The notes below the pieces were generated by a model. It searched no databases. It was not told the DNA's origin and was given only the letters and a program-made list of their open reading frames with translations. DNA of 64,000 nt from assembly GCF_017368815.1 (NCBI RefSeq), contig NZ_JAFNME010000003.1, forward strand, positions 62,001 through 126,000, in the 5' to 3' direction. This DNA is from Comamonas denitrificans. GTDB lineage: Bacteria; Pseudomonadota; Gammaproteobacteria; Burkholderiales; Burkholderiaceae_C. This document shows positions 1 through 64,000 of the stretch, one piece after another. The translations under genes and the position numbers were made by a program. The number at the start of each line of letters is the position of its first letter. The first letter of the stretch is position 1.

Positions 1-207
1 GGTGTTTTGCACGGTTTGAAAGGGCAGGCCATGTTTTTGGCAAATGCCGTAGCGGTTGTGCCCGTCCACCAAGATATTGCCCCACAGCACCAAGGCATCG
101 CGGCAGCCTTCGGCCAGGATGCTGCGCTCCAGGGCATCGTGTTCGTCTGGGGTAAGGGGGTCGATATAGGCTTTGAGTTCGGGCAGGACGGTGATTTCAG
201 CAGACAT
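1..207 (-). CDS. ParB/Spo0J N-terminal-domain-like protein, 3' end cut by the window edge
   Basis: Reading down from the ATG at 207-205 gives 69 codons that run off the left edge. The translation starts MSAEITVLPELKAYIDPLTP and contains ILAEGCRDALVLWGN and LVDGHNRYGIC. This is the pattern of the ParB-like nuclease/N-terminal domain found in small proteins often annotated as plasmid replication or partition related. A plus-strand frame over the same bases (7-216) is its shadow. No good Shine-Dalgarno is visible, and a hairpin that probably ends upp lies 18-50 nt upstream. Chromosomal copies of this family have no settled function, so a role in partition should not be assumed. Confidence 0.65.
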   Translation of the reverse strand, partial: MSAEITVLPELKAYIDPLTPDEHDALERSILAEGCRDALVLWGNILVDGHNRYGICQKHGLPFQTVQNT

Positions 208-224
208 GGCAGATAAAAATAAAG

Positions 225-256
225 AAGCACTCTGCGCAATGGCACAGAGTGCTTTT
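225..256 (-). terminator. Rho-independent terminator downstream of upp
   Basis: A 10-bp stem (AAGCACTCTG with CAGAGTGCTT) closes an 8-10 nt loop. On the minus strand it is followed by a T-rich stretch (TTCTTTATTTTT). It lies between the upp stop and the ParB-like start, so transcription of that gene needs readthrough or its own promoter. Confidence 0.7.
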
Positions 257-264
257 AGATGGTT

Positions 265-314
265 AGATAGTATTTTTAAGCTTATTTAAGCGCAAGGCGC
301 TATTTTAAATAGCT
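265..314. repeat. Partial or degenerate copy of the dispersed palindromic repeat
   Basis: AT-rich segment with TTTAAGCGCAAGGCGCTATTTTAAATAGCT, which resembles the AGCT...CGCTT outer arm of the repeat family found throughout this window. It reaches the upp stop codon. The match is weaker than for the other copies. Confidence 0.4.
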
Positions 315-946
315 TACTTGGTGCCAAAAATGCGGTCGCCCGCATCGCCCAGGCCGGGCAGGATGTAGCCATGATCGTCCAGCTGGCGGTCGATGGCGGC
401 GGTGTAGATGTCCACATCCGGGTGGGCGGCTTGCAAGGTGGCGATGCCCTCAGGGGCGGCCAGCAGGCACATGAATTTGATGCTTTTGGGCTGGCTACGG
501 TTTTTCAGGTGGCTGACGGCGGCGGCGGCCGAGTTGCCCGTGGCCAGCATGGGATCGACGACGATGGCATCGCGCTCGCACATTTTGTCGGGCATTTTGT
601 AGTAGTACTCGACCGGCTGCAGGGTCTGCGGGTCGCGAAACAGGCCAATGTGGCCGATGCGCGAGCCGGGCACCACGTTGAGCATGCCGTCCAAAAAGCC
701 GTTGCCCGCCCGCAGGATGGACACCAGCACCAGCTTTTTGCCGTCGATGACTTTGCCGGTGGTGGTCTCCAGCGGGGTTTCGATCTCGATCTCTTGCAGC
801 GGCATGTCGCGCGTGAGCTCGTAGGCCATCAGCGTGGACAGCTCGCCCAGCATGCGCCGAAAGCTGTTGGTGCTGGCTTCTTTGCGGCGCATCAGGGTCA
901 GTTTGTGCTGGACGAGGGGGTGGTCAATCAGGTGAACAGTGCTCAT
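314..946 (-). CDS. upp: Uracil phosphoribosyltransferase
   Basis: Converts uracil and PRPP to UMP in pyrimidine salvage; cytosolic. The 210-residue product from the ATG at 946 fits the usual 208-210 residue length. It carries the PRPP-binding loop [10 protein letters not shown] at residues 131-140 and the family C-terminus [13 protein letters not shown]. The reading frame is open further upstream to 1087, but that extension is low-complexity and not family-like, so the start giving [10 protein letters not shown] is preferred. It lies downstream of the methylcitrate genes on the same strand, 115 bp after the lyase, and ends at a hairpin terminator. Probably an independent unit. Confidence 0.95.
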
Positions 947-1061
947 GGGGGCGCTGGAAAATGGGGGTGAAAAAAGAAAGCAACCAACCAGGGGCGCAAA
1001 AAAAACCGCCAGCGGGTGCGGCGGTTTTCGCGTGGAAGGTACAACCGTGTGGGGCTGAACT

Positions 1062-1925
1062 TTACTGGTATTTTTTCTCCAGCGCATCCCAGATGGGCTT
1101 GTTTACCAAACGCTGGCGCTCGGCAAACGAGGCGACCAGGTTGGGGTCTTCTTGGATGTGGCCTTCGTTTTTCAGCACGCCCAGGGCGCGTTGCATGCCG
1201 GCCACCGCGCCTTGCAGGGCGGCGTTGGCGTACAGCACGATGCCGTAGCCCATTTTGGCCAGCTCTTCGGTGCTGGTGATGGGCGTTTTGCCGCCGATGA
1301 CCATGTTCATCAGCTGGGGCGTTTTCAGGCGCTGGGGCAGGGCGGCGATGTGCTCGGCGCTGGTCACGGCTTCGACAAACAGCAGGTCGGCCCCCGCCTC
1401 GGCGTATTGCTGGGCACGTTCCACCGCTGCGTCAAAACCGTGGATGGCGGCGGCATCGGTGCGGGCCATGATGATGGTGCCCTCGTTGCGGCGTGCATCG
1501 CACGCGGCCTTGATCTTGCCGATCATTTCGCTGGCTTCAATCACTTCTTTGCCGTTGAAGTGGCCGCAGCGCTTGGGGCTGACCTGGTCTTCCAGCTGGA
1601 TGCAGTCGGCCCCGGCGCGCTCTAGGGTGCGGATGGCGTGGTAGGTGTTCAGCGCGTTGCCAAAGCCGGTGTCGGCATCGACGATCAGCGGCACCTCTAC
1701 CGCGTCGCGGATGCGGGCGGTGTGGTCGGCAATGTCGGTCAGGCCCATAAAGCCTTGGTCGGGCAGGCCAAACCACATATTGGTCACGCCAGCGCCGGTC
1801 ACATAAATGGCTTCAAAGCCCATGTCGGCCACCAGGCGGGCGGACATGGCGTTGAACGCGCCGGGCACGATCACGCCGCGGCGTTGGGCGATCAGGGAGC
1901 GCAGTTGTTGTTGGGTGGTGCTCAT
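1062..1925 (-). CDS. Isocitrate lyase/PEP mutase family lyase, in the position of 2-methylisocitrate lyase
   Basis: A 287-residue (beta/alpha)8 lyase of the isocitrate lyase/PEP mutase superfamily. The metal-binding motif VDADTGFG is at residues 82-89 and the catalytic loop KRCGH at 118-122, so a C-C lyase is likely. In this cluster it should split 2-methylisocitrate to pyruvate and succinate. The sequence differs from canonical PrpB: it has [10 protein letters not shown] near the N-terminus and WFGLPDQGF where classic PrpB has the GSLGLPDLG pattern. It looks closer to the broader oxaloacetate-decarboxylase or dimethylmalate-lyase-like group. The PrpB role is inferred from context. It follows prpC by 160 bp, with a palindromic repeat in the gap. 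Confidence 0.8.
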
Positions 1926-1993
1926 AACAATCCTTTGCTGTGCAAGTGAAAAAAGCTGGCCCCAAATAGCGAGGGCCAGCCTTCATGGTTTCA

Positions 1994-2072
1994 ATAGCTT
2001 GTTGCGCTTGTTAAATAAGGATTTCAGCATGTTTTATGGCTGAAATCGTTTATTTATTAGCGGTAGCAGCTA
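1994..2072. repeat. Dispersed palindromic repeat, full copy, between prpC and the lyase
   Basis: Outer arms ATAGCTTGTTGCGCTTGTTA and TTAGCGGTAGCAGCTA flank inner arms GGATTTCAGC and GCTGAAATC around a short loop. The whole can fold as one long imperfect hairpin. It belongs to the same family as the copies at 4506, 24178, 28044, 48468, 55236 and elsewhere. It may act as an intra-operon processing or attenuation site; that is inference. Confidence 0.75.
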
Positions 2073-2085
2073 CGTTGTTCAATGA

Positions 2086-3243
2086 TTACTTGCGCTCGTC
2101 GATGGGCACAAACTTCAGATCGTCCGGGCCGGTGTAGTTGGCGCTGGGGCGGATGATCTTGTTGTCGATGCGCTGCTCGATGATGTGCGCGGCCCAGCCG
2201 CTGGTGCGGGCGATCACAAACAACGGCGTGAACATGGCGGTGGGCACGCCCATCATGTGGTAGCTCACGGCGCTGAACCAGTCCAGGTTGGGGAACATTT
2301 TTTTGACTTCCCACATGACCGATTCCAGGCGCTCGGCGATGTCGTACATCTTGGTGGAGCCTGCCTCGTCCGACAGCTGCTTGGCCACGCCTTTGATGAC
2401 CACGTTGCGCGGGTCGCTGATGGTGTACACGGGGTGACCAAAGCCAATGACCACTTCCTTGCGCTCCACGCGGGCGCGGATGTCGGCTTCGGCTTCATCG
2501 GGGTTGTCGTAGCGCTTTTGGATTTCAAAAGCCACTTCGTTGGCACCGCCGTGCTTGGGGCCGCGCAGTGCGCCGATGGCGCCGGTGATGGCCGAGTACA
2601 TGTCGCTGCCCGTGCCGGCAATCACGCGCGAGGTGAAGGTGGAGGCGTTGAACTCGTGCTCAGCGTACAGGTTGAGCGAAATGTTCATGGCCTTGACCCA
2701 GCTGTCGGCGGGCTTGGCACCGTGCAGCAGGTGCAGGAAGTGGCCGCCGATGCTGTCGTCGTCGGTTTCCACTTCGATGCGGCGGCCATTGGTGCTGAAG
2801 TGGTACCAGTACAGCAGCATGGAGCCCAGCGAAGCCATCAGGCGGTCGGCGATGTCGCGTGCGCCCGCGATGTTGTGGTCGTCTTTTTCCGGCAGGGTGC
2901 AGCCCAGCACGGACACGCCGGTGCGCATCACGTCCATGGGGTGGCTGGAAGCGGGCAGCTGCTCCAGCGCCGCCTTGACGTTGGCGGGCAGGCCGCGCAG
3001 GGCCTTGAGCTTGGCTTTGTAGCCCTTGAGTTCTGCGCGGGTGGGCAGCTTGCCGTGTACCAGCAGGTGGGCGACTTCTTCAAATTCGCACTGGTCGGCC
3101 AGTTCCAGAATGTCGTAGCCACGGTAGTGCAGGTCGTTGCCGGTCTTGCCGACGGTACACAGCGCGGTGTTGCCAGCGGTCACGCCGGACAGGGCCACAG
3201 ACTTTTTGGGCTTGAAGGTGGGGGCTGCTTGTTCAGTGGTCAT
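2086..3243 (-). CDS. prpC: 2-methylcitrate synthase
   Basis: Condenses propionyl-CoA with oxaloacetate to 2-methylcitrate, the first step of the methylcitrate cycle. The 385-residue product has the citrate-synthase fold signatures [13 protein letters not shown] with its histidine, [14 protein letters not shown], and a late arginine region near the C-terminus. The short length and the absence of the N-terminal domain of GltA fit PrpC. The separate 431-residue GltA at 37.4 kb supports the split of roles. It follows prpF by 46 bp on the same strand. Confidence 0.95.
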
Positions 3244-3289
3244 CGTGTCGCTCCTTGGAATGAAAAAAGGGGAAAGGGAAAAGAAGGGG

Positions 3290-4489
3290 TTATTCGAGGG
3301 TTTCGGCGGGCACGCGCACCCAGCCTTCCATCAGGATGCGGGCGCTGCGGCTCATGACCGCCTTGGTCACTTGCCACTGGCCATTCACCTGCTTGGCTTC
3401 TGCACCCACGCGCAGCGTGCCCGAGGGGTGGCCAAAACGGACGGCTTCGCGCTCACCGCCACCGGCGGCCAGATTCACCAGCGTGCCGGGCACAGCGGCG
3501 GCGGTGCCAATGGCCACGGCGCAGGTGCCCATCATGGCGTGGTGCAGCTTGCCCATGGACAGGGCGCGCACCAGCAAATCCACATCGCCCGCTTCAATGG
3601 CTTTGCCGCTGGAGGCGGTGTAGCTTTTCGGGGGGCTGACAAAGGCAATCTTGGGCGTGTGCTGGCGCTTGAGGGCTTCTTCCGGCGTTTTGATCAGGCC
3701 CATGCGCAGGGCCCCGGCGACGCGGATTTTTTCAAAGCGTTCCAGCTGCGCGGGGTCGTTGTTGATGTCTTCGCGCAGTTCGGTGCCCTGGTAGCCGATG
3801 TCGGCCGCGTTCACAAACACGGTGGGGATGCCGGCGCTGATCATGGTGGCGGGAAAGCTACCCACGCCGGGCACGTCCAGCGTATCGACCAGGTTGCCGG
3901 TGGGGAACATCGCGCCGCCGTCGTCGCCATCGTCCGAGGGGTCCATGAATTCGAGCACGATCTCGGCAGCGGGGAAGGTCACGCCGTCCAGCTCAAAATC
4001 GCCCGTTTCTTGCACCTGCCCGTTGGTGATGGGCACGTGGGCAATGATGGTTTTGCCAATGTTGGCTTGCCAGATGCGCACCACGCAGGTGCCGCTGCCC
4101 GTGCCATTACCTGGGATGCGGCTGGCATCGACCAGCCCGGCGTGAATGGCAAACGCGCCCGCAGCGGTGGACAGGTTGCCGCAGTTGCCGCTCCAATCGA
4201 CAAAGTCGGTGTTGATGGAGACTTGCCCGTAGAGGTAGTCCACGTCGTGATCGGGGCGCGTGCTTTTGGACAGGATCACGCACTTGCTGGTGCTGGAGGT
4301 GGCACCGCCCATGCCGTCGATGTGGGCGCTGTAGGGGTCGGGGCTGCCGATCACGCGCTGAAACAGCCGGTCGCGCGCGCGGCCTGGTACTTGGCAGCTT
4401 TCGGGCAGGTCTTGCAGGCGAAAGAACACGCCCTTGCTGGTGCCGCCCCGGATGTAGGTGGCAGGGATGCGAAGTTGGGGTTGTGGCAT
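3290..4489 (-). CDS. prpF: 2-methylaconitate cis-trans isomerase
   Basis: Isomerises the 2-methylaconitate made by AcnD so that it can be hydrated to 2-methylisocitrate. The roughly 399-residue product begins [20 protein letters not shown], and the [12 protein letters not shown] motif is typical of the PrpF family. An earlier ATG at 4507 lies inside a palindromic repeat and has no ribosome-binding site. The ATG at 4489 has AAAGG about 10 nt upstream and is preferred. It sits between acnD and prpC, as in other betaproteobacterial acnD-type methylcitrate clusters. Confidence 0.93.
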
Positions 4490-4505
4490 AAAGATTGAAC
4501 CTTTC

Positions 4506-4584
4506 ATAGCTTGTTGCGCTGTTAAATAAAGGGTTTCAAGGCATTAATACCTTGAAACCCTTATGTATTAAGCGGCACCAGCTA
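4506..4584. repeat. Dispersed palindromic repeat, full copy, between prpF and acnD
   Basis: Outer arms ATAGCTTGTTGCGCTG and AAGCGGCACCAGCT surround near-perfect inner arms GGGTTTCAAGG and CCTTGAAACCC. The 3' outer arm lies inside the acnD frame and encodes its last residues and stop, so the element forms the gene's end. Confidence 0.8.
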
Positions 4585-7201
4585 GGAAATCCTGCGCAAA
4601 GCGCTGCAGCACGCCGCCCGCTTCGTAGATGGATACCTCTTCCGCCGTATCCAGGCGGCAGGTCATGGGCACACGCACCACTTCGCCGTTTTTGCGCTGA
4701 ATGACCAGGGTCATGTCTGCGCGTGGGGCCAGATCGCCTTCCACGTCATAGGTTTCAGTGCCATCCAGCTGCAAGGTGTTGCGGTTGGTGCCGGGTTTGA
4801 ACTCCAGCGGCAGCACGCCCATGCCGATCAGGTTGGTGCGGTGGATGCGCTCAAAGCCTTCGGCCGCAATGGCTTCCACACCGGCCAGGCGCACGCCCTT
4901 GGCGGCCCAGTCGCGGCTGGAGCCTTGGCCGTAGTCGGCCCCGGCGACGATGATCAGCGGCTGGCGGCGGTTCATGTAGGTTTCAATCGCCTCCCACATG
5001 CGCATGACCTGGCCTTCGGGTTCGACCCGGGCGAGCGAGCCTTGTTTGACCGTGCCGTCCGGGTTTTTCACCATTTCGTTGAACAGCTTGGGGTTGGCAA
5101 AGGTGGCACGCATGGCGGTCAGGTGGTCGCCGCGGTGGGTGGCGTAGGAGTTGAAGTCCTCCTCGGGCAGGCCCATCTTGGCCAGGTACTCACCGGCAGC
5201 CGAGTCGGGCAGGATGGCGTTGGACGGCGACAGGTGGTCGGTGGTGATGTTGTCCGGCAGGATGGCCAGCGGGCGCATGCCTTTCAGGGTGCGGGGGAAG
5301 GCGGCCAGTGCGCCCACGCCCTCGGTATCCCAGTAGGGCGGGCGGCGAATGTAGGTGGAGGTGGGCCGCCAGGCGTACAGGGGCGAGGTTTTTCCCCCTT
5401 TGCTGCGGTGGATGCTGAACATGGGTTCGTACACCGCGTGGAATTGCTCGGGCTTGACGCTGGCGGCAACGATGGCATCAATCTCCGCATCGCTGGGCCA
5501 CAGGTCTTTCAGGGTGATGGGCTTGCCTTGGGCATCAAAGCCCAGCGCGTCCTGCTCGATGTCCAGGCGCACCGTGCCAGCCAGCGCGTAGGCGACGACC
5601 AGCGGGGGCGAGGCCAGGAAAGCCTGTTTGGCATAGGGGTGGATGCGCCCGTCAAAGTTGCGGTTGCCCGAGAGCACGGCGGTGGCATACAGGTCGCGGT
5701 CGATGATTTCTTGCTGAATCTTGGGATCAAGCGCACCGCTCATGCCGTTGCAGGTGGTGCAGGCGTAGGCGACGATGCCAAAGCCCAGCTTTTCCAGCTC
5801 GGGCAGCAGGCCGCTGTCTTCCAGGTACAGCTTGGCCACTTTGGAGCCGGGGGCGAACGAGGTTTTCACCCACGGTTTGCGCACCAGGCCCAGGGCGTTG
5901 GCCTTTTTGGCCACCAAGGCGGCAGCCACCACGTTGCGCGGGTTGCTGGTGTTGGTGCAGCTGGTGATGGCGGCAATGATCACCGCGCCATCGGGCATCA
6001 GGCCTTGGGCTTCTTCGCCCTTGCCCGCTTGCAGCTTGGCGGCATCGGCAATGCCGCGCTCGGCCAGATCGCTGGTGGGCAGGCGGCGGTGCGGGTTGCT
6101 GGGGCCAGCCATGTTGCGCACCACGGTAGAGAGGTCAAAGCGCAGCACGCGCTCGTACTGGGCGGTTTTCAGCGCATCGGCCCACAGGCCGGTTTCCTTG
6201 GCGTATTGCTCGACCAAGGCCACCTGGGCGGGTTCGCGGCCGGTGAGTTTCAGGTAGTCGATGGTTTGCTGGTCGATGTAGAACATCGCCGCCGTGGCAC
6301 CGTACTCGGGGCACATGTTGGAGATGGTGGCGCGGTCGCCAATGGAGAGGCTGTCGGCACCCTCGCCGAAAAACTCCACGTAAGCGCCCACTACGCGCTC
6401 TTTGCGCAGGAATTCGGTCAGCGCCAGCACGATGTCGGTGGCGGTGATGCCGGGCTGGCGCTGGCCGGTCAGCTCCACGCCGACGATGTCGGGCAGGCGC
6501 ATCATGCTGGCGCGGCCCAGCATCACGGTTTCGGCCTCCAGGCCGCCCACGCCCACGGCGATCACGCCCAGCGCATCGACGTGCGGGGTGTGGCTGTCGG
6601 TGCCCACGCAGGTGTCGGGGAAGGCCACGCCGTCGCGCAACTGGATGACAGGGCTCATTTTTTCCAGATTGATCTGGTGCATGATGCCGTTGCCCGCAGG
6701 GATTACGTCCACGTTCTTGAACGCGGTTTTGCACCAGTCGATGAAGTGGAAGCGGTCGGCGTTGCGGCGCTCTTCGACTTCGCGGTTTTTCTCGAACGCA
6801 TCGGGGTCAAAGCCGGCGTATTCCACGGCCAGCGAGTGATCGACGATGAGCTGGGTGGGCACCACCGGGTTCACCTGGGCCGGGTCGCCGCCTTGCTCGG
6901 CAATGGCATCGCGCAGACCGGCCAGATCGACCAGCGCTGTCTGGCCCAGGATGTCGTGGCAGACCACGCGGGCGGGGTACCAGGGAAAGTCCAGATCGCG
7001 CTTGCGGTAGATGAGCTGCTTGAGCGCATCGGTCAGCAGCGCCGGATCGCAGCGGCGCACCAGTTGTTCGGCCAAGATGCGGCTGGTGTAGGGCAGGCCA
7101 GCGTAAGCGCCCGGCTCAATGGCATCAATGGCGGCGCGGGTGTCGTAGTACTGCACGTCGGCAGTGCCGGGCAGGGTTTTGCGGTAGGCGTTTTGGTTCA
7201 T
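4568..7201 (-). CDS. acnD: Fe/S-dependent 2-methylisocitrate dehydratase
   Basis: Aconitase-family enzyme that dehydrates 2-methylcitrate in the methylcitrate cycle and works with PrpF. From the ATG at 7201 the product has 877 residues. The cluster cysteines are visible as SCTNTSNP (C415) and ACTTCNGMSG (C481, C484), and SRDWAAKG occurs in the C-terminal swivel domain. The frame extends to 7297 upstream, but those codons cover the operator region and are not family-like. It is the first gene of the minus-strand prp cluster, divergent from the XRE/DUF2083 regulator at 7363. Its last codons lie in a palindromic repeat. acnB at 50.4 kb is the TCA aconitase. Confidence 0.95.
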   Translation of the reverse strand: MNQNAYRKTLPGTADVQYYDTRAAIDAIEPGAYAGLPYTSRILAEQLVRRCDPALLTDALKQLIYRKRDLDFPWYPARVVCHDILGQTALVDLAGLRDAIAEQGGDPAQVNPVVPTQLIVDHSLAVEYAGFDPDAFEKNREVEERRNADRFHFIDWCKTAFKNVDVIPAGNGIMHQINLEKMSPVIQLRDGVAFPDTCVGTDSHTPHVDALGVIAVGVGGLEAETVMLGRASMMRLPDIVGVELTGQRQPGITATDIVLALTEFLRKERVVGAYVEFFGEGADSLSIGDRATISNMCPEYGATAAMFYIDQQTIDYLKLTGREPAQVALVEQYAKETGLWADALKTAQYERVLRFDLSTVVRNMAGPSNPHRRLPTSDLAERGIADAAKLQAGKGEEAQGLMPDGAVIIAAITSCTNTSNPRNVVAAALVAKKANALGLVRKPWVKTSFAPGSKVAKLYLEDSGLLPELEKLGFGIVAYACTTCNGMSGALDPKIQQEIIDRDLYATAVLSGNRNFDGRIHPYAKQAFLASPPLVVAYALAGTVRLDIEQDALGFDAQGKPITLKDLWPSDAEIDAIVAASVKPEQFHAVYEPMFSIHRSKGGKTSPLYAWRPTSTYIRRPPYWDTEGVGALAAFPRTLKGMRPLAILPDNITTDHLSPSNAILPDSAAGEYLAKMGLPEEDFNSYATHRGDHLTAMRATFANPKLFNEMVKNPDGTVKQGSLARVEPEGQVMRMWEAIETYMNRRQPLIIVAGADYGQGSSRDWAAKGVRLAGVEAIAAEGFERIHRTNLIGMGVLPLEFKPGTNRNTLQLDGTETYDVEGDLAPRADMTLVIQRKNGEVVRVPMTCRLDTAEEVSIYEAGGVLQRFAQDFLAGAA

Positions 7202-7249
7202 AAAAGGCGGTTTCTTTCTGGATGGACCGAGGAGGCTGCACAAGCTTGA

Positions 7250-7340
7250 TTTGCAATTTACGCAAAACCAGGCGCTTCTAAAACACTGAATTTGCAAAAC
7301 ATAGTAAATTGCACGTCGCTAATTTGCAAATTTTGCGAAT
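7250..7340. promoter_or_regulatory. Divergent prp promoter region with repeated TTTGC(A/G)AA operator-like sites
   Basis: Four copies of an 8-mer close to TTTGCAAA lie within 90 bp: ATTTGCAA at 7250, TTTGCAAA at 7291, TTTGCAAA at 7323 and TTTGCGAA at 7332. The last two are nearly contiguous. The stretch lies between acnD and the regulator gene. A TTTGCAAA core is also the known RamB box of Corynebacterium, and RamB has the same XRE/DUF955/DUF2083 architecture as the adjacent regulator. Confidence 0.6.
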
Positions 7341-7362
7341 TTCTACCTTGGTAAGCACGACG

Positions 7363-8802
7363 ATGTCCAAAATTTTTATGGGAGTGCGCCTGCGCTCCCT
7401 GCGCCAAGAGCGCGGCATGACGCAGGTGGCGCTGGCGCAGGCCTTGGGTATTTCGCCCAGTTATTTGAACCAGTTGGAGCAAGACCAGCGGCCGTTTACG
7501 GTGTCGGTGCTGCTGAAAGTCCACCGTGTGCTGGGGGTGGATATTCAGCAGTTTTCCGAAGACGAACAGGCGCGGCTGGTCGCCCAGCTGTCCGATGCGG
7601 TGGCCGCAGTCCCGGATCTGCCCGCCGTGCCGCAGGCCGAGCTGCGCGAGCTGGCGGCCAAGTTGCCCCAGCTGTCGCAAGCCCTGCTGGCCCTGCACCG
7701 GCGGCATCAGCAAGACACCCAGCGCCTGCACACCCTGGCCGATCGGCTCAGCCGCGTTGGCATGGATGAAGCCCCGGGCTGGGTGGACGATGCCTTGCCC
7801 CCAGGCCAGATGCCGTTTGAGGCCGTGCGTGATTTCTTTTTTGCCCACCGCAATTACTTTGACAGCCTGGATCGCGCCGCCGAGGCGCTGGCCCAGCAGG
7901 CCCAAGCCCAAGGCGGGGCGCTGCCCGAATGGCTGACCCAGCATTTGCGCCACCAGCACGGCGTGTTTGTGCTGCGCAGCGAAGCCGGTGATGCCCCCCT
8001 GCGCCGCTTTGATGCCGCCAGCCGCACCTTGCATCTGTCGGCCGATTTACAGCCCAGCCAGCAAGCCTTTCAATTGGCCACGCAGTTGGCGTTGCTGGAG
8101 CTGCAGCCGCAAATGCAAACCTTGCTGGCCACCCACCACTGGCAAGACGAGGCCACGCGCCGTCTGGCCAGCATTGGCCTGGCCAACTACGTGGCCGGGG
8201 CGCTGATCCTGCCCTATGGGCGGTTTTTGCAGGCGGCCGAAAGCCTGGGCTACGACATTGAGCTGCTGGGCCAGCGTTTTGGCGTGGGCTATGAGATGGT
8301 GTGCCACCGCCTCTCGACCCTGCAGCGCTCGGACGCGCCGGGGGTGCCGTTTTTCTTTATCCGCGTCGATCGTGCGGGCAACATCAGCAAGCGCCAGTCG
8401 GCCACGCACTTTCACTTTTCCAAGACCGGTGGCTCGTGCCCGCTGTGGAATGTGTACGAGGCCTTCGCCCAGCCCGGGCGCATCCTGCCGCAACTGGCCA
8501 GCATGCCCGATGGGCGCGTGTATCTGTGGATTGCCCGCAGCATCACCCACGAAGGGCGCGGTTGGGGCATGCCGGGCAAAACCTTTGCCATTGGCCTGGG
8601 CTGCGATGTGCAGCATGCGCAGCGGCTGGTGTATTCCAAGGGACTGGATTTGCGCAACCTGCAGGCGGCCACCCCCATTGGCATGGGCTGCAAGGTGTGC
8701 GAGCGCACCGCTTGTCCGCAGCGGGCGTTTCCCTTCACGGGCAAACCGCTGCGGGTCAATACCGATGAGAGCAGCTTTGTGCCGTACGGCGTGGGACAGT
8801 GA
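7363..8802 (+). CDS. XRE-family transcriptional regulator with DUF955/DUF2083-type domains (methylcitrate regulator)
   Basis: The 479-residue product has an N-terminal XRE helix-turn-helix at about residues 6-66 (LRSLRQERGMTQ...ISPSYLNQLEQ). A middle region resembles a degenerate IrrE/ImmA-like (DUF955) domain. The C-terminal domain has FHFSKTGGSCPLWNV and GMGCKVCERTACPQRAFP, typical of the short-chain fatty acyl-CoA regulator family (RamB, MccR/ScfR types). Divergent placement from acnD-prpF-prpC points to control of propionate catabolism, probably sensing an acyl-CoA. The start at 7363 is chosen because upstream codons fall in the operator region; no strong ribosome-binding site is seen. 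Confidence 0.88.
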   Translation: MSKIFMGVRLRSLRQERGMTQVALAQALGISPSYLNQLEQDQRPFTVSVLLKVHRVLGVDIQQFSEDEQARLVAQLSDAVAAVPDLPAVPQAELRELAAKLPQLSQALLALHRRHQQDTQRLHTLADRLSRVGMDEAPGWVDDALPPGQMPFEAVRDFFFAHRNYFDSLDRAAEALAQQAQAQGGALPEWLTQHLRHQHGVFVLRSEAGDAPLRRFDAASRTLHLSADLQPSQQAFQLATQLALLELQPQMQTLLATHHWQDEATRRLASIGLANYVAGALILPYGRFLQAAESLGYDIELLGQRFGVGYEMVCHRLSTLQRSDAPGVPFFFIRVDRAGNISKRQSATHFHFSKTGGSCPLWNVYEAFAQPGRILPQLASMPDGRVYLWIARSITHEGRGWGMPGKTFAIGLGCDVQHAQRLVYSKGLDLRNLQAATPIGMGCKVCERTACPQRAFPFTGKPLRVNTDESSFVPYGVGQ

Positions 8803-8860
8803 GGGCCCTGCGGGCAAACCCTGGCGTTTTTCTGGGTAAGGGTGGCAGTCAGCACTCTAT

Positions 8861-8895
8861 AATTTATTTAAAAATATATTGTGTTTGAATAAATT
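8861..8895. promoter_or_regulatory. AT-rich inverted repeat upstream of the Tat flavoprotein gene
   Basis: AATTTATTTAAA at 8861-8872 pairs with TTTGAATAAATT at 8884-8895 (one mismatch, 11-nt spacer). It lies 35 nt before the start codon and just after a TATAAT-like hexamer near 8858. It looks like an operator, but the regulator is unknown. Confidence 0.4.
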
Positions 8896-8929
8896 AACTA
8901 ATTGACGCTTCTTACTCCAGGAGACAAGC

Positions 8930-10254
8930 ATGGACCGCATCAACAACTTCAACCGCCGGGACTGGCTCAAGCTGCTGACGGCGGGTGCCGCCGCCGCTTG
9001 CGCCACGCACAGTGCCCAGGCCCAGGCAGCGCAGCCGGTCAAGACGGCTGCTCGCATCGTGATTGCGGGGGCCGGGGCGGCGGGGTTGGCGGCGGCTTCG
9101 CGTCTGGCGCAGCAGTTGTCGGGTGCCCAAATTACGCTGGTGGACGCGCGCAAAGAACACTATTACCAGCCTGGTTTTACCCTGGTGGGCGCGGGCATCA
9201 AACCGGCGGACTATGTGGTGTCACAAACGGGCAGTTATGTGCCCTCTGGGGTGCAGTGGGTGCAAGAGCGCGTCACCGAGATCGACCCCGAGGGCAACAA
9301 GGTGGTTACGCAATCGGGCCAGGTGCTGCCGTATGACTTTTTAATAGTCGCCACCGGCCTGCAGCTGGAATATGGCCGCATCGAAGGCATGGAGCCGGGC
9401 CTGATTGGCCAGCATGGCATTGGCAGCATCTACAACGGCCCGGATGCCGCAGCCGCCACCTGGGGCTTGATGAGCCAGTTTGCCACCCAGGGCGGACGCG
9501 GCGTGTTCACCCGCCCTGGCACCGAGATGAAGTGCGCCGGTGCGCCGCTCAAATACACCTTTCTCAGCGAAGACCGCGCCACGCGCCAGGGCGGACGCAG
9601 CAAGGCAGAGTTTGTTTATTTCTCGAACAACGCGGCCTTGTTCAGCGTGCCCATCGTCTCGGAGAGAAGGTGCGCATGCTATTCAAAGAGCGCAACATCC
9701 AAACCCAGTACCACCGGGTGCTGACAGCCATTGACCCCGGCAAACGCATTGCCACTTTCAAGACCCAAGAGGGCACCGAAGAGCAGAACTGGGACTTCAT
9801 TCACATCATCCCGCCCATGCTGGCCCCAGAAGCCGTGCGCAACAGCCCTTTGCCCTGGCAAAGCGGTAACTGGGCTGCCGAGGGCTGGATGGAGGTGGAC
9901 AAAGGCACGCTGCGCCACGTGCGCTACCCCAACGTCTTTGGTGTGGGCGACATTGCCGGCGTGCCCAAGGGCAAGACGGCGGCCAGCGTGAAGTGGCAGG
10001 TGCCGGTGGCCATCGATCACTTGGTGGCCGATATTCAGGGCAAGCAGTCCGATGCGCGGTACAACGGCTACACCTCCTGCCCCCTGATCACCCGCCTAGG
10101 CCAGGCCATGCTGGTGGAGTTTGATTACGAAAATAATCTCACGCCCTCCTTCCCCGGGGTCATTGCGCCGCTGGAGGAGCTGTGGATCAGCTGGGTCATG
10201 AAGACCATGGCCCTCAAGCCCACCTACATCAGCATGCTGCGTGGTCAGGCTTGA
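8930..10254 (+). pseudogene. Tat-exported FAD/NAD(P)-binding oxidoreductase, sulfide:quinone reductase-like, frameshifted
   Basis: The first frame (8930 to about 9663) encodes a twin-arginine signal (NRRDWLKLL, then Ala-rich to AQAQA), a GxGxxG dinucleotide site (RIVIAGAGAAGLAAASRL) and an SQR-like core with EHYYQPGFTLVGAG and FLIVATGLQLEYG. At the GAGAGA run at 9662-9667 the reading shifts to the next frame, which continues with EKVRMLFKERNIQTQYH through YPNVFGVGDIAGVPKGKTAASVKWQ to the stop at 10254. Removing 2 nt would give one 440-residue protein. Either it is a true recent pseudogene or a sequencing slip. The start has AGGAGA 6 nt upstream. A small membrane protein follows. Confidence 0.85.
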
Positions 10255-10290
10255 TTCCCAGAACCCCGAACCCCAAGAAGGAAACCCGTC

Positions 10291-10656
10291 ATGAAAGAAC
10301 TCGATCCGCTGATTTTCTGGTACGTCTTTCAAGAGATGCTGGGCGCACCGCTGCTGTGGTTGCTCATTATTTTGATAGCTGGAGGCACTTTGGCCTTCTT
10401 ATTTTTACTATTCAAAGAGCGCACAATCGTTGCTCGGCGCATGGTAGGTGCTCAAGCAATAGGATTGCTCGGCGGTGCGCTGGCCCTGGTGGTGATGGCC
10501 AAGGTGTCGTCCTCGGGCTTTACCGATGCAGGCGGCCCGGCCGACTGGTTTTTGATTGCCCTGGTCTTTGGCCTGGGGGCTGTGGGCACCACGGTGTTGG
10601 GTTACACCGTGGCGGGCTATATGCACTGCAAATGCCCGAGGGCTGCAAAGGCCTAG
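10291..10656 (+). CDS. Small three- or four-helix membrane protein next to the SQR-like gene
   Basis: The 121-residue product starts MKELDPLIFWYVFQEMLGAP and has hydrophobic segments at about residues 20-41, 54-70 and 84-110. KVSSSGFTDAGGPADW forms a conserved-looking polar stretch between the last two. I believe this is the family catalogued as DUF5368, which often accompanies sulfide:quinone reductase-like genes, but that is from memory. AAGGAA lies 8 nt before the ATG, and the gap to the upstream gene is 36 bp, so co-transcription is likely. The function is unknown. Confidence 0.75.
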   Translation: MKELDPLIFWYVFQEMLGAPLLWLLIILIAGGTLAFLFLLFKERTIVARRMVGAQAIGLLGGALALVVMAKVSSSGFTDAGGPADWFLIALVFGLGAVGTTVLGYTVAGYMHCKCPRAAKA

Positions 10657-10679
10657 CCGCTCGTGGCGCTGGGGCTTTT

Positions 10680-11588
10680 TTAGCGCCGCCCGCGTTGCAT
10701 GATGGCGGTGCCCAGCACCGCCAAAGTGCCGCCAATGAGCAGGCTGGTATCCAGTGCCTCGTGCAGCAGCAGCGCCGACACCGCCACCCCCACCACCGGC
10801 ACCAGGGTGATGTAGCCGGCTGCCGCGCCTGCACCCAGGCGCTTGACCCCATCAAAGAACCAGGCATAGGCCAGGGCCGTGGCACCAAAGGCCAAGAACA
10901 ACAAAGCCCCCCAGGCACTCCAGCCGCTGTGCAGGGCCGCTTGCACTCCGGCAGGGCCTTCCACCAGCAAGCTGGCCACAATCAAAAACAGCGCCCCAAA
11001 GCTGGCCGTCACCGCCGTGGCCGAGAGCGCATCCACCCCATTCATCACCCAGCGCCCCAGCAAGGTGTAGCCCACCCAACAGGCCACACAGCCCAGAATC
11101 AGCCACTCGCCCAAGCCCAGCTGCCCCTGCAAAATGTGCAAGGGGTTGCCTTGGGAAATCACGATGATGGCGCCGCAAAACGCCATGGCCATGCCCAGGC
11201 CGATGATGGCATTGAGCCGTTCTTTGAACAGCCACACCGCCAGCAGCAGCGTGACCACCGGATTGAGGGTGATCAGCAAGGCCGCCTTGCCCGCCGGCAG
11301 GTACTGCAGCCCCGACAGGAACAGGCTGGCATAGCCAAATACCCCAACAAAACCGCCTAAAGCCATACCCATCCAGCGCTTCGTGCTCCAGTTTTTAAGT
11401 TGTGTGAAGCCGCCACTGTGGTACATCCACGGCAGCAACACCAGCAGCGCCAGCACAAACCGCAAGCTGGCGGCTGCCAGCGGTGGCATGGCCTGGGCCA
11501 CGATGCGCCCGGCGGGCCAGGAGGCCCCCCACAGAATGACCATGCCTAGCATGCGGGCGTGGGGGCCAAAGTTGGAAAGTCGTAGCAT
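10680..11588 (-). CDS. DMT-superfamily (EamA) transporter
   Basis: The product is a 302-residue inner-membrane protein with about ten hydrophobic helices in two homologous halves. Motifs include ILWGASWPAGRIVAQ in the first helix and the repeated PVVTLLLAVWLFKE / PVVGVAVSALLLHE at the ends of the two EamA units. These proteins export metabolites or amino acids; the substrate cannot be told. The frame is open to a TTG at 11639, but the ATG at 11588 places the first helix near the N-terminus. It converges with the small membrane protein gene, 23 bp away. Neither start has a strong ribosome-binding site. Confidence 0.88.
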   Translation of the reverse strand: MLRLSNFGPHARMLGMVILWGASWPAGRIVAQAMPPLAAASLRFVLALLVLLPWMYHSGGFTQLKNWSTKRWMGMALGGFVGVFGYASLFLSGLQYLPAGKAALLITLNPVVTLLLAVWLFKERLNAIIGLGMAMAFCGAIIVISQGNPLHILQGQLGLGEWLILGCVACWVGYTLLGRWVMNGVDALSATAVTASFGALFLIVASLLVEGPAGVQAALHSGWSAWGALLFLAFGATALAYAWFFDGVKRLGAGAAAGYITLVPVVGVAVSALLLHEALDTSLLIGGTLAVLGTAIMQRGRR

Positions 11589-11719
11589 AGGGGGCGCACT
11601 ATAGGCTTGCTGCACCTGCGTGGTGCTGGATAGTGCCAAGAGGTTTGGGAAAGAGCAGGCCTTTAGGCAGGCCTGGGGGGGGATATTGGATGTTGGGTGG
11701 CTGGTGCCAAGCGGCCAGG

Positions 11720-12448
11720 TCAGCGCCCTTCGCGGGAATTGTTCACCAAGCGTTGCAGTGCCTCTTGGTTGAGGATGCGGATATGGCGCTGTTTGACCTC
11801 TACCATGCCATCTTCGACAAATTTGGAGAAGGTGCGGCTGACGGTTTCGAGTTTGAGGCCCAGGTAACTGCCAATTTCTTCGCGCGTCATGCGCAAAATC
11901 AGCTCCGAAGAAGAAAAACCGCGTGAATGCAGGCGTTGCACCAAATTCAAAATAAATGCGGCCAGCCGTTCCTCGGCCCGCATGCTGCCCAGCAGCAGCA
12001 TCACACTGTGCTCGCGCACGATTTCACGGCTCATGACTTTGTGCACATGCGATTGCAGCGCCGTGACTTCGCGGGAGATTTCTTCGATGCGGTTAAACGG
12101 CATCACGCACACTTCGGCGTTCTCTAGCGCAATCGCATCGCAGGTGTGGTGATTGTGAACAATGCCATCCAAGCCAATGATTTCCCCCGCCATTTGAAAG
12201 CCGGTGACTTGGTAGCGACCGTCCTCGGTGGCGACACAGGTTTTGAAAAATCCGGTGCGAATGGCGTAGAGCGAGGTGAAATCTTCACCGTTTTGAAACA
12301 GCATGTCGCCACGCTTGATCTTGCGCCGGGTGGCGACCACCTCTTCAATGCGCTGCATTTGCTGGCAGTCCAGGCCCACGGGCATGCACAGTTCGCGCAG
12401 ATTGCAATTGGAGCAGGTAACTTGTATGGATGCAGTGGTAGGAGTCAT
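11720..12448 (-). CDS. fnr: FNR-type oxygen-sensing transcriptional regulator
   Basis: CRP/FNR-family regulator of anaerobic and microaerobic genes, 242 residues from the ATG at 12448. The Fe-S ligand cysteines are visible as CSNCNLRELC (C12, C15, C21) plus C103 in NHHTCDA, matching E. coli FNR spacing. A cyclic-nucleotide-like beta-roll follows, then a C-terminal winged helix with MTREEIGSYLGLKLETVSR, whose E-x2-S-R residues read TTGAT/C half sites. It is divergent from hemN. Two FNR-box-like sites lie in the shared promoter, which suggests autoregulation. Confidence 0.95.
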   Translation of the reverse strand: MTPTTASIQVTCSNCNLRELCMPVGLDCQQMQRIEEVVATRRKIKRGDMLFQNGEDFTSLYAIRTGFFKTCVATEDGRYQVTGFQMAGEIIGLDGIVHNHHTCDAIALENAEVCVMPFNRIEEISREVTALQSHVHKVMSREIVREHSVMLLLGSMRAEERLAAFILNLVQRLHSRGFSSSELILRMTREEIGSYLGLKLETVSRTFSKFVEDGMVEVKQRHIRILNQEALQRLVNNSREGR

Positions 12449-12528
12449 TGAGCCAAGACCGCCGTTGCCCGGGGCAAAGAGATAAAACAAAGGAAGACAC
12501 GGGGCATTTGGGGTAAGCCCGTGCTGCG

Positions 12529-12542
12529 CTGACTTAGGTCAA
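12529..12542. promoter_or_regulatory. FNR box (one mismatch) between fnr and hemN
   Basis: CTGAC-TTAG-GTCAA is a dyad matching TTGAC-N4-GTCAA at nine of ten arm positions. It lies 81 bp from the fnr start. Confidence 0.6.
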
Positions 12543-12572
12543 ATTATCACCCGATTCCTTTTAAATAAATAA

Positions 12573-12586
12573 TTGACACACGTCAA
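12573..12586. promoter_or_regulatory. FNR box (perfect dyad) between fnr and hemN
   Basis: TTGAC-ACAC-GTCAA is a perfect inverted repeat of the TTGAC half site. It is 57 bp upstream of the hemN ATG, a position fitting activation of hemN when oxygen is low. Confidence 0.75.
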
Positions 12587-12643
12587 GTCGGTAGCTTGGT
12601 TATTTACCCGAAAATAAAGGGCTTACCAAGGAGAAGATTGCCC

Positions 12644-14026
12644 ATGAGTATTGTCACGCCCGATTTGCTGCGCCGTTATGACGTGCCAGGGCCACGCTAT
12701 ACCTCCTACCCGACGGCTGACCGCTTTGTTGAGGCCTTCCGCGAAAAAGATTACATCGTTGCGCTGCAGCAGCGCAAAGTGCTCTCTGCCACGGCAGTGC
12801 AGCCACTGTCGCTGTACATCCACATTCCGTTTTGTGAATCGCTGTGCTACTACTGCGCGTGCAACAAAATCATCACCAAACACCACGATCGGGCGGCAAA
12901 GTACTTGCAGTATCTGGAGCGTGAGCTCGATTTGCATGTGCAGCACCTGGGGCGTGGGCAGGTGGTGAGTCAGCTGCATTTTGGGGGGGGAACACCGACG
13001 TTCTTGTCCGATGAAGAGCTTGCCAGCCTGATGCAGGTACTGCGGGCACGGTTTGAGTTTGCCCCCGATGGTGAATATTCGATTGAGGTGGATCCCCGCA
13101 CGGTCACGCCTGAACGCTTGCAAGTGCTATGGGATATTGGCCTGAACCGCCTGAGCTTTGGCGTGCAGGATTTTGACTCTGATGTGCAGCAAGCCGTGCA
13201 TCGCATTCAGCCGGCTGAACAGGTGTTTGCCTTGGTCGAGGCGGCCCGCAAAATCGGTTTTAAATCGCTGAACGTCGATTTGATCTACGGCCTGCCCAAA
13301 CAAAATCCGCAATCCTTTGCCCGTACGCTGGAGCAGGTGGGGGAGTTGCGGCCTGATCGCATTGCCTTGTATGGCTACGCCCACCTGCCTGAGCGCTTCA
13401 AGTCGCAGCGGCGCATTTTGCGGCCTGACTTGCCCACAGCGGGTGACAAGCTGGAAATGCTTTCGGCAGCCATTGATAGCTTTATCGATGCAGGTTATGT
13501 GTACGTGGGGATGGACCACTTCGCCCTGCCGGACGATGCCTTGGCGATTGCCAAACGCCAAGGGCGCTTGCACCGCAACTTTCAAGGCTATAGCACCCAG
13601 CCCGATTGCGATTTGATTGCTTTGGGTGTGTCGGCCATTGGCCGCATTGGCGGCACTTACAGCCAAAATGCGAAAACTTTGGACGAGTATTACGATTTGA
13701 TCGACCAAGGTTTGCTGCCCATTGTGCGTGGTTTGGCGCTGTCTAAAGACGACTTGATTCGCCGCGCCGTGATCATGGCCATCATGTGCCAAGGCGAGCT
13801 GTTGTTTGAATCCATCAACAACGCCTGGCTGATTGATTGCAAGCAGTACTTTGCTGCTGAGTTTGAGTTGCTGCGTGGCCAGCAAGAAGAGGGCTTGGTT
13901 GAAGTGTTGGACGACTGTATTCGTGTCACTTCCAAGGGATGGTTTTTTGTCCGTGGGGTGGCCTTGGTGTTTGACCGCTATTTGCAAGCCGCGCGCAGTC
14001 GGGAGCGCTTTTCGCGGATCATCTGA
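12644..14026 (+). CDS. hemN: Oxygen-independent coproporphyrinogen III oxidase (radical SAM)
   Basis: Converts coproporphyrinogen III to protoporphyrinogen IX without oxygen in heme synthesis; cytosolic. The 460-residue product has the radical-SAM motif PFCESLCYYC (C64, C68, C71), followed by the extra Cys73 typical of HemN, and FGGGTPTFL for SAM binding. AAGGAGA lies 9 nt before the ATG at 12644; the frame's upstream extension has no support. FNR control is indicated by the dyad at 12573. The TauE-like gene starts 3 nt after its stop. Confidence 0.96.
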   Translation: MSIVTPDLLRRYDVPGPRYTSYPTADRFVEAFREKDYIVALQQRKVLSATAVQPLSLYIHIPFCESLCYYCACNKIITKHHDRAAKYLQYLERELDLHVQHLGRGQVVSQLHFGGGTPTFLSDEELASLMQVLRARFEFAPDGEYSIEVDPRTVTPERLQVLWDIGLNRLSFGVQDFDSDVQQAVHRIQPAEQVFALVEAARKIGFKSLNVDLIYGLPKQNPQSFARTLEQVGELRPDRIALYGYAHLPERFKSQRRILRPDLPTAGDKLEMLSAAIDSFIDAGYVYVGMDHFALPDDALAIAKRQGRLHRNFQGYSTQPDCDLIALGVSAIGRIGGTYSQNAKTLDEYYDLIDQGLLPIVRGLALSKDDLIRRAVIMAIMCQGELLFESINNAWLIDCKQYFAAEFELLRGQQEEGLVEVLDDCIRVTSKGWFFVRGVALVFDRYLQAARSRERFSRII

Positions 14027-14029
14027 TCC

Positions 14030-14716
14030 ATGCTGATCTCTTTGCTGTGGACAACCTTATTCATGGGGCTCGTAGGGGGGCCCCATTGTCTTGTCATGTG
14101 TGCAGCGCCCTGTGCGCTGGTTGCCTCTGGTGGTGCTTCTGACCAGGCCGCATCGCGTTGGCGTTGGCTGAGTTTTCACGTTGGGCGTTTGCTCGGCTAT
14201 AGCGCCTTGGGGGCGTTGGCTGCCTGGGCCATGGGCGAGATGGCCTGGCTGGCCAGCACCACCACGTGGCTGCGTCCTGTGTGGACGGGCATGCATTTGG
14301 CCATTTTGTTTTGGGGTGGGCTAATGCTGCTCCAGGGCCAACAGCCGCGCTGGCTGGAGGCCGGTGGGCGGGCTGTGTGGCGCAAAGTGCAGCCCTTGGT
14401 GACGCAACCCAGTGGTAGCTTTTTGGCGGGTATGGCCTGGGCACTTTTGCCATGTGGGTTGTTGTATTCGGCAGTGCTGACCGCCGCCTTGGCGGCCAAT
14501 CCTGGCTTTGGGGCGCTGAGTATGCTGGCTTTTGGCGTGGGGTCGGGCCTGTGGCTGTGGCTGGCTCCGCTGGCTTGGCGTTTGCTGCAAGGGGCCGTGG
14601 GGCGTTGGCGCAGCGATTGGGGCACCCGGGCGGCGGGGGCGATGCTGGTGGGGGTTGCGTTGTGGGCGCTGTGGCTGGATGCGGTGCATGGGCCAGAGCT
14701 GTGGTGTGCGACCTAG
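14030..14716 (+). CDS. TauE/SafE-family (cytochrome-oxidase-linked) membrane protein
   Basis: The 228-residue membrane protein has about six hydrophobic helices. The start, WTTLFMGLVGGPHCLVMCAAPC, has a GGPHCxxMC motif, and LLPCGLLYSAV lies mid-protein. This is the short sulfite-exporter/TauE-like family that sits with fnr, hemN and cbb3 oxidase genes in many proteobacteria and is suspected to handle copper or thiols. It is translationally linked to hemN (3-nt gap), so it is probably under FNR. The substrate is not known. It converges with the 6S RNA gene. Confidence 0.82.
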   Translation: MLISLLWTTLFMGLVGGPHCLVMCAAPCALVASGGASDQAASRWRWLSFHVGRLLGYSALGALAAWAMGEMAWLASTTTWLRPVWTGMHLAILFWGGLMLLQGQQPRWLEAGGRAVWRKVQPLVTQPSGSFLAGMAWALLPCGLLYSAVLTAALAANPGFGALSMLAFGVGSGLWLWLAPLAWRLLQGAVGRWRSDWGTRAAGAMLVGVALWALWLDAVHGPELWCAT

Positions 14717-14760
14717 CCAAGCGTTGGCGGGTGCCAGCGCTGCACATAAGGCATAAGGTG

Positions 14761-14928
14761 TCTGCAAAACTACCGGGCCGTCAACCTGAACCGGGGGTTC
14801 AGGTGGGCGAGGGCAGCCTGGCGTTGGGTTCATCTGACGCGAGACGATCACGCTCCCCAGGCAATGTACCAAGCCCGTGCTCAATGAGCATTGGTTCAAG
14901 GCAATATAAAGCCCGACAGAATTGCAGA
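14761..14928 (-). ncRNA. ssrS: 6S RNA
   Basis: On the minus strand the ends pair as TCTGCAA...TTGCAGA with a second closing helix CGGGC/GCCCG. The 3' part carries the conserved hairpin CCTGAACC...GGTTCAGG followed by a GACGGCCCGG-type strand, matching the 3' side of E. coli 6S RNA. The position just after zapA is the classical ssrS location. A TAAAAT -10 element lies 7-12 nt before the 5' end. 6S RNA binds the sigma-70 holoenzyme in stationary phase. The ends may be off by a few bases. No formyltetrahydrofolate cyclo-ligase gene follows here. Confidence 0.85.
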
Positions 14929-14973
14929 CGGCGCGATTTTAGCAAGCCTGCAGGGGCAGGGCTTACAAAATAA

Positions 14974-15309
14974 TTAAATTGTTGGTGCGGGTGCCAGCAC
15001 CCGGTCTAGGCGCTCAACCAGGGCGTTCAGGCGGGCCTGCTCGGCGGCAGTGGGTGCGGTGCAGATGGGGGCTGGCTGCGGTTGCAGCAGCTGCTGCTGA
15101 ATGTGCTTTTGCAAGGCCTGGTTTTGGAAGGCAAAGTTCACGGCCGCCAACACGGCAGCCTGTTCGCGGGTGCGCACTTTGGCCAATTCACACAAGGGCT
15201 GCATGGCCTGGTTGGCTTTGACCACGGCTTCGAGCAAGGCGGCTTCTTGCCCATCGGGGCAGCTTAAAACATAGTCTTGCTGCAAAATTTTTACGGAAAC
15301 TTGGCTCAT
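14974..15309 (-). CDS. zapA: Cell division protein ZapA
   Basis: The 111-residue FtsZ-ring-stabilising protein begins MSQVSVKILQQDYVLSCPDG and has the ZapA pattern of an N-terminal beta domain, then KVRTREQAAVLAAVNFAF and a C-terminal coiled coil. Its start overlaps the stop of the upstream ZapB-like gene by 4 nt (ATGA), which shows translational coupling. The 6S RNA gene follows 45 bp downstream. Confidence 0.92.
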   Translation of the reverse strand: MSQVSVKILQQDYVLSCPDGQEAALLEAVVKANQAMQPLCELAKVRTREQAAVLAAVNFAFQNQALQKHIQQQLLQPQPAPICTAPTAAEQARLNALVERLDRVLAPAPTI

Positions 15310-15539
15310 GCCTCCTCCTGGTCAGCGCTGTGTGTGCTTTGATTGACGGGCAATTGCGCGATCAAGGTATCAATGCGGGCGCGGGCTGCTTGCAGGCGCA
15401 AGCGCAGCGAGTCACGCTCTTGGAGGGTGGCGTTGAGTTGCGCCTGCAGCTCGGTGTGGGCGTGCGCCAGTGCTTCGTAGCGACTGAGCAAGGCCTCGGT
15501 ACGCGCGGCCAGATCGTCAAGGGAAAAAGTGGTGGTCAT
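15306..15539 (-). CDS. Small coiled-coil protein (ZapB/TIGR02449-like) upstream of zapA
   Basis: The 77-residue, almost entirely coiled-coil protein (MTTTFSLDDLAARTEALLSR, then ELQAQLNATLQERDSLRLRL) overlaps zapA by 4 nt. Short coiled-coil genes in this position are usually annotated as TIGR02449 or ZapB-like division factors. The homology is weak because coiled coils resemble each other, so the role is inferred from linkage to zapA. The ATG at 15539 is chosen over the upstream open frame. Confidence 0.75.
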   Translation of the reverse strand: MTTTFSLDDLAARTEALLSRYEALAHAHTELQAQLNATLQERDSLRLRLQAARARIDTLIAQLPVNQSTHSADQEEA

Positions 15540-15648
15540 GCAGGGGTCGATTGTAGGCGTTGCGCTGATTTTTGTGCGGCGCAGCAAATGCAACAGATGG
15601 TGAATTGGTCAGGGCTTCTACAATCCTGGTGGTGGTGCAATTTTCTAA

Positions 15649-15692
15649 AAAAATAGCGTATACCGCTTGTTTAATCAATAAAAACTAGTAAA
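15649..15692. repeat. Partial dispersed repeat upstream of the BtuF-like gene
   Basis: TAGCGTATACCGCTTGTTTA followed by ATCAATAAAAACTAGT matches the outer-arm-plus-AT part of the repeat family. It ends at the btuF-like start codon, so the gene's ribosome-binding region lies within the repeat. Confidence 0.5.
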
Positions 15693-16579
15693 TGAATCTT
15701 AAAAATATGTCAGTAAAGCGATTCATGCTATGGCTTGTATGGTTTTGCAGTGGTTTGCCGCTTCAAATTCAGGCCCAGACGGCCCCTGCGCTGGACCGTG
15801 CTCCCCAGCGGATTGTGAGTTTGCAGCCAGCATTGACCGAGGTGCTGTGCGCTTTAGAGCAGTGCCAGCGCCTGGTGGGCATAGACCGCTATTCGAGCTG
15901 GCCGGCTGAGGCCCTCGCCCATTTGCCCAAGGTGGGGGGCGGCCTGGATCCGAGCCTGGAGGCCATCATCGCCCTGCAACCCGATGCGGTGCTGCTGTCG
16001 CGTGCCGCCCCGGTGGGGGAGCGTTTGCGGGCTTTGGGTGTGCGCACGGTGGTGCTGGATGCGCAAAACCTGGCCGAGGTGCAGCACATGATCGTCACCA
16101 TTGCCGCTTTGGTCCACCAGCCTGCAGCGGGGGCGCAACTGTGGCAGCAGCTGCAAGCAGCGCTGGATGGCGTGGCGCAGCGCTTGCCGCCGACGATTGC
16201 TGGCACCCGCGTGTATGTTGAAGTGGGGCAAGGGCCGTATGCCGCTGGGGCCAGTTCTTATCTGGGTGAAATTTTGACCCGCATGGGCATGGTCAATGTG
16301 GTGCCGGCAGAAATGGGGCCTTTCCCCTTGGTGAGCCCCGAGTTTGTGCTGCGTGCGGCCCCGCAAGTGGTGATTCAAGGCGCGGCCGCGGCCGCTGCGC
16401 CCCCTTTTCCTGGATGGGGGCAATTGCCTGCGGTGCGCGAGCAGCGCATTTGCCGTTTTGATGCGGAGCAAATCAATATTTTGGTGCGCCCTGGCCCGCG
16501 CATGGCACAGGCTGCGCAACTGCTGGCCCAGTGCTTGATCGACAAGGCCCCTCGCCATGCCAAGCCATCCTCTTTGTAA
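15692..16579 (+). CDS. BtuF-like periplasmic substrate-binding protein (cobalamin or chelate importer)
   Basis: The 295-residue protein has a signal peptide (FMLWLVWFCSGLPLQIQAQ). A helical-backbone metal-receptor fold is suggested by RIVSLQPALTEVLCALEQC, LVGIDRYSSWP and SLEAIIALQPDAVLLS, which is close to the BtuF pattern. It should deliver vitamin B12 or a related chelate to the following permease. A later ATG at 15707 is also possible. I looked for a cobalamin riboswitch upstream and did not find one, so B12 specificity is less sure. The stop overlaps the permease start by 23 nt. Confidence 0.82.
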   Translation: MNLKNMSVKRFMLWLVWFCSGLPLQIQAQTAPALDRAPQRIVSLQPALTEVLCALEQCQRLVGIDRYSSWPAEALAHLPKVGGGLDPSLEAIIALQPDAVLLSRAAPVGERLRALGVRTVVLDAQNLAEVQHMIVTIAALVHQPAAGAQLWQQLQAALDGVAQRLPPTIAGTRVYVEVGQGPYAAGASSYLGEILTRMGMVNVVPAEMGPFPLVSPEFVLRAAPQVVIQGAAAAAAPPFPGWGQLPAVREQRICRFDAEQINILVRPGPRMAQAAQLLAQCLIDKAPRHAKPSSL

Positions 16580-17579
16580 CACCGCGCCCGCCGCCCGTTG
16601 GCTGGGGCTGGCTTTGGTGCTGCTCAGCCTTGGGTTGCTGGCGATGGGGGTGGCGGTGGGCAGCACCGGGCTGGAGGCGGTGTGGCGCTGGCCGCACGAT
16701 GCCATTGCCCAGCAAATCATTGTGGAGATTCGCTTGCCGCGCACGCTGGGGGCCTGGCTGGCCGGGGCGCTGCTGGGCTTGGCTGGAGCGGTGGCGCAAG
16801 GATTGTTTCGCAACCCTTTGGCCGATCCGTATCTGTTGGGCAGTGCTTCCGGGGCGGCGTTGGGCGGGGCGCTGGCCTTGCTGTTGGCCGGTGGTGCCCC
16901 GCTGGGCTTGCTGTGGCTGCCGCGGCTGGGCATGACGGGGATGGCGTTTATGGGGGCTGCCGGTGCGGTATTTTTGGCGCTGGTTTTGGCCCAAGGCAGT
17001 CAGCAGGGCTTGCGCCTCTTGCTGGCCGGGGTGGTGGTGGGGGTGGTGCTGGGTGCGGTGCGCGATGGGTTGGAGCTGCGCTACCCCGAGATTTTGCAGC
17101 CCATGAAAGCCTTTGGCCTGGGCAGCACCGCGTTGGTTGGCTGGGCCGCGTGCGCTGTGATGGCCGCAGCCTGGCTGCTGTGTTTGGCCGCCGCCTGGAG
17201 TCTGGCGCGGGCGTTGGATGGCTTGGCCCTGGGCGAGGCCACGGCCGCCAGTTTGGGCCTGCCTTTGACAGCGATGCGCTTGGGGCTGCTGGCCGTGCTG
17301 GCACTGGCCACGGGCACGGCGGTGGCGCAAACGGGGTTGATTGCTTTTGTCGGTCTGGCTGCGCCGCATTTGGTGCGCAGCCTGGTGCAGGGGCCCCACC
17401 GCACCAGTGTGGTGCTGGCCAGTGCCATGGGGGGGGCGTTGCTGTTGGCGGCGGATATTTTGGCGCGGGGCTTGCTGGCCCCTCAGGAGTTGCCCGTCGG
17501 TGTGGTCACCGCCTTGCTGGGGGGGAGCTACCTGCTGGTGCTGATGTACCAGCGCAGAATGCGGGACTTGGCATCATGA
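16557..17579 (+). CDS. BtuC/FecCD-type ABC transporter permease
   Basis: The 340-residue inner-membrane permease has about ten helices. Its motifs include EIRLPRTLGAWLAGALLGLAG early, GLFRNPLADPYLLGSASGAALG, and GLIAFVGLAAPHLVRSLVQGPH near the coupling region, all standard for the FecCD family. It starts inside the 3' end of the binding-protein gene and its stop overlaps the ATPase start (ATGA), so the three genes form a tight operon. The substrate is presumably cobalamin or an iron chelate. Confidence 0.9.
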   Translation: MPSHPLCNTAPAARWLGLALVLLSLGLLAMGVAVGSTGLEAVWRWPHDAIAQQIIVEIRLPRTLGAWLAGALLGLAGAVAQGLFRNPLADPYLLGSASGAALGGALALLLAGGAPLGLLWLPRLGMTGMAFMGAAGAVFLALVLAQGSQQGLRLLLAGVVVGVVLGAVRDGLELRYPEILQPMKAFGLGSTALVGWAACAVMAAAWLLCLAAAWSLARALDGLALGEATAASLGLPLTAMRLGLLAVLALATGTAVAQTGLIAFVGLAAPHLVRSLVQGPHRTSVVLASAMGGALLLAADILARGLLAPQELPVGVVTALLGGSYLLVLMYQRRMRDLAS

Positions 17580-18343
17580 AAAAGATAGCTATTAGCGCTG
17601 AATCTATCAGCGTTAATGCCAAAAATAGATGTATTTTGAACCGGGTGAATACGGCGATTTTTGCCGGACAATGGACGGCCATTGTGGGCCCCAATGGTGC
17701 GGGCAAATCGACGTTGCTGCGCGCCCTGGCCGGGCTGCAACCGCTGGCCCATGGGCAGGTGCAATTGCTGGGCCAGCCCTTGGCCCAGTGGCCGCGCAAG
17801 GCCCAAGCCCGGCAGCTGGCCTGGTTGGGCCAAGGCGAGGCGGCCCCCGCTGACTTAAGCAGTTACGACGTGGCCATGCTGGGCCGCCTGCCGCACCAAA
17901 ACTGGCTGGCGGCCCCCAGTGCCGCCGACCATGCGGCCGTGGCCCAGGCGCTGCAGGCCACCCAGGCCTGGGATTGGCGCGATCGGCCTTTGGGGGAGCT
18001 TTCCGGTGGCGAGCGCCAGCGCGTGCTGCTGGCCCGGGCTTTGGCTACCCAGGCCCCGGTTTTGCTGATGGATGAGCCTTTGGCCAATCTGGATCCCCCC
18101 CACCAAAGCGACTGGATGGCCACAGTGCGCCGCCATGCTGCCCAGGGGGGCACGGTGGTGAGTGTGTTGCATGAGTTGGGGGTGGCGCTGCAATCTGACT
18201 GCTTGATCATTCTGCAGGCCGGGCAGCTCGTACACCACGGGCCCAGCGATGATGCCGTGACCCATGCGGCGCTGGAGGCGGTGTTTGACCAGCGAATTCG
18301 GGTGTGTGCGGTGCAGGGGCAGTGGGTTGCGCTGCCGGTGTAG
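17576..18343 (+). CDS. BtuD-like ABC transporter ATP-binding protein
   Basis: The 255-residue ATPase has Walker A GPNGAGKST at residues 38-46, signature LSGGERQR and Walker B VLLMDEP, followed by an H-loop in VLHELGVAL. It energises the upstream permease. The ATG overlaps the permease stop. The first codons (MKKIAISAESIS) are encoded by a sequence nearly identical to the outer arm of the dispersed repeat, so the gene's 5' end appears to be built from a repeat copy. A long alternative frame from 16598 is an artefact of reading through the permease in the wrong frame. Confidence 0.92.
   Translation: MKKIAISAESISVNAKNRCILNRVNTAIFAGQWTAIVGPNGAGKSTLLRALAGLQPLAHGQVQLLGQPLAQWPRKAQARQLAWLGQGEAAPADLSSYDVAMLGRLPHQNWLAAPSAADHAAVAQALQATQAWDWRDRPLGELSGGERQRVLLARALATQAPVLLMDEPLANLDPPHQSDWMATVRRHAAQGGTVVSVLHELGVALQSDCLIILQAGQLVHHGPSDDAVTHAALEAVFDQRIRVCAVQGQWVALPV
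17578..17610. repeat. Repeat-family outer arm inside the btuD-like start region
   Basis: AAAAAGATAGCTATTAGCGC, continuing with T, matches the arm at 28044 (AAAAAGATAGCTGTTAGCGC) at 20 of 21 positions. Here it is coding sequence for residues 2-8. Confidence 0.6.
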
Positions 18344-18434
18344 CGGCGCTGGCCCCCGCCCCCCCCGCTTTGCGTCGCTGCCAGCGCCATCCGGCAGGAC
18401 GGGGGAAGCGCGCGACTTGGAGGTTGATGCTTAC

Positions 18435-18947
18435 TTACTGTGCTGCAGCGCGTGCGCTGGCGGCTTTGGCCTGGGCGGCTTCGAGTTGCTGCTGCAGGGC
18501 GGCGGCTTCGGCCTCGGCGGCTTTGGCATCGGCTGCGGCCTGGGCTTTGGCGGCGGCATTGGGGTCTTCTGCCTTGTCACCTTGGAAGGTGCTGGCCAAG
18601 GCATTGCCGGCCATGGTGCCCACCACCGCACCCACCGCAGCGCCGGCAACGGTGCCCATCATGCCGGAGCCAGCGCTGGCCGCTGGAGCCGCTGCGGCAG
18701 GTGCTGGGGTTGCAGCAGCGGTGGCCGGTGCTGCCGGGGTGGCGGGTGTGGCGGCTGCAGGGCGTTGGGCAGCGGCCGGAGCGGCAGGGGCCGCGGGGCT
18801 GGCCGGTGCTTTGCTGACCGCTGCGGGGCGTGCCATGGGCTTTTTCGCCCCCCCCAGGCGTTTGGCTTGGGCAACGGAAGGGATGGCAAAGGCTGCGATC
18901 GTGACGGCCAGGACAGAGGCGGTTGCACGCAGGGAAGTCGTTGTCAT
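18435..18947 (-). CDS. Exported Ala/Pro-rich protein with a glycine-zipper segment
   Basis: The 170-residue protein from the ATG at 18947 has a signal peptide (SVLAVTIAAFAIPSVAQA). A basic start, KRLGGAKKPMARP, is followed by a long Ala/Pro low-complexity linker, a glycine-zipper-like hydrophobic stretch (MMGTVAGAAVGAVVGTMAGN) and a C-terminal Ala/Glu/Gln coiled coil. The mature start and glycine-rich segment resemble the N-terminal half of Tim44-domain proteins of this family, but no Tim44 domain follows, so it could be a shortened relative. The function is unknown. No clear operon partner. Confidence 0.6.
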   Translation of the reverse strand: MTTTSLRATASVLAVTIAAFAIPSVAQAKRLGGAKKPMARPAAVSKAPASPAAPAAPAAAQRPAAATPATPAAPATAAATPAPAAAAPAASAGSGMMGTVAGAAVGAVVGTMAGNALASTFQGDKAEDPNAAAKAQAAADAKAAEAEAAALQQQLEAAQAKAASARAAAQ

Positions 18948-19087
18948 ACGGATTACTTTCTTTGGGGTTGGAGAGGTTTTAGGGCCTGCTTTGGAGGGAG
19001 GGGTGGGGCCAGAGTTCCCAGAAAAAATGCGCCGAGAAGAAAAAAATTTCCTCATAAAAAAGAGCTTGTTCCGCACGAAAAATCAAT

Positions 19088-19141
19088 ATTTCAGCAGCTA
19101 AACAGGCTGAAACCTTTTTGATTCAAGCGCAAGCAGCTATC
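19088..19141. repeat. Dispersed repeat, half copy, downstream of the amino-acid ABC ATPase
   Basis: Inner arms TTTCAGC and GCTGAAA are followed by TTTTTGATTCAAGCGCAAGC and AGCTAT, the right outer arm of the family. It ends next to the ATPase stop at 19144. Confidence 0.6.
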
Positions 19142-19143
19142 TT

Positions 19144-19923
19144 TTACTTCAGGCTGCCCGATAAGAACTTGGCCAGCCGCTCGCTTTGCGGGTGAATGAG
19201 CACCTGCTTGGGGTCGCCTTGCTCTTCGATCAGGCCCTGGTGCAAAAAGACCACGTGGTTGGAGACTTCGCGGGCAAAGCCGATTTCGTGGGTGACGACG
19301 ACCATGGTGCGCCCCTCCTGGGCCAGCACCTGCATGACGCGCAGCACCTCGCCGACCAGTTCGGGATCGAGGGCGCTGGTGGGCTCGTCAAACAGCATCA
19401 CCTCGGGCTCGACCGCCAGGGCGCGGGCAATGGCCACACGCTGCTGCTGGCCGCCGCTCATGTGGTTGGGGTAAACGTCTTCGCGCCCTTCCAGGCCAAC
19501 CAATTGCAGGTATTTGCGGGCGCGGGTGATGGCTTCGTCTTTGGGCAGGCCCAGCACGTGGATGGGCGCTTCGATGATGTTTTGCAGCACGGTTTTGTGC
19601 GCCCACAGGTTGAAGTGCTGGAACACCATGGCCAGCTTGGTGCGCAGGCGCTGCAGTTGCTTGGGCTGCACGGCCTCCAGCTCGCCATGGCGCCCGGCCT
19701 TGAGCTGCAGCTCTTCCCCGGCGACGATGATGCGGCCTTGTTGGGGCTTTTCCAGCAGGTTGATGCAGCGCAGCAAGGTCGATTTGCCAGAGCCGGAGCT
19801 GCCGATCAGGCTGATCACGTCGCCCGCGCGGGCATGCAGGGTCACGCCTTTGAGCACTTGGTTGCTGCCGTAGCTTTTGTGGATGTTTTCGGCCTGGAGT
19901 TTGAAGGCGGTGGTATCGGTCAT
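19144..19923 (-). CDS. Amino-acid ABC transporter ATP-binding protein (HisP-like)
   Basis: The 259-residue ATPase has Walker [10 protein letters not shown], signature [15 protein letters not shown] and Walker [14 protein letters not shown], with the HisP/ArtP-like start [15 protein letters not shown]. It powers uptake of basic or polar amino acids through the two permeases encoded just upstream in the operon (17-bp gap to the HisM-like gene). The 259-residue length and the insertion after Walker A fit the histidine/lysine/arginine/ornithine subgroup. Last gene of a four-gene operon. Confidence 0.93.
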
Positions 19924-19939
19924 GGGCTGAAATAAAGGC

Positions 19940-20653
19940 TTAATTACTGCGTGGGGCTAGGTAGGCCAGATAGCGTTTTTCCAGCAGGCGGAAAAAGCCG
20001 ATCAGGGCAAAGGTCACGCACAGGTAGAGGACGGCGGCGGCCAGGTAGGCCTCAAACGGCAGGTAGTAGTCCGAGTAGATTTGGCTGGCCACGGCGGTGA
20101 TGTCGGTCAGCGCCGGGACGGTGCTGGCCAGGCTGGTGGAGTGCAACATCATCACCACCTCGTTGCTGTAGGGCGGCAGGGTGCGGCGGATGGCGCTGGG
20201 CAGCACGATGCGGGCCATGATCTGCCAGCGGCCCATGCCCATGGCGCGGGCGGCCTCGACCTCGCCGGGGTCGGTCTCGCGGATGGCCCCGGCCAGCATT
20301 TCGGCGGTGTAGCCGCCGGTGTTCAGCGCAAAAGCCAGCAGGGCGCAGAAGAAGGGCTCTTTAAAGTGCGTCCAGGGCCAGACGGCATCCCAGCGCTCTT
20401 GAATCCAATCGAGCTGCGCCAGGCCGTAATAAATCAAATACACCTGAATGAGCAGCGGCGTGCCGCGCACAAAATAGGTAAAGCTGCCGACCAGCTTTTG
20501 CAGCACCCAAGGGCCGTTGGTCAATGCCAGGGCGCAGGCCACGGCCAGCACCGCGCCGATGCCCAGGCTGGACAGCAGCAGCGATAAGGTGGTGAGCAGG
20601 CCGTGCCAAAAGGCCAGCAGTTGTTCGGTCTCGAAAATGATTTCCCAACTCAT
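19940..20653 (-). CDS. Amino-acid ABC transporter permease (HisM-like)
   Basis: The 237-residue membrane protein has about five helices. The EAA motif reads [24 protein letters not shown], which docks to the ATPase, and [18 protein letters not shown] is typical of HisM/ArtM permeases. It follows the HisQ-like permease by 18 bp and precedes the ATPase by 16 bp. Forms a heterodimeric channel with its neighbour. Confidence 0.92.
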
Positions 20654-20671
20654 GGTGAATGCTTCCTTTGG

Positions 20672-21358
20672 TTAGAGTTGGACTTTTTCGGTGCCCAGGC
20701 TGTAGCGGGCGTTGATGCGCTTGAGCACGCTGAGCGAGACGCTGGTGAAAACCAGGTACAAGGCCGCGGCAAACATTAAAAAGATAAACGGCTCGCGCGT
20801 GGCGGCACTGGCCTGCTTGGCCATATAGGTCATGTCGTGCAGGCTGATCAGACTGACCAGGGCGGTGGCCTTGATCAGCACCAGCCAGTTGTTGGTGTAG
20901 CCGGGCAGGGCGTAGCGCACCATTTGCGGCAGGGTGATGCGCAAAAAGGTGCGCACTGGCCCCATGCCAAAGGCCCAGGCCGCTTCCATCTGCCCCTTGG
21001 GGATCGAGAGGATGGCCGCGCGAAAGGTCTCGGTCATGTAGGCCCCGTAGATAAAACCCAGGGTGGCCACACCGGCGATGAAGGGGTTCAAATCCAGCAC
21101 ATAGTCTGAGCCCATGGCCTCGAACAGGTTGTTGATGCCGATGGCGGCACCGTAAAAGACCAGCAGCATCAGCACCAGCTCGGGGATGCCGCGCACCACG
21201 GTGGTGTACAGCGTGGCCAGCCAGACCAGGGGGCGGCGGCCCGAGAGCTTGGCAGTGGCCCCCAGCAAACCCAGTACGGTAGAGACCAGCAGCGAGGCCA
21301 GCGAGACGGCCACGGTCAGCAGCGCCCCTTGCAAAATGGAAATGTAGTAATGGCTCAT
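20672..21358 (-). CDS. Amino-acid ABC transporter permease (HisQ-like)
   Basis: The 228-residue permease from the ATG at 21358 (MSHYYISILQGALLTVAVSL) has the GIPELVLMLLVFYG motif and an EAA-type loop (MEAAWAFGMGPVRTFLRITLPQM). The reading frame is open to 21400, but the chosen start puts the first helix at the usual position. It forms the membrane pair with the HisM-like gene. A 91-bp gap separates it from the binding-protein gene. Confidence 0.9.
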   Translation of the reverse strand: MSHYYISILQGALLTVAVSLASLLVSTVLGLLGATAKLSGRRPLVWLATLYTTVVRGIPELVLMLLVFYGAAIGINNLFEAMGSDYVLDLNPFIAGVATLGFIYGAYMTETFRAAILSIPKGQMEAAWAFGMGPVRTFLRITLPQMVRYALPGYTNNWLVLIKATALVSLISLHDMTYMAKQASAATREPFIFLMFAAALYLVFTSVSLSVLKRINARYSLGTEKVQL

Positions 21359-21449
21359 GCGCAGTACAGCTAAGAAAACAGCGAGCCCGCCCACTTGCAA
21401 TCAAATGGGCGGGCTGGTGAGAGCGGCAAATCAGGCCTGCAGGGCGGGC

Positions 21450-22223
21450 TTAGTTGCCGTAGGGGTCAAAGTCGAAGTATTTTTTGGCGATTTTGTCGTA
21501 GGTGCCATTGGCGCGGATGGTTTTGATGGCCGCGTTGATCTGGCCGATCAGCTCTTTTTGGCCTTTGCGGGCCGGAATGCCAATGCCATCGCCGTAGTAC
21601 TTGGTGTCGTACTGGTCAGGGCCAACGTAGCCGTAGTCCTTGCCCTCGGGCTTGCGCAGGAAGCCGCCGTGTACTTCCACCTTGTCGGCCACAGTGCCAT
21701 CGAGGCGGCCAGCGTTGATGTCCAGGTACACCTGGTCTTGCGCTTCGTAGGGCACGACGTTTACGCCAGCGGGTTTCAATTCGCCCATGGCCCATTTCTC
21801 TTGGGTGCTGCCTTTGAGCACGCCGATGGACTTGCCTTTGAGGGAGGCGGGGCCGGTGTATTCCGTGCCCTTTTTCACCACGATGGCGCTGGGGGTTTTG
21901 TAGTAGCGCTCAGAGAAATCGACCACTTTGCGCCGCTCGTCGGTGATCGACATGGAGCTGACGATGATGTCGTACTTGCGCGCTTGCAGGCCGGGGATCA
22001 TGCTGTCCCACACCTGTTCGACGAAGACGCACTTGCGCTTCATCTCGGCGCACAGGGCTTCGGCAATGTCCACGTCAAACCCGGTGGGTTTGCCGTCGGC
22101 AGTTTTAAAGGTAAAGGGTTCGTAGGTGGGGTCAATGGCCACCTTCAGGGGTTTGAGATCGGCGGCCTGTGCGGTAAAGGTGCAGGCCGCCAACAAGGCC
22201 AGCCCAAGCAGTTTTTTGCTCAT
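21450..22223 (-). CDS. Lys/Arg/Orn/His-type periplasmic amino-acid-binding protein
   Basis: The 257-residue product has a signal peptide (KKLLGLALLAACTFTAQAA) and the solute-binding family 3 pattern: IDPTYEPFTFKTADGKPTGFD, DIIVSSMSITDERRKVVDFS, then GVLKGSTQEKW. This matches the ArgT/HisJ group for lysine, arginine, ornithine and histidine, though exact specificity cannot be read. GGAAGG lies 8 nt before the ATG. First gene of the four-gene transporter operon; its leader has a strong GC hairpin and a palindrome (see 22261 and 22353). Confidence 0.92.
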   Translation of the reverse strand: MSKKLLGLALLAACTFTAQAADLKPLKVAIDPTYEPFTFKTADGKPTGFDVDIAEALCAEMKRKCVFVEQVWDSMIPGLQARKYDIIVSSMSITDERRKVVDFSERYYKTPSAIVVKKGTEYTGPASLKGKSIGVLKGSTQEKWAMGELKPAGVNVVPYEAQDQVYLDINAGRLDGTVADKVEVHGGFLRKPEGKDYGYVGPDQYDTKYYGDGIGIPARKGQKELIGQINAAIKTIRANGTYDKIAKKYFDFDPYGN

Positions 22224-22260
22224 AAATTTACCTTCCTTGGATGGACAAGATTCCTGTGAT

Positions 22261-22287
22261 CCCCCCTTGCCACGGCAAGGGCGGGGG
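22261..22287 (-). promoter_or_regulatory. GC-rich hairpin in the leader of the amino-acid transporter operon
   Basis: CCCTTGCC and GGCAAGGG pair with a 2-nt loop, extended by C/G runs on either side. It is about 40 nt upstream of the binding-protein ATG. No T-run follows, so it is more likely an mRNA-stability or leader structure than a terminator. Confidence 0.4.
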
Positions 22288-22352
22288 TGCGTGGCATTGT
22301 AAGAGTTTGCTTTCGGGCTTTTATTGCGGTTTGCACGGATAGTGTCTTATTG

Positions 22353-22375
22353 AATGTTTTTCATCATAAAACATT
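22353..22375. promoter_or_regulatory. Perfect inverted repeat upstream of the amino-acid transporter operon
   Basis: AATGTTTT at 22353-22360 and AAAACATT at 22368-22375 are separated by 7 nt. It lies between the thiE stop and the transporter promoter region and looks like an operator; the regulator is unknown. Confidence 0.45.
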
Positions 22376-22413
22376 GACGATTTGACCAATTGTGTCGCTT
22401 TTATTGCAATAAA

Positions 22414-23337
22414 TTAAGGGTATGTACTGAACCGTTCCTTGAGCAAAGTGGCAGCGGCCTCTGGGTCGGGGGCGTTCACCAACGCCCGCACCACGGCAAT
22501 GCTGCCCACGCCGGTGGCGCGCACGGCGGCGAACTGCTCGGCACCGATACCGCCGATGGCCACCAGTGGCGTGCCGCGCAGCAGCTGGGCGTAGGCCGCC
22601 AGCCGGGCCAAGCCTTGCGGGGCGGTGGCCATTTTTTTCAGTGTGGTGGGAAAAACGGCACCCAGGGCGATGTAGCTGGGGTGTACCGCGTGGGCTTTGC
22701 ACATTTCCGCATAGCCGTGGGTGCTGATGCCCAGGCGGGTGCCGCTGGTGCGGATGCGCTGCAGCGCACCGGCGGGCAGGGCATCGAGGTCTTCTTGGCC
22801 GATGTGGATGCCGTAAGCACCGGCGTGCAGGGCCGCTTCCCAATGGTCGTTGATGAACAAGCGGGCCCCCGTGCCCTGCACGGCAGCCACGGCGGCCTGC
22901 ACCTGGGCGTGGATGGCGCAGGGGTCATCGCTTTTAAAGCGCAGCTGCACCGTGGGCACACCGGCGCGGGCCATGCGGCCGACCCAGTCGGCATCGGGCA
23001 GCACGGCGTACAGGCCCAATTGCTGCGGGCAGGGGGCAAAGGCGTGGGCCGGGTCGGGGGCGCTCAGACCGAAATCTGCCGCATGGCTGGGCCAGAGGCT
23101 GGCATCAAACGCCCCCAGGCGCTGGCTTTGCCGCTGCCAGGCCAGCGCCAGGGTGTGGGCATCGCAGGCGATAAAGCCCAGCTGACTGCAGGCGCTGAGG
23201 GCGGCTTGGTAGATGGGGTCAGCGCCGTCGTCGATGGCGGGCGTGGGCTGGGCGGGCAGACCGTCCTGCCCGGCAAAGCGGGCGCGGTGCGCGGCCAGGA
23301 TGGCGGCCTGCAGGGTGGCGATGGATGCGTCGTTCAT
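22414..23337 (-). CDS. thiE: Thiamine-phosphate synthase with an N-terminal extension
   Basis: Joins the thiazole and pyrimidine phosphates to thiamine phosphate. The ThiE (beta/alpha)8 domain runs from about residue 106 (LGLYAVLPDADWV) to the end, with TVQLRFKSDD, LFINDHWEAAL, GIHIGQEDL, YIALGAVFPT and PLVAIGGIGAEQ. The 307-residue protein carries about 105 extra residues before it; these resemble no domain I recognise (IYQAALSACSQLGF, LGAFDASLWPSHAADFGL). Typical ThiE has about 210 residues. It follows thiG by 21 bp and ends the TPP-riboswitch-controlled operon. Confidence 0.9.
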   Translation of the reverse strand: MNDASIATLQAAILAAHRARFAGQDGLPAQPTPAIDDGADPIYQAALSACSQLGFIACDAHTLALAWQRQSQRLGAFDASLWPSHAADFGLSAPDPAHAFAPCPQQLGLYAVLPDADWVGRMARAGVPTVQLRFKSDDPCAIHAQVQAAVAAVQGTGARLFINDHWEAALHAGAYGIHIGQEDLDALPAGALQRIRTSGTRLGISTHGYAEMCKAHAVHPSYIALGAVFPTTLKKMATAPQGLARLAAYAQLLRGTPLVAIGGIGAEQFAAVRATGVGSIAVVRALVNAPDPEAAATLLKERFSTYP

Positions 23338-23358
23338 GCGGCGTGGTTTATGTGTGCT

Positions 23359-24168
23359 TTATGCGTGGTGCCAGAAAGGGGTGCCCAGCGTGGGGGTGCT
23401 GGGCTGGGCGGCGGTTTGCTCGGCCATGGCCCCGGCGCGGTAGGCGTTGCGCCCGGCCTGGGTGGCATCGGCAAAAGCACCGGCCATGGCCACGGGGTCT
23501 TGCGCCAAGGCGACGGCGGTGTTGAGCAGCACGCCGTCAAAGCCCCACTCCATCACCGTGCAGGCGTGGCTGGGGCGGCCCAGCCCGGCATCAACGATCA
23601 GCGGCACGTCCAGGCGCTCGCGCAGCATCTGCATGGCGTAGGGGTTGGCCGGGCCACGGCCCGTGCCAATGGGGGCGGCCCAGGGCATGACGGCCTGGCA
23701 GCCCACATCGACCAGGCGCTGGCACAGCACCAGGTCTTCGGTGCAGTAGGGCAGCACGTTGAAGCCGTCCTTGATCAGGATGTCCGCCGCCTGCACCAGG
23801 TTGAGCGTGTCGGGCTGCAGGGTGTAGTCGTCGCCAATGAGTTCGAGCTTGATCCAGGGTGTGTCGAACACTTCGCGGGCCATTTGTGCGGTGGTGATGG
23901 CTTCTTGCAGGCTCATGCAGCCGGCGGTGTTGGGCAGCACCGGCACGTTCAGCTGTTTGAGCAATTGCCAGAAGCTGGCCCCGGCATCTTGCACCTGGGC
24001 GGTGTTGCTGCCCTGGCGGCGCAGCGCGGCGGTGACCATGGCCGGCTGGGCGCGGCGCACGGCGGCTTCCAAAATGGCGGGCGAGGGGTAGCGCGAGGTG
24101 CCCAGCAGCAAGCGGCTGCTGAAGGTCTGGCCGTACAGGGTCAAGGGTGTATCTGGCATGGTATTCAT
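23359..24168 (-). CDS. thiG: Thiazole synthase
   Basis: Makes the thiazole phosphate of thiamine from deoxyxylulose phosphate, dehydroglycine and ThiS thiocarboxylate. The 269-residue product has SRLLLGTSRYPSP, TAGCMSLQEAI, the Schiff-base lysine region WIKLELIGDD, and GMNP-like PWAAPIGTGRGPANP followed by DAGLGRPSHA. A second ATG nine bases in (24159) is also possible. A full palindromic repeat fills the gap between thiS and thiG. Confidence 0.94.
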   Translation of the reverse strand: MNTMPDTPLTLYGQTFSSRLLLGTSRYPSPAILEAAVRRAQPAMVTAALRRQGSNTAQVQDAGASFWQLLKQLNVPVLPNTAGCMSLQEAITTAQMAREVFDTPWIKLELIGDDYTLQPDTLNLVQAADILIKDGFNVLPYCTEDLVLCQRLVDVGCQAVMPWAAPIGTGRGPANPYAMQMLRERLDVPLIVDAGLGRPSHACTVMEWGFDGVLLNTAVALAQDPVAMAGAFADATQAGRNAYRAGAMAEQTAAQPSTPTLGTPFWHHA

Positions 24169-24177
24169 TAAATTGAG

Positions 24178-24255
24178 AGCTGCTTACGCATGATTTATCT
24201 ATGTTTAAGACTATTTATAGTCTGAAAACAAATAAATAAAAGCGCAAGCAGCTAT
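24178..24255. repeat. Dispersed palindromic repeat, full copy, between thiS and thiG
   Basis: Outer arms AGCTGCTTACGCATGATTTA and AAGCGCAAGCAGCTAT surround inner arms AGACTA and TAGTCT with AT-rich joins. It sits inside the thi operon, so it must be transcribed. Confidence 0.75.
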
Positions 24256-24259
24256 TGTT

Positions 24260-24460
24260 TTAACCTCCCGTTACCGGGGCAATCACTTCCAGCCGATCCC
24301 CTTCTTGCAGGGGTTGGTGGGCGTACTGGCTTTTGGGGACAAAGCGGGTGTTCAGCGCCACCGCGTAGGGTGGTTGGGCATTCCACTGCGCCAGGGCATC
24401 GGCCACGGTGGCGCTGGCTGCGGCCAGTACCACGGGTTGTTGGTTGATCAGGATGTGCAT
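24260..24460 (-). CDS. thiS: Sulfur carrier protein ThiS
   Basis: The 66-residue ubiquitin-like sulfur carrier ends with the required di-glycine (VIAPVTGG), which is adenylated and thiocarboxylated for thiazole formation. The short beta-grasp start MHILINQQPVVL is typical. It lies 11 bp after thiO in the thi operon. Confidence 0.93.
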   Translation of the reverse strand: MHILINQQPVVLAAASATVADALAQWNAQPPYAVALNTRFVPKSQYAHQPLQEGDRLEVIAPVTGG

Positions 24461-24471
24461 AACGGCAAAGT

Positions 24472-25566
24472 TTAGCCTTGCAGCACCGGCACCTGCATCT
24501 GTGCGGCCAGAGGGCTGGTGCCGTCGGCCAGTACCTGCAGGGTGATGTCGTGCATGGTGGGGCTGATCATGAAGCCATGGCGGTACAGGCCATTGACCTG
24601 TAGCACGCGCTCGCCCACCCAGCGCAGGGCGGGCAGGTTGTCTGGCAGGGTGGGGCGCAGGCCGGTGTTCAGTTCTAGGATGCGCGCCTCAGCAAAGCCG
24701 CTGTGTACGGTGTAGAGGGCGCTTAATAGCTCCATCGTCGAGCGCAGGCTGGCCGGGCCGGCATCGCTGGATTCGATCTCGGTGGCACCGATGACGAAAA
24801 CGTGGTTTTCCTTGGGTGCGATGTAGAGCGAATAGCGCGGATGAATCAGGCGCGTGGGGCGCTGCAGGGTCACTTCGGGCGCGTGCACGCGAATCACCTC
24901 GCCGCGCACGCCGCGCAGCTGCGGCCAGGCGCTTTGGGCACCCAGGCCCCGGCAGTCCAGCACCAGGTCGGGCTGACCGGGTTGGCCGGGGGCAAAGTCG
25001 CTCAGCTCTTTGGGGCTGTGCCAGTGCAGGGCCACGCCCAGGGTGTGCAGTTCAGCCACCAGGGCGGGCAGCAGCTGGCGGTTGTCCAGCTGGCCCTCGT
25101 CCGGCAGCAAGATGCCCGCCTGAAAGCGCCCTTGCAGCGCAGGCTCAACGGCGGCCAGGCGCTGGGCATCCAGTTGCTCGGGGCGCGGCAGGCTGGTGTT
25201 GAGGTGGTAGTTTTTGTCGAACAGGCCGGCCAGGCGCTGGGCCTCGGGCCCATCTTGGCGGTGCCAGACGATGAGGGTGCCGTTGCGCTGAAAGTACACC
25301 GGGGTTGCCAGACTGTGCAGCAGCTGCGGCCAGCGCTCTAGGCTGTGCTGGCCCATGCGCACCACGTTGGGTTCGGTCACCGCCGATTCGGCCAGCGGCG
25401 CCAGCATGGCTGCGGCCACCGGGGCGGCAGCGCCGTCGGCGCTGGGGCCGTGGGCATCGAACACTTCGACCTGGTGGCCTTGGCGGGCCAGGCTCAGGGC
25501 CAGCAGGCGGCCCATCAGGCCAGCGCCTAAAACGGTGATGCGGGAGGGGTTGGTCAGTGTGAACAT
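24472..25566 (-). CDS. thiO: Glycine oxidase ThiO (FAD-dependent)
   Basis: Oxidises glycine to the imine used by ThiG. The 364-residue product from the ATG at 25566 has an N-terminal dinucleotide fold (ITVLGAGLMGRLLALSLARQ), LVLDCRGLGAQ and the C-terminal GLRPTLPDNLPALRW, followed by GLYRHGFMISP, as in ThiO/DAO-family proteins. The longer frame to 25656 runs back into the riboswitch, so it is not used. First gene of the operon; thiC and thiD are not in this window. Confidence 0.9.
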   Translation of the reverse strand: MFTLTNPSRITVLGAGLMGRLLALSLARQGHQVEVFDAHGPSADGAAAPVAAAMLAPLAESAVTEPNVVRMGQHSLERWPQLLHSLATPVYFQRNGTLIVWHRQDGPEAQRLAGLFDKNYHLNTSLPRPEQLDAQRLAAVEPALQGRFQAGILLPDEGQLDNRQLLPALVAELHTLGVALHWHSPKELSDFAPGQPGQPDLVLDCRGLGAQSAWPQLRGVRGEVIRVHAPEVTLQRPTRLIHPRYSLYIAPKENHVFVIGATEIESSDAGPASLRSTMELLSALYTVHSGFAEARILELNTGLRPTLPDNLPALRWVGERVLQVNGLYRHGFMISPTMHDITLQVLADGTSPLAAQMQVPVLQG

Positions 25567-25635
25567 GGCAGGGTGCAGCTCCAGAATGTCAAGGGCAAAA
25601 CCAGGACAAAACCGGGCGCAATGGCGCCTGCTGAT

Positions 25636-25742
25636 AGAAACTCCCCACGCCAGCATGATCTGGATCGGGTCTTGGGGGCCAGGCCCCAGGGTATGTTCTC
25701 AGTCGCGCAGCTGTTGTTGCAAACAGCGGGACACCCCTGTTT
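25636..25742 (-). promoter_or_regulatory. TPP (thi-box) riboswitch before thiO
   Basis: On the minus strand the conserved parts occur in order: AGGGGTG at the 5' side, ACTGAGA followed by ATACCCT, then ACCCGATCCAGATCATGC and TGGCGTGGGGA at the 3' side. The variable P3 arm is a GC-rich hairpin (GGGGCC/GGCCCC). It lies 70 nt before the thiO start and should turn the thi operon off when thiamine pyrophosphate is plentiful. Confidence 0.93.
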
Positions 25743-25826
25743 CGTCCGTAGAGCGGCAATTACAGCACAGCCCGCTGGCCTGGGGGGGCTGCGGGCTGTG
25801 GAAAAACGGCACAAGTTTGGGCTAGA

Positions 25827-26876
25827 TCAGCAACGCATCGCGCTGGTGGCTGAATCGCGCAGGCCTTGCAGTACGTTCAGATCCAGCCCGGCGTTGTTGT
25901 GCTCCAGCACCCGCTCGGCGCGGTAGCTGGAGCGCACCAGCGGGCCGGAGACGACCTCTAAAAAGCCCATCTCCATGCCGATGTCGCGGTAGCGCAGGAA
26001 CTCCTCGGGGGTGACAAAGCGCTGCACCGGCAGGTGGTTTTTCGTGGGGCGCATGTATTGGCCAAAGGTGACCACGTCCACATTGGCGGCGCGGATGTCG
26101 GTCAGGGCCTGCACCACCTCTTCGTCGGTCTCGCCCAGGCCCAGCATCAGGCTGGTTTTGGTGACGGTCTGGGGCGCGTAGCTTTTGGCAAATTTCAGCA
26201 CGTCCAGCGTGACCTCGTAGCTGGCCCGCGCGTCGCGCACGGGGTGGGTCAGGCGCTGCACGGTTTCTAAATTTTGGGCATAGGTGGCCAGCCCGGCATC
26301 GAGCACCTGGGCCACCAGGTGGTGTCGGCCTTGGAAGTCGGGCGTGAGCGCTTCGATCGCGGTCTGCGGCATGCGCTCATGAATGGCGCGAATGCAGGCG
26401 GCATAGTGGCCTGCGCCCAGGTCGTCCAGGTCATCGCGGTCCACCGAGGTCAGCACCACGTATTTCAGCCCCATCAGCGCCACCGCATCGGCCACGTTGG
26501 CCGGTTCTTGGGGATCGAGCCAGCCGTGTGGGTTGCCGGTATTGACGGCGCAGAACTTGCATGCCCGCGTGCAGACCGAGCCCATCAGCATCAGCGTGGC
26601 CGTGCCGCGTCCCCAGCATTCGGTGATGTTGGGGCATTTGGATTCAGCGCACACCGTGTGCAGTTTGTGCGAGCGCACAATGTCCATCACCGCTTCGTAT
26701 TTGGCCCCATTGGGCACACGGATGCGCAGCCAATCGGGCTTTTTCTCGGCATCGGCAATGGCGGCCAGGGCGTTGGGCTTCATGCCATCGAGCACCGCCT
26801 TGGTGCCTTCCGGGGTGACGATTTTGGAGCCCGAAGTGGGCCGTTGGCGGTGGATGGTAATAGTCTGTTCGCTCAT
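25827..26876 (-). CDS. lipA: Lipoyl synthase (radical SAM)
   Basis: Inserts two sulfurs into octanoyl groups on lipoyl domains. The 349-residue product has the auxiliary cluster cysteines [12 protein letters not shown] (C76, C81, C87), the radical-SAM motif CTRACKFC (C102, C106, C109) and the C-terminal RSSYR serine ligand. The length fits betaproteobacterial LipA. lipB is not adjacent on either side. The thi operon follows on the same strand after the riboswitch, but separate control is likely. Confidence 0.96.
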
Positions 26877-27121
26877 GCTAAAAAAGCCCTTGGCTGCTGG
26901 GCAGCGGTCAATATCGTAAACCGGGCAAATTGTATCGACCCGGCCTGTGGGCTGGCGGGCGGGCGCTTGATTCCAGCAACCAGCGCGTGGGATGGCAGCG
27001 CCAGGAGGGCCGACAAGGCGGATGGCTGCACTAGGGTTTACGCTAGGAAAGCAAAAAATTGGGATGGATTTTGCTTCCTAGAATCATTCGATAAATTTGC
27101 AATTCAAAGAAGGAGACAGCT

Positions 27122-28045
27122 ATGACCGCCTTGCTCGATGCCATTCGCAGCAAAACCGACAGTGCCTTGGCCAGTGGCGATTTAAGCCCCCTGGAAACCA
27201 GCGAAACGGTGGTGGAGCAAAACGGCTTGCGCTTTATCGTGCGCTGGGCCGAAGCCCTGGCCCGCAAGGATGCGGCCAAAGCCGCCGCCCCGGCCGCTGC
27301 GCCAGCACCTGCCGCCGGGGCCGATGCCGTGATCTTGCCCGGTGGCCCGCGCGACCCCAATTTCAATCCCTTTTTAAACCCCGACCCGGCCCTGACCGTG
27401 GGCCCCATCGGCACGCAGCACACCATCGTGCTGAATAAATTTCCCGTCTGCTTGCACCACCTGGTGCTGGCGCGGCGCGATTTTGCCGAGCAGCTCACCC
27501 CGCTGGAGCTGTGCGATTTTGAGGTGCTGGCACAGCTGCTCTGCACCCTGGACGGCTTGGGCTTTTACAACGGGGGTGCCCCCGCCGGGGCCAGCCAGCG
27601 CCACAAACACGTGCAATGGGTGCCGGCCGAGCCCGGCAATGCCTCGCTGGCGCAACTGGCGGCGGGCTTGCCGGCCGATGCCCAACCGGGCGTGGTGTAC
27701 CGCCACCCGGCCTTGCCCATGGCGCACGCTTTGCTCAAGGTGGATGTCGGCCTGGGTGCAGACCAGAACGCCAGCGCCGCCGCCATGCTGGCCGCCTACC
27801 ACCAGGCGCGTGCCGACCTGGGGCTGGTGCCCGGGGCAGATGGATTGCTGCCGTCGTTCAACATGCTGGTGGGCAGCGGTTGGCTGCTGTTGGTGCCGCG
27901 CAGCCAAGAGCACTTTGAAGGGGTGTCGATCAACGCCCTGTCGTTTGGCGGCACGATTTATGTGCGCCAGCCCGAGCAGGTGGAGCTGATTCGCCAGACC
28001 GGCCCGCTGCAGGCCCTGGGCCGCGTGGGGCGGACGCTATCCTAA
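27122..28045 (+). CDS. ATP adenylyltransferase / Ap4A phosphorylase
   Basis: The 307-residue HIT-like enzyme of the Apa2 family cleaves or forms diadenosine tetraphosphate with phosphate. The family pattern includes FNPFLNPDPAL, HTIVLNKFPVCLHHLVL, the catalytic HKHVQWVP segment in GASQRHKHVQ, and SFNMLVGSGWLLLVPR. AAGGAG lies 8 nt before the ATG. An Ala-rich insert at about residues 48-68 is unlike the rest. Single gene, with a palindromic repeat directly at its stop codon. Confidence 0.88.
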   Translation: MTALLDAIRSKTDSALASGDLSPLETSETVVEQNGLRFIVRWAEALARKDAAKAAAPAAAPAPAAGADAVILPGGPRDPNFNPFLNPDPALTVGPIGTQHTIVLNKFPVCLHHLVLARRDFAEQLTPLELCDFEVLAQLLCTLDGLGFYNGGAPAGASQRHKHVQWVPAEPGNASLAQLAAGLPADAQPGVVYRHPALPMAHALLKVDVGLGADQNASAAAMLAAYHQARADLGLVPGADGLLPSFNMLVGSGWLLLVPRSQEHFEGVSINALSFGGTIYVRQPEQVELIRQTGPLQALGRVGRTLS

Positions 28046-28127
28046 AAAGATAGCTGTTAGCGCTTGTTTTTAGTCATAATTATTGAAAAACAATCAATAA
28101 ACTAGGCTATACAAGCGCCAGCAGCTC
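28044..28127. repeat. Dispersed palindromic repeat, full copy, between the Ap4A phosphorylase gene and lgt
   Basis: Outer arms AGATAGCTGTTAGCGCTTGT and ACAAGCGCCAGCAGCT surround an AT-rich centre with GAAAAACAATC. It begins on the stop codon of the upstream gene and lies between convergent genes, where it could help end transcription. Confidence 0.75.
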
Positions 28128-28130
28128 TTA

Positions 28131-28940
28131 TTATTTTTGTGACCGACTGGCCCACACCCACAAACCCACCCCGGCCAGCACCATGGGCACGCACAGCCAC
28201 TGCCCCATGCTCATGCCCAGCGAGAGCAGACCCAGGAAATCATCGGGCTCGCGAAAGTACTCGGCCACAAAGCGCAGGCTGCCGTAGCCCACTAAAAACG
28301 CAGCGGCCACCTGTCCGGTTTTGCGCGGCCCTTTGGCGTACCACCACAGCAGGGCAAACAGCAGCAAACCTTCCAGCAAAAACTGGTACAGCTGCGAAGG
28401 GTGGCGCGGCAACATGCTGCCGCTGTGCGGAAAAACCATGCCCCAGGGCAAGTCAGCACTGCTAAAGCGGCCCCACAACTCGCCATTGATAAAGTTGCCA
28501 ATGCGCCCTGCGGCCAGGCCGGTGGGCACACACGGCGCGACAAAATCGGCCACCTGCAGCCACGGGCGCTGGCGCGAATGGGCAAACCACAGCATGGCGC
28601 CAATCACACCCAGCAGGCCGCCGTGAAAGCTCATGCCCCCCGTCCAGACCGCAAAGATTTCCAGGGGATGGCTCAGGTAATAACCGGGTTTGTAAAACAG
28701 ACAGTAGCCCAAGCGCCCACCAACAATCACCCCCAGCACCCCGAGAAAGAGGATGTCCTCCACATCCTTGCGGCTCCAGGACTGGTTGACGGGCAAGTGG
28801 GCAAACGCCGGGTGCTGCAAGCGGCGCAGCCCCAGCAGCATGAACAGGCCAAACGCTGCCAGGTACGTTAGCCCATACCAGTGCACGGCCAGCGGCCCCA
28901 GCTGCAAGGCCACGGGGTCGATTTGTGGGTACATCAGCAT
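28131..28940 (-). CDS. lgt: Prolipoprotein diacylglyceryl transferase
   Basis: Transfers diacylglycerol to the lipobox cysteine of prolipoproteins at the inner membrane. The 269-residue protein from the ATG at 28940 has seven hydrophobic helices, with [14 protein letters not shown] and the Lgt signature [14 protein letters not shown]. The frame extends to 29237 through rlmB in another frame, which is artefactual. The start lies 11 bp after the rlmB stop, so the two are probably co-transcribed. Confidence 0.95.
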
Positions 28941-28951
28941 GGCACCGCCCT

Positions 28952-29758
28952 TTATGCTTGGGCGGGCTGAACGCTGCCCGCCGTGGTGGTTGTGGTTGTG
29001 GTGGTAGCCGCTGCGCTGCGCTGGCGCACCGCTTCGTACAAGCACACGCCGCTGGCGACCGAGACGTTCAGGCTCTCCACCGCGCCGCACATGGGAATGT
29101 GGATCAGGCCATCGCAGGTTTTGCGGGTGAGTTGGCGCATGCCATCGCCCTCGGCCCCCAGCACCAGGGCCACGGGGCCGGTGAAATCGGCCTGAAACAA
29201 ACTTTGCGGGGCATCGCCACTGGTGCCGATGATCCAAATGTTGCGCTCTTTAAGTTCATTCAAGGTGCGCGCCAGATTGGTCACCATAAAGTAGGGCACG
29301 GTCTCGGTGGCCCCACTGGCCACCTTGGCCACGGTGGCGTTGATGCCAGCCGCATGGTCTTTGGGCGCAATCACGGCATGCACCCCAGCGCCATCGGCCA
29401 CACGCAAGCAAGCACCCAGGTTGTGCGGATCGGTCACGCCATCGAGCACCAGCAGCAAGGGGTTGCGCACGCCTTGGGCTTCTAAGTCATCCAGCAAATC
29501 ATCCAGTGAATGCTGCTGGGCCAGGGCTTCAACCCGCGCAGCCACGCCTTGGTGGCCATGGCTGCCGGCCAATTTGGCAATGCGCAGGGCATCGGCCTCG
29601 ATCAAGCGCACGCCTGCCTCGCGGGCACGCTCTAAAAATTGGCGCATGCGGGCATCGCGCCGGGTCGCTTCGTAATAGACCTCCACAATGGTGTGTGGAG
29701 CAGTTTTTAGGCGAACGCCTACGGCATGAAAGCCAAACAGAACTTTAGGGGAAGACAT
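28952..29758 (-). CDS. rlmB: 23S rRNA (guanosine-2251-2'-O)-methyltransferase
   Basis: SpoU-class methyltransferase of 268 residues with an N-terminal substrate-binding domain ([12 protein letters not shown]...[13 protein letters not shown]) and the knotted SPOUT domain: [27 protein letters not shown], then [22 protein letters not shown]. The C-terminus ends in a run of threonines encoded by a GGT/TGT-like microsatellite near 28983-29010, which may vary between strains. It lies upstream of lgt by 11 bp. Confidence 0.94.
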
Positions 29759-29915
29759 AGGGGCCGGATTATCAGGCCTGCCCCGGTTGGCGGTGGTGCT
29801 GCCCGTGCATTTTTCCCTTGGTGTGGCCCTGCCGCCAAGGGCATAGAAAAATATGCCAACCCATATTTAGGGCATCGCTTACCCCCTACACTCGCGCGTT
29901 TTGATTGTTTTCAAA

Positions 29916-29949
29916 CCTGCCCGGCTACCCGTTGGGCGGGCTTTTTTTG
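29916..29949 (+). terminator. Hairpin with T-run in the sstT leader
   Basis: GCCCG (in TGCCCGGCTACCCG) pairs with CGGGC and is followed by TTTTTTT at 29942-29948. It ends 15 nt before the sstT start, so it could be an attenuator or the end of an upstream transcript. Confidence 0.4.
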
Positions 29950-29964
29950 ATTGGCACCCCCATC

Positions 29965-31182
29965 ATGCTTCACCGTCCTTTGCTTGGCTGGCTGCAACGC
30001 ACCAGCATCGTTACGCAAATTGTTATCAGCCTGGTTGCGGGCACCATCTTTGCCCTGGTCTGGCCCGATGCGGCTGCCCGCGTCGAAATCCTGGGGACTT
30101 TGTTCATTTCGGCCCTGAAAGCGGTGGCCCCAATCCTGGTGTTAATTTTGGTGATTGCCGCCATCAGCAACCAACAGCCGGGCCAAACCACCCAGCTCAA
30201 GCCAATTTTGGGGCTGTACCTGGTGGGTACCTTGAGCGCGGCCATGGTCGCCGTGGTCGCAAGCATGGCGTTTCCCTCCACCTTGGTGCTCAAAGATGCC
30301 TCCACCGGCATGACCGCCCCGGGTGGCATCAGCGAAGTGTTGCTACAGCTTTTGAAGAACATGGTGGACAACCCCGTCAATGCGCTGCTGCACGCCAACT
30401 ACATTGGCATTTTGGTGTGGGCCGTTGGCATGGGCATTGCCCTGCGCCAAGGGGCGGAGCACACCCGCCAAGTGATGACCGATTTCTCACACGGCATCAC
30501 CTTGATCATTCAAGCTGTCATTCGTTTGGCCCCAGTGGGTATTTTTGGCCTGGTGGCCTCGACCATTGCCACCAACGGTACGCAAGTGCTGGCCGGTTAT
30601 GCCCATTTGCTGCTGGTGCTGATCGGCTGCATGCTGTTTATTGCATTGGTGGTTAATCCCGCCATCGTGTGGTGGAAACTTCGCCGCAACCCCTACCCGC
30701 TGGTGCTGATGTGCCTGCGCGAAAGCGGCGTAACCGCCTTTTTTACCCGCAGTTCCGCCGCCAATATTCCGGTCAATCTGGCGATTGCCCAGCGCCTGAA
30801 CCTGGATCCCACTACCAGCGGCGTGGCCATCCCCCTGGGGGCCACGATCAATATGGCAGGCGCGGCCATCACCATCAGCGTGCTGACACTGGCCGCTGTG
30901 AACACCATGGGCGTGGTGGTGGATGTTCCTACGGCGCTTTTGCTGTGTGTGGTCTCGGCCGTTTGCGCTTGCGGTGCCTCGGGGGTGCCCGGCGGCTCGC
31001 TGCTGCTCATTCCTTTGGCCTGCTCGTTGTTTGGCATTTCCAATGATGTGGCCATGCAAGTGGTGGCCGTGGGCTTCATCATTGGCGTGCTGCAAGATTC
31101 GGCAGAAACGGCGCTCAACTCTTCGACCGACATCATCTTTACCGCTGCGGCTTGCATGGCCGACCAGCAGCGCAAAGCCTAA
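29965..31182 (+). CDS. sstT: Serine/threonine:Na+ symporter
   Basis: The 405-residue member of the DAACS family imports serine and threonine with sodium. It has about eight helices. Motifs include [19 protein letters not shown] (the serine-rich re-entrant loop), [17 protein letters not shown] and [15 protein letters not shown]. The ATG at 29965 ([19 protein letters not shown]) is chosen over a frame-open extension because it matches SstT N-termini. The leader has a hairpin with a T-run. Confidence 0.93.
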
Positions 31183-31291
31183 TCACCGCTGCTGCCCGGC
31201 ATGGCGCCGGGCCAGGGGCTGCCTACAAGGCCGCGCTAGAATCCGCAGTTTGTCCAAGTACTACTTCCTGCCCGTTTGAGAAAGATGGCCT

Positions 31292-33196
31292 ATGCTGGAA
31301 TCAATCCGCAAGCACTCCAAATTTGTGATGATTTTGCTGTTTTTGCTCATCATCCCTTCGTTTATTCTTGTTGGAATTGACAGCAACTACTTCTCTGGCT
31401 CCAGCCCCGTCGTCGCGCGGGTGGATGGCAAAGACATCACCCAAGACGATTGGGACAATGCCCACCGGATGGAAGCCGATCGCCTGCGTGCAGAGCAACC
31501 GGGTTTGGATGCCAAGCTATTGGATACCCCTGAGGCCCGCTATGCCACGCTGGAGCGGCTGGTGCGTGATCGCGTCTTTCAGGTGGCGGCACAAAAACTC
31601 CACCTTGCCGCCAGCGATGCCACGTTAGCCCGTGAATTGCAAAAAATCCCGGCTATTGCCAATCTGCGGAAGGCCGATGGCTCTTTGGATACGGAAGGCT
31701 ATCGCAATCTTTTGGCTGCCCAAGGCATGACCCCAGAGGGCTTTGAAGCCTCCGTGCGCCGAGACATCTCTTTGGGCCAAGTGCTGGGCGGGGTGATGAA
31801 TTCCGCCTTGGCCACCCAGCCGATTGCTGATTTGGCTTTGGATGCACTGCAGCAGCGCCGTGAAATTCAACTCGCGTTGTTTGATACGGCCCGCTACAGC
31901 GACCAGGTGCAGCCCACCGACGCGGACCTGCAAGCCTATTACGAGCAGCACAAAACCCAGTACGAGCAGGCCGAGCAAGCCAGCATTGAATACTTGGTGC
32001 TTGATTTGCCAGCAGTGCGCGCACGCATCACCATCAATGAAGATGATTTGCGCACCTACTACAAAGAAAACGGCGCACGCCTGGCCGGGGTGCAACAAGA
32101 GCGCCGCGCAAGCCATATCTTGATCAACGCTCCCAAAACCATGCCCGCCGCCGAGCGCGAGGCCGCCAAAGCCAAAGCCAATGAATTACTGGCCCAAGTC
32201 AAAGCCGAGCCGGCCAACTTTGCCAGCGTGGCCAAAACCCATTCGCAAGACCCAGGGTCTGCTCCCCAGGGCGGTGATTTGGGCTTTTTTGCCCGTGGTG
32301 CGATGGTTCCAGAGTTTGAAAAAATCGCTTTTTCCTTGAACAAAGGCGAAATCAGTGACGTAGTGGAGACCGAATTTGGCTACCACATCATTCAGCTGAC
32401 GGATACGAAAGAGCCGGCGATTCCCTCTTTTGACGCGCTGCGCCCCAAAATCGAAGAAACCCTGAAAGACCAGCAAGCCCAGCGCCAGTTTGCAGAAGCA
32501 GCCGAAAACTTTACCAACAGCGTGTACGAACAGTCCGAAAGCCTGAGCCCCACCGCTGAAAAACTCGGTTTGACAATACAGCATGCCGACAATGTGCAGC
32601 GCATCCCTGGGCCCAACGCAGTCGCACCGCTGAACAACGAACGCTTCTTAGAAGCCTTGTTCTCTAGCGACAGCTTGAGCAACCAACGCAATACCGATGC
32701 CGTCGAGTTCGGCAGCAGCCAGCTGGTGTCTGGACGCATCGTTGCCTATACCCCGGCCAAACAATTGGGCTTGGATGAAGTGCGCGATCAGGTGCGTGCC
32801 CAGTACATTGCACAAGAAGCTGCCAAGCTGGCCCAAAAACAGGGTGCGACTGAGCTTGCTGCCTGGCAGGCAGATGCCACCAAAGCGGGTAAGCAGCTAC
32901 AGGCCCCGGTCGTAGTCTCCCGCGCTGAAACGCAAAATATTTCGCCCACTGTGATCGCTGCAGCACTGCAGGCGCCGGTCAGCCAGCTGCCCACTTTTGT
33001 CGGTGTGGATCTGGGTGCTGCGGGCTACGCGATTGCCAAGATCAACGCTGTTTTGCCCACTGAAGACAAGCCTAAAGAATTGTCCGAGATGGCTTTAATT
33101 CAATATGAACAACTACATAGCCAAGCCGAAGGCGCGGCCTACTACGAAATGTTGAAGAAGAAATTCAACGTTCAATTCAAAATTAGCAAACCTTAA
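31292..33196 (+). CDS. ppiD: Periplasmic peptidyl-prolyl isomerase PpiD (SurA N-domain/parvulin)
   Basis: The 634-residue inner-membrane-anchored foldase starts MLESIRKHSKFVMILLFLLI, giving one N-terminal helix. A SurA-like N-domain follows, then a parvulin domain at about residues 265-365 (RRASHILINAPKTM, GGDLGFFARGAMVPEFEKIA, TEFGYHIIQLTD) and a long C-terminal part. It assists outer-membrane and secreted protein folding near the Sec translocon. It is single, with tRNA-His 53 bp downstream. Confidence 0.93.
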   Translation: MLESIRKHSKFVMILLFLLIIPSFILVGIDSNYFSGSSPVVARVDGKDITQDDWDNAHRMEADRLRAEQPGLDAKLLDTPEARYATLERLVRDRVFQVAAQKLHLAASDATLARELQKIPAIANLRKADGSLDTEGYRNLLAAQGMTPEGFEASVRRDISLGQVLGGVMNSALATQPIADLALDALQQRREIQLALFDTARYSDQVQPTDADLQAYYEQHKTQYEQAEQASIEYLVLDLPAVRARITINEDDLRTYYKENGARLAGVQQERRASHILINAPKTMPAAEREAAKAKANELLAQVKAEPANFASVAKTHSQDPGSAPQGGDLGFFARGAMVPEFEKIAFSLNKGEISDVVETEFGYHIIQLTDTKEPAIPSFDALRPKIEETLKDQQAQRQFAEAAENFTNSVYEQSESLSPTAEKLGLTIQHADNVQRIPGPNAVAPLNNERFLEALFSSDSLSNQRNTDAVEFGSSQLVSGRIVAYTPAKQLGLDEVRDQVRAQYIAQEAAKLAQKQGATELAAWQADATKAGKQLQAPVVVSRAETQNISPTVIAAALQAPVSQLPTFVGVDLGAAGYAIAKINAVLPTEDKPKELSEMALIQYEQLHSQAEGAAYYEMLKKKFNVQFKISKP

Positions 33197-33230
33197 GTGA
33201 ACAATTTCTAAAAAGTGCCAAAAAACACGC

Positions 33231-33236
33231 TATAAT
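33231..33236 (+). promoter_or_regulatory. -10 element of the tRNA-His promoter
   Basis: TATAAT lies 14 nt before the tRNA 5' end. No clear -35 hexamer is seen at 17 nt upstream (CTAAAA). Confidence 0.5.
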
Positions 33237-33249
33237 TCAATCTTTCTAC

Positions 33250-33326
33250 GGTGGCTGTAGCTCAGTTGGTAGAGTCCAGGATTGTGATTCCTGTTGTCGT
33301 GGGTTCGAGCCCCATCAGCCACCCCA
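33250..33326 (+). tRNA. tRNA-His (GTG)
   Basis: The cloverleaf has acceptor GTGGCTG/CAGCCAC, anticodon loop ATTGTGATT with anticodon GTG, and T-arm GGGTTCGAGCCCC. The extra 5' G (G-1) at 33250 faces C73, the hallmark of tRNA-His, and CCA is encoded at 33324-33326. It lies downstream of ppiD and is followed by a strong terminator. Confidence 0.97.
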
Positions 33327-33337
33327 AATAAAATAAA

Positions 33338-33370
33338 AACCCCGCTATCTGTCAGATAGCGGGGTTTTTT
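33338..33370 (+). terminator. Rho-independent terminator after tRNA-His
   Basis: A near-perfect stem, ACCCCGCTATCTG with CAGATAGCGGGGT, overlaps at the loop and is followed by TTTTTTG. It has A-runs before it, so it could act on both strands. Confidence 0.85.
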
Positions 33371-33572
33371 GTTTTTGAACGATGGGGCATCACTTCCCCC
33401 GCAAAACTATAGCGAGGGTGCCGCAAACGGGCATTTGCACCAGCCACAATCAAAACCGGGCAAGCAGGACAGCAAGACAAAATCAAAAAATGCAGATTCG
33501 CGAAACCAAAGGGGTCTCAACAGCCCCCGAGGCTGATGAAAGCGCCTTGTGCAGCCCAGCAGCGCCTGGAAT
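33371..33572. other. Unassigned gap between the tRNA-His terminator and the suhB terminator
   Basis: About 200 bp without a convincing gene. An 85-codon plus-strand frame runs through it (33382-33639), but it crosses the downstream terminator hairpin, has no ribosome-binding site and no recognisable motif. I see no RNA gene. Confidence 0.5.
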
Positions 33573-33609
33573 AAAAAAAGCCGCTAGCGTTTGCGTAGCG
33601 GCTTTTTTT
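33573..33609. terminator. Bidirectional terminator downstream of suhB
   Basis: AAGCCGCTA and TAGCGGCTT form a 9-bp stem around GCGTTTGCG, with A- and T-runs on both sides. It lies 13 bp beyond the suhB stop. Confidence 0.85.
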
Positions 33610-33621
33610 ATTGGGAAAAAT

Positions 33622-34497
33622 TTAGTCGGTGATTTCTGAATCGTTGTCGGTTTTCGCTTCTTGATCGACCAGCATTTTGTTTTCGGTGGTGGCAAATTTA
33701 CTGTACTTGCCCAGGATGCTGACCAGCTGCCCGTAGGCGCGGGGGTTGCCGGCCAGGCATTCGCGTTGCTCCAGGAAGTCGGCTTCGCCGGTGAAGTTGC
33801 CGATCAGGCCACCTGCTTCGGTGACCAGCAAGCTGCCGGCAGCGACATCCCAAATGGATAAGCCCGTTTCAAAAAAACCATCGCAGTAGCCGGCGGCGAC
33901 GTAGGCCAAGTCCAGTGCGGCTGCGCCGGGGCGGCGTACGCCAGCGGTGCGTTGGGTAATTTCGCTGAACATGCGCATATAGGCGCGGAAGTTGTCGCCT
34001 GGGCGGAAGGGAAAGCCGGTGGAGACCAGGCAGTCTTTCAACTGGGTGCGCTTGGAGACGCGGATGCGCCGTTCATTGAGGAAAGCCCCCCGGCCCCGGG
34101 TGGAGGTAAACAGGTCGTTGCGGGTGGGGTCGTACACCACGGCGTGCTCGATCTTGCCTTTGAAGGCCAGGGCGATGCTGACGCAGTAAACGGGAAAGCC
34201 GTGGATGAAGTTGGTGGTGCCGTCCAGCGGGTCGATGATCCAGACGTAGTCTGAATTTTTTGCGCCATGTTCTTGGCCCGATTCTTCGGCCAGGATGCCG
34301 TGGCCCGGGTAGGCGCTCAGCAGGGTGGAGATGATGGCTTCTTCGGCAGCGCGATCGACTTCGGTGACAAAGTCATTCACCTGTTTTTGTGCGACGCGTA
34401 CGGATTCGATATCCAGGGCTGCGCGGTTGATGATGGAGCCTGCGGCGCGGGCGGCCTTGATGGCCACGTTGAGCATGGGGTGCAATGAGGACGACAT
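33622..34497 (-). CDS. suhB: Inositol-1-monophosphatase family protein SuhB
   Basis: The 291-residue Mg-dependent phosphatase has E71 in LAEESG, the metal motif [15 protein letters not shown] (D89, D92) and the C-terminal [17 protein letters not shown]. In proteobacteria SuhB also joins rRNA antitermination complexes. The ATG at 34497 ([20 protein letters not shown]) fits the family, and the open upstream frame does not. It is divergent from trmJ, the same neighbour as in E. coli. Confidence 0.94.
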
Positions 34498-34672
34498 AAA
34501 TTGTGCAAAAGGCAGCCGGCGCTTGTGCAAAGACGGCACAAGGCGTGAGATATATCGTGCAAATTGGCACCGCTGGCTGCGGGTGAAGAACGGTAAAGCC
34601 ATCGCCCGGCGATGCGGGCAGCGACAATAGAGGGCAATATTTTAACTGCCTAGTCCCAAACTGTGCTGGGCG

Positions 34673-35488
34673 ATGATGATGAAAACCCGTTTTGTTTTAA
34701 TAGAAACCAGCCACGCTGGCAATGTAGGGGCGGCGGCCCGGGCCATGAAGACCATGGGTTTTGATGATTTGGTGCTGGTGCGCCCGCGCTGGGCGAATGT
34801 GCTGCGGCGTGAAGAAACCATTCAGCGGGCCAGTGGGGCGCTGGACGTGCTGGCCAAGGCGCGCATTGTCGATAGCCTGGACGAGGCATTGGACGGCATC
34901 AGCCACCTGTGCGCCACGGCGATGACCCCGCGCGACTTTGGCCCGCCGGCTTCGACCCCGCGCGAGCACTTTGCTGCTTTGGTGCAGTCTTGGCAAAAAC
35001 AAGAGCTGCAAGCGCATGCTGTTAAAGGGCTAGAGCCTGATTTGAATGAAAATTTAACCCTGGCCGCTGGGCCGGGTGAGTGCGGTGTGGGCCTGCTGTT
35101 TGGCTGTGAGCGTTTTGGCATGGCCAATGAGGATGTGTACCGCTGCGATGTGGCGCTGCGTATTCCGAGCAATCCACAGTTTGGCTCGCTGAACCTGGGG
35201 GCTGCCATTCAGTTGGTGGCCTATGAATGGCGCCAGGCGCTGGGTGGGTTTACTGATGCGCTGCCGATTGCGCAAGTCCAGCGGGCTGATGCCCAGCAGG
35301 TGGCTGGGATGTTGGGGCATTGGCAGCAGGCGCTGGAGCATGTGGGGTTTTTGGACCCGGCGGCACCGAAAAAACTGATGCCGCGCCTCAATCAATTGTT
35401 CAACCGTGCGCAGCTCAGCCCAGAAGAAATCCACATCTTGCGTGGAATTGCCAAGGCGATGCTGCACAGTACTCCGGCCAAGCACTAA
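34673..35488 (+). CDS. trmJ: tRNA (cytidine/uridine-2'-O)-methyltransferase TrmJ
   Basis: The roughly 271-residue SPOUT methyltransferase modifies position 32 of tRNA. Signatures are RFVLIETSHAGNVGAAARAMKTMG, LLFGCERFGMANEDV, then NPQFGSLNLGAAIQLVAYE. Three in-frame ATGs at 34673, 34676 and 34679 leave the exact start open. About 17 residues at 110-127 (KQELQAHAVKGLEPDLNEN) are encoded by sequence that looks like a copy of the dispersed repeat. It is divergent from suhB. Confidence 0.92.
   Translation: MMMKTRFVLIETSHAGNVGAAARAMKTMGFDDLVLVRPRWANVLRREETIQRASGALDVLAKARIVDSLDEALDGISHLCATAMTPRDFGPPASTPREHFAALVQSWQKQELQAHAVKGLEPDLNENLTLAAGPGECGVGLLFGCERFGMANEDVYRCDVALRIPSNPQFGSLNLGAAIQLVAYEWRQALGGFTDALPIAQVQRADAQQVAGMLGHWQQALEHVGFLDPAAPKKLMPRLNQLFNRAQLSPEEIHILRGIAKAMLHSTPAKH
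35007..35058. repeat. Probable dispersed repeat copy inside trmJ
   Basis: AGCTGCAAGCGCATGCTGTT, then AAAGGGCTAGAGCCTGATTT and GAATGAAAAT, resembles the arm plus GCTAGAGGCTGATTT type of repeat known to me from Comamonadaceae intergenic regions. The reading frame stays open through it. Confidence 0.4.
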
Positions 35489-35551
35489 ACTTTCGGGTTT
35501 CCCCTTGCTTGTCTTCATTGTTCTTAACCGCCCCTTGATGGGCTTTGCTTG

Positions 35552-36409
35552 ATGTTTTCACGCCTGCGTTCCGATATCCAGTGCATTCTTGAGCGCGACC
35601 CGGCAGCGCGCAGCGTCTGGGAAGTTATCACCTGCTATCCCGGCCTGCATGCCATTTGGTGGCACCGGCCTGCGCATTGGTGCTGGAAGCATGGGCTTAA
35701 ATGGCTGGGGCGGTTTACTTCGCACCTGGGGCGGTGGCTGACGGGGATTGAAATTCATCCCGGTGCGGTGATTGGTGAGCGGGTGTTCATTGATCACGGC
35801 ATGGGCGTGGTGATTGGCGAGACGGCGGTGGTTGGCGATGGCTGCACGATTTACCACGGCGTGACCTTGGGCGGCACCTCGCTCTACAAAGGGACGAAGC
35901 GCCATCCTACGTTGGGGCAGAACGTGGTGGTGTCCGCCGGGGCCAAGGTGTTGGGCGGCTTTGAGGTGGGCGATGGCGCCAAAATTGGCTCCAATGCGGT
36001 GGTGCTCAAGCCCGTGCCCGCCGGGGCCACGGCGGTGGGGATTCCGGCCCGCATCATTGCCGCTCAGCAAGGTGAAAGCGCCGATGTGGCCCATCTGCAG
36101 CAGCAAGATTTGATGGGGCCGCAAACCCAGGCCAAGGCCGCAGCCGATGCGGCGGCGAAAGTGGCGGCGGCAGCGGGCACCAGGCCCTCAGGCTTTACTG
36201 CTTACGGGATTACGCAAGAGGACGATCCCATCAGCCAAGCCATGCGCAGCCTGGCCGAAGGCACCGCGACGCACGACCAGCAATTGCAGCTGCTGTGGCA
36301 GGCGGTGGAAAAGCTCTCGGCCAAGCTCAATGCCGATTGCCTGCCGTGCGAGAGCGAACGCACCAGCCATTTTGAAAAAGACCGCATTGACCAGATTTTG
36401 GGCAAGTAA
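35552..36409 (+). CDS. cysE: Serine O-acetyltransferase
   Basis: Acetylates serine for cysteine synthesis. The 285-residue product has the hexapeptide-repeat core [40 protein letters not shown] and [18 protein letters not shown]. An N-terminal helical part is short, and the C-terminal tail of about 100 residues has an Ala/Lys-rich linker and a [20 protein letters not shown] end not seen in E. coli CysE. The tail may be family-specific. The start at 35552 is an ATG; a TTG directly before it is ignored. Confidence 0.92.
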
Positions 36410-36514
36410 GCGGCAGCCACCCTGGCCGCCCAGTTCGCCGATGGGCCAGGCGTGCGCGGTTGTGCGCGGTTTTGTAGTGGCACTGTTATGAAAAATCATT
36501 GAAAGGACTTTGGC

Positions 36515-37177
36515 ATGGATGTCTCCCAAGCTCTGCGCGCGCGCCGTTCCGTGCGTGCGTTTACCCCCCAGGTGCCCAGCGCTGCGCTGGTGCAGCAGTT
36601 GATGGAGGATGCCGCGCTGGCGGCCTCGGGCGGCAATCTGCAGCCCTGGCGTGTGGCGGCCTTAACGGGGGGGCCGCTGCAGGCTTTGCTGGTGGAGGTG
36701 GCGGCCACCCCGGCGCAGGAAAGCGATGGCTTGCTCTCTTACCCGCCGGATTTATGGGAGCCCTACCGCACGCGCCGCTTTGTCAATGGCGAAGACATGT
36801 ACCGCTGCCTGGGCATCCCGCGCGAAGACAAGCCGGCCCGCCTGCGCCATTTGGCCAAGAATGCGCAACTGTTCGGCGCACCCGTCGGAATATTTGTGTT
36901 TACCGATGCCCGCATGGGCTACCCGCAGTGGCTGGACTTGGGGATTTATCTGCAGTCTCTGATGCTGCGCGCCACCGAAGAGGGCTTGGCCACCTGTGCC
37001 CAAGGGTTTTGGCGGCGCTATAGCGCGTTGGTTCACCGCCATGTGGCGATGCCCCAGGGCTACCAATTGGCGTACGGCCTGGCTTTGGGGTACGAAGATA
37101 CGGCCGCACCGGTGAATGCATTGCGCACTGCGCGGGCCGATTTTGCTGAATGGGGCAGCCTGCAAGGGTTTGAATAA
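36515..37177 (+). CDS. Nitroreductase family protein
   Basis: The 220-residue FMN-dependent oxidoreductase starts MDVSQALRARRSVRAFTPQ, with the RRSVR phosphate-binding motif. ASGGNLQPWRV and the C-terminal QLAYGLALGYED, then a proline-containing tail, are typical of the NfsB/nitroreductase fold. The physiological substrate is unknown. It has its own ribosome-binding region (GAAAGGA, 10 nt upstream). Single gene between cysE and the gltA terminator. Confidence 0.88.
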   Translation: MDVSQALRARRSVRAFTPQVPSAALVQQLMEDAALAASGGNLQPWRVAALTGGPLQALLVEVAATPAQESDGLLSYPPDLWEPYRTRRFVNGEDMYRCLGIPREDKPARLRHLAKNAQLFGAPVGIFVFTDARMGYPQWLDLGIYLQSLMLRATEEGLATCAQGFWRRYSALVHRHVAMPQGYQLAYGLALGYEDTAAPVNALRTARADFAEWGSLQGFE

Positions 37178-37180
37178 AAG

Positions 37181-37259
37181 AAGTGCTTTGCGCTTGACTA
37201 CCAACGATTTTGAAGTGTTTAAGCCTTTATTCCTTTGATAAACAAGCGCAAACAGCTAT
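37181..37259. repeat. Dispersed repeat copy between the nitroreductase gene and gltA
   Basis: Left arm AAGTGCTTTGCGCTTGACTA and right arm AAACAAGCGCAAACAGCTAT flank an AT-rich centre with AGTGTTTAAGCCTTTATTCC. The left arm is degenerate. Confidence 0.6.
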
Positions 37260-37270
37260 AAAAAAGCGAT

Positions 37271-37306
37271 AAAAAAAGCCAGCAGTGAGGGTGCTGGCTT
37301 TTTTTG
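37271..37306. terminator. Terminator downstream of gltA (likely bidirectional)
   Basis: AGCCAGCA and TGCTGGCT pair around GTGAGGG, with seven A's before and seven T's after. Confidence 0.8.
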
Positions 37307-37354
37307 TTGGGTGCCGCAGCGCAGGCTGCGGCGGGCGGGGGCCGGTGCTGGGTG

Positions 37355-38650
37355 TTACTTGACGTTGCGGGTGGCTGCGCCGGTGAACAGCTGGCGGGGA
37401 CGGCCGATTTTGTACTCAGGGTCACCCATTTGCTCGTTGAGCTGGGCGATCCAGCCCACAGTGCGGGCCAGGGCGAAGATGCCGGTGAACAGATTGACGG
37501 GGATGCCAATGGCGCGTTGCACGATGCCCGAGTAGAAGTCCACGTTCGGGTAGAGCTTGCGCTGCACGAAGTAATCGTCTTCCAGGGCGATTTTTTCCAG
37601 CTTTTTGGCCAGGGCAAACAGGGGGTCGTTTTCCAGACCCAGTTCGGCCAGGATCTCGTTGCAGGTTTCCTGCATCAGCTTGGCGCGCGGGTCGTAGTTT
37701 TTGTACACGCGGTGGCCAAAGCCCATCAGTTTCACGCCGCTGCTCTTGTCTTTGACCTGCTCCATGAACTCGCCCACCTTGGCGATACCGCCATTGGCTT
37801 GGATGTGCTCCAGCATGTTCAGGCAGGCTTCGTTGGCACCGCCGTGGGCAGGGCCCCACAGGCAGGCGACACCGGCTGAGATGGCGGCAAATGGGTTGGT
37901 GCCCGACGAGCCGCACAGGCGCACGGTGGAAGTCGAGGCGTTTTGCTCGTGGTCAGCGTGCAGGATGAAGATGCGGTCCAGGGCGCGCTCCACCACCGGA
38001 TTGACTTTGTACTCTTCGCAGGGGTTGCCAAACATCATGCGCATGAAGTTGCCAGCGTACGACAGGTCGTTTTGCGGGTACATGAAGGGCTGGCCCACGC
38101 CGTATTTGTAGGCCATGGCCACCAGGGTCGGCATTTTGGCGATCAGGCGGATGGCGGCAATTTCGCGGTGCTCGGCGTTGTGCACGTCGGTGCTGTCGTG
38201 GTAGAAGGCCGACAAAGCGCCCACTAAGCCGGTCAGCACGGCCATGGGGTGGGCATCGCGGCGGAAGCCACGCAGGAAATACTGCATCTGGTCGTGCACC
38301 ATGGTGTGCTGGTTCACGCGGGCTTCAAAGGCGGCTTTTTCCTGGGCGTTGGGCAGTTCGCCGTTCAGCAGCAGGTAGCAAGTTTCCAGGAAGTTGCAGT
38401 TGTTGGCCAGTTGCTCGATGGGGTAGCCACGGTAGAGCAATTCGCCCTTGTCGCCGTCAATGTAGGTGATGGCCGATTGGCAGGCAGCGGTCGAAAGGAA
38501 ACCGGGGTCGTAGGTAAACATGCCCGATTGGCCGTACAGCTTGCGGATGTCGATCACATCCGGGCCGACAGTGCCCTGGTAAACGGGCAGCTCAACACTG
38601 GGGGCACCGTTGCTAAACGAGAGGGTTGCTTTGTTGTCAGCGAGTTTCAT
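37355..38650 (-). CDS. gltA: Citrate synthase
   Basis: The 431-residue type II citrate synthase of the TCA cycle has the N-terminal domain ([20 protein letters not shown]) and the catalytic parts [25 protein letters not shown] and [16 protein letters not shown] with the active-site His/Asp. The ATG at 38650 has GGAG close upstream; the earlier TTG is not used. It lies 76 bp after sdhE on the same strand, probably in one long transcript with the sdh genes and gntR. Confidence 0.96.
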
Positions 38651-38725
38651 CTCCAACTTCCTTTTCAGTCATTTCAGTCATGCCACTGAAACCGTGGCGG
38701 GCTTTTTTGGGGCAGTACGGCGGAA

Positions 38726-38998
38726 TTAGCGCTTGCGCACCATCTCCAGCACTGCGGTTACTTCGGGGGTATCCAGATCGCCCTGGGGCTCGGTGCGCCG
38801 CAAGAACAAATTCATCAAATCGTTGTCCGCCAAGTTCATCAGGGCGGTCCAGGCATCGGCATGCCGCTGCGTCAGCTGGTGGCCGTAGGTCGTAAAAAAC
38901 CGCTCGATGTACAAGTCGTTCTCGACCAGCCCGCGCCGGCTACGCCAGCGCAGGAGGTCGATTTCGCGTTGTTCGAGCAGCGTATCTGCTGCGGCCAT
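38726..38998 (-). CDS. sdhE: FAD assembly factor SdhE
   Basis: The 90-residue protein promotes flavinylation of SdhA. It has the RGxxE-type motif in SRRGLVENDLYIERF and an all-helical pattern with DAWTALMNLADNDLMNLF. It starts 4 nt after the sdhB stop and precedes gltA, the usual order in this lineage. Confidence 0.93.
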   Translation of the reverse strand: MAAADTLLEQREIDLLRWRSRRGLVENDLYIERFFTTYGHQLTQRHADAWTALMNLADNDLMNLFLRRTEPQGDLDTPEVTAVLEMVRKR

Positions 38999-39001
38999 GG
39001 C

Positions 39002-39706
39002 TTAAATGGTGCGGCGGGCGACCAATTCCTTGATCTTGCCGATGGCTTTGGCGGGCTTCAAACCCTTGGGGCACACGTCCACGCAGTTCATGATGGTGTG
39101 GCAGCGGAACAGGCGGTAGGGGTCTTCCAGATTGTCCAGGCGCTCGGAGGTGCTCGTGTCGCGGCTGTCGGCGATGAAGCGGTAGGCTTGCAGCAAGCCG
39201 GCCGGACCAACGAATTTGTCCGGATTCCACCAGAAGCTGGGGCAGGCGGTCGAGCAGCTGGCGCACAAGATGCATTCGTACAAGCCATCGAGCTCTTCGC
39301 GCTCTTCGGGCGACTGCAGGCGCTCTTTGTCCTCGGCGGCGTAGATATCGCTTTGCAGGTAGGGCTTGATGGAGTGGTACTGCTTGAAGAACTGCGTCAT
39401 GTCCACGATCAGGTCGCGGATCACGGGCAGGCCCGGCAGGGGCTTCAACACGATGTCCCCTTTCAGGGTGTTCATGTTGGTCAGGCAGGCCAGGCCGTTT
39501 TTGCCGTTGATGTTCATCGCATCCGAGCCGCACACGCCTTCGCGGCAGGAGCGGCGAAAGGCGATGGTGGGGTCCATTTTCTTTAGCTTGACCAAGGCAT
39601 CGAGCAGCATGCGCTCGTGGCCATCGAGCTCTACTTGCACGGTTTGCATGTAGGGCTTGGCATCTTTATCAGGGTCGTAACGGTAGATTTTGAAGGTACG
39701 TAGCAT
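39002..39706 (-). CDS. sdhB: Succinate dehydrogenase iron-sulfur subunit
   Basis: The 234-residue subunit carries the [2Fe-2S] cysteines in [22 protein letters not shown] and the [4Fe-4S]/[3Fe-4S] motifs [18 protein letters not shown] and CVDVCPKGL. It passes electrons from FAD in SdhA to ubiquinone at the membrane anchor. It follows sdhA by 39 bp. Confidence 0.97.
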
Positions 39707-39745
39707 GGTGATCTTCTTTAAAAAGCAGCGTGAATGACAAGGCGC

Positions 39746-41551
39746 TTAGAACGTGCGCACTTTGGGTGGAATGCTTTCCACGGTCAAAGGCTTCATGTTC
39801 ACGGGCTTGTAGGTCAGGCTGTTGGTGGCGCTGTCCCACAGCGTGTGCTTCAGCCATTCCTTGTCGTTACGGCCCAGGGGATGCTCTGGGTGGTCGGCAG
39901 GGTGCTCGTAGTCGTACACGGTGTGGGCACCACGGCATTCTTTGCGGGCGGCGGCCGACACCATGGTGGCTTGGGCCACCTCGATCAGGTTGTCCACCTC
40001 CAGCGCTTCCATGCGGGCGGTGTTCCACACTTTGGATTTGTCCTGCAAGGTAACTTGGCCCACTTTTTGGCGGATTTCGGCGATTTTGACCACGCCTTCG
40101 TCCATGCTCTTTTGCGTGCGGAACACGCCGGCATGGGTTTGCATGGTTTGGCGGATTTCGCCAGCCAAGTCTTGGGCGTAGATGCCGTCCTTGGAGTTGT
40201 CCAATTGGTTCAGACGCTCAAGGGTGCGGTCGCTGCCGTTGGTAGGCACTTCTTTGTGTTCGCCAAAGTCTTTGACGTACGAGGTGATGTGCTTGCCCGC
40301 AGATTTGCCAAATACCAGCAAATCGAGCAGCGAGTTGGTGCCCAGGCGGTTGGCACCGTGTACCGATACCGCAGCGCATTCGCCCACGGCGTACAGGCCA
40401 TTGACGACCTTGTTCTGTGTGCCATCCCAGGTGACCACTTGGCCGTGGATGTTGGTGGGGATGCCGCCCATTTGGTAGTGAATGGTGGGCACGACGGGAA
40501 TGGGCTCTTTGGTGATATCGACGTTGGCAAAGTTGTGGCCAATCTCTTCCACCGAGGGCAGGCGCTTGCGAATGGTTTCGGCACCCAGGTGGTCCAGCTT
40601 CATCAGGATGTAATCCTTGTTGGGGCCACAGCCGCGACCTTCTTTGATTTCCTGGTCCATCGAGCGCGAGACGAAGTCACGCGGTGCCAAGTCTTTTAAA
40701 GTAGGGGCGTAGCGTTCCATGAACGCTTCGCCTTCGCTATTCAAAAGAATAGCGCCTTCCCCACGACAGCCTTCGGTTAGCAGAACGCCAGCACCAGCAA
40801 CGCCAGTGGGGTGGAACTGCCAGAACTCCAAATCTTGTAGCGGGATGCCAGCGCGCGCTGCCATGCCTAGGCCGTCGCCGGTGTTGATGAAGGCGTTGGT
40901 CGAGGCTTGGAAAATACGGCCTGCGCCGCCGGTGGCCAGCAGCACGGCTTTGGCGTGCAGCTCGTACAGGTCGCCGGTTTCCAGTTCGATGGCGGTTACG
41001 CCCACCACGTCGCCTTGGGTGTTGCGGATCAAATCCAGCGCCATCCACTCGACAAAGAAGTTGGTTTTGTAGGCCACGTTCTTTTGGTACAGGGTGTGCA
41101 GCATGGCGTGGCCGGTACGGTCAGCCGCTGCGCAAGCGCGTTGCACGGGTTTTTCGCCGTAGTTGGAGGTGTGGCCACCAAAGGGGCGCTGGTAGATGGT
41201 GCCGTCGGCGTTGCGGTCAAACGGCATGCCAAAGTGTTCCAGCTCGATCACCACCTTGGGTGCTTCGCGGCACATGAATTCGACCGCATCTTGGTCAGAG
41301 AGCCAGTCTCCGCCTTTGATGGTGTCGTAAAAGTGGTAGTGCCAGTTGTCCTCGCTCATATTGCCCAGCGATGCCGAAACGCCACCTTGCGCGGCCACGG
41401 TGTGCGAGCGGGTGGGGAAAACCTTGGACAGGGAGGCCACCGACAGGCCGGCCTTGGACAGTTCAATCGCGGCACGCAGCCCCGAGCCGCCGGCGCCGAC
41501 GATCACAACGTCAAATTTACGCTTGGTGATATTTGCTTTGGAGTAGCTCAT
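39746..41551 (-). CDS. sdhA: Succinate dehydrogenase flavoprotein subunit
   Basis: The 601-residue catalytic subunit of complex II has the Rossmann start FDVVIVGAGGSGLRAAIE, the covalent FAD histidine at about residue 50 (RSHTVAAQGG), and the active-site segment HPTGVAGAGVLLTEGCRGEG. The C-terminal arginine-rich part is intact. It lies 39 bp after sdhD and before sdhB. Confidence 0.97.
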   Translation of the reverse strand: MSYSKANITKRKFDVVIVGAGGSGLRAAIELSKAGLSVASLSKVFPTRSHTVAAQGGVSASLGNMSEDNWHYHFYDTIKGGDWLSDQDAVEFMCREAPKVVIELEHFGMPFDRNADGTIYQRPFGGHTSNYGEKPVQRACAAADRTGHAMLHTLYQKNVAYKTNFFVEWMALDLIRNTQGDVVGVTAIELETGDLYELHAKAVLLATGGAGRIFQASTNAFINTGDGLGMAARAGIPLQDLEFWQFHPTGVAGAGVLLTEGCRGEGAILLNSEGEAFMERYAPTLKDLAPRDFVSRSMDQEIKEGRGCGPNKDYILMKLDHLGAETIRKRLPSVEEIGHNFANVDITKEPIPVVPTIHYQMGGIPTNIHGQVVTWDGTQNKVVNGLYAVGECAAVSVHGANRLGTNSLLDLLVFGKSAGKHITSYVKDFGEHKEVPTNGSDRTLERLNQLDNSKDGIYAQDLAGEIRQTMQTHAGVFRTQKSMDEGVVKIAEIRQKVGQVTLQDKSKVWNTARMEALEVDNLIEVAQATMVSAAARKECRGAHTVYDYEHPADHPEHPLGRNDKEWLKHTLWDSATNSLTYKPVNMKPLTVESIPPKVRTF

Positions 41552-41590
41552 TCTTAACTTTCAAATAATGCGTCATTCACAGCCAGCGGC

Positions 41591-41959
41591 TTAAATGCGC
41601 CACAAAACTTCAAAACCCCAGGCAGCGCAGCCCACGAGCCACACCACGGTCAAGGATTGCAAGGTAAAGCGCAGACCGGCAGCAGGCACATAGTCCATCC
41701 AGACGTTGCGCACCCCTACCCAGGCGTGCCACAGCACCGAGACGATGACGCTGGCGGTGATGAACTTCATCCATTGGGGGGCAAAAATGCCGGCCCACAG
41801 CTCGTAGCCGATAGGGCCTTTGGTCAGCAGCAGCTGGGCCAGGATGATGGCGGTGAACGCGATGATCACAACGGCGCTGGCGCGTTGCACCAGCCAGTCA
41901 CGGGCACCGTAGTGGGCGCCGGTGACGATGCGTTTGGTGCCGTAATTCACGGAAGACAT
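41591..41959 (-). CDS. sdhD: Succinate dehydrogenase membrane anchor, SdhD
   Basis: The 122-residue anchor has three hydrophobic helices and begins MSSVNYGTKRIVTGAHYGAR, with RDWLVQRASAVVI early and WHAWVGVRNVWMDY in the loop before helix 3. The ATG at 41959 fits; the upstream extension of the frame has no support. Confidence 0.92.
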   Translation of the reverse strand: MSSVNYGTKRIVTGAHYGARDWLVQRASAVVIIAFTAIILAQLLLTKGPIGYELWAGIFAPQWMKFITASVIVSVLWHAWVGVRNVWMDYVPAAGLRFTLQSLTVVWLVGCAAWGFEVLWRI

Positions 41960-41996
41960 AGCTTTTTCCTTTGTAAAACGGGTGAATGCGGTGAAA

Positions 41997-42431
41997 TCAG
42001 TACAGGCCAAACAGCTTGGCGCCCAGCACAATGGTCAGGCCCAGGCTGACCACCAGCACGGCGATGGCCGAGGAGGCACCCCACTGTTTGGTGATGCGCT
42101 CGTGGTTCATATCCACCAAAATGTGGCGAATGCCGGCGCACAGGTGGTGCAGATAACCCCAGATCAGGCCCAGGGTGGCCAGTTTGATCAACCAGCCTGG
42201 TACAAAGCCCAAGCCTTCGTTGAAAGCGCCCTTGAAGGTGGCAAATGAAATTTCCGAGGACAGTGAGGTGTCGAACATCCAAAAGACGAAAGGCAACAAG
42301 ATAAACATCAGCATGCCGCTAATGCGGTGCAGGATGGATACCTTGCCAGCCCACGGCAGGCGGTAGGTCGGGAGGTCACTGAAGACGTTAATGTTGCGGA
42401 ACTCGGGCCGCTTTTTGGCTTGGTCGGTCAT
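41997..42431 (-). CDS. sdhC: Succinate dehydrogenase cytochrome b556 subunit, SdhC
   Basis: The 144-residue heme-bearing anchor has three helices. SILHRISGMLMFILLP is the SdhC signature, and HHLCAGIRHILVDMNHE carries the axial heme histidine region. First of the sdhCDAB-sdhE genes, 96 bp after the gntR stop on the same strand. Confidence 0.94.
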   Translation of the reverse strand: MTDQAKKRPEFRNINVFSDLPTYRLPWAGKVSILHRISGMLMFILLPFVFWMFDTSLSSEISFATFKGAFNEGLGFVPGWLIKLATLGLIWGYLHHLCAGIRHILVDMNHERITKQWGASSAIAVLVVSLGLTIVLGAKLFGLY

Positions 42432-42527
42432 GATTGTCAGACTTTCGATGATGTAACTGCGTGGTAATCGCAAAAAGGCAAACGGACGGGATTTTATGGC
42501 AAGCCCATGGCATGAGGCTTACAACGA

Positions 42528-43322
42528 TTAACTTAATGCATTGCGGTAGTGGTGGCTGTCGGTCAAATACAGGCCCCGGCGCAGTTCCATGGGCTTGTCG
42601 TTGTAGGTGAAGGTGACACGTTCGACGCTTAAGACGGGTGTTGCCGTTGTGGTGTTAAGCCATTGGGCTTGCTGCGCATCGGGCAGGACGGCACGGATTT
42701 TTTCTTCTGCACGCACCATGCGCACCCCATATTCCATTTCAAACATGGCATAGGTGGGGCCGGGGTAATGGGCCATTTGCTCAGCGTTGAGGCCTTTGAA
42801 GACGGGGCTGGGCAGCCAAATGTCTTCCAAAATGGTGGGCGTGTTGTTAAAAGAAAGTATGCGGCGCACATGGATGACGCTGTCGCCAGTGCGCAATTGC
42901 AGTGTGCGGGCAATGTCGGCGCTGGCACGAATGCGTTTGCATTCGATGATGCTGCGCTGGGCGCGCCCTTCATCTTGCTGTTGGCCAATGTCGGGATGCA
43001 GTTGCAAAAAGCGGTATTGCACCTGCTCTTCATTGTGTGTGGCGACAAAAGTGCCTTTGCCTTGGCGGCGGGTTACCAAGTTTTCTGCGGCCAATTCATC
43101 AATGGCTTTGCGCACTGTGCCCTGACTGACCTTGAAGCGGCCAGCCAACTCGATTTCGCTGGGGATGAGCTCGCCCGGTTTCCACTCTCCCGCTTGCAAG
43201 CTTTGCAAAATCAGGCCTTTGATTTGTTGGTACAAGGGACTGAAGGCGGGCGTTTGCACCACCGCGCTGTCGTTGCGCGCAGGGGTTGGGGTGTCGGGGG
43301 AAAGGGCGGTATTGGGAGGCAT
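42528..43322 (-). CDS. GntR/HutC-family transcriptional regulator of the TCA gene cluster
   Basis: The 264-residue regulator has an N-terminal winged helix (LYQQIKGLILQSLQAGEWKP, then LIPSEIELAGRFKVSQGTVR) and a C-terminal UTRA effector domain (GLNAEQMAHYPGPTYAMFEM, VLSVERVTFTYNDKPMELRR) of the HutC type. It is directly upstream of sdhC. The palindromic site 71 bp upstream is repeated exactly before mdh, which suggests it controls gntR-sdh-gltA and mdh. The ligand is not known but should be a small carboxylate or related molecule. Confidence 0.9.
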   Translation of the reverse strand: MPPNTALSPDTPTPARNDSAVVQTPAFSPLYQQIKGLILQSLQAGEWKPGELIPSEIELAGRFKVSQGTVRKAIDELAAENLVTRRQGKGTFVATHNEEQVQYRFLQLHPDIGQQQDEGRAQRSIIECKRIRASADIARTLQLRTGDSVIHVRRILSFNNTPTILEDIWLPSPVFKGLNAEQMAHYPGPTYAMFEMEYGVRMVRAEEKIRAVLPDAQQAQWLNTTTATPVLSVERVTFTYNDKPMELRRGLYLTDSHHYRNALS

Positions 43323-43392
43323 GTTTAAAACAGGTGCTGTTCAGTCTGTATGGTCGCAGGCTGAAGAAGCATGGTGTTCCGTGCCATCTATC

Positions 43393-43417
43393 ATATCTTA
43401 TATAAGACATAAGACAA
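43393..43417. promoter_or_regulatory. 25-bp palindromic operator upstream of gntR, identical to the one upstream of mdh
   Basis: The core TCTTATATAAGA is a perfect palindrome, and the extended site reads TCTTATATAAGACATAAGAC with flanking AT and AA. It lies 71-95 bp before the gntR ATG and is the same, base for base, as 47332-47356. Confidence 0.75.
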
Positions 43418-43467
43418 GCTGTACGCACACCTGTGCAGAGATCGTAAACATGTTCTGGCCAGCAGGT

Positions 43468-44097
43468 TCAGGTGCTGGCGATTTGCCCTGCTTGCGCAAT
43501 GGTGTCAGCCAGAGTGCCTAAAAAAGCTTCGCGCTCGGTGGTGGTGACATCAAAAAGCTCCAGTACCCCAGCCCCGCGAAAGGCGGCAAACACGGTGATG
43601 GCGACCCCCTGGGGGTGAGGGTGGTGCTCGGTGATTTCAGGGAAGGTTTGCAAAAATTGCGCATAAAACCCGTGGTCCACTTGCACCCGCTGTGCATTGA
43701 TGTGGGCAAACAAGGCGGAAGAAGGCTTGCAGCCTAAAAACAAACTCCACGCTGCTTGGTAGTGGGGCGTGCAAAAAACATTCTTCCAGGCCCGCTGGAC
43801 AAAATCGTGGGCCCGCTCAGGCAGGGGCAGTGCGCGGTCTGGCCAGATGCTGCCTTGGGCGCTCAAGGGTTCTGTGATTTCTTGTACCAGCCGCTCCATG
43901 AGCGCATCCCGGGTTTTGAAATGGTGCTGCAAAGCCCCCAGCGAGACTTGCGCTTTGCGGGCGATGGCCTGCAAGGTCGCCCCCTTAAAGCCTTCTTCGT
44001 GCAGCAGTTGCAGCGCAGCGTCAATCAGTTTGCGTTGGGTGTTTTCTACGCGTTCGGTCTGTGAGATGCGTTGGCGGCGGTGGGGCGTACGATCCAT
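43468..44097 (-). CDS. TetR-family regulator of the aromatic amino-acid block
   Basis: The 209-residue protein has the TetR N-terminal helix-turn-helix (LIDAALQLLHEEGFKGATLQ, IARKAQVSLGALQHHFKTRD). The C-terminal ligand domain is divergent (VQRAWKNVFCTPHYQAAWSL). It is divergent from hppD across a 167-bp promoter with two dyads, so it most likely represses hppD-phhB-phhA. The ATG at 44097 is used; a TTG nine bases earlier is not. Confidence 0.85.
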   Translation of the reverse strand: MDRTPHRRQRISQTERVENTQRKLIDAALQLLHEEGFKGATLQAIARKAQVSLGALQHHFKTRDALMERLVQEITEPLSAQGSIWPDRALPLPERAHDFVQRAWKNVFCTPHYQAAWSLFLGCKPSSALFAHINAQRVQVDHGFYAQFLQTFPEITEHHPHPQGVAITVFAAFRGAGVLELFDVTTTEREAFLGTLADTIAQAGQIAST

Positions 44098-44138
44098 TGC
44101 GGGCAAGAAAAAAGGGAGATAAAGGCTTGATATATAGC

Positions 44139-44161
44139 ATGCAAGCGATGGCTGCTTGCAT
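44139..44161. promoter_or_regulatory. Perfect dyad between tetR and hppD (putative TetR operator)
   Basis: ATGCAAGC at 44139-44146 and GCTTGCAT at 44154-44161 with a 7-bp spacer form an exact inverted repeat. A second, weaker dyad (ACTTTGTACAAAAGT) follows near 44163-44178. Confidence 0.55.
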
Positions 44162-44264
44162 AACTTTGTACAAAAGTCTATAGGTGAAATTTTTAATTAA
44201 ATAAAACTTTATTGTTTTTATAGTTGATATCTGTCAATTATTTACACGATCAAGGATCATCGCA

Positions 44265-45365
44265 ATGACCGACCTGACAAGCAATCCTATGGGGCTGATG
44301 GGCTTTGAGTTTGTTGAATTCGCCTCACCCAAGGCCGGGGTGCTGGAGCCTTTGTTTGAAAAAATGGGCTTTACCGAGGTGGCACGCCACCGCTCGAAAG
44401 ATGTGTCTTTGTACCGCCAGGGCGATATCAACTTCATCATCAACCGCGAACCAAAAAGTATAGCTGGCTACTTCGCTGCAGAGCACGGTCCAAGTGCTTG
44501 TGGCTTGGCATTTCGCGTCAAAGATGCGCACCATGCTTTTAAACGTGCATTAGAACTGGGCGCACAGCCGATTGATATTCCCACCGGGCCGATGGAGTTG
44601 CGCTTGCCAGCCATTAAAGGCATTGGCGGAGCGCCCTTGTACCTGATCGACCGGTTTGAAGACGGTAAATCGATCTACGACATTGATTTTGAGTGGCTGC
44701 CCAACGTGCAGCGCCACCCGCAGGGCTTTGGTTTTTCAGTGGTGGATCACCTGACGCACAACGTTTACCGAGGGCGCATGGCGCACTGGGCAGATTTTTA
44801 CGAGAGGCTGTTCAACTTCCGCGAGATTCGCTATTTCGACATCCAGGGTGAATACACCGGCTTGACCTCCAAAGCCATGACTGCGCCTGACGGGCTGATC
44901 CGCATCCCCCTGAATGAAGAGGCCAAACAAGGCGGCGGGCAGATCGAAGAGTTTTTGATGCAGTTCAATGGCGAAGGCATTCAGCACATCGCGCTGCTGT
45001 GCGACAACTTGGTTGCGGCGATTGACCAATTGCAGCTGGCCGGCATCCCGCTGCTGACAGCACCCAATGAGGTCTATTACCAAAACCTGGAAAAACGCTT
45101 ACCGGGCCACGGCCAGCCGGTGCCCGATTTGCAGGCGCGGGGCATTTTGCTCGATGGCACGACTGAGGGCGGAAAGCCGCGCTTGCTACTGCAAATTTTT
45201 TCTGAGCCGCTGCTCGGGCCCGTATTCTTTGAATTCATTGAACGCCAGGGCGATTACCGTGAAGGCTTTGGTGAAGGCAATTTCAAAGCGTTGTTTGAAT
45301 CGTTGGAGCGCGATCAGGTGCGCCGTGGTGCGATTGCCGGGGCGCTTGCTGCTGAGGCGGGCTAA
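44265..45365 (+). CDS. hppD: 4-hydroxyphenylpyruvate dioxygenase
   Basis: Fe(II) enzyme that turns 4-hydroxyphenylpyruvate into homogentisate in tyrosine breakdown. In the 366-residue product the facial triad is visible: H162 in [10 protein letters not shown]241 in [11 protein letters not shown] and E323 in [11 protein letters not shown]. The start at 44265 has AAGGATC about 8 nt upstream. It leads the hppD-phhB-phhA-SDR operon and is divergent from tetR. Homogentisate-degradation genes are not in the window. Confidence 0.95.
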
Positions 45366-45383
45366 CCACCAAGGAGTATTGCT

Positions 45384-45698
45384 ATGCATAAATTGACTTC
45401 TGCCGAATTACCAGCCGCCTTGGCCCAGGTGCCGCACTGGCGCTACCAAGACGAGCGCGGTGGGTTGATTGCCCGCCAATTTGTTTTTCATGATTTTGTT
45501 CAAGCCATGGGATTTATGACCCAGGTGGCCTTGGTCGCCGAGCGCAGCAACCATCATCCGGAATGGTTCAATGTGTACAACCGGGTGGAGGTGGTGCTCA
45601 CCACCCATGACGTGCAGGGCTTGTCGCAGCGCGATATTGATTTGGCCCAAGCGATGGAGCGCATTGCCGCAGCGTGGCCTCCGCAGGAGCCGGCATGA
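45384..45698 (+). CDS. phhB: Pterin-4a-carbinolamine dehydratase
   Basis: The 104-residue enzyme dehydrates the 4a-carbinolamine formed by phenylalanine hydroxylase. The signature ERSNHHPEWFNVYNRVEVVL is intact. It starts 18 bp after hppD with AAGGAG 7 nt upstream, and its stop overlaps the phhA start (ATGA). Confidence 0.94.
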   Translation: MHKLTSAELPAALAQVPHWRYQDERGGLIARQFVFHDFVQAMGFMTQVALVAERSNHHPEWFNVYNRVEVVLTTHDVQGLSQRDIDLAQAMERIAAAWPPQEPA

Positions 45699-46570
45699 GT
45701 GCTGAAAAGCATGGATTGGCTGCCGCCAGCTACCAGCCCCAGCGCCCAGATTGGACGATTGAGCAACACTGGCAGCACTACAGCGCTGAAGAGCACGCCA
45801 CCTGGAAAACCTTGTTTGAGCGGCAAAGCCGTCTATTGCCTGGGCGGGCTTGCGATGCATTCATGCAGGGCTTGCAGGCGCTGGCGATGAGTGCTGAGCA
45901 CATTCCGAATTTTGAGCAGCTCTCCGAAGAGCTTATGCGCCACACCGGCTGGCAAGTCGTGGCAGTGCCGGGTTTGGTGCCTGATGAGGTGTTTTTTGAC
46001 CACTTGGCCCACCGGCGTTTTCCGGCGGGGCAGTTTATTCGGCGCAGTGACCAGCTCGATTACTTGCAAGAGCCGGACGTTTTTCACGATGTGTTTGGCC
46101 ATGTGCCCATGCTCATGCACCCGGTGATGGCTGACTTTATGCAGGCTTATGGCCAGGGGGGGCTGAAAGCCCAATCTCTGGGCTTGCTTGACCAATTGGC
46201 ACGGGTGTATTGGTACACCGTGGAGTTTGGGCTGGTGCAGCAAAGCGATGGGTTGCGCATCTACGGGGCCGGAATTGTGTCCTCGGCGACCGAATCGGTC
46301 TTTGCCCTGGAGAGCGACTCGCCCCACCGTATCCGGTTCGACCTCGATCGGGTCTTGCGCACCCAGTATCGGATTGATGATTTTCAAGAAATTTACTTTG
46401 TCCTGCCCGACCTGGCGGACCTGTTGAACTTGGCCCGCATTGACTTTAAACCCCATTACGAACGGGTGCGTGGGGCACCAAGCCATCTGCCAGGTGTTAT
46501 CGTCCCGGGCGATCAAGTGCTGACCCAGGGAACGGGGCAGTACCACCACGCACAAGGAGACCGACCGTGA
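45695..46570 (+). CDS. phhA: Phenylalanine 4-monooxygenase
   Basis: Tetrahydrobiopterin-type pterin-dependent iron enzyme converting phenylalanine to tyrosine. The 291-residue product has the iron ligands H131 and H136 in HDVFGHVPM and E177 in VYWYTVEFGL. The length fits monomeric bacterial PhhA without a regulatory domain. The ATG overlaps the phhB stop by 4 nt, and its stop overlaps a GTG start of the SDR gene, so all three are translationally coupled. Confidence 0.95.
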   Translation: MSAEKHGLAAASYQPQRPDWTIEQHWQHYSAEEHATWKTLFERQSRLLPGRACDAFMQGLQALAMSAEHIPNFEQLSEELMRHTGWQVVAVPGLVPDEVFFDHLAHRRFPAGQFIRRSDQLDYLQEPDVFHDVFGHVPMLMHPVMADFMQAYGQGGLKAQSLGLLDQLARVYWYTVEFGLVQQSDGLRIYGAGIVSSATESVFALESDSPHRIRFDLDRVLRTQYRIDDFQEIYFVLPDLADLLNLARIDFKPHYERVRGAPSHLPGVIVPGDQVLTQGTGQYHHAQGDRP

Positions 46571-47271
46571 AGCGCAGCCACAAAAAAACCGCCTTAATCA
46601 CCGGGGCTACAGGCCAATTGGGCTGGGCGGTGGCCAATTTTTTGCATGACCAAGGCTGGCGCTTGTTGCTCTTGGCCCGCAACGGGCAGGCCATGCAGCT
46701 GGCCTTTGGGCATTTGCCCGATGTGGTGTTGCTGGATGTGGATTTGACCCAGCGCGAGGCCTTGATTGCGCGGGTGCAAGCCGCTTTGGGGCAAGAGGCG
46801 CACCTGGATGCCGTGTGCCATCTGGCCGGCGGTTTTCATATGGGCGATGGGGTTGATGCGCTCTCGCTGCCAACGTGGGAGTACTTGCTCAACCTCAATA
46901 CCACCAGCTTTTTGAATTTGGCCGCCGCCGTGGTGCCTACGCTCAAGCAGCAAGGCGCTGGCCATGTGGTCACGGTCGGGGCGGCTGCAGCCGCCCGCGG
47001 ACAGGCCCACATGGGGGCCTATTGCGCAGCCAAAAGCGCCTTGCAGCGGCTGACCGAAGCCTTGTCGGCCGAGCTGAAAATGGACGGCATCAATGTCAAT
47101 TGCGTGCTGCCTACCGTGCTCGATACGCCAGACAACCGCGCCGCCATGCCCGATGCCAACCCCGCCACGTGGGTGCAGCCCAAGGACTTGGCCGAGGTGA
47201 TTGGCTTTTTAATCACGGACGGAGCGCGGGCCATTCATGGTGCGGCCATTCCAGTGGCAGGGCGCGTGTAG
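46567..47271 (+). CDS. SDR-family oxidoreductase, candidate quinonoid dihydropteridine reductase
   Basis: The 234-residue SDR has an N-terminal Rossmann fold (ALITGATGQLG) and the Y152-x3-K156 pair in AYCAAKSAL; the usual catalytic serine is replaced in VTVGAA. LPTVLDTPDNRAAMPDA at 181-197 and the CHLAGGF segment strongly recall mammalian QDPR (LPVTLDTPMNRKSMPEA). It starts with GTG inside the phhA stop, so it would regenerate tetrahydropterin for PhhA. General SDR annotation remains the safe fallback. Confidence 0.8.
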   Translation: MKRSHKKTALITGATGQLGWAVANFLHDQGWRLLLLARNGQAMQLAFGHLPDVVLLDVDLTQREALIARVQAALGQEAHLDAVCHLAGGFHMGDGVDALSLPTWEYLLNLNTTSFLNLAAAVVPTLKQQGAGHVVTVGAAAAARGQAHMGAYCAAKSALQRLTEALSAELKMDGINVNCVLPTVLDTPDNRAAMPDANPATWVQPKDLAEVIGFLITDGARAIHGAAIPVAGRV

Positions 47272-47331
47272 CCGAGGTGTTTTTCGGGGGGCTTTGTCAG
47301 CACCGAGTCAGAGTACTGAAATTGAGTATTG

Positions 47332-47356
47332 ATATCTTATATAAGACATAAGACAA
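47332..47356. promoter_or_regulatory. 25-bp palindromic operator upstream of mdh, identical to the one upstream of gntR
   Basis: Exact copy of 43393-43417, with core TCTTATATAAGA. It lies 119-143 bp before the mdh ATG. Confidence 0.75.
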
Positions 47357-47474
47357 ATTGACCGAAGGCCTTAATCGGCGTTAAACTCTGCGCCTGACGG
47401 TGGTGCTTGTAACCGGTTGGTATCTGAAGCAAGCAGCCACCGCGCTGTTTACCACCCACTCGGAGTTCTCATCC

Positions 47475-48461
47475 ATGAGCAAAGCACCTGTTCGCGTCGC
47501 CGTCACCGGCGCTGCTGGCCAAATCGGTTACGCCCTGTTGTTCCGCATCGCCTCGGGCGAAATGCTGGGCAAAGACCAGCCCGTCATCCTGCAACTGCTG
47601 GAAATTCCTGACGAAAAAGCCCAGAACGCCTTGAAGGGCGTGATCATGGAACTCGAAGACTGTGCTTTCCCCCTGCTGGCTGGCATCGAGGCCCACGCCG
47701 ACCCCATGACCGCCTTCAAAGACACCGACTACGCCCTGCTGGTCGGTGCCCGTCCGCGCGGCCCCGGTATGGAGCGCTCGGACCTGCTGGCGGCCAATGC
47801 CCAAATCTTTACCGCCCAGGGCAAGGCCCTGAACGCTGTGGCCAGCCGCAACGTCAAAGTGCTGGTGGTTGGCAACCCCGCCAACACCAACGCCTACATC
47901 GCCATGAAGTCGGCCCCCGATCTGCCGGCGAAAAACTTCACCGCCATGCTGCGCCTGGACCACAACCGCGCCGCTTCGCAACTGGCTGCCAAAACCGGCA
48001 CCAAAGTGGGCGATATCCGCAAACTGACCGTGTGGGGCAACCACTCGCCCACCATGTACGCTGACTACCGCTTTGCTACCGTCAATGGCGAAAGCATCAA
48101 AGACAAAATCAACGACCAAGTGTGGAACAAAGACGTGTTCCTGCCCACCGTGGGCAAGCGCGGCGCCGCCATCATTGCAGCGCGTGGCCTGTCGTCGGCC
48201 GCCTCGGCAGCCAACGCTGCCATTGACCACATGCGCGACTGGGCCCTGGGCTCCAACGGCGAATGGGTGACCATGGGCGTGCCTTCCAATGGCGAGTACG
48301 GCATTCCTGCCGGCATCGTGTTTGGCTTCCCCGTGACCACCGAAAACGGCGAGTACAAAATCGTCGAAGGCCTGGAAATTGACGCGTTCTCGCAAGAGTG
48401 CATCAACACCACCTTGGCCGAGCTGCAAGGCGAACAAGACGGTGTAAAACACCTGCTCTGA
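47475..48461 (+). CDS. mdh: Malate dehydrogenase
   Basis: The 328-residue NAD-dependent enzyme of the TCA cycle has the dinucleotide site [20 protein letters not shown], the substrate loop [26 protein letters not shown] and [13 protein letters not shown] with the active histidine. The ATG at 47475 ([12 protein letters not shown]) is used; upstream codons of the open frame are not family-like. It is preceded by the GntR-type operator and begins the mdh / CoA ester lyase / acnB run. Confidence 0.95.
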
Positions 48462-48467
48462 TAAAGC

Positions 48468-48546
48468 AGAGCTGTTTCCGCTGGTAAACAAAGGATTTCA
48501 AGGTTTTTAAGCCTTGAAATCCTTGATTTAAAAGCGGTAATAGCTC
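48468..48546. repeat. Dispersed palindromic repeat, full copy, after mdh
   Basis: Outer arms AGAGCTGTTTCCGCTGGTAA and AAAAGCGGTAATAGCT surround perfect inner arms GGATTTCAAGG and CCTTGAAATCC with an 8-nt loop. A T-run follows, so it may double as the mdh terminator. Confidence 0.8.
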
Positions 48547-48643
48547 CTTTTTTTAGAGAAATGCTGCAACGGTTTTTGATCAAAAAAACCGTTGCACCAT
48601 TGCTTTATCCGCTTTTCTTTTTGGCTTTTTGCTTTGCTCCTGC

Positions 48644-49669
48644 ATGACCACGACCTCGCACCCCCAAGACATTTTGCTCGGCGCCCAAGCGGCCGCCCCC
48701 GTCTTGCCCGTGTGCGATCACTTCAGTGGCCAGCCTGAGCGCATGCGCAAAAGCCTGCAATTGCAGGCGCAAATGACCGCCGAGCTGGGGCGCTGCGTAT
48801 TCGATGTCACCCTCGACTGCGAAGATGGCGCCACGGTGGGGCAAGAAGTGGCCCATGCCAATGCGGTCGCGGCCTTGGTGCGCGAACATGCTGCCGCACA
48901 CCCCGATGCCCGTATCGCCGTGCGCGTGCATGCGCTGGACCATCCCGCCTTTGTCGATGATGTGGCCCGCATCGTCGGCCAAGTGGGCGACAAGCTCACC
49001 CACGTCATGCTGCCCAAGGCAGAAACTGTCGATCAAGTCGATTGGGTGGCCCGGGCGCTGGACCGCGCCTATGGTCCGCGCCTGCCCTTGCATGTGCTGA
49101 TTGAATCGCCCGCCGCGGTGCAGCAAGCTTTTGCCATCGCCGCCCACCCGCGCGTGCAAAGCATCAGTTTTGGGCTGATGGACTTTGTCTCAGCCCACGG
49201 CGGTGCCATTCCCGCCAGCGCCATGGGCGTGCAAGGCCAGTTCGAGCACCCCCTGGTGCTGCGGGCCAAGCTGGAAATTGCCGCCGCTTGCCATGCCCAC
49301 GGCAAAGTAGCTTCGCACTGCGTAGTGACCGAATTTAAAGACACCGCTGCGCTGACCCAAGCCGCCCGCCAAGCCAGCCAACGCCTGGGGTACACCCGCA
49401 TGTGGAGCATTCACCCGGCGCAAATTCGGCCCATCGTGGCCGCGTTTGCCCCGGCAGCCGATGCCGTGGCCACGGCCGCAGCGATTTTGCTGGCGGCCGA
49501 AAGCGCCCACTGGGGCCCCATCAGCCATGAAGGGGTTTTGCACGATCGCGCCAGCTACCGCTATTACTGGCAAGTATTGCAACGCGCAGCGCAAACCGGG
49601 CTGACTTTGCCCGACAATGTGCGCCGCTGGTTTGCCGAGGATGGCCAGCCAGTTGCATCCCATTGTTAA
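48644..49669 (+). CDS. HpcH/HpaI (CitE-like) CoA ester lyase family protein
   Basis: The 341-residue aldolase-like protein has the CitE/malyl-CoA lyase pattern: VFDVTLDCEDGATVGQE, VMLPKAETVDQVDWVA, LHVLIESPAAVQQAF and SISFGLMDFVSAH, with acidic Mg-binding residues. It could cleave a malyl-, citramalyl- or similar CoA thioester, but the substrate is unknown. The ATG at 48644 (MTTTSHPQDILLGAQ) is chosen. It stands between mdh and acnB, an arrangement I recall from other Comamonadaceae. Confidence 0.85.
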   Translation: MTTTSHPQDILLGAQAAAPVLPVCDHFSGQPERMRKSLQLQAQMTAELGRCVFDVTLDCEDGATVGQEVAHANAVAALVREHAAAHPDARIAVRVHALDHPAFVDDVARIVGQVGDKLTHVMLPKAETVDQVDWVARALDRAYGPRLPLHVLIESPAAVQQAFAIAAHPRVQSISFGLMDFVSAHGGAIPASAMGVQGQFEHPLVLRAKLEIAAACHAHGKVASHCVVTEFKDTAALTQAARQASQRLGYTRMWSIHPAQIRPIVAAFAPAADAVATAAAILLAAESAHWGPISHEGVLHDRASYRYYWQVLQRAAQTGLTLPDNVRRWFAEDGQPVASHC

Positions 49670-49693
49670 GAGAGAAATTTCGCTGGAGTTTGT

Positions 49694-50293
49694 ATGAAAC
49701 ACCTGGTTGCCTCCACCCTATTGCTGTTGCCCCTGTGGGCCATCGCTGCGCCAGCCACCCCCGCCCCTGCCGCTAAAAAAGCCCCAGCCGCCACAGCCAA
49801 GGCACCGGCCAAGGCCCCGGTGAAGAAAACCGTCGCCAAAGCGCCCGCCAAGGCACCGGCCAAAGCCCCCGCCAAAAAAGCCGCTGCTGCTGCAGCCGTT
49901 GGAGGGGCCGCCGCTGTGGCCAGCGCTGGCGCGGCCGATCAGCCCTTGACCGCAGAAGCCCTGGCCATTGCCGAGCAGGTACACACCGGCACGATTGGCT
50001 GCGAGCTGGGCAAGCATGTGAACGTGGAGCGCGATGGCGGCAAGCCCGGTTATTTCAAAGTCACCGGCAACGGCTTTAACTACCACATGAGCCCGGTGGT
50101 CACCTCCACCGGTGCTGTGCGTTTGGAAGACACCCGTGCCGGCGCTGTGTGGCTGCAGATTGCCAACAAATCGATGCTGATGAACCAGAAGATTGGTCAG
50201 CGTCTGGCCGACGAATGCATGAGCACAGCCCAGTTGCAAGTGGCCGAAGCGCTCAAGAAAAACCCCCTGCCCAACCTGCTGGAAGGGCGCTAG
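49694..50293 (+). CDS. Exported protein of unknown function with KAPAKAP repeats
   Basis: The 199-residue product has a signal peptide (HLVASTLLLLPLWAIAA), an Ala/Lys/Pro low-complexity segment at about residues 22-65 with repeated KAPAKAP, and a conserved-looking C-terminal domain (VHTGTIGCELGKHVNVERDG, GNGFNYHMSPVVTSTGAVRL, MLMNQKIGQRLADEC). I do not recognise the domain. Two cysteines could form a disulfide. It sits between the CoA ester lyase and acnB, 58 bp before acnB. Confidence 0.7.
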   Translation: MKHLVASTLLLLPLWAIAAPATPAPAAKKAPAATAKAPAKAPVKKTVAKAPAKAPAKAPAKKAAAAAAVGGAAAVASAGAADQPLTAEALAIAEQVHTGTIGCELGKHVNVERDGGKPGYFKVTGNGFNYHMSPVVTSTGAVRLEDTRAGAVWLQIANKSMLMNQKIGQRLADECMSTAQLQVAEALKKNPLPNLLEGR

Positions 50294-50350
50294 GGGCCGC
50301 AAGTTTTTACGTTTATCCCTTTTATACAACTACCTTTGGAGAGAGCAAGC

Positions 50351-52945
50351 ATGTTGCAAGCCTACCGTGAACACGTGGCCGAACGCGCCAAGTTGGGCAT
50401 CCCCCCCTTGGCCCTGGATGCCAAACAAGTGGCCGATGTGATCGAGCTGATCAAGAACCCGCCCGCCGGTGAAGAAGCCTTTTTGCTGGACTTGCTCACC
50501 CACCGCGTGCCGCCCGGCGTGGACGATGCGGCCAAGGTCAAGGCCAGCTTCCTGGCCGCTGTGGCCCATGGTGACATTCAAGTTGGCCTGATCTCCAAAG
50601 CCAAGGCCACCGAGCTGCTGGGCACCATGGTCGGTGGCTACAACGTACACCCCCTGATCGAGTTGCTGGACGACGCCGAAGTGGCCGTCGTGGCGGCTGA
50701 AGCGCTGAAAAAGACGCTGTTGATGTTTGACTACTTCAACGACGTGGCCGACAAAGCCAAGGCCGGCAACGCCAAGGCCAAAGAAGTGATGCAGTCCTGG
50801 GCCGATGCCGAGTGGTTCACCAGCCGCCCCAAAGTGGCCGAGAAAATCACCGTCACCGTGTTCAAGGTGCCCGGCGAGACCAACACCGACGACCTGTCGC
50901 CCGCCCCGGATGCCACCACGCGCCCTGACATCCCCATGCACTACCTGGCGATGCTGAAAAACGCACGCCCCGATGCCGCCTTCAAGCCTGAGCAAGATGG
51001 CGTGCGCGGCCCCATCCAGTTCATCGAAGACCTGAAGAAAAAAGGCCACACCGTGGCCTACGTCGGCGACGTGGTGGGCACCGGCTCCAGCCGTAAATCG
51101 GCCACCAACAGCGTGATCTGGGCCACCGGCGAAGACATCCCCTTTGTGCCCAACAAGCGCTTTGGCGGTGTAACGCTGGGCGGCAAGATTGCCCCCATCT
51201 TCTTCAATACCCAAGAAGATTCTGGCTCGCTGCCCATCGAAGTGGACGTTTCCAAGATGGAAATGGGCGATGTCATCGACATCTTCCCCTACGAAGGCAA
51301 GATCGAAAAAGACGGCACCAAGATTGCCGACTTCCAGCTCAAGAGCCAAGTGCTGCTGGACGAAGTGCAAGCCGGTGGCCGCATCAACCTGATCATTGGC
51401 CGCGCCCTGACCGCCAAAGCCCGCGAAACCCTGGGGCTGCCCGCTTCCACCGTTTTCCGCCTGCCGCAAGCACCGGCCGAAACCAAGGCTGGCTTTACCC
51501 TGGCGCAAAAAATGGTGGGCCGCGCCTGCGGTCTGCCTGAAGGCCAAGGCGTGCGCCCCGGCACTTACTGCGAACCCAAGATGACCACCGTGGGCTCGCA
51601 AGACACCACCGGCCCGATGACCCGCGACGAGCTGAAAGACTTGGCCTGCCTGGGCTTCTCGGCCGACATGGTGATGCAGTCGTTCTGCCACACCGCCGCC
51701 TACCCCAAGCCGGTGGACGTGAAAACCCACCGCACCCTGCCCGACTTCATCAGCAGCCGTGGTGGCGTGTCGCTGCGCCCTGGCGACGGCGTGATCCACA
51801 GCTGGCTCAACCGCCTGCTGCTGCCCGATACCGTGGGCACGGGCGGTGACTCGCACACGCGTTTCCCGATTGGTATTTCCTTCCCTGCAGGCTCGGGCCT
51901 GGTGGCCTTTGGTGCCGCCACTGGTGTGATGCCGCTGGACATGCCCGAATCGGTGCTGGTGCGCTTCAAGGGCGAGCTGCAGCCGGGCGTGACCCTGCGC
52001 GATCTGGTGCATGCCATCCCGCTGTACGCCATCAAGGCCGGTTTGCTCACGGTGGCCAAGGCGGGCAAGAAGAACATTTTCTCGGGCCGCATTCTGGAAA
52101 TCGAAGGTCTGCCCAAGCTGAAAGTGGAGCAAGCGTTTGAACTGTCCGACGCTTCGGCCGAGCGCTCGGCTGCTGGTTGCACGATCAAGCTGGACAAAGA
52201 GCCGGTCATCGAGTACCTGAAGTCCAACATCGTGCTGATGCAGAACATGATCGCCGACGGCTACCAGGACGCCAAGACCCTGCAACGCCGCATCGAAAAA
52301 GTGCAAGCCTGGCTGGACAACCCCCAGCTGCTGGAAGCCGACAAAGATGCCGAGTACGCCGCCGTGATCGAGATCGACCTGGCCGACATCAAAGAGCCCA
52401 TCGTTTGCTGCCCGAACGATCCGGACGACGCCAAGTTCCTGTCCGAAGTGTCCGGCACCAAGATCGACGAGGCCTTCATCGGTTCGTGCATGACCAACAT
52501 TGGCCACTTCCGCGCCGCAGCCAAGCTGCTGGGCGGGCAGCGCGACATTCCGGCCAAGCTGTGGGTGGCCCCGCCGACCAAGATGGACGAGAGCGAGCTG
52601 ATCAAAGAAGGCCACTACGCCGCTTTTGGCACGGCCGGTGCGCGTACCGAGCTGCCCGGCTGCTCGCTGTGCATGGGCAACCAGGCGCAGGTGCATGAAG
52701 GCGCCACGGTGATTTCTACCTCCACCCGCAACTTCCCCAACCGCTTGGGCCGCAACACCAACGTGTTCCTGGGCTCGGCCGAACTGACCGCCATCGCCGC
52801 CCGTCTGGGCAAGCTGCCCACCCCGGCCGAGTACCTGGCCGAGATGGGCGTGATCGATGCCGACAAGGCCAGCGTCTACCGCTACATGAACTTCAATGAA
52901 ATTGAAGAGTATGTGGAAAATGCCAAGAACGCTGCTGTTGCCTGA
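50351..52945 (+). CDS. acnB: Aconitate hydratase B
   Basis: The 864-residue TCA aconitase starts [20 protein letters not shown] (HEAT-like domain), followed by the swivel domain with [12 protein letters not shown] and the catalytic domains with [12 protein letters not shown] and [12 protein letters not shown] carrying cluster cysteines. AcnB domain order is swapped relative to AcnA/AcnD. GGAGAG lies 7 nt before the ATG at 50351. A strong terminator follows. Confidence 0.97.
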
Positions 52946-52970
52946 TAGGCCACGGTTGCGGTAACGCGCA

Positions 52971-53003
52971 AACCCCGCCAGACAGTGCGTCTGGCGGGGT
53001 TTT
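52971..53003. terminator. Bidirectional terminator between acnB and proX
   Basis: AACCCCGCCAGA and TCTGGCGGGGTT form a perfect 12-bp stem with a 7-nt loop, followed by TTTTTTT. Confidence 0.9.
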
Positions 53004-53004
53004 T

Positions 53005-54099
53005 TTATTTGGCTGCGGCGGCCAAGGCCTGAGCGATCCAGCCATCAAAGGTGGCCTGGTGGGCTTTGATCCAGCCATCGACGTGGCGCTGCACGTCGGC
53101 ATCCTTGTTTTCGCCCTGGCTCATCAGGTGGTTTTGCGCGTTGATGTCGGCCAGAGGCAGGCGCATGATTTCAAACAGCTTGGCGGCGGCTGGGTTGGCA
53201 TCTGTCCACGCCTTGTTGGCGACGATTTGCTGTTTGTTCACGACAAAACCGTAGTTCTTGCCGTTGGGCAAGGTGGTGTCCAGCCCTTTTTGTTCCCCTG
53301 GCATGGCGGAAAAGGGCACTTCCAGCCACACCACATCTTTGCCAGGGATGAGTTCGTTGCTCACCCAGTACGGTGTCCAGGTGTAATAAAGGACGGGTTT
53401 GCCCGCCTTGAAGCGCGCCAGGGTGTCGGCAATCAGGGCTGCGTAGTTGCCTTGCTGGTGGGTGATGGTGGGGCGCAATATATACGCATCCAAATGGTGT
53501 TCGACCACGGCCTCGCAGCCCCAGCCTGGGGTGCAGCCGGCCAGGTCGGCTTTGCCATCGCCGTCCGTGTCGAACAGGGCCGCCAGCTTGGGGTCTTGCA
53601 GCTGGGCGATGTTGGTGATGTTGTAGTGGTCGGCGGTTTTCTTATCGATCAGATAGCCCTGGGCGGCGTTGCTGATGTATTCGCCTTGGCGGTAGAACTT
53701 GGCATCGCCGCCCGCATTTTTATAAAAGTCGGCGTGCAGCGGGTTCCAGTGCGAGGCGATGAAGGTGGCATCCCCAGCAGCAATCGACATGTAGGCGGTG
53801 GGGTAGTCCACGTCCTTGTAGGGCTGGACGGTGTAGCCCAGTTGCTCTAGCGCCCGCATGACCAGCAGGTGCTGGAAGTTTTCTTCCGGAACCGGATTTT
53901 TCACGGGTTTGACGGTGATGCCTTTGCCAGGCAGCGCATCGGCCGCGTAGGCATGGCTGCCCAATGTGCTGCCGGTGTAGGCCATGAAGGCCAGGCCGCA
54001 ACTGATGGCCAGTGTTTTGCACACCTGGCCCAGCTTGCGGCCGCCGGGATGTGAGATGGTGGGATGGGTGCTGGGGGTGAAGCTTGAAAAAATACGCAT
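53005..54099 (-). CDS. proX: ProX-type glycine betaine/proline-binding protein, second copy
   Basis: The 364-residue binding protein has a longer leader than its neighbour ([20 protein letters not shown], then a hydrophobic stretch with [15 protein letters not shown]). The mature domain starts near [16 protein letters not shown] and shares [40 protein letters not shown] and [20 protein letters not shown] with the first copy. AAGGAG lies 11 nt upstream of the ATG at 54099. A terminator separates it from the first proX, so it may be made at a lower level. Confidence 0.9.
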
Positions 54100-54138
54100 G
54101 CGCTGAAGGTCTCCTTGAATGTAAAAGTCAGGCAGGAT

Positions 54139-54171
54139 AAAAAAATGCCACTCCCAGGAAGGAAGTGGCAT
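54139..54171 (-). terminator. Terminator between the two proX genes
   Basis: On the minus strand ATGCCACT and AGTGGCAT pair around 11 nt and are followed by a run of T's. It lies 14 bp past the first proX stop. Confidence 0.7.
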
Positions 54172-54184
54172 GCGGGGGGATGCT

Positions 54185-55186
54185 TTACTTGGCGGCTGCT
54201 TTGGCTTTGGCAATCCAGCCATCAAACGTGGCCTGGTGGGCCTTGATCCAGCCATCGACGTGGCGCTCGATGTCGGTGGGCTTGTTCTGGCCTTGGCTCA
54301 TCAGGTGGTTTTGGGCGTTGATGTCGGCCACGGGCAGTTGCATGGTTTCAAACAGCGTGGCGGCCGCTGGGTTTTTCTCGGCCCAGGCTTTGTTGGCCAC
54401 GATTTGCTGGTTGTTCACCACAAAGCCGTAGTTTTTGCCGTTGGGCAGCTTGGTGTCCAGCCCTTTTTGCTCGCCGGGCAGCGAGGAAAAAGGCACCTCC
54501 AGCCAGACCACATCCTGGCCGGGCTTGAGTTCGTTGCTCACCCAGTAGGGCGTCCAAGTGTAGTAAAGCACGGGCTGGCCCGCTTTGAAGCGGGTGATGG
54601 TGTCCGCCATCAATGCCGAGTAGCTGCCCTGCTGGTGGGTGACGGTGCCGCGCAGTTGGTAGGCCTCCAGGTGGTGTTCAATCACCGCTTCGCAGCCCCA
54701 GCCGGGGTTGCAGCCAGTGAGGTCGGCCTTGCCATCGCCGTCGTTGTCAAAGATTTTGGCAATCGCCGGGTCTTTGAGCTGGTCAATGTGGGTGATCTTG
54801 TATTGGTCGGCGGTTTTCTTGTCGATCAAATACCCCTGGGCGGCATTGCCGGAGTAAATGCCTTTGCGAAACAGTTTGGCCTCGCCGCCGGCGTTTTTAA
54901 AGTAATCGGCGTGCAGGGGGTTCCAGTGGTCGGCCAAAAAGGTGGCATCGCCATTGCCAATGGCGACGTGGGCGGTGGGGTATTCCACTTCTTTGATGGG
55001 CTGCACCTCGTAGCCCAGTTGCTCCAGCGCTTTCATGACTAGCAGGGTTTGGAATGTTTCTTCGGCAATCGAGCTTTTCAGGGGCAGCACCGAGATGCCC
55101 TTGCCGGGCAGGTCAGCAGCGTGTGCGCTTAAGCCGGCCAGGGCCAGGGCGGCGGCAACGAGGGTGGGGCGGAAAAGTTTGTTCAT
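54185..55186 (-). CDS. proX: ProX-type glycine betaine/proline-binding protein, first copy
   Basis: The 333-residue protein has a signal peptide ([20 protein letters not shown]). The mature part shares the ProX pattern: [59 protein letters not shown], with aromatic box tryptophans for quaternary amines. It belongs to the proVWX set on the minus strand (proV, proW, proX) after a palindromic repeat. The substrate class (glycine betaine, proline betaine or carnitine) cannot be set from sequence. Confidence 0.92.
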
Positions 55187-55235
55187 CAGAGTCTCCTGTT
55201 CAACGAAGTGGGTGAAATAAATGCTTATTAAATAA

Positions 55236-55315
55236 AGAGCTGTTACCGCTTTTAAATCAATGATTTTTTATTAAAAACAATAAAAATTACTATTAAATAA
55301 AGCGGTTACAGCTAT
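55236..55315. repeat. Dispersed palindromic repeat, full copy, between proW and proX
   Basis: Outer arms AGAGCTGTTACCGCTTTTAA and AATAAAGCGGTTACAGCTAT are almost exact complements over AGCTGT(T/A)ACCGCTTT, with a very AT-rich centre. It is inside the operon. Confidence 0.8.
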
Positions 55316-55324
55316 TAGTTTTGA

Positions 55325-56434
55325 CTATTTGCGGTGCGGCAACAAGCCCAGTGGCCCTTGCTGCCACCAGCGTTGGTTGCCCCGGCGCGGCTCGCCCATG
55401 GCTTGGGTGATGCGGTCCAGCACAATGGCCAGCAGCACAATGCCCAGGCCGCCGATGGTGGCCAGCCCCATGTCCAGGCGACCAATGCCGCGCAGCACCA
55501 TCTGGCCCAGGCCGCCGACGGCGATCATCGAGGCGATAACCACCATCGACAGGCTGAGCATCAGCGCCTGGTTGATGCCCGCCATGATGTTGGGCATGGC
55601 CAGGGGCAGCTGCACCTTCCACAGCAATTGCCAGGGCGAGGCACCGTAGGCACGGCTGGCTTCGATCAGGTCGGGGCGCACTTGGCGAATGCCCAGGTTG
55701 GTCAGGCGCACCAGCGGGGGCAGGGCAAACACGATGGTCACAATCACCCCCGGCACGTTGCCAATGCCAAACAGCATCACCACCGGTACCAGATAGACAA
55801 AGGCTGGCGTGGTTTGCATGGCATCGAGCAGCGGGCGCAGCAGGCTTTGCGCGCGGTCGCTGCTGGCCAGCAAAATGCCCAGCGGCAGGCCAATCACAAT
55901 GCAAAACACCAAAGAAGTCAGCACCAGGGAGAGGGTAACCATGGCCTCGGGCCAGATGCCCAGCAGGGCAATCAGTGCCAGCGAAATGGCCGTGCCCATG
56001 GCCAGGGCGCGGCTGGCAAATTGCCAGGCGATCAGCGCCAGCAGCACCGTCAGCACTGGCCAGGGCATGGCCTGCAGGGTGTTTTCTACGCCGGTCAAGG
56101 TGGCATCAATGGGGGTGCGCACGGTTTGAAAGAAGGGGCGAAAGTGGGTTACCACCCAGTCCAGCCCTTGGTTAATGGCGCTTTGAATTGGCAGGCCATC
56201 GTGCAGCAGCTGGCTCCACCAATCGGTGGGCGCGGCATCGGTGGCGGCGGTGTTGCTCAGCCAATCGGTGCCGGCGCTGCTGCTGGCCGTGCTGGCGGCA
56301 TCGCTGGCCCCCCAGGGGTCGGCGGCAGGGGCAGCGGTTTCGGCCGGGGCACTGGCGGCGCTCCATGGGTCGTCGTTGGCGGGGGCGGGGAGGGTATTGG
56401 TTGTTGTGTCACTCATAGCGGGCATCTCACTCAT
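55325..56434 (-). CDS. proW: ProW-type ABC transporter permease
   Basis: The 369-residue permease has a hydrophilic N-terminal part of about 110 residues rich in Ala, Asp, Ser, Thr and Trp (unusually low in complexity: [20 protein letters not shown]), then five or six helices. The EAA-like motif is [22 protein letters not shown]. coli ProW also has a hydrophilic N-terminus. The start overlaps the proV stop by 4 nt. Confidence 0.92.
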
Positions 56435-57786
56435 GCGGCATCTCCGGGGCGGGCAGTGGCAGGGGCGCGATCACTGCCACTGTCGCTGTCACTGTGTTCG
56501 GTCAGCACGGCAGGCAGGTCGGTCTGACCGGATGGGAATTCGGGGTTGAGCTTGAGCGGCGGGCGCTCGTCTTGCGGCGGCAGCAGCGGCGGGGTGTCGC
56601 GGTCCAAAAAGCGCAGCAAGGTGGTGCGGCTGATCACGCCCAGGTAGCGCTCTTGCGCATCAATGACCGGCAGGGCAAAGGGCAGCGAGGCGGCCAAGCC
56701 AAACAAATCGGCCACGGGTGTCTCGGCCTGGATGGGGGTGACCTGGGGCAAAAATGCACGCTGCAGCCCCAGGGGGCCTTGGTGCCCGCGCAAGGCATCG
56801 CGCAGCGATTGGGAGGAGACCACGCCCATGAAGCGCTTGTTGGTGCTGAGCACGTAGGCGTACTCATAGTCCATGTCTTCCATCAGGCGCAGCGTGGCAC
56901 GGCAGCCGCGGTCGGCCTGTTCGGAAAACACCGTCAGCGCTTGGCGGGCAATGTCCCCGGCTTTGAACACCACCGAGGCATCCACCCCTTGCACAAAGCT
57001 GCGCACGTAGTCGTCGGCCGGTTCGCGCAGGATTTCGTCGGGCGTGCCCACCTGCACCACGTGGCCATCTTTCATGATGGCGATGCGGTCGCCAATGCGC
57101 ATGGCCTCGTCCAGATCGTGCGAGATAAAGACGATGGTGCGGCGCTTGATCTGCTGCAGGCGCAGCAGCTCGGACTGCATCTCGGTGCGGATGATGGGGT
57201 CCAGGGCGGAGAAGGCCTCGTCCATCAGCAAGATGGCGGGGTCGGCCGCCAGGGCGCGGGCCAGGCCGACGCGCTGCTGCATGCCGCCGGACAGCTCATC
57301 GGGGTAGCTGGCCCCCCAGCCGGCCAAGCCCACTTGCTCCAGCGCGGCTTCGGCCGCTTGCTGGCGCTGGGCTTTGTCCACCCCGGCCAGCTCCAGACCA
57401 AAGGCGGTGTTGTCCTGCACCGTCATGTGCGGCATCAGTGCAAAGGATTGAAACACCATGGAAATGTCTTTGCGCCGCAGCTCGCGCAGGGCTTTGTCGT
57501 CCAGGGCGTTGATGTCCTGGCCGTCGATCAGGATGCGCCCGGCCGTCGGCTCGATCAAGCGGTTGAGCATGCGCACCAAGGTGGATTTGCCCGAGCCCGA
57601 CAGGCCCATGACGACGAATATTTCTCCAGCCTGGATGTCAAAGTGCGCGTCAAACACGCCAATGGACTGGCCGGTTTTTTCAAGAATGTGCTGTTTGGAA
57701 TGCCCTTGGCGCACCAGCTCCAGCGCGTGCTGGGGTTTGTCACCAAAGACTTTGAAAACATGCTCGATGTGGATGGATTTAGCCAC
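56431..57786 (-). CDS. proV: ProV-type ABC transporter ATPase with CBS domains
   Basis: The 451-residue ATPase starts at a GTG (57786) with GAGGA 7 nt upstream; no ATG fits. It has the ProV N-terminal helix ([20 protein letters not shown]), Walker [10 protein letters not shown] at 61-69, signature [15 protein letters not shown] and Walker [14 protein letters not shown]. The C-terminal half has two CBS-like units ([30 protein letters not shown]) that sense ionic strength in OpuA-type systems, then an acidic tail. First gene of the operon. Confidence 0.93.
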
Positions 57787-58451
57787 TGGTTGTCCTCTTT
57801 TGTTGAATGTTGTCGAGGGTTGAACACAGTGCAGCCGACCGCTTGCCAAGCAAACGGTATGCCTACACGAGAAACCAATTTTTTGAAAGCGACCAGCACA
57901 CCGCACAAGCTACTGTGCGTGAAGAACCACAAAGACGGCCAAGCAAGCCGCCGGGTCGAGTCCGCATGGTGCCCAGAAAGCACGCAAGGACTGCTGTGAA
58001 AGGAGTTGGTGAGAAGCAACCAACGGCAAAAGACCGCCAGGCACTTTTCGCCAGATCCCAAGCCTGCCGTAGGCATTGCCAGGGAAGAAAAGTCCGTGCA
58101 CCAGAGCCAAAAAATTGGCCTGTGGCAGCGCCTGAATCCGTAAGACACACAGGCAGCTACCGGGTCGTTCCGCTGCGAAAGCAGTGGATTACCTGCATGG
58201 CAGGTTGTTAAGAGGGTGTTAATTGTATTGATTGAGTGTTAAAAAGTCAATGATCTTTTTCTGAATGAGGCAAAAAAGGGTGTTTTACGGGTTTTCCCGG
58301 AACGAAACGAGGCTTCAAATCTTGCGTTTCGTCAGTAGGCTGTAAGTCCCTAGGGCGACAGTAACTAGCGTTTAGTCGCTTGGATTGATATCGCGCGTGG
58401 GGCATCAGCCAAAGTGGCTAGAGAGTCAAAAAATTTTTAAGGAGACAACGC
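57787..58451. other. 665-bp non-coding region between proV and acs
   Basis: No frame here reads as a protein I recognise; a 134-codon plus-strand frame (57807-58211) is basic, without a ribosome-binding site or motif. The proV side contains several small stems (GTTGGT...AACCAAC near 58004, CCTGCATGGCAGG near 58191). The acs side holds an 8-bp stem ACGAAACG/CGTTTCGT (58302-58332), CCCTAGGG and GCGAC/GTCGC (58355-58379). Both genes must have promoters here, but none is clear. AAGGAG precedes the acs ATG. Confidence 0.6.
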
Positions 58452-60443
58452 ATGTCATCGAATGCAATCCAGTCTGTTCTGGTTGAAAACCGTGTTTTTC
58501 CCCCTTCGGAAGCCGTGCAAAAAGCCGCCCGTATTTCTGGCATGGCCAATTACCAAGCCCTGTGCGCAGAGGCTGAAAACGACTACGAAGGTTTCTGGGC
58601 CCGCCTGGCCCGTGAAAACGTGGTGTGGAGCAAACCCTTCACCCAGATCCTGGATGAAAGCAATGCCCCGTTCTACAAGTGGTTTGCCGATGGTGAGTTG
58701 AACGCCAGCGCCAACAGCCTGGACCGCCACATGGGCACCCCCACCGAGAACAAAACCGCCATCATTTTTGAAGCCGACGATGGCCAGGTCACCAAAGTCA
58801 CCTACCGCGAACTGCTGGACCGGGTGAGCCAGTTTGCCAATGGCCTGAAAGCACGGGGCGTGAAAAAAGGCGACCGCGTGCTGCTGTACATGCCCATGAC
58901 CATCGAAGGCGTGGTGGCCATGCAGGCCTGCGCCCGCTTGGGGGCCACCCACAGCGTGGTGTTTGGCGGCTTCTCGGCCAAGGCGGTGCAAGAGCGCATT
59001 GTTGATGTGGGTGCGGTGGCCGTCATCACGGCCAACTACCAAATGCGGGGTGGTAAAGAGCTGCCCCTGAAAGCCATCGTGGACGAAGCCATTGCCATGG
59101 GCGGCTGCGAGAGCATCAAAAACGTGTTCGTGTACGAGCGCACCGCTTCGCCCTACGCCAAGGAAGCGGGCCGCGACGTGCCTTTCTCCGAGCTGCTGGC
59201 TGGCCAATCGACCGATTGCCCGCCCGTGCCCGTGAATGCCGAGCATCCTCTGTTTGTGCTCTACACCAGCGGCTCCACCGGCAAGCCCAAGGGCGTGCAG
59301 CACTCCACCGGCGGCTACATGCTGTGGGCACGCCAAACCATGCGTTGGTCGTTTGACGTGCAGGACAGCGATGTCTTCTGGTGCACGGCCGACATTGGCT
59401 GGATCACCGGCCACACCTATGTGGCTTACGGCCCGTTGGCCGCAGGGGCCACGCAAATCGTCTTTGAAGGCGTGCCCACCTACCCCAATGCGGGCCGCTT
59501 CTGGCAGATGATTGAGCGCCACAAGTGCACCATTTTCTACACCGCGCCGACGGCCATCCGCTCGCTGATCAAGGCCTCGGAAGCCGATGCTGCCGTACAC
59601 CCCAATGCCTCTGACCTGAGCAGCCTGCGCATCCTGGGTTCGGTCGGTGAGCCGATCAACCCCGAAGCCTGGATGTGGTACTACAAACACGTGGGCCAAG
59701 AGCGCTGCCCGATCGTCGATACCTTCTGGCAGACCGAAAACGGCGGCCACATGATCACGCCGCTGCCCGGTGCCACGCCGCTGGTGCCTGGTTCTTGCAC
59801 GCTGCCGCTGCCTGGCATCACCGCCGCCATCGTGGACGAGGCCGGGCATGACCTGCCTAACGGTGCAGGCGGCATGCTGGTGGTCAAGCGCCCCTGGCCT
59901 TCGATGATTCGCAACATCTGGGGCGACCCCGAGCGTTTCAAGAAAAGCTATTTCCCTGAGGAGCTGGGTGGCAAAACCTACCTGGCTGGCGACGGTGCCG
60001 TGCGCAGCGAAGACCGGGGTTACTTCCGCATCACGGGCCGCATTGATGATGTGCTGAACGTTTCGGGCCACCGCATGGGCACCATGGAGATCGAATCGGC
60101 CCTGGTGGCCAAGACCGATCTGGTGGCCGAAGCCGCCGTGGTGGGCCGCCCGGACGATCTGACGGGCGAGGCTATTTGCGCCTTCGTGGTCTTGAAGCGC
60201 CCCGTGCCGACCGGCGACGAGGCCAAAGCCATTGCCAAAGAGTTGCGCGACTGGGTGGCCAAAGAAATTGGGCCGATTGCCAAGCCCAAGGACATCCGTT
60301 TTGGCGAGAACCTGCCCAAAACCCGCTCCGGCAAAATCATGCGCCGTCTGCTGCGCTCGCTGGCCAAGGGCGAGACCATCACCCAAGACACCAGCACGCT
60401 GGAGAACCCTGCCATCCTCGATCAGTTGGCCAATACCAACTGA
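58452..60443 (+). CDS. acs: Acetyl-CoA synthetase
   Basis: The 663-residue enzyme activates acetate to acetyl-CoA through acetyl-AMP. The core motifs are [31 protein letters not shown] and the C-terminal [14 protein letters not shown], whose lysine is the usual acetylation site. [19 protein letters not shown] marks the Acs subgroup. AAGGAGA is 6 nt upstream of the ATG. It is isolated, with a long leader and its own terminator; the leader suggests post-transcriptional control. Confidence 0.96.
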
Positions 60444-60490
60444 TGAATGCTTGAACGGCACGCTCCGCGCGGGCGGTGCCGGGCCATAGA

Positions 60491-60526
60491 CAAAAGCCAC
60501 CTTGATTTTTCAGGGTGGCTTTTTTA
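60491..60526 (+). terminator. Terminator after acs
   Basis: AAAAGCCACCTTG and CAGGGTGGCTTTTT form a stem with one mismatch and a 6-nt loop, ending in TTTTTT. Confidence 0.85.
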
Positions 60527-60587
60527 TCTGGGCATCTGCCGTCACAATGCGCACTATTTTGAGAGAAAACTATCAGGAGTTTGGACT

Positions 60588-61073
60588 ATGAAAGCACGCA
60601 CCGCCTTGCTGGTTCTGATTGTGGCCTTGCTGGGGTATTTGGCCTTTTTTAACTTTTCCACCTTGGCGCAAGACGTGCCGATGTCGCTCGGCTTTACCGA
60701 GGTACACGGCCCTCTGGGCTTGGTCATGCTGGCGTTGTACGCCTTGATGGCCGCGATTTTCTTGGCCTATGTGATTGCCATGCAGGCCACTTGGCTGCTG
60801 GAAGTGCGTGCGCACAACAAAGCCCTGCAGGCGCAGCGTGAGCTGGCCGAAAAAGCCGAAATCTCCCGCTTTACCGAGTTGCGTGGGGCGCTGGATGACA
60901 AGCAAACACAATGGGAAAAGCGCGTGATGGAGCGCCTTGATGCCCTGGAAAATCACCTCAAAGCCCGCGCCGAAGAAAGTGACAACGTGCACGCTGCGTA
61001 CCTGGGCCAGCTTGAAGAGCAGCTGCGCAATCAGCCGGGCAAGGAGTCGCCCCCTGCGCTGGGCCAGCAATAG
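60588..61073 (+). CDS. LapA-like membrane protein with coiled coil
   Basis: The 161-residue product from the ATG at 60588 (CAGGAG 8 nt upstream) has two helices (residues 5-25 and 44-66) and a long C-terminal coiled coil (ELAEKAEISRFTELRGALDD, MERLDALENHLKARAEESD). The pattern resembles LapA-domain proteins linked to envelope assembly, but the match is only topological. No operon partner; its own function is unknown. A MITE-like element follows 25 bp later. Confidence 0.65.
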   Translation: MKARTALLVLIVALLGYLAFFNFSTLAQDVPMSLGFTEVHGPLGLVMLALYALMAAIFLAYVIAMQATWLLEVRAHNKALQAQRELAEKAEISRFTELRGALDDKQTQWEKRVMERLDALENHLKARAEESDNVHAAYLGQLEEQLRNQPGKESPPALGQQ

Positions 61074-61098
61074 CAGGCAATAAAGAGGGCGTTGCCCT

Positions 61099-61264
61099 AA
61101 GAACGTGTTCACAATCTCCTCGCGGGTGTGCAGTCGCGGTCTCGGGCGGTCTGCGGCGTTGCAAATCCTCGCCATAGCTACGGCTATGTCTGTGGTTTGC
61201 GCCTTGCAGCCCATCCCGATCCGCATCCCGCACCCCTTCGCGTGGAGATCATGAACACGTTCTA
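61099..61264. mobile_element. MITE-like element with 20-bp terminal inverted repeats
   Basis: The ends AGAACGTGTTCACAATCTCC and, read inverted, AGAACGTGTTCATGATCTCC match at 18 of 20 positions and enclose about 125 bp with an internal hairpin (CCATAGC...GGCTATG). No transposase is present. The right end overlaps the stop codon of the sigma-54 regulator, and a single end-like copy lies after the aldehyde dehydrogenase at 63548. No name for this element is known to me. Confidence 0.65.
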
Positions 61265-63196
61265 AAACTGGTTTGCGTTCTTAGGCAAGGGGAGAAGCCC
61301 CTTCTTGCGGTAGAAGGTGTTGCGTGAAATTCCGAGGACTTTGGCCGCTGCCGAGACGTTTCCTTGGTGCTCAGCCAGGGCCTGGGCCATGCGCTGCAAG
61401 GTCAGGTCGTTCAGCTTATGGGTTTCTTGGCCGAAATCGAAATTTTCCATAGCTGTTGGCGCTTTGTGTTCAACGGTTTCTTGGTAATCATCCAGAAAAT
61501 CATCGGGTAAATCTGCGCAAGTCACTATGCTTTCTTCTTCTGCCGTTGCGCAGGCCATGACGCAGGCGGTGCGCAGCACATTGTGCAGTTGGCGCACATT
61601 GCCTGGCCAGGGGTAGCTGAGAAAGCGCTGTAGAACCTCGGGGGCCAGGGTGCAGGTGGCCCCTTCGGGCTGCACGGCTTGTAGCACTTTGGCAATCACG
61701 GCAGGTAAATCGGTGCGTTCGCGCAGAGCGGGCAGGCGTACGGCCAAGCCGTTGAGGCGGTAGTACAGGTCTTCGCGGAACAGGCCCTGGTTGATGCGGG
61801 CCTTCAAGTCTTGGTGCGTGGCGCAGACCACGGCAATGTCGATGGGGATGTCCTTTTCGCTGCCCAGCGGGCTGATGCGCCGCTCCTGCAGCACGCGCAG
61901 CAGCCGCGCCTGCAGGGACAGGGGCATGTCGCCAATCTCATCCAAAAATAGTGTGCCGCCGTGCGCCTGGGCGATTTTGCCGACGGCGCCCTTCTTGCGG
62001 GCACCGGTAAACGCGCCATCGGCGTAGCCAAAGAGTTCGGCCTCAATCAGCGATTCAGGAATGCTCGCGCAGTTCACCGCAATAAATGGCTGGTTGGCCC
62101 GGGCTGAGTCCTGGTGCCAAGCGCGGGCCAGTAAATCCTTGCCGGTGCCGGTTTCGCCCAGCAGCATGACGGGGATGTTTTTGTCCAGCACTTTACGCAG
62201 CCGGGCAATGGTGTGCGCCAGCTGCGTGTCGCCCGTGTCCAGGTATTGCAGGTGGGAGAGCCGCTGGGGCAGGGTGGTGGGGGTGTTGTGGGGTGCTGCG
62301 GCCGTTGTGGGGCGCTGCACGGCCTCGGTAGAAGGCGGTAGATGGATGCGGCAAGCAACCAAAACACCGCTCTCCAGCATGAGTTGCTGCGCGCAGGCTT
62401 GTAACAGCTCGGTCAGTGGGTGGCGAAACAGCATGGAAAAGTGCTGTGTAGGGACTGATTGGGGCTGCGCATCGGTCAAGCTGCATTGAAATTGGGCACT
62501 GCGGTTAAGGCTGAGCAACTGCCCATCGGGCGAGAAAACGGCGATGCCTTCCATCAGGGTGCCCAAAAATTCGGGCCGTGCATGAAAGTGAAGGCGAATG
62601 GCCTGCGGAAACTGCGCCGCCAGCATCTGGTTTTCCAGCATCTGCACCGACATGCGCACCAGCGCCAGGGTGTGCGGGTGGTGACGGTGGTGTTCACTGG
62701 TTACGTCCAGCGCCCCCATGAGTTGCCCATGTGGCCCAAAAATGGGGGCACATGCGCAGGCCAGGCTGTGGTTGGCCTGCAGAAAGTGTTCGGCCCCTTG
62801 CACGGTGATGGCTTGGCGTTCTTGCAGCGCGGTGCCAATGGCGTTGGTGCCCTGGGCCTGTTCTGACCAATCAACCCCAGGGACCAGGGCCACTTGGTCT
62901 GCCTTGGGCAGAAAATCGCGGTCGCCCAGGCTGTGCAGTACCAGGCCACTGGCTGAAGTTAGCACCAAGATGCTGCCGGTATTGTTGATTTGGCTGAACA
63001 AATGCTCCATTACCGGGGTGGCGTGCTGGCACAGAAAGCGGTGCTGATCGAGGGCATCGCGCAGCGCCCCCGAGGCCAGCCGCTGGTAATCTGGCGCATC
63101 CCGCAAGGCCAAGCCGTAGCGCAGCGAACGCTCATGTGCCAACGTGAGCAGGTGCGCATGGTCGGCAGAGGCCAGGGCCGTGGAGTGCAAGGACAT
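61262..63196 (-). CDS. AcoR-type sigma-54-dependent activator
   Basis: The 644-residue product has an N-terminal GAF-like sensor region (residues 55-200, [20 protein letters not shown]), a PAS-like stretch, an AAA+ domain with Walker A GETGTGKD at 347-354 and GAFTGA at 394-399, and a C-terminal Fis-type helix-turn-helix ([16 protein letters not shown]). AcoR/EutR-like proteins activate aldehyde or acetoin genes with sigma-54 RNA polymerase. The neighbouring aldehyde dehydrogenase is the likely target. Its stop codon lies in the MITE end, which could have replaced the original stop. Confidence 0.9.
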
Positions 63197-63302
63197 ACAG
63201 ATTTCCCCAAAAAAAAACTACGCTCTTAGCGACGTAACCGGCCCAGTGTGCCCGCCACAGAACGCGTGAACAAGCTGGATATCCCCCAAATTTCTTGTTT
63301 TT

Positions 63303-63382
63303 AATAGCTTTTTACGCTTGATTTGCGTCAATTTAAAGGTATTTAGTTATTAATTCCTTTGTTTGTAAAGCGGAATAAGCTC
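63303..63382. repeat. Dispersed palindromic repeat, full copy, upstream of the AcoR-type gene
   Basis: Outer arms AATAGCTTTTTACGCTTGAT and GTAAAGCGGAATAAGCT flank an AT-rich centre with AAAGGTATTTAGTTATTAAT. Confidence 0.7.
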
Positions 63383-63398
63383 CTTTTTTTATATCAAA

Positions 63399-63432
63399 TA
63401 AAAAATCCCAGCACAAATTTGTACCGGGATTT
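63399..63432 (-). terminator. Terminator after the aldehyde dehydrogenase
   Basis: AAATCCC and GGGATTT pair around ACAAATTTGT, itself a palindrome. On the minus strand a T-rich run follows. Confidence 0.65.
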
Positions 63433-63547
63433 CTGGTGGATGCGATGGGCTTGACCGGCCAGTCTGTGTGGGTGGCGTACAGGTCGGTGTGGCTTTGTCA
63501 AAAGCCAGCGCAGTACTACGCTGGCGCTGAGATGGCGAACACGTGCT

Positions 63548-63567
63548 TAGAACGTGTTCACGATCTT
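63548..63567. repeat. Solo end of the MITE-like element
   Basis: TTAGAACGTGTTCACGATCT matches the terminal inverted repeat of the element at 61099 at nearly all positions, including TAGAACGTGTTCA. It overlaps the dehydrogenase stop region. No second end is within 200 bp. Confidence 0.5.
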
Positions 63568-64000
63568 AGAAAAAGCCCAGCGCTTGCGGGTTGTAGCTGA
63601 CCAGCAGGTTCTTGGTCTGCTGGTAGTTGGACAGTGCCAGCTTGTGCGTTTCGCGGCCGATGCCCGATTTCTTGTAGCCGCCAAAGGCGGCGTGCGCCGG
63701 GTAGAGGTGGTAGCAGTTGGTCCACACGCGGCCGGCTTGGATGGCGCGGCCCATGTGGTAGGCGACGGTGCCGTTGCGGCTCCAGACGCCTGCGCCTAGG
63801 CCGAACTCGCTGTCGTTGGCGATGCGCACGGCATCTTCCACATCTTTGAAGGTGGTGACGGAGGCGACGGGGCCAAAAATTTCTTCCTGGAACACGCGCA
63901 TGTCGTTTTTGCCGTACAGCAGTGTGGGTTTGACGAAGAAGCCATCGTTGATTTGTCCACCGGCCCGCAGGCGCTCACCGCCGGTCAGGCACTGGGCCCC
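63566..64000 (-). CDS. Aldehyde dehydrogenase, C-terminal part (5' end beyond the window)
   Basis: The 144 visible residues run [20 protein letters not shown] to NPQALGFF and show the aldehyde dehydrogenase C-terminal pattern: [52 protein letters not shown] and [19 protein letters not shown], the last being typical of AldB/ExaC acetaldehyde dehydrogenases. The catalytic cysteine lies outside the window. An AcoR-type activator sits directly downstream, so acetaldehyde or ethanol/acetoin use is likely. Confidence 0.92.

Follow-up and report, generated by a model that had tools for sequence, protein, structure and literature searches.

PrpR (Rv1129c) of M. tuberculosis activates prpDC and icl1 and represses ramB (PMC3420887). 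Its DNase I footprint covers a perfect and an imperfect 8-bp palindrome, TTTGCAAA and TTTGCgAA, with one base between them (PMC3420887; also PMC6765138), and its [4Fe4S] cysteines and CoA-stacking residues have been named (PMC6765138). RamB of C. glutamicum, a member of the same domain family, acts mostly by repression in acetate metabolism, with sites of the type (A/G)A-ACTTTGCAAA that contain the TTTGCAAA core (PMC4448153). RamB of Paracoccus activates its target, and two nearly identical boxes are common at the sites of ScfR regulators (PMC10370305). Both the motif and the two-box rule are already in print for the ScfR family (PMC3420887, PMC6765138, PMC10370305, PMC4448153), and an earlier description of the motif itself in proteobacteria is likely. 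The original prediction, which regarded a motif shared across phyla as an unusually conserved operator, does not hold in this respect: two-box ScfR sites are common (PMC10370305), and a shared motif is expected if regulator and operator are inherited or transferred together. For a phased, promoter-embedded array of three operators, no description was found in the titles and abstract openings of the matches listed on MccR and methylcitrate, PrpQ and propionate, and the acnD/prpC arrangement; by title, none of the PrpQ papers listed concerns this MccR/PrpR-type regulator.

The window, a stretch of 64,000 nucleotides from Comamonas denitrificans, carries a regulator that resembles PrpR in family, in domain plan, in the cluster and CoA residues, and in its divergent position beside methylcitrate-cycle genes. 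One of its operators, R, has the same two-box layout with a 1-bp spacer as the PrpR operator of prpDC (PMC3420887, PMC6765138). However, a single 17-bp site is described at prpDC in these sources, whereas the window contains three two-box operators (L, M and R) at fixed spacing, one of them over the putative -10 element, and its operon uses acnD-prpF, unlike the M. tuberculosis prpDC system. The C. glutamicum RamB site is a 13-bp single motif (PMC4448153), in contrast to the two-box pairs of the window, and the window protein scores under the RamB equivalog cut-off. RamB class 2 of Paracoccus and PccR of Rhodobacter belong to the same family as the window regulator and use two-box sites, but the RamB class 2 boxes lie 18 bp apart, compared with the 9-bp pairs here (PMC10370305). 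The PccR and RamB class 2 rows also occupy branches separate from the window regulator in a 34-row tree, and nine regions beside pccB, aceB or icl (L084, L134-L141) stay below the threshold for a 9-bp pair.

The regulator and its neighbouring genes

The regulator gene P0001 (7363..8802, plus strand) encodes a protein of 479 aa consisting of an HTH_3 domain at the N-terminus, an IrrE-like Peptidase_M78 domain and the ScfRs C-terminal domain PF09856 (235 bits, cut-off 24), all above their cut-offs. Its closest solved relatives are the PrpR chains of M. tuberculosis (E about 1e-116). Cys359, Cys443, Cys446 and Cys451 align with the [4Fe4S] cysteines (C-X2-C-X4-C plus one more, numbering matched by hand), and Phe236 and His315 correspond to the two CoA-stacking residues of PrpR, both kept (offset worked out by hand). 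The RamB equivalog NF038139 gives 573.5 bits, less than its curated cut-off of 700. In the tree of 34 author-chosen rows, the window protein falls within a 24-row branch (100/98) made up of 16 prp-linked, four actinobacterial and four unlabelled rows, and the PccR and alphaproteobacterial RamB rows form other branches. Inside this branch, a Nocardia regulator divergent from prpD sits among proteobacterial rows, where the inner forks are weak. From its domains and tree position, the window regulator is assigned to the MccR/PrpR branch of ScfR proteins and not to RamB. PrpR/MccR is closer because the RamB score is below the cut-off and because of the placement in the tree, and on both counts RamB is ruled out as the nearest relative. 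The comparison with RamB drawn in the original prediction remains valid for the family and for a motif known from actinobacteria, and PrpR/MccR takes its place as the nearer relative.

The regulator gene is divergent from the methylcitrate-cycle genes acnD, prpF and prpC, all on the minus strand and all above their cut-offs: acnD (4568..7201), encoding the Fe/S-dependent 2-methylisocitrate dehydratase (TIGR02333, 1759 bits), prpF (3290..4507; TIGR02334, 748 bits) and prpC (2086..3243), encoding 2-methylcitrate synthase (NF009006, 736 bits). These are followed by a prpB-like gene of the methylisocitrate lyase family (1062..1925, minus strand), whose best match, TIGR02317, reaches 282 bits and stays under the cut-off of 354. 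The genome of the window organism has one ScfR gene; in the family sample such a gene is present in 38 of 150 genomes, and in the class sample in 6 of 274, five of them above the cut-off. Beyond the regulator gene, at 8930-10254, a sulfide:quinone reductase-like gene is seemingly split into the overlapping frames 8930-9724 and 9532-10254, the first part aligning to positions 2-202 of a 406-position model, far under the cut-off.

Paired boxes in the control region and in orthologous loci

Between the start codons of the divergent genes (acnD ATG at 7201, minus strand; regulator ATG at 7363, plus strand) lies a gap of 161 bp (7202-7362) with 42% G+C. It contains five near-copies of TTTGC(A/G)AA: TTTGCAAT at 7250, TACGCAAA at 7259, TTTGCAAA at 7291 and again at 7323, and TTTGCGAA at 7332. 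Four near-copies had been predicted between acnD and the regulator; all four are present, and the fifth, TACGCAAA at 7259, had been overlooked. Over the whole window the word is not enriched, either as exact TTTGCRAA (10 found, shuffle mean 9.73) or with one mismatch (40 found, shuffle mean 48.6). Among 5000 dinucleotide shuffles of the gap, at least five near-copies appear in four and at least three exact copies in none. The densest 91-bp cluster in 100 shuffles of the whole window holds two near-copies in 60, three in 39 and four in one, compared with the five observed. What is unusual about TTTGC(A/G)AA is only its clustering, not its frequency in the window.

The unit of the array is not the single site, as originally supposed, since the boxes pair into three operators of two boxes each, of which one is degenerate in the window. 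Operator R (7323..7339, plus strand) reads TTTGCAAA-T-TTTGCGAA, two TTTGC(A/G)AA boxes 1 bp apart, which matches the arrangement footprinted for PrpR in M. tuberculosis. Operator L (7250..7266, minus strand) is a second pair, with one mismatch to the two-box form TTTGCRAANNTTGCRAA, composed of TTTGCAAT (7250-7257) and TACGCAAA (7259-7266). On the prp strand it reads TTTGCGTA-A-ATTGCAAA, and its place and form are kept in orthologues. Operator M (7291..7308, plus strand), located between the other two, joins the box TTTGCAAA (7291-7298) to a degenerate second box, ATAGTAAA (7301-7308); its consensus in 77 orthologue rows is TTGGCGAA-TG-ATTGCGAA. The neighbouring regulator of the propionate pathway very probably binds at these TTTGC(A/G)AA boxes.

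In the 3.0-Mb genome, the mismatch-free form TTTGCRAANNTTGCRAA occurs once, at 7323. Six rows show one mismatch, one being the other strand of the 7323 site and one the site at 7250. With up to two mismatches, 52 rows are found, compared with 39 for a reversed control pattern, so that loose two-box matches are mostly background. A wider regulon was considered and rejected: the genome scan gives no second mismatch-free site, and the two further one-mismatch sites of the window, at 43193 and 43647, both lie inside open reading frames.

The locus set comprises the best 80 of 400 relatives found, 31 further loci from the family and class samples, 16 plasmid loci chosen by the authors from at least 60 matches, and the window, and it leans heavily to Comamonadaceae. 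Its 128 upstream regions become 115 once near-identical ones are removed. With a pair defined as two boxes 9 bp apart scoring at least 14/16, 98 of the 115 de-duplicated ScfR upstream regions carry a pair, compared with 11 of 2300 shuffles. The motif was expected in orthologous prp promoters, a check set beforehand, and it is found there; the pairs in these promoters support the proposal that the boxes are operators of the adjacent XRE / Peptidase_M78 / ScfR regulator. The 17 regions without a pair include ten beside pccB, aceB or icl (L131 and the nine named above). In L003 and L005 no pair lies close to the regulator, the operators being located further upstream; L057, L068 and L133 are prp-linked yet have no 9-bp pair at the threshold, and L083 and the Nocardia locus L132 are also below it.

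The pairs are confined to a narrow region. In 80 loci (1.245 Mb), 116 of the 121 plus-strand pairs fall within 200 bp upstream of a regulator start, and the remaining five are L or R sites of acnD-regulator control regions in L003, L005 and L004, in L004 just beyond the 200 bp. In L003, L and R adjoin acnD, 2.9 kb from a regulator that has no upstream pair; L and R stay with acnD there and therefore appear to serve prp. At L003:5085-7946, a cassette that by eye resembles a GntR-type regulator with an ABC transporter separates the regulator gene from the prp operators.

The control group consists of all seven family genomes with AcnD at a minimum of 58% identity and no ScfR match, 32 of the 39 genomes with such an AcnD having ScfR. 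The seven acnD stretches from these genomes without a detected ScfR (126 kb) contain no pair on either strand. In four of them prpC lies beside acnD; three have no prpC match, two of these with AcnD at 58% only, and one of the seven has a sigma-54 PrpR. Four Nocardia and Streptomyces stretches contain no pair at 14/16 with spacings of 8-25. The one actinobacterial prp gap read, the Nocardia prpD gap (L153), has a weaker pair, 13/16 by eye and below the threshold of 14.

Array geometry and the predicted prp promoter

In the usual array, the operators follow one another as L-42 bp-M-32 bp-R. The distance from M to R is exactly 32 bp in 81 of the 95 prp-linked regions, and that from L to M is 42 bp in 65 of them, the window being included in both totals with its own spacings of 32 bp (M to R) and 41 bp (L to M). 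In eight further prp-linked regions the scan picked a pair 9 bp upstream; by eye, seven of these have TTCGCAAT and ACGCA at the usual position, L057 being the exception. Altogether, 18 of the 95 regions are outside the canonical array. Because 25 positions were searched for M and 40 for L, the chance rate of any one offset is about 4% of rows for M and 2.5% for L. Five alphaproteobacterial rows (L062, L064, L065, L075, L077) show spacings of 32 and 40-42. Taking 10.5 bp per turn, spacings of 32 and 42 bp correspond to 3.0 and 4.0 turns, and L, M and R, being about three and four helical turns apart, would face the same side of the DNA. The distance from R to the regulator start varies from 18 to 148 bp.

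A consensus promoter scan of the gap finds none. The promoter profile was built from 77 rows chosen by geometry (M to R 32, L to M 40-43), and its counts are conditioned on that choice. In these rows, the L consensus on the prp strand is TTTGCG-TAnATT-GCGAA, with the -10-like TAnATT present within L in 67 of the 77. At box position 7, one L box has a T in 69 of 77 rows, the other L box in none, and each M or R box in at most four. By departing from the operator consensus, this T creates the -10-like hexamer in L. The putative -10 element of the prp (acnD) promoter in the window is TAAATT (7255..7260, minus strand), inside L, as indicated by the anchored profile. A weak candidate -35 element, TTTAGA (7277..7282, minus strand), is located 16 bp from it, the usual geometry being 17 bp. 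A conserved element, A-N3-CTGAA (7282..7290, plus strand), abuts operator M; in the canonical-geometry rows its CTGAA is kept in 66 of 77, and its A, at M1-9, is invariant (77/77) and would be the first T of the -35 hexamer 17 bp away. The element brackets the putative -35 on the prp strand.

Among single -10 registers, the anchored profile scores highest for one within L on the prp strand (mean 3.74/6, next 3.26). Together, the -35 and -10 of the predicted promoter average 6.40/12, which is weak against the consensus. A rival minus-strand register, in the M and R boxes, is slightly higher (6.51 versus 6.40 of 12), and plus-strand registers reach 6.39 and 6.14, the 6.14 one with 28 of 77 rows at 8/12 or more. 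L is apparently built into the prp promoter itself.

In 49 of the 77 rows, including L011, the prp operon begins with a gene of the hotdog (acyl-CoA thioesterase-like) kind, named from annotation; this gene is not in the window, where acnD comes first. In 44 of the 49 thioesterase-first rows, a long frame opens with an ATG 1-3 nt past L, equivalent to 6-8 nt past TAnATT. The same placement occurs in 6 of 22 prpC-first rows, and in the acnD-first rows (the window and three near relatives) the ATG is 47-51 nt past L. Because an ATG at 1-3 nt past L and 6-8 nt past TAnATT leaves no room for a ribosome-binding site, the prp mRNA of the thioesterase-first loci is predicted to be leaderless.

Proposed control and alternative readings

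The gap probably serves as a common control region for the prp (2-methylcitrate cycle) operon and the divergent regulator. By homology to M. tuberculosis PrpR, the regulator would be a tetramer with a [4Fe4S] cluster, sensing a short-chain acyl-CoA such as propionyl-CoA. It would act on all three two-box operators, of which R and M lie upstream of the prp core promoter and L lies at it. With the start taken as the base before the ATG in the usual geometry, the operator centres would be positioned at about -52 (M), -84 (R) and -10 (L); in the window, the acnD transcript would begin near 7247. Occupation of M and R would activate the weak prp promoter; occupation of L, which overlaps the putative -10, would cause repression or autoregulation, or would serve the regulator's own promoter. 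We consider it reasonably likely that an MccR/PrpR-type ScfR regulator binds L, M and R in this manner, activating the weak prp promoter from M and R and using L for repression or autoregulation. Activation from M and R is preferred because the relatives PrpR and Paracoccus RamB activate their main targets; it is not assured, because PrpR represses ramB and C. glutamicum RamB mostly represses. For an operator on the -10 element, repression fits at least as well as activation.

The main rival retains the same regulator and operators as a repressor array, in which tetramers on L, M and R, perhaps bridging, would block the polymerase at both divergent promoters until an acyl-CoA or another intermediate releases them. 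The overlap of L with the putative -10 is consistent with such a block, three in-phase operators suit bridging, and repression by PrpR at ramB and by C. glutamicum RamB in general provides precedents. We nevertheless regard this as rather unlikely, given the activation of prpDC and icl1 by PrpR, the activation by Paracoccus RamB, and a predicted prp core promoter that is weak (mean 6.4/12), as expected of an activated promoter. Sites serving only the regulator's own promoter, with prp controlled otherwise, would account for the closeness of R to the regulator start (18-148 bp). Such pure autoregulation is very improbable in view of L003, where the operators remain by acnD with the regulator 2.9 kb off and lacking an upstream pair, and of the thioesterase-first rows, in 44 of 49 of which L adjoins the start codon of the first divergent gene.

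It is slightly harder still to maintain that some other protein binds the boxes, its sites merely accompanying the regulator gene: the boxes match the PrpR footprint, the seven ScfR-less acnD stretches contain no pair, and ten of the 17 sub-threshold regions neighbour pccB, aceB or icl, where the ScfR proteins are of other classes. That an A/T-rich word clustered in this intergenic gap by chance would agree with its lack of enrichment over the whole window, but is virtually ruled out by the gap shuffles, just 4 of 5000 matching, and by the retention of the boxes in orthologues.

A broader proposal is offered tentatively. In many betaproteobacteria and some alphaproteobacteria, the prp promoter may be one conserved module of three phased MccR operators, with the downstream operator also acting as the -10 and a leaderless mRNA that begins no more than one or two bases from the first start codon. 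One array would then control polymerase recruitment, promoter access and its own gene, and the regulator may have been transferred between phyla along with its operators. An operator footprinted in a mycobacterium is extended here, with comparative controls, to prp clusters of the Comamonadaceae, and exact testable positions are provided for the three operators, the promoter and, in relatives, the predicted leaderless start. The position of a site relative to the -10 could explain the existence of activating and repressing ScfR members, and the array might double as a propionate-responsive promoter part.

On the Comamonas aquatica plasmid p1_SCLZS63 (L126), acnD, prpC and the ScfR gene have as neighbours genes whose annotation is conjugal transfer and integrating conjugative element proteins, a setting that represents a possible route of transfer for the prp cluster.
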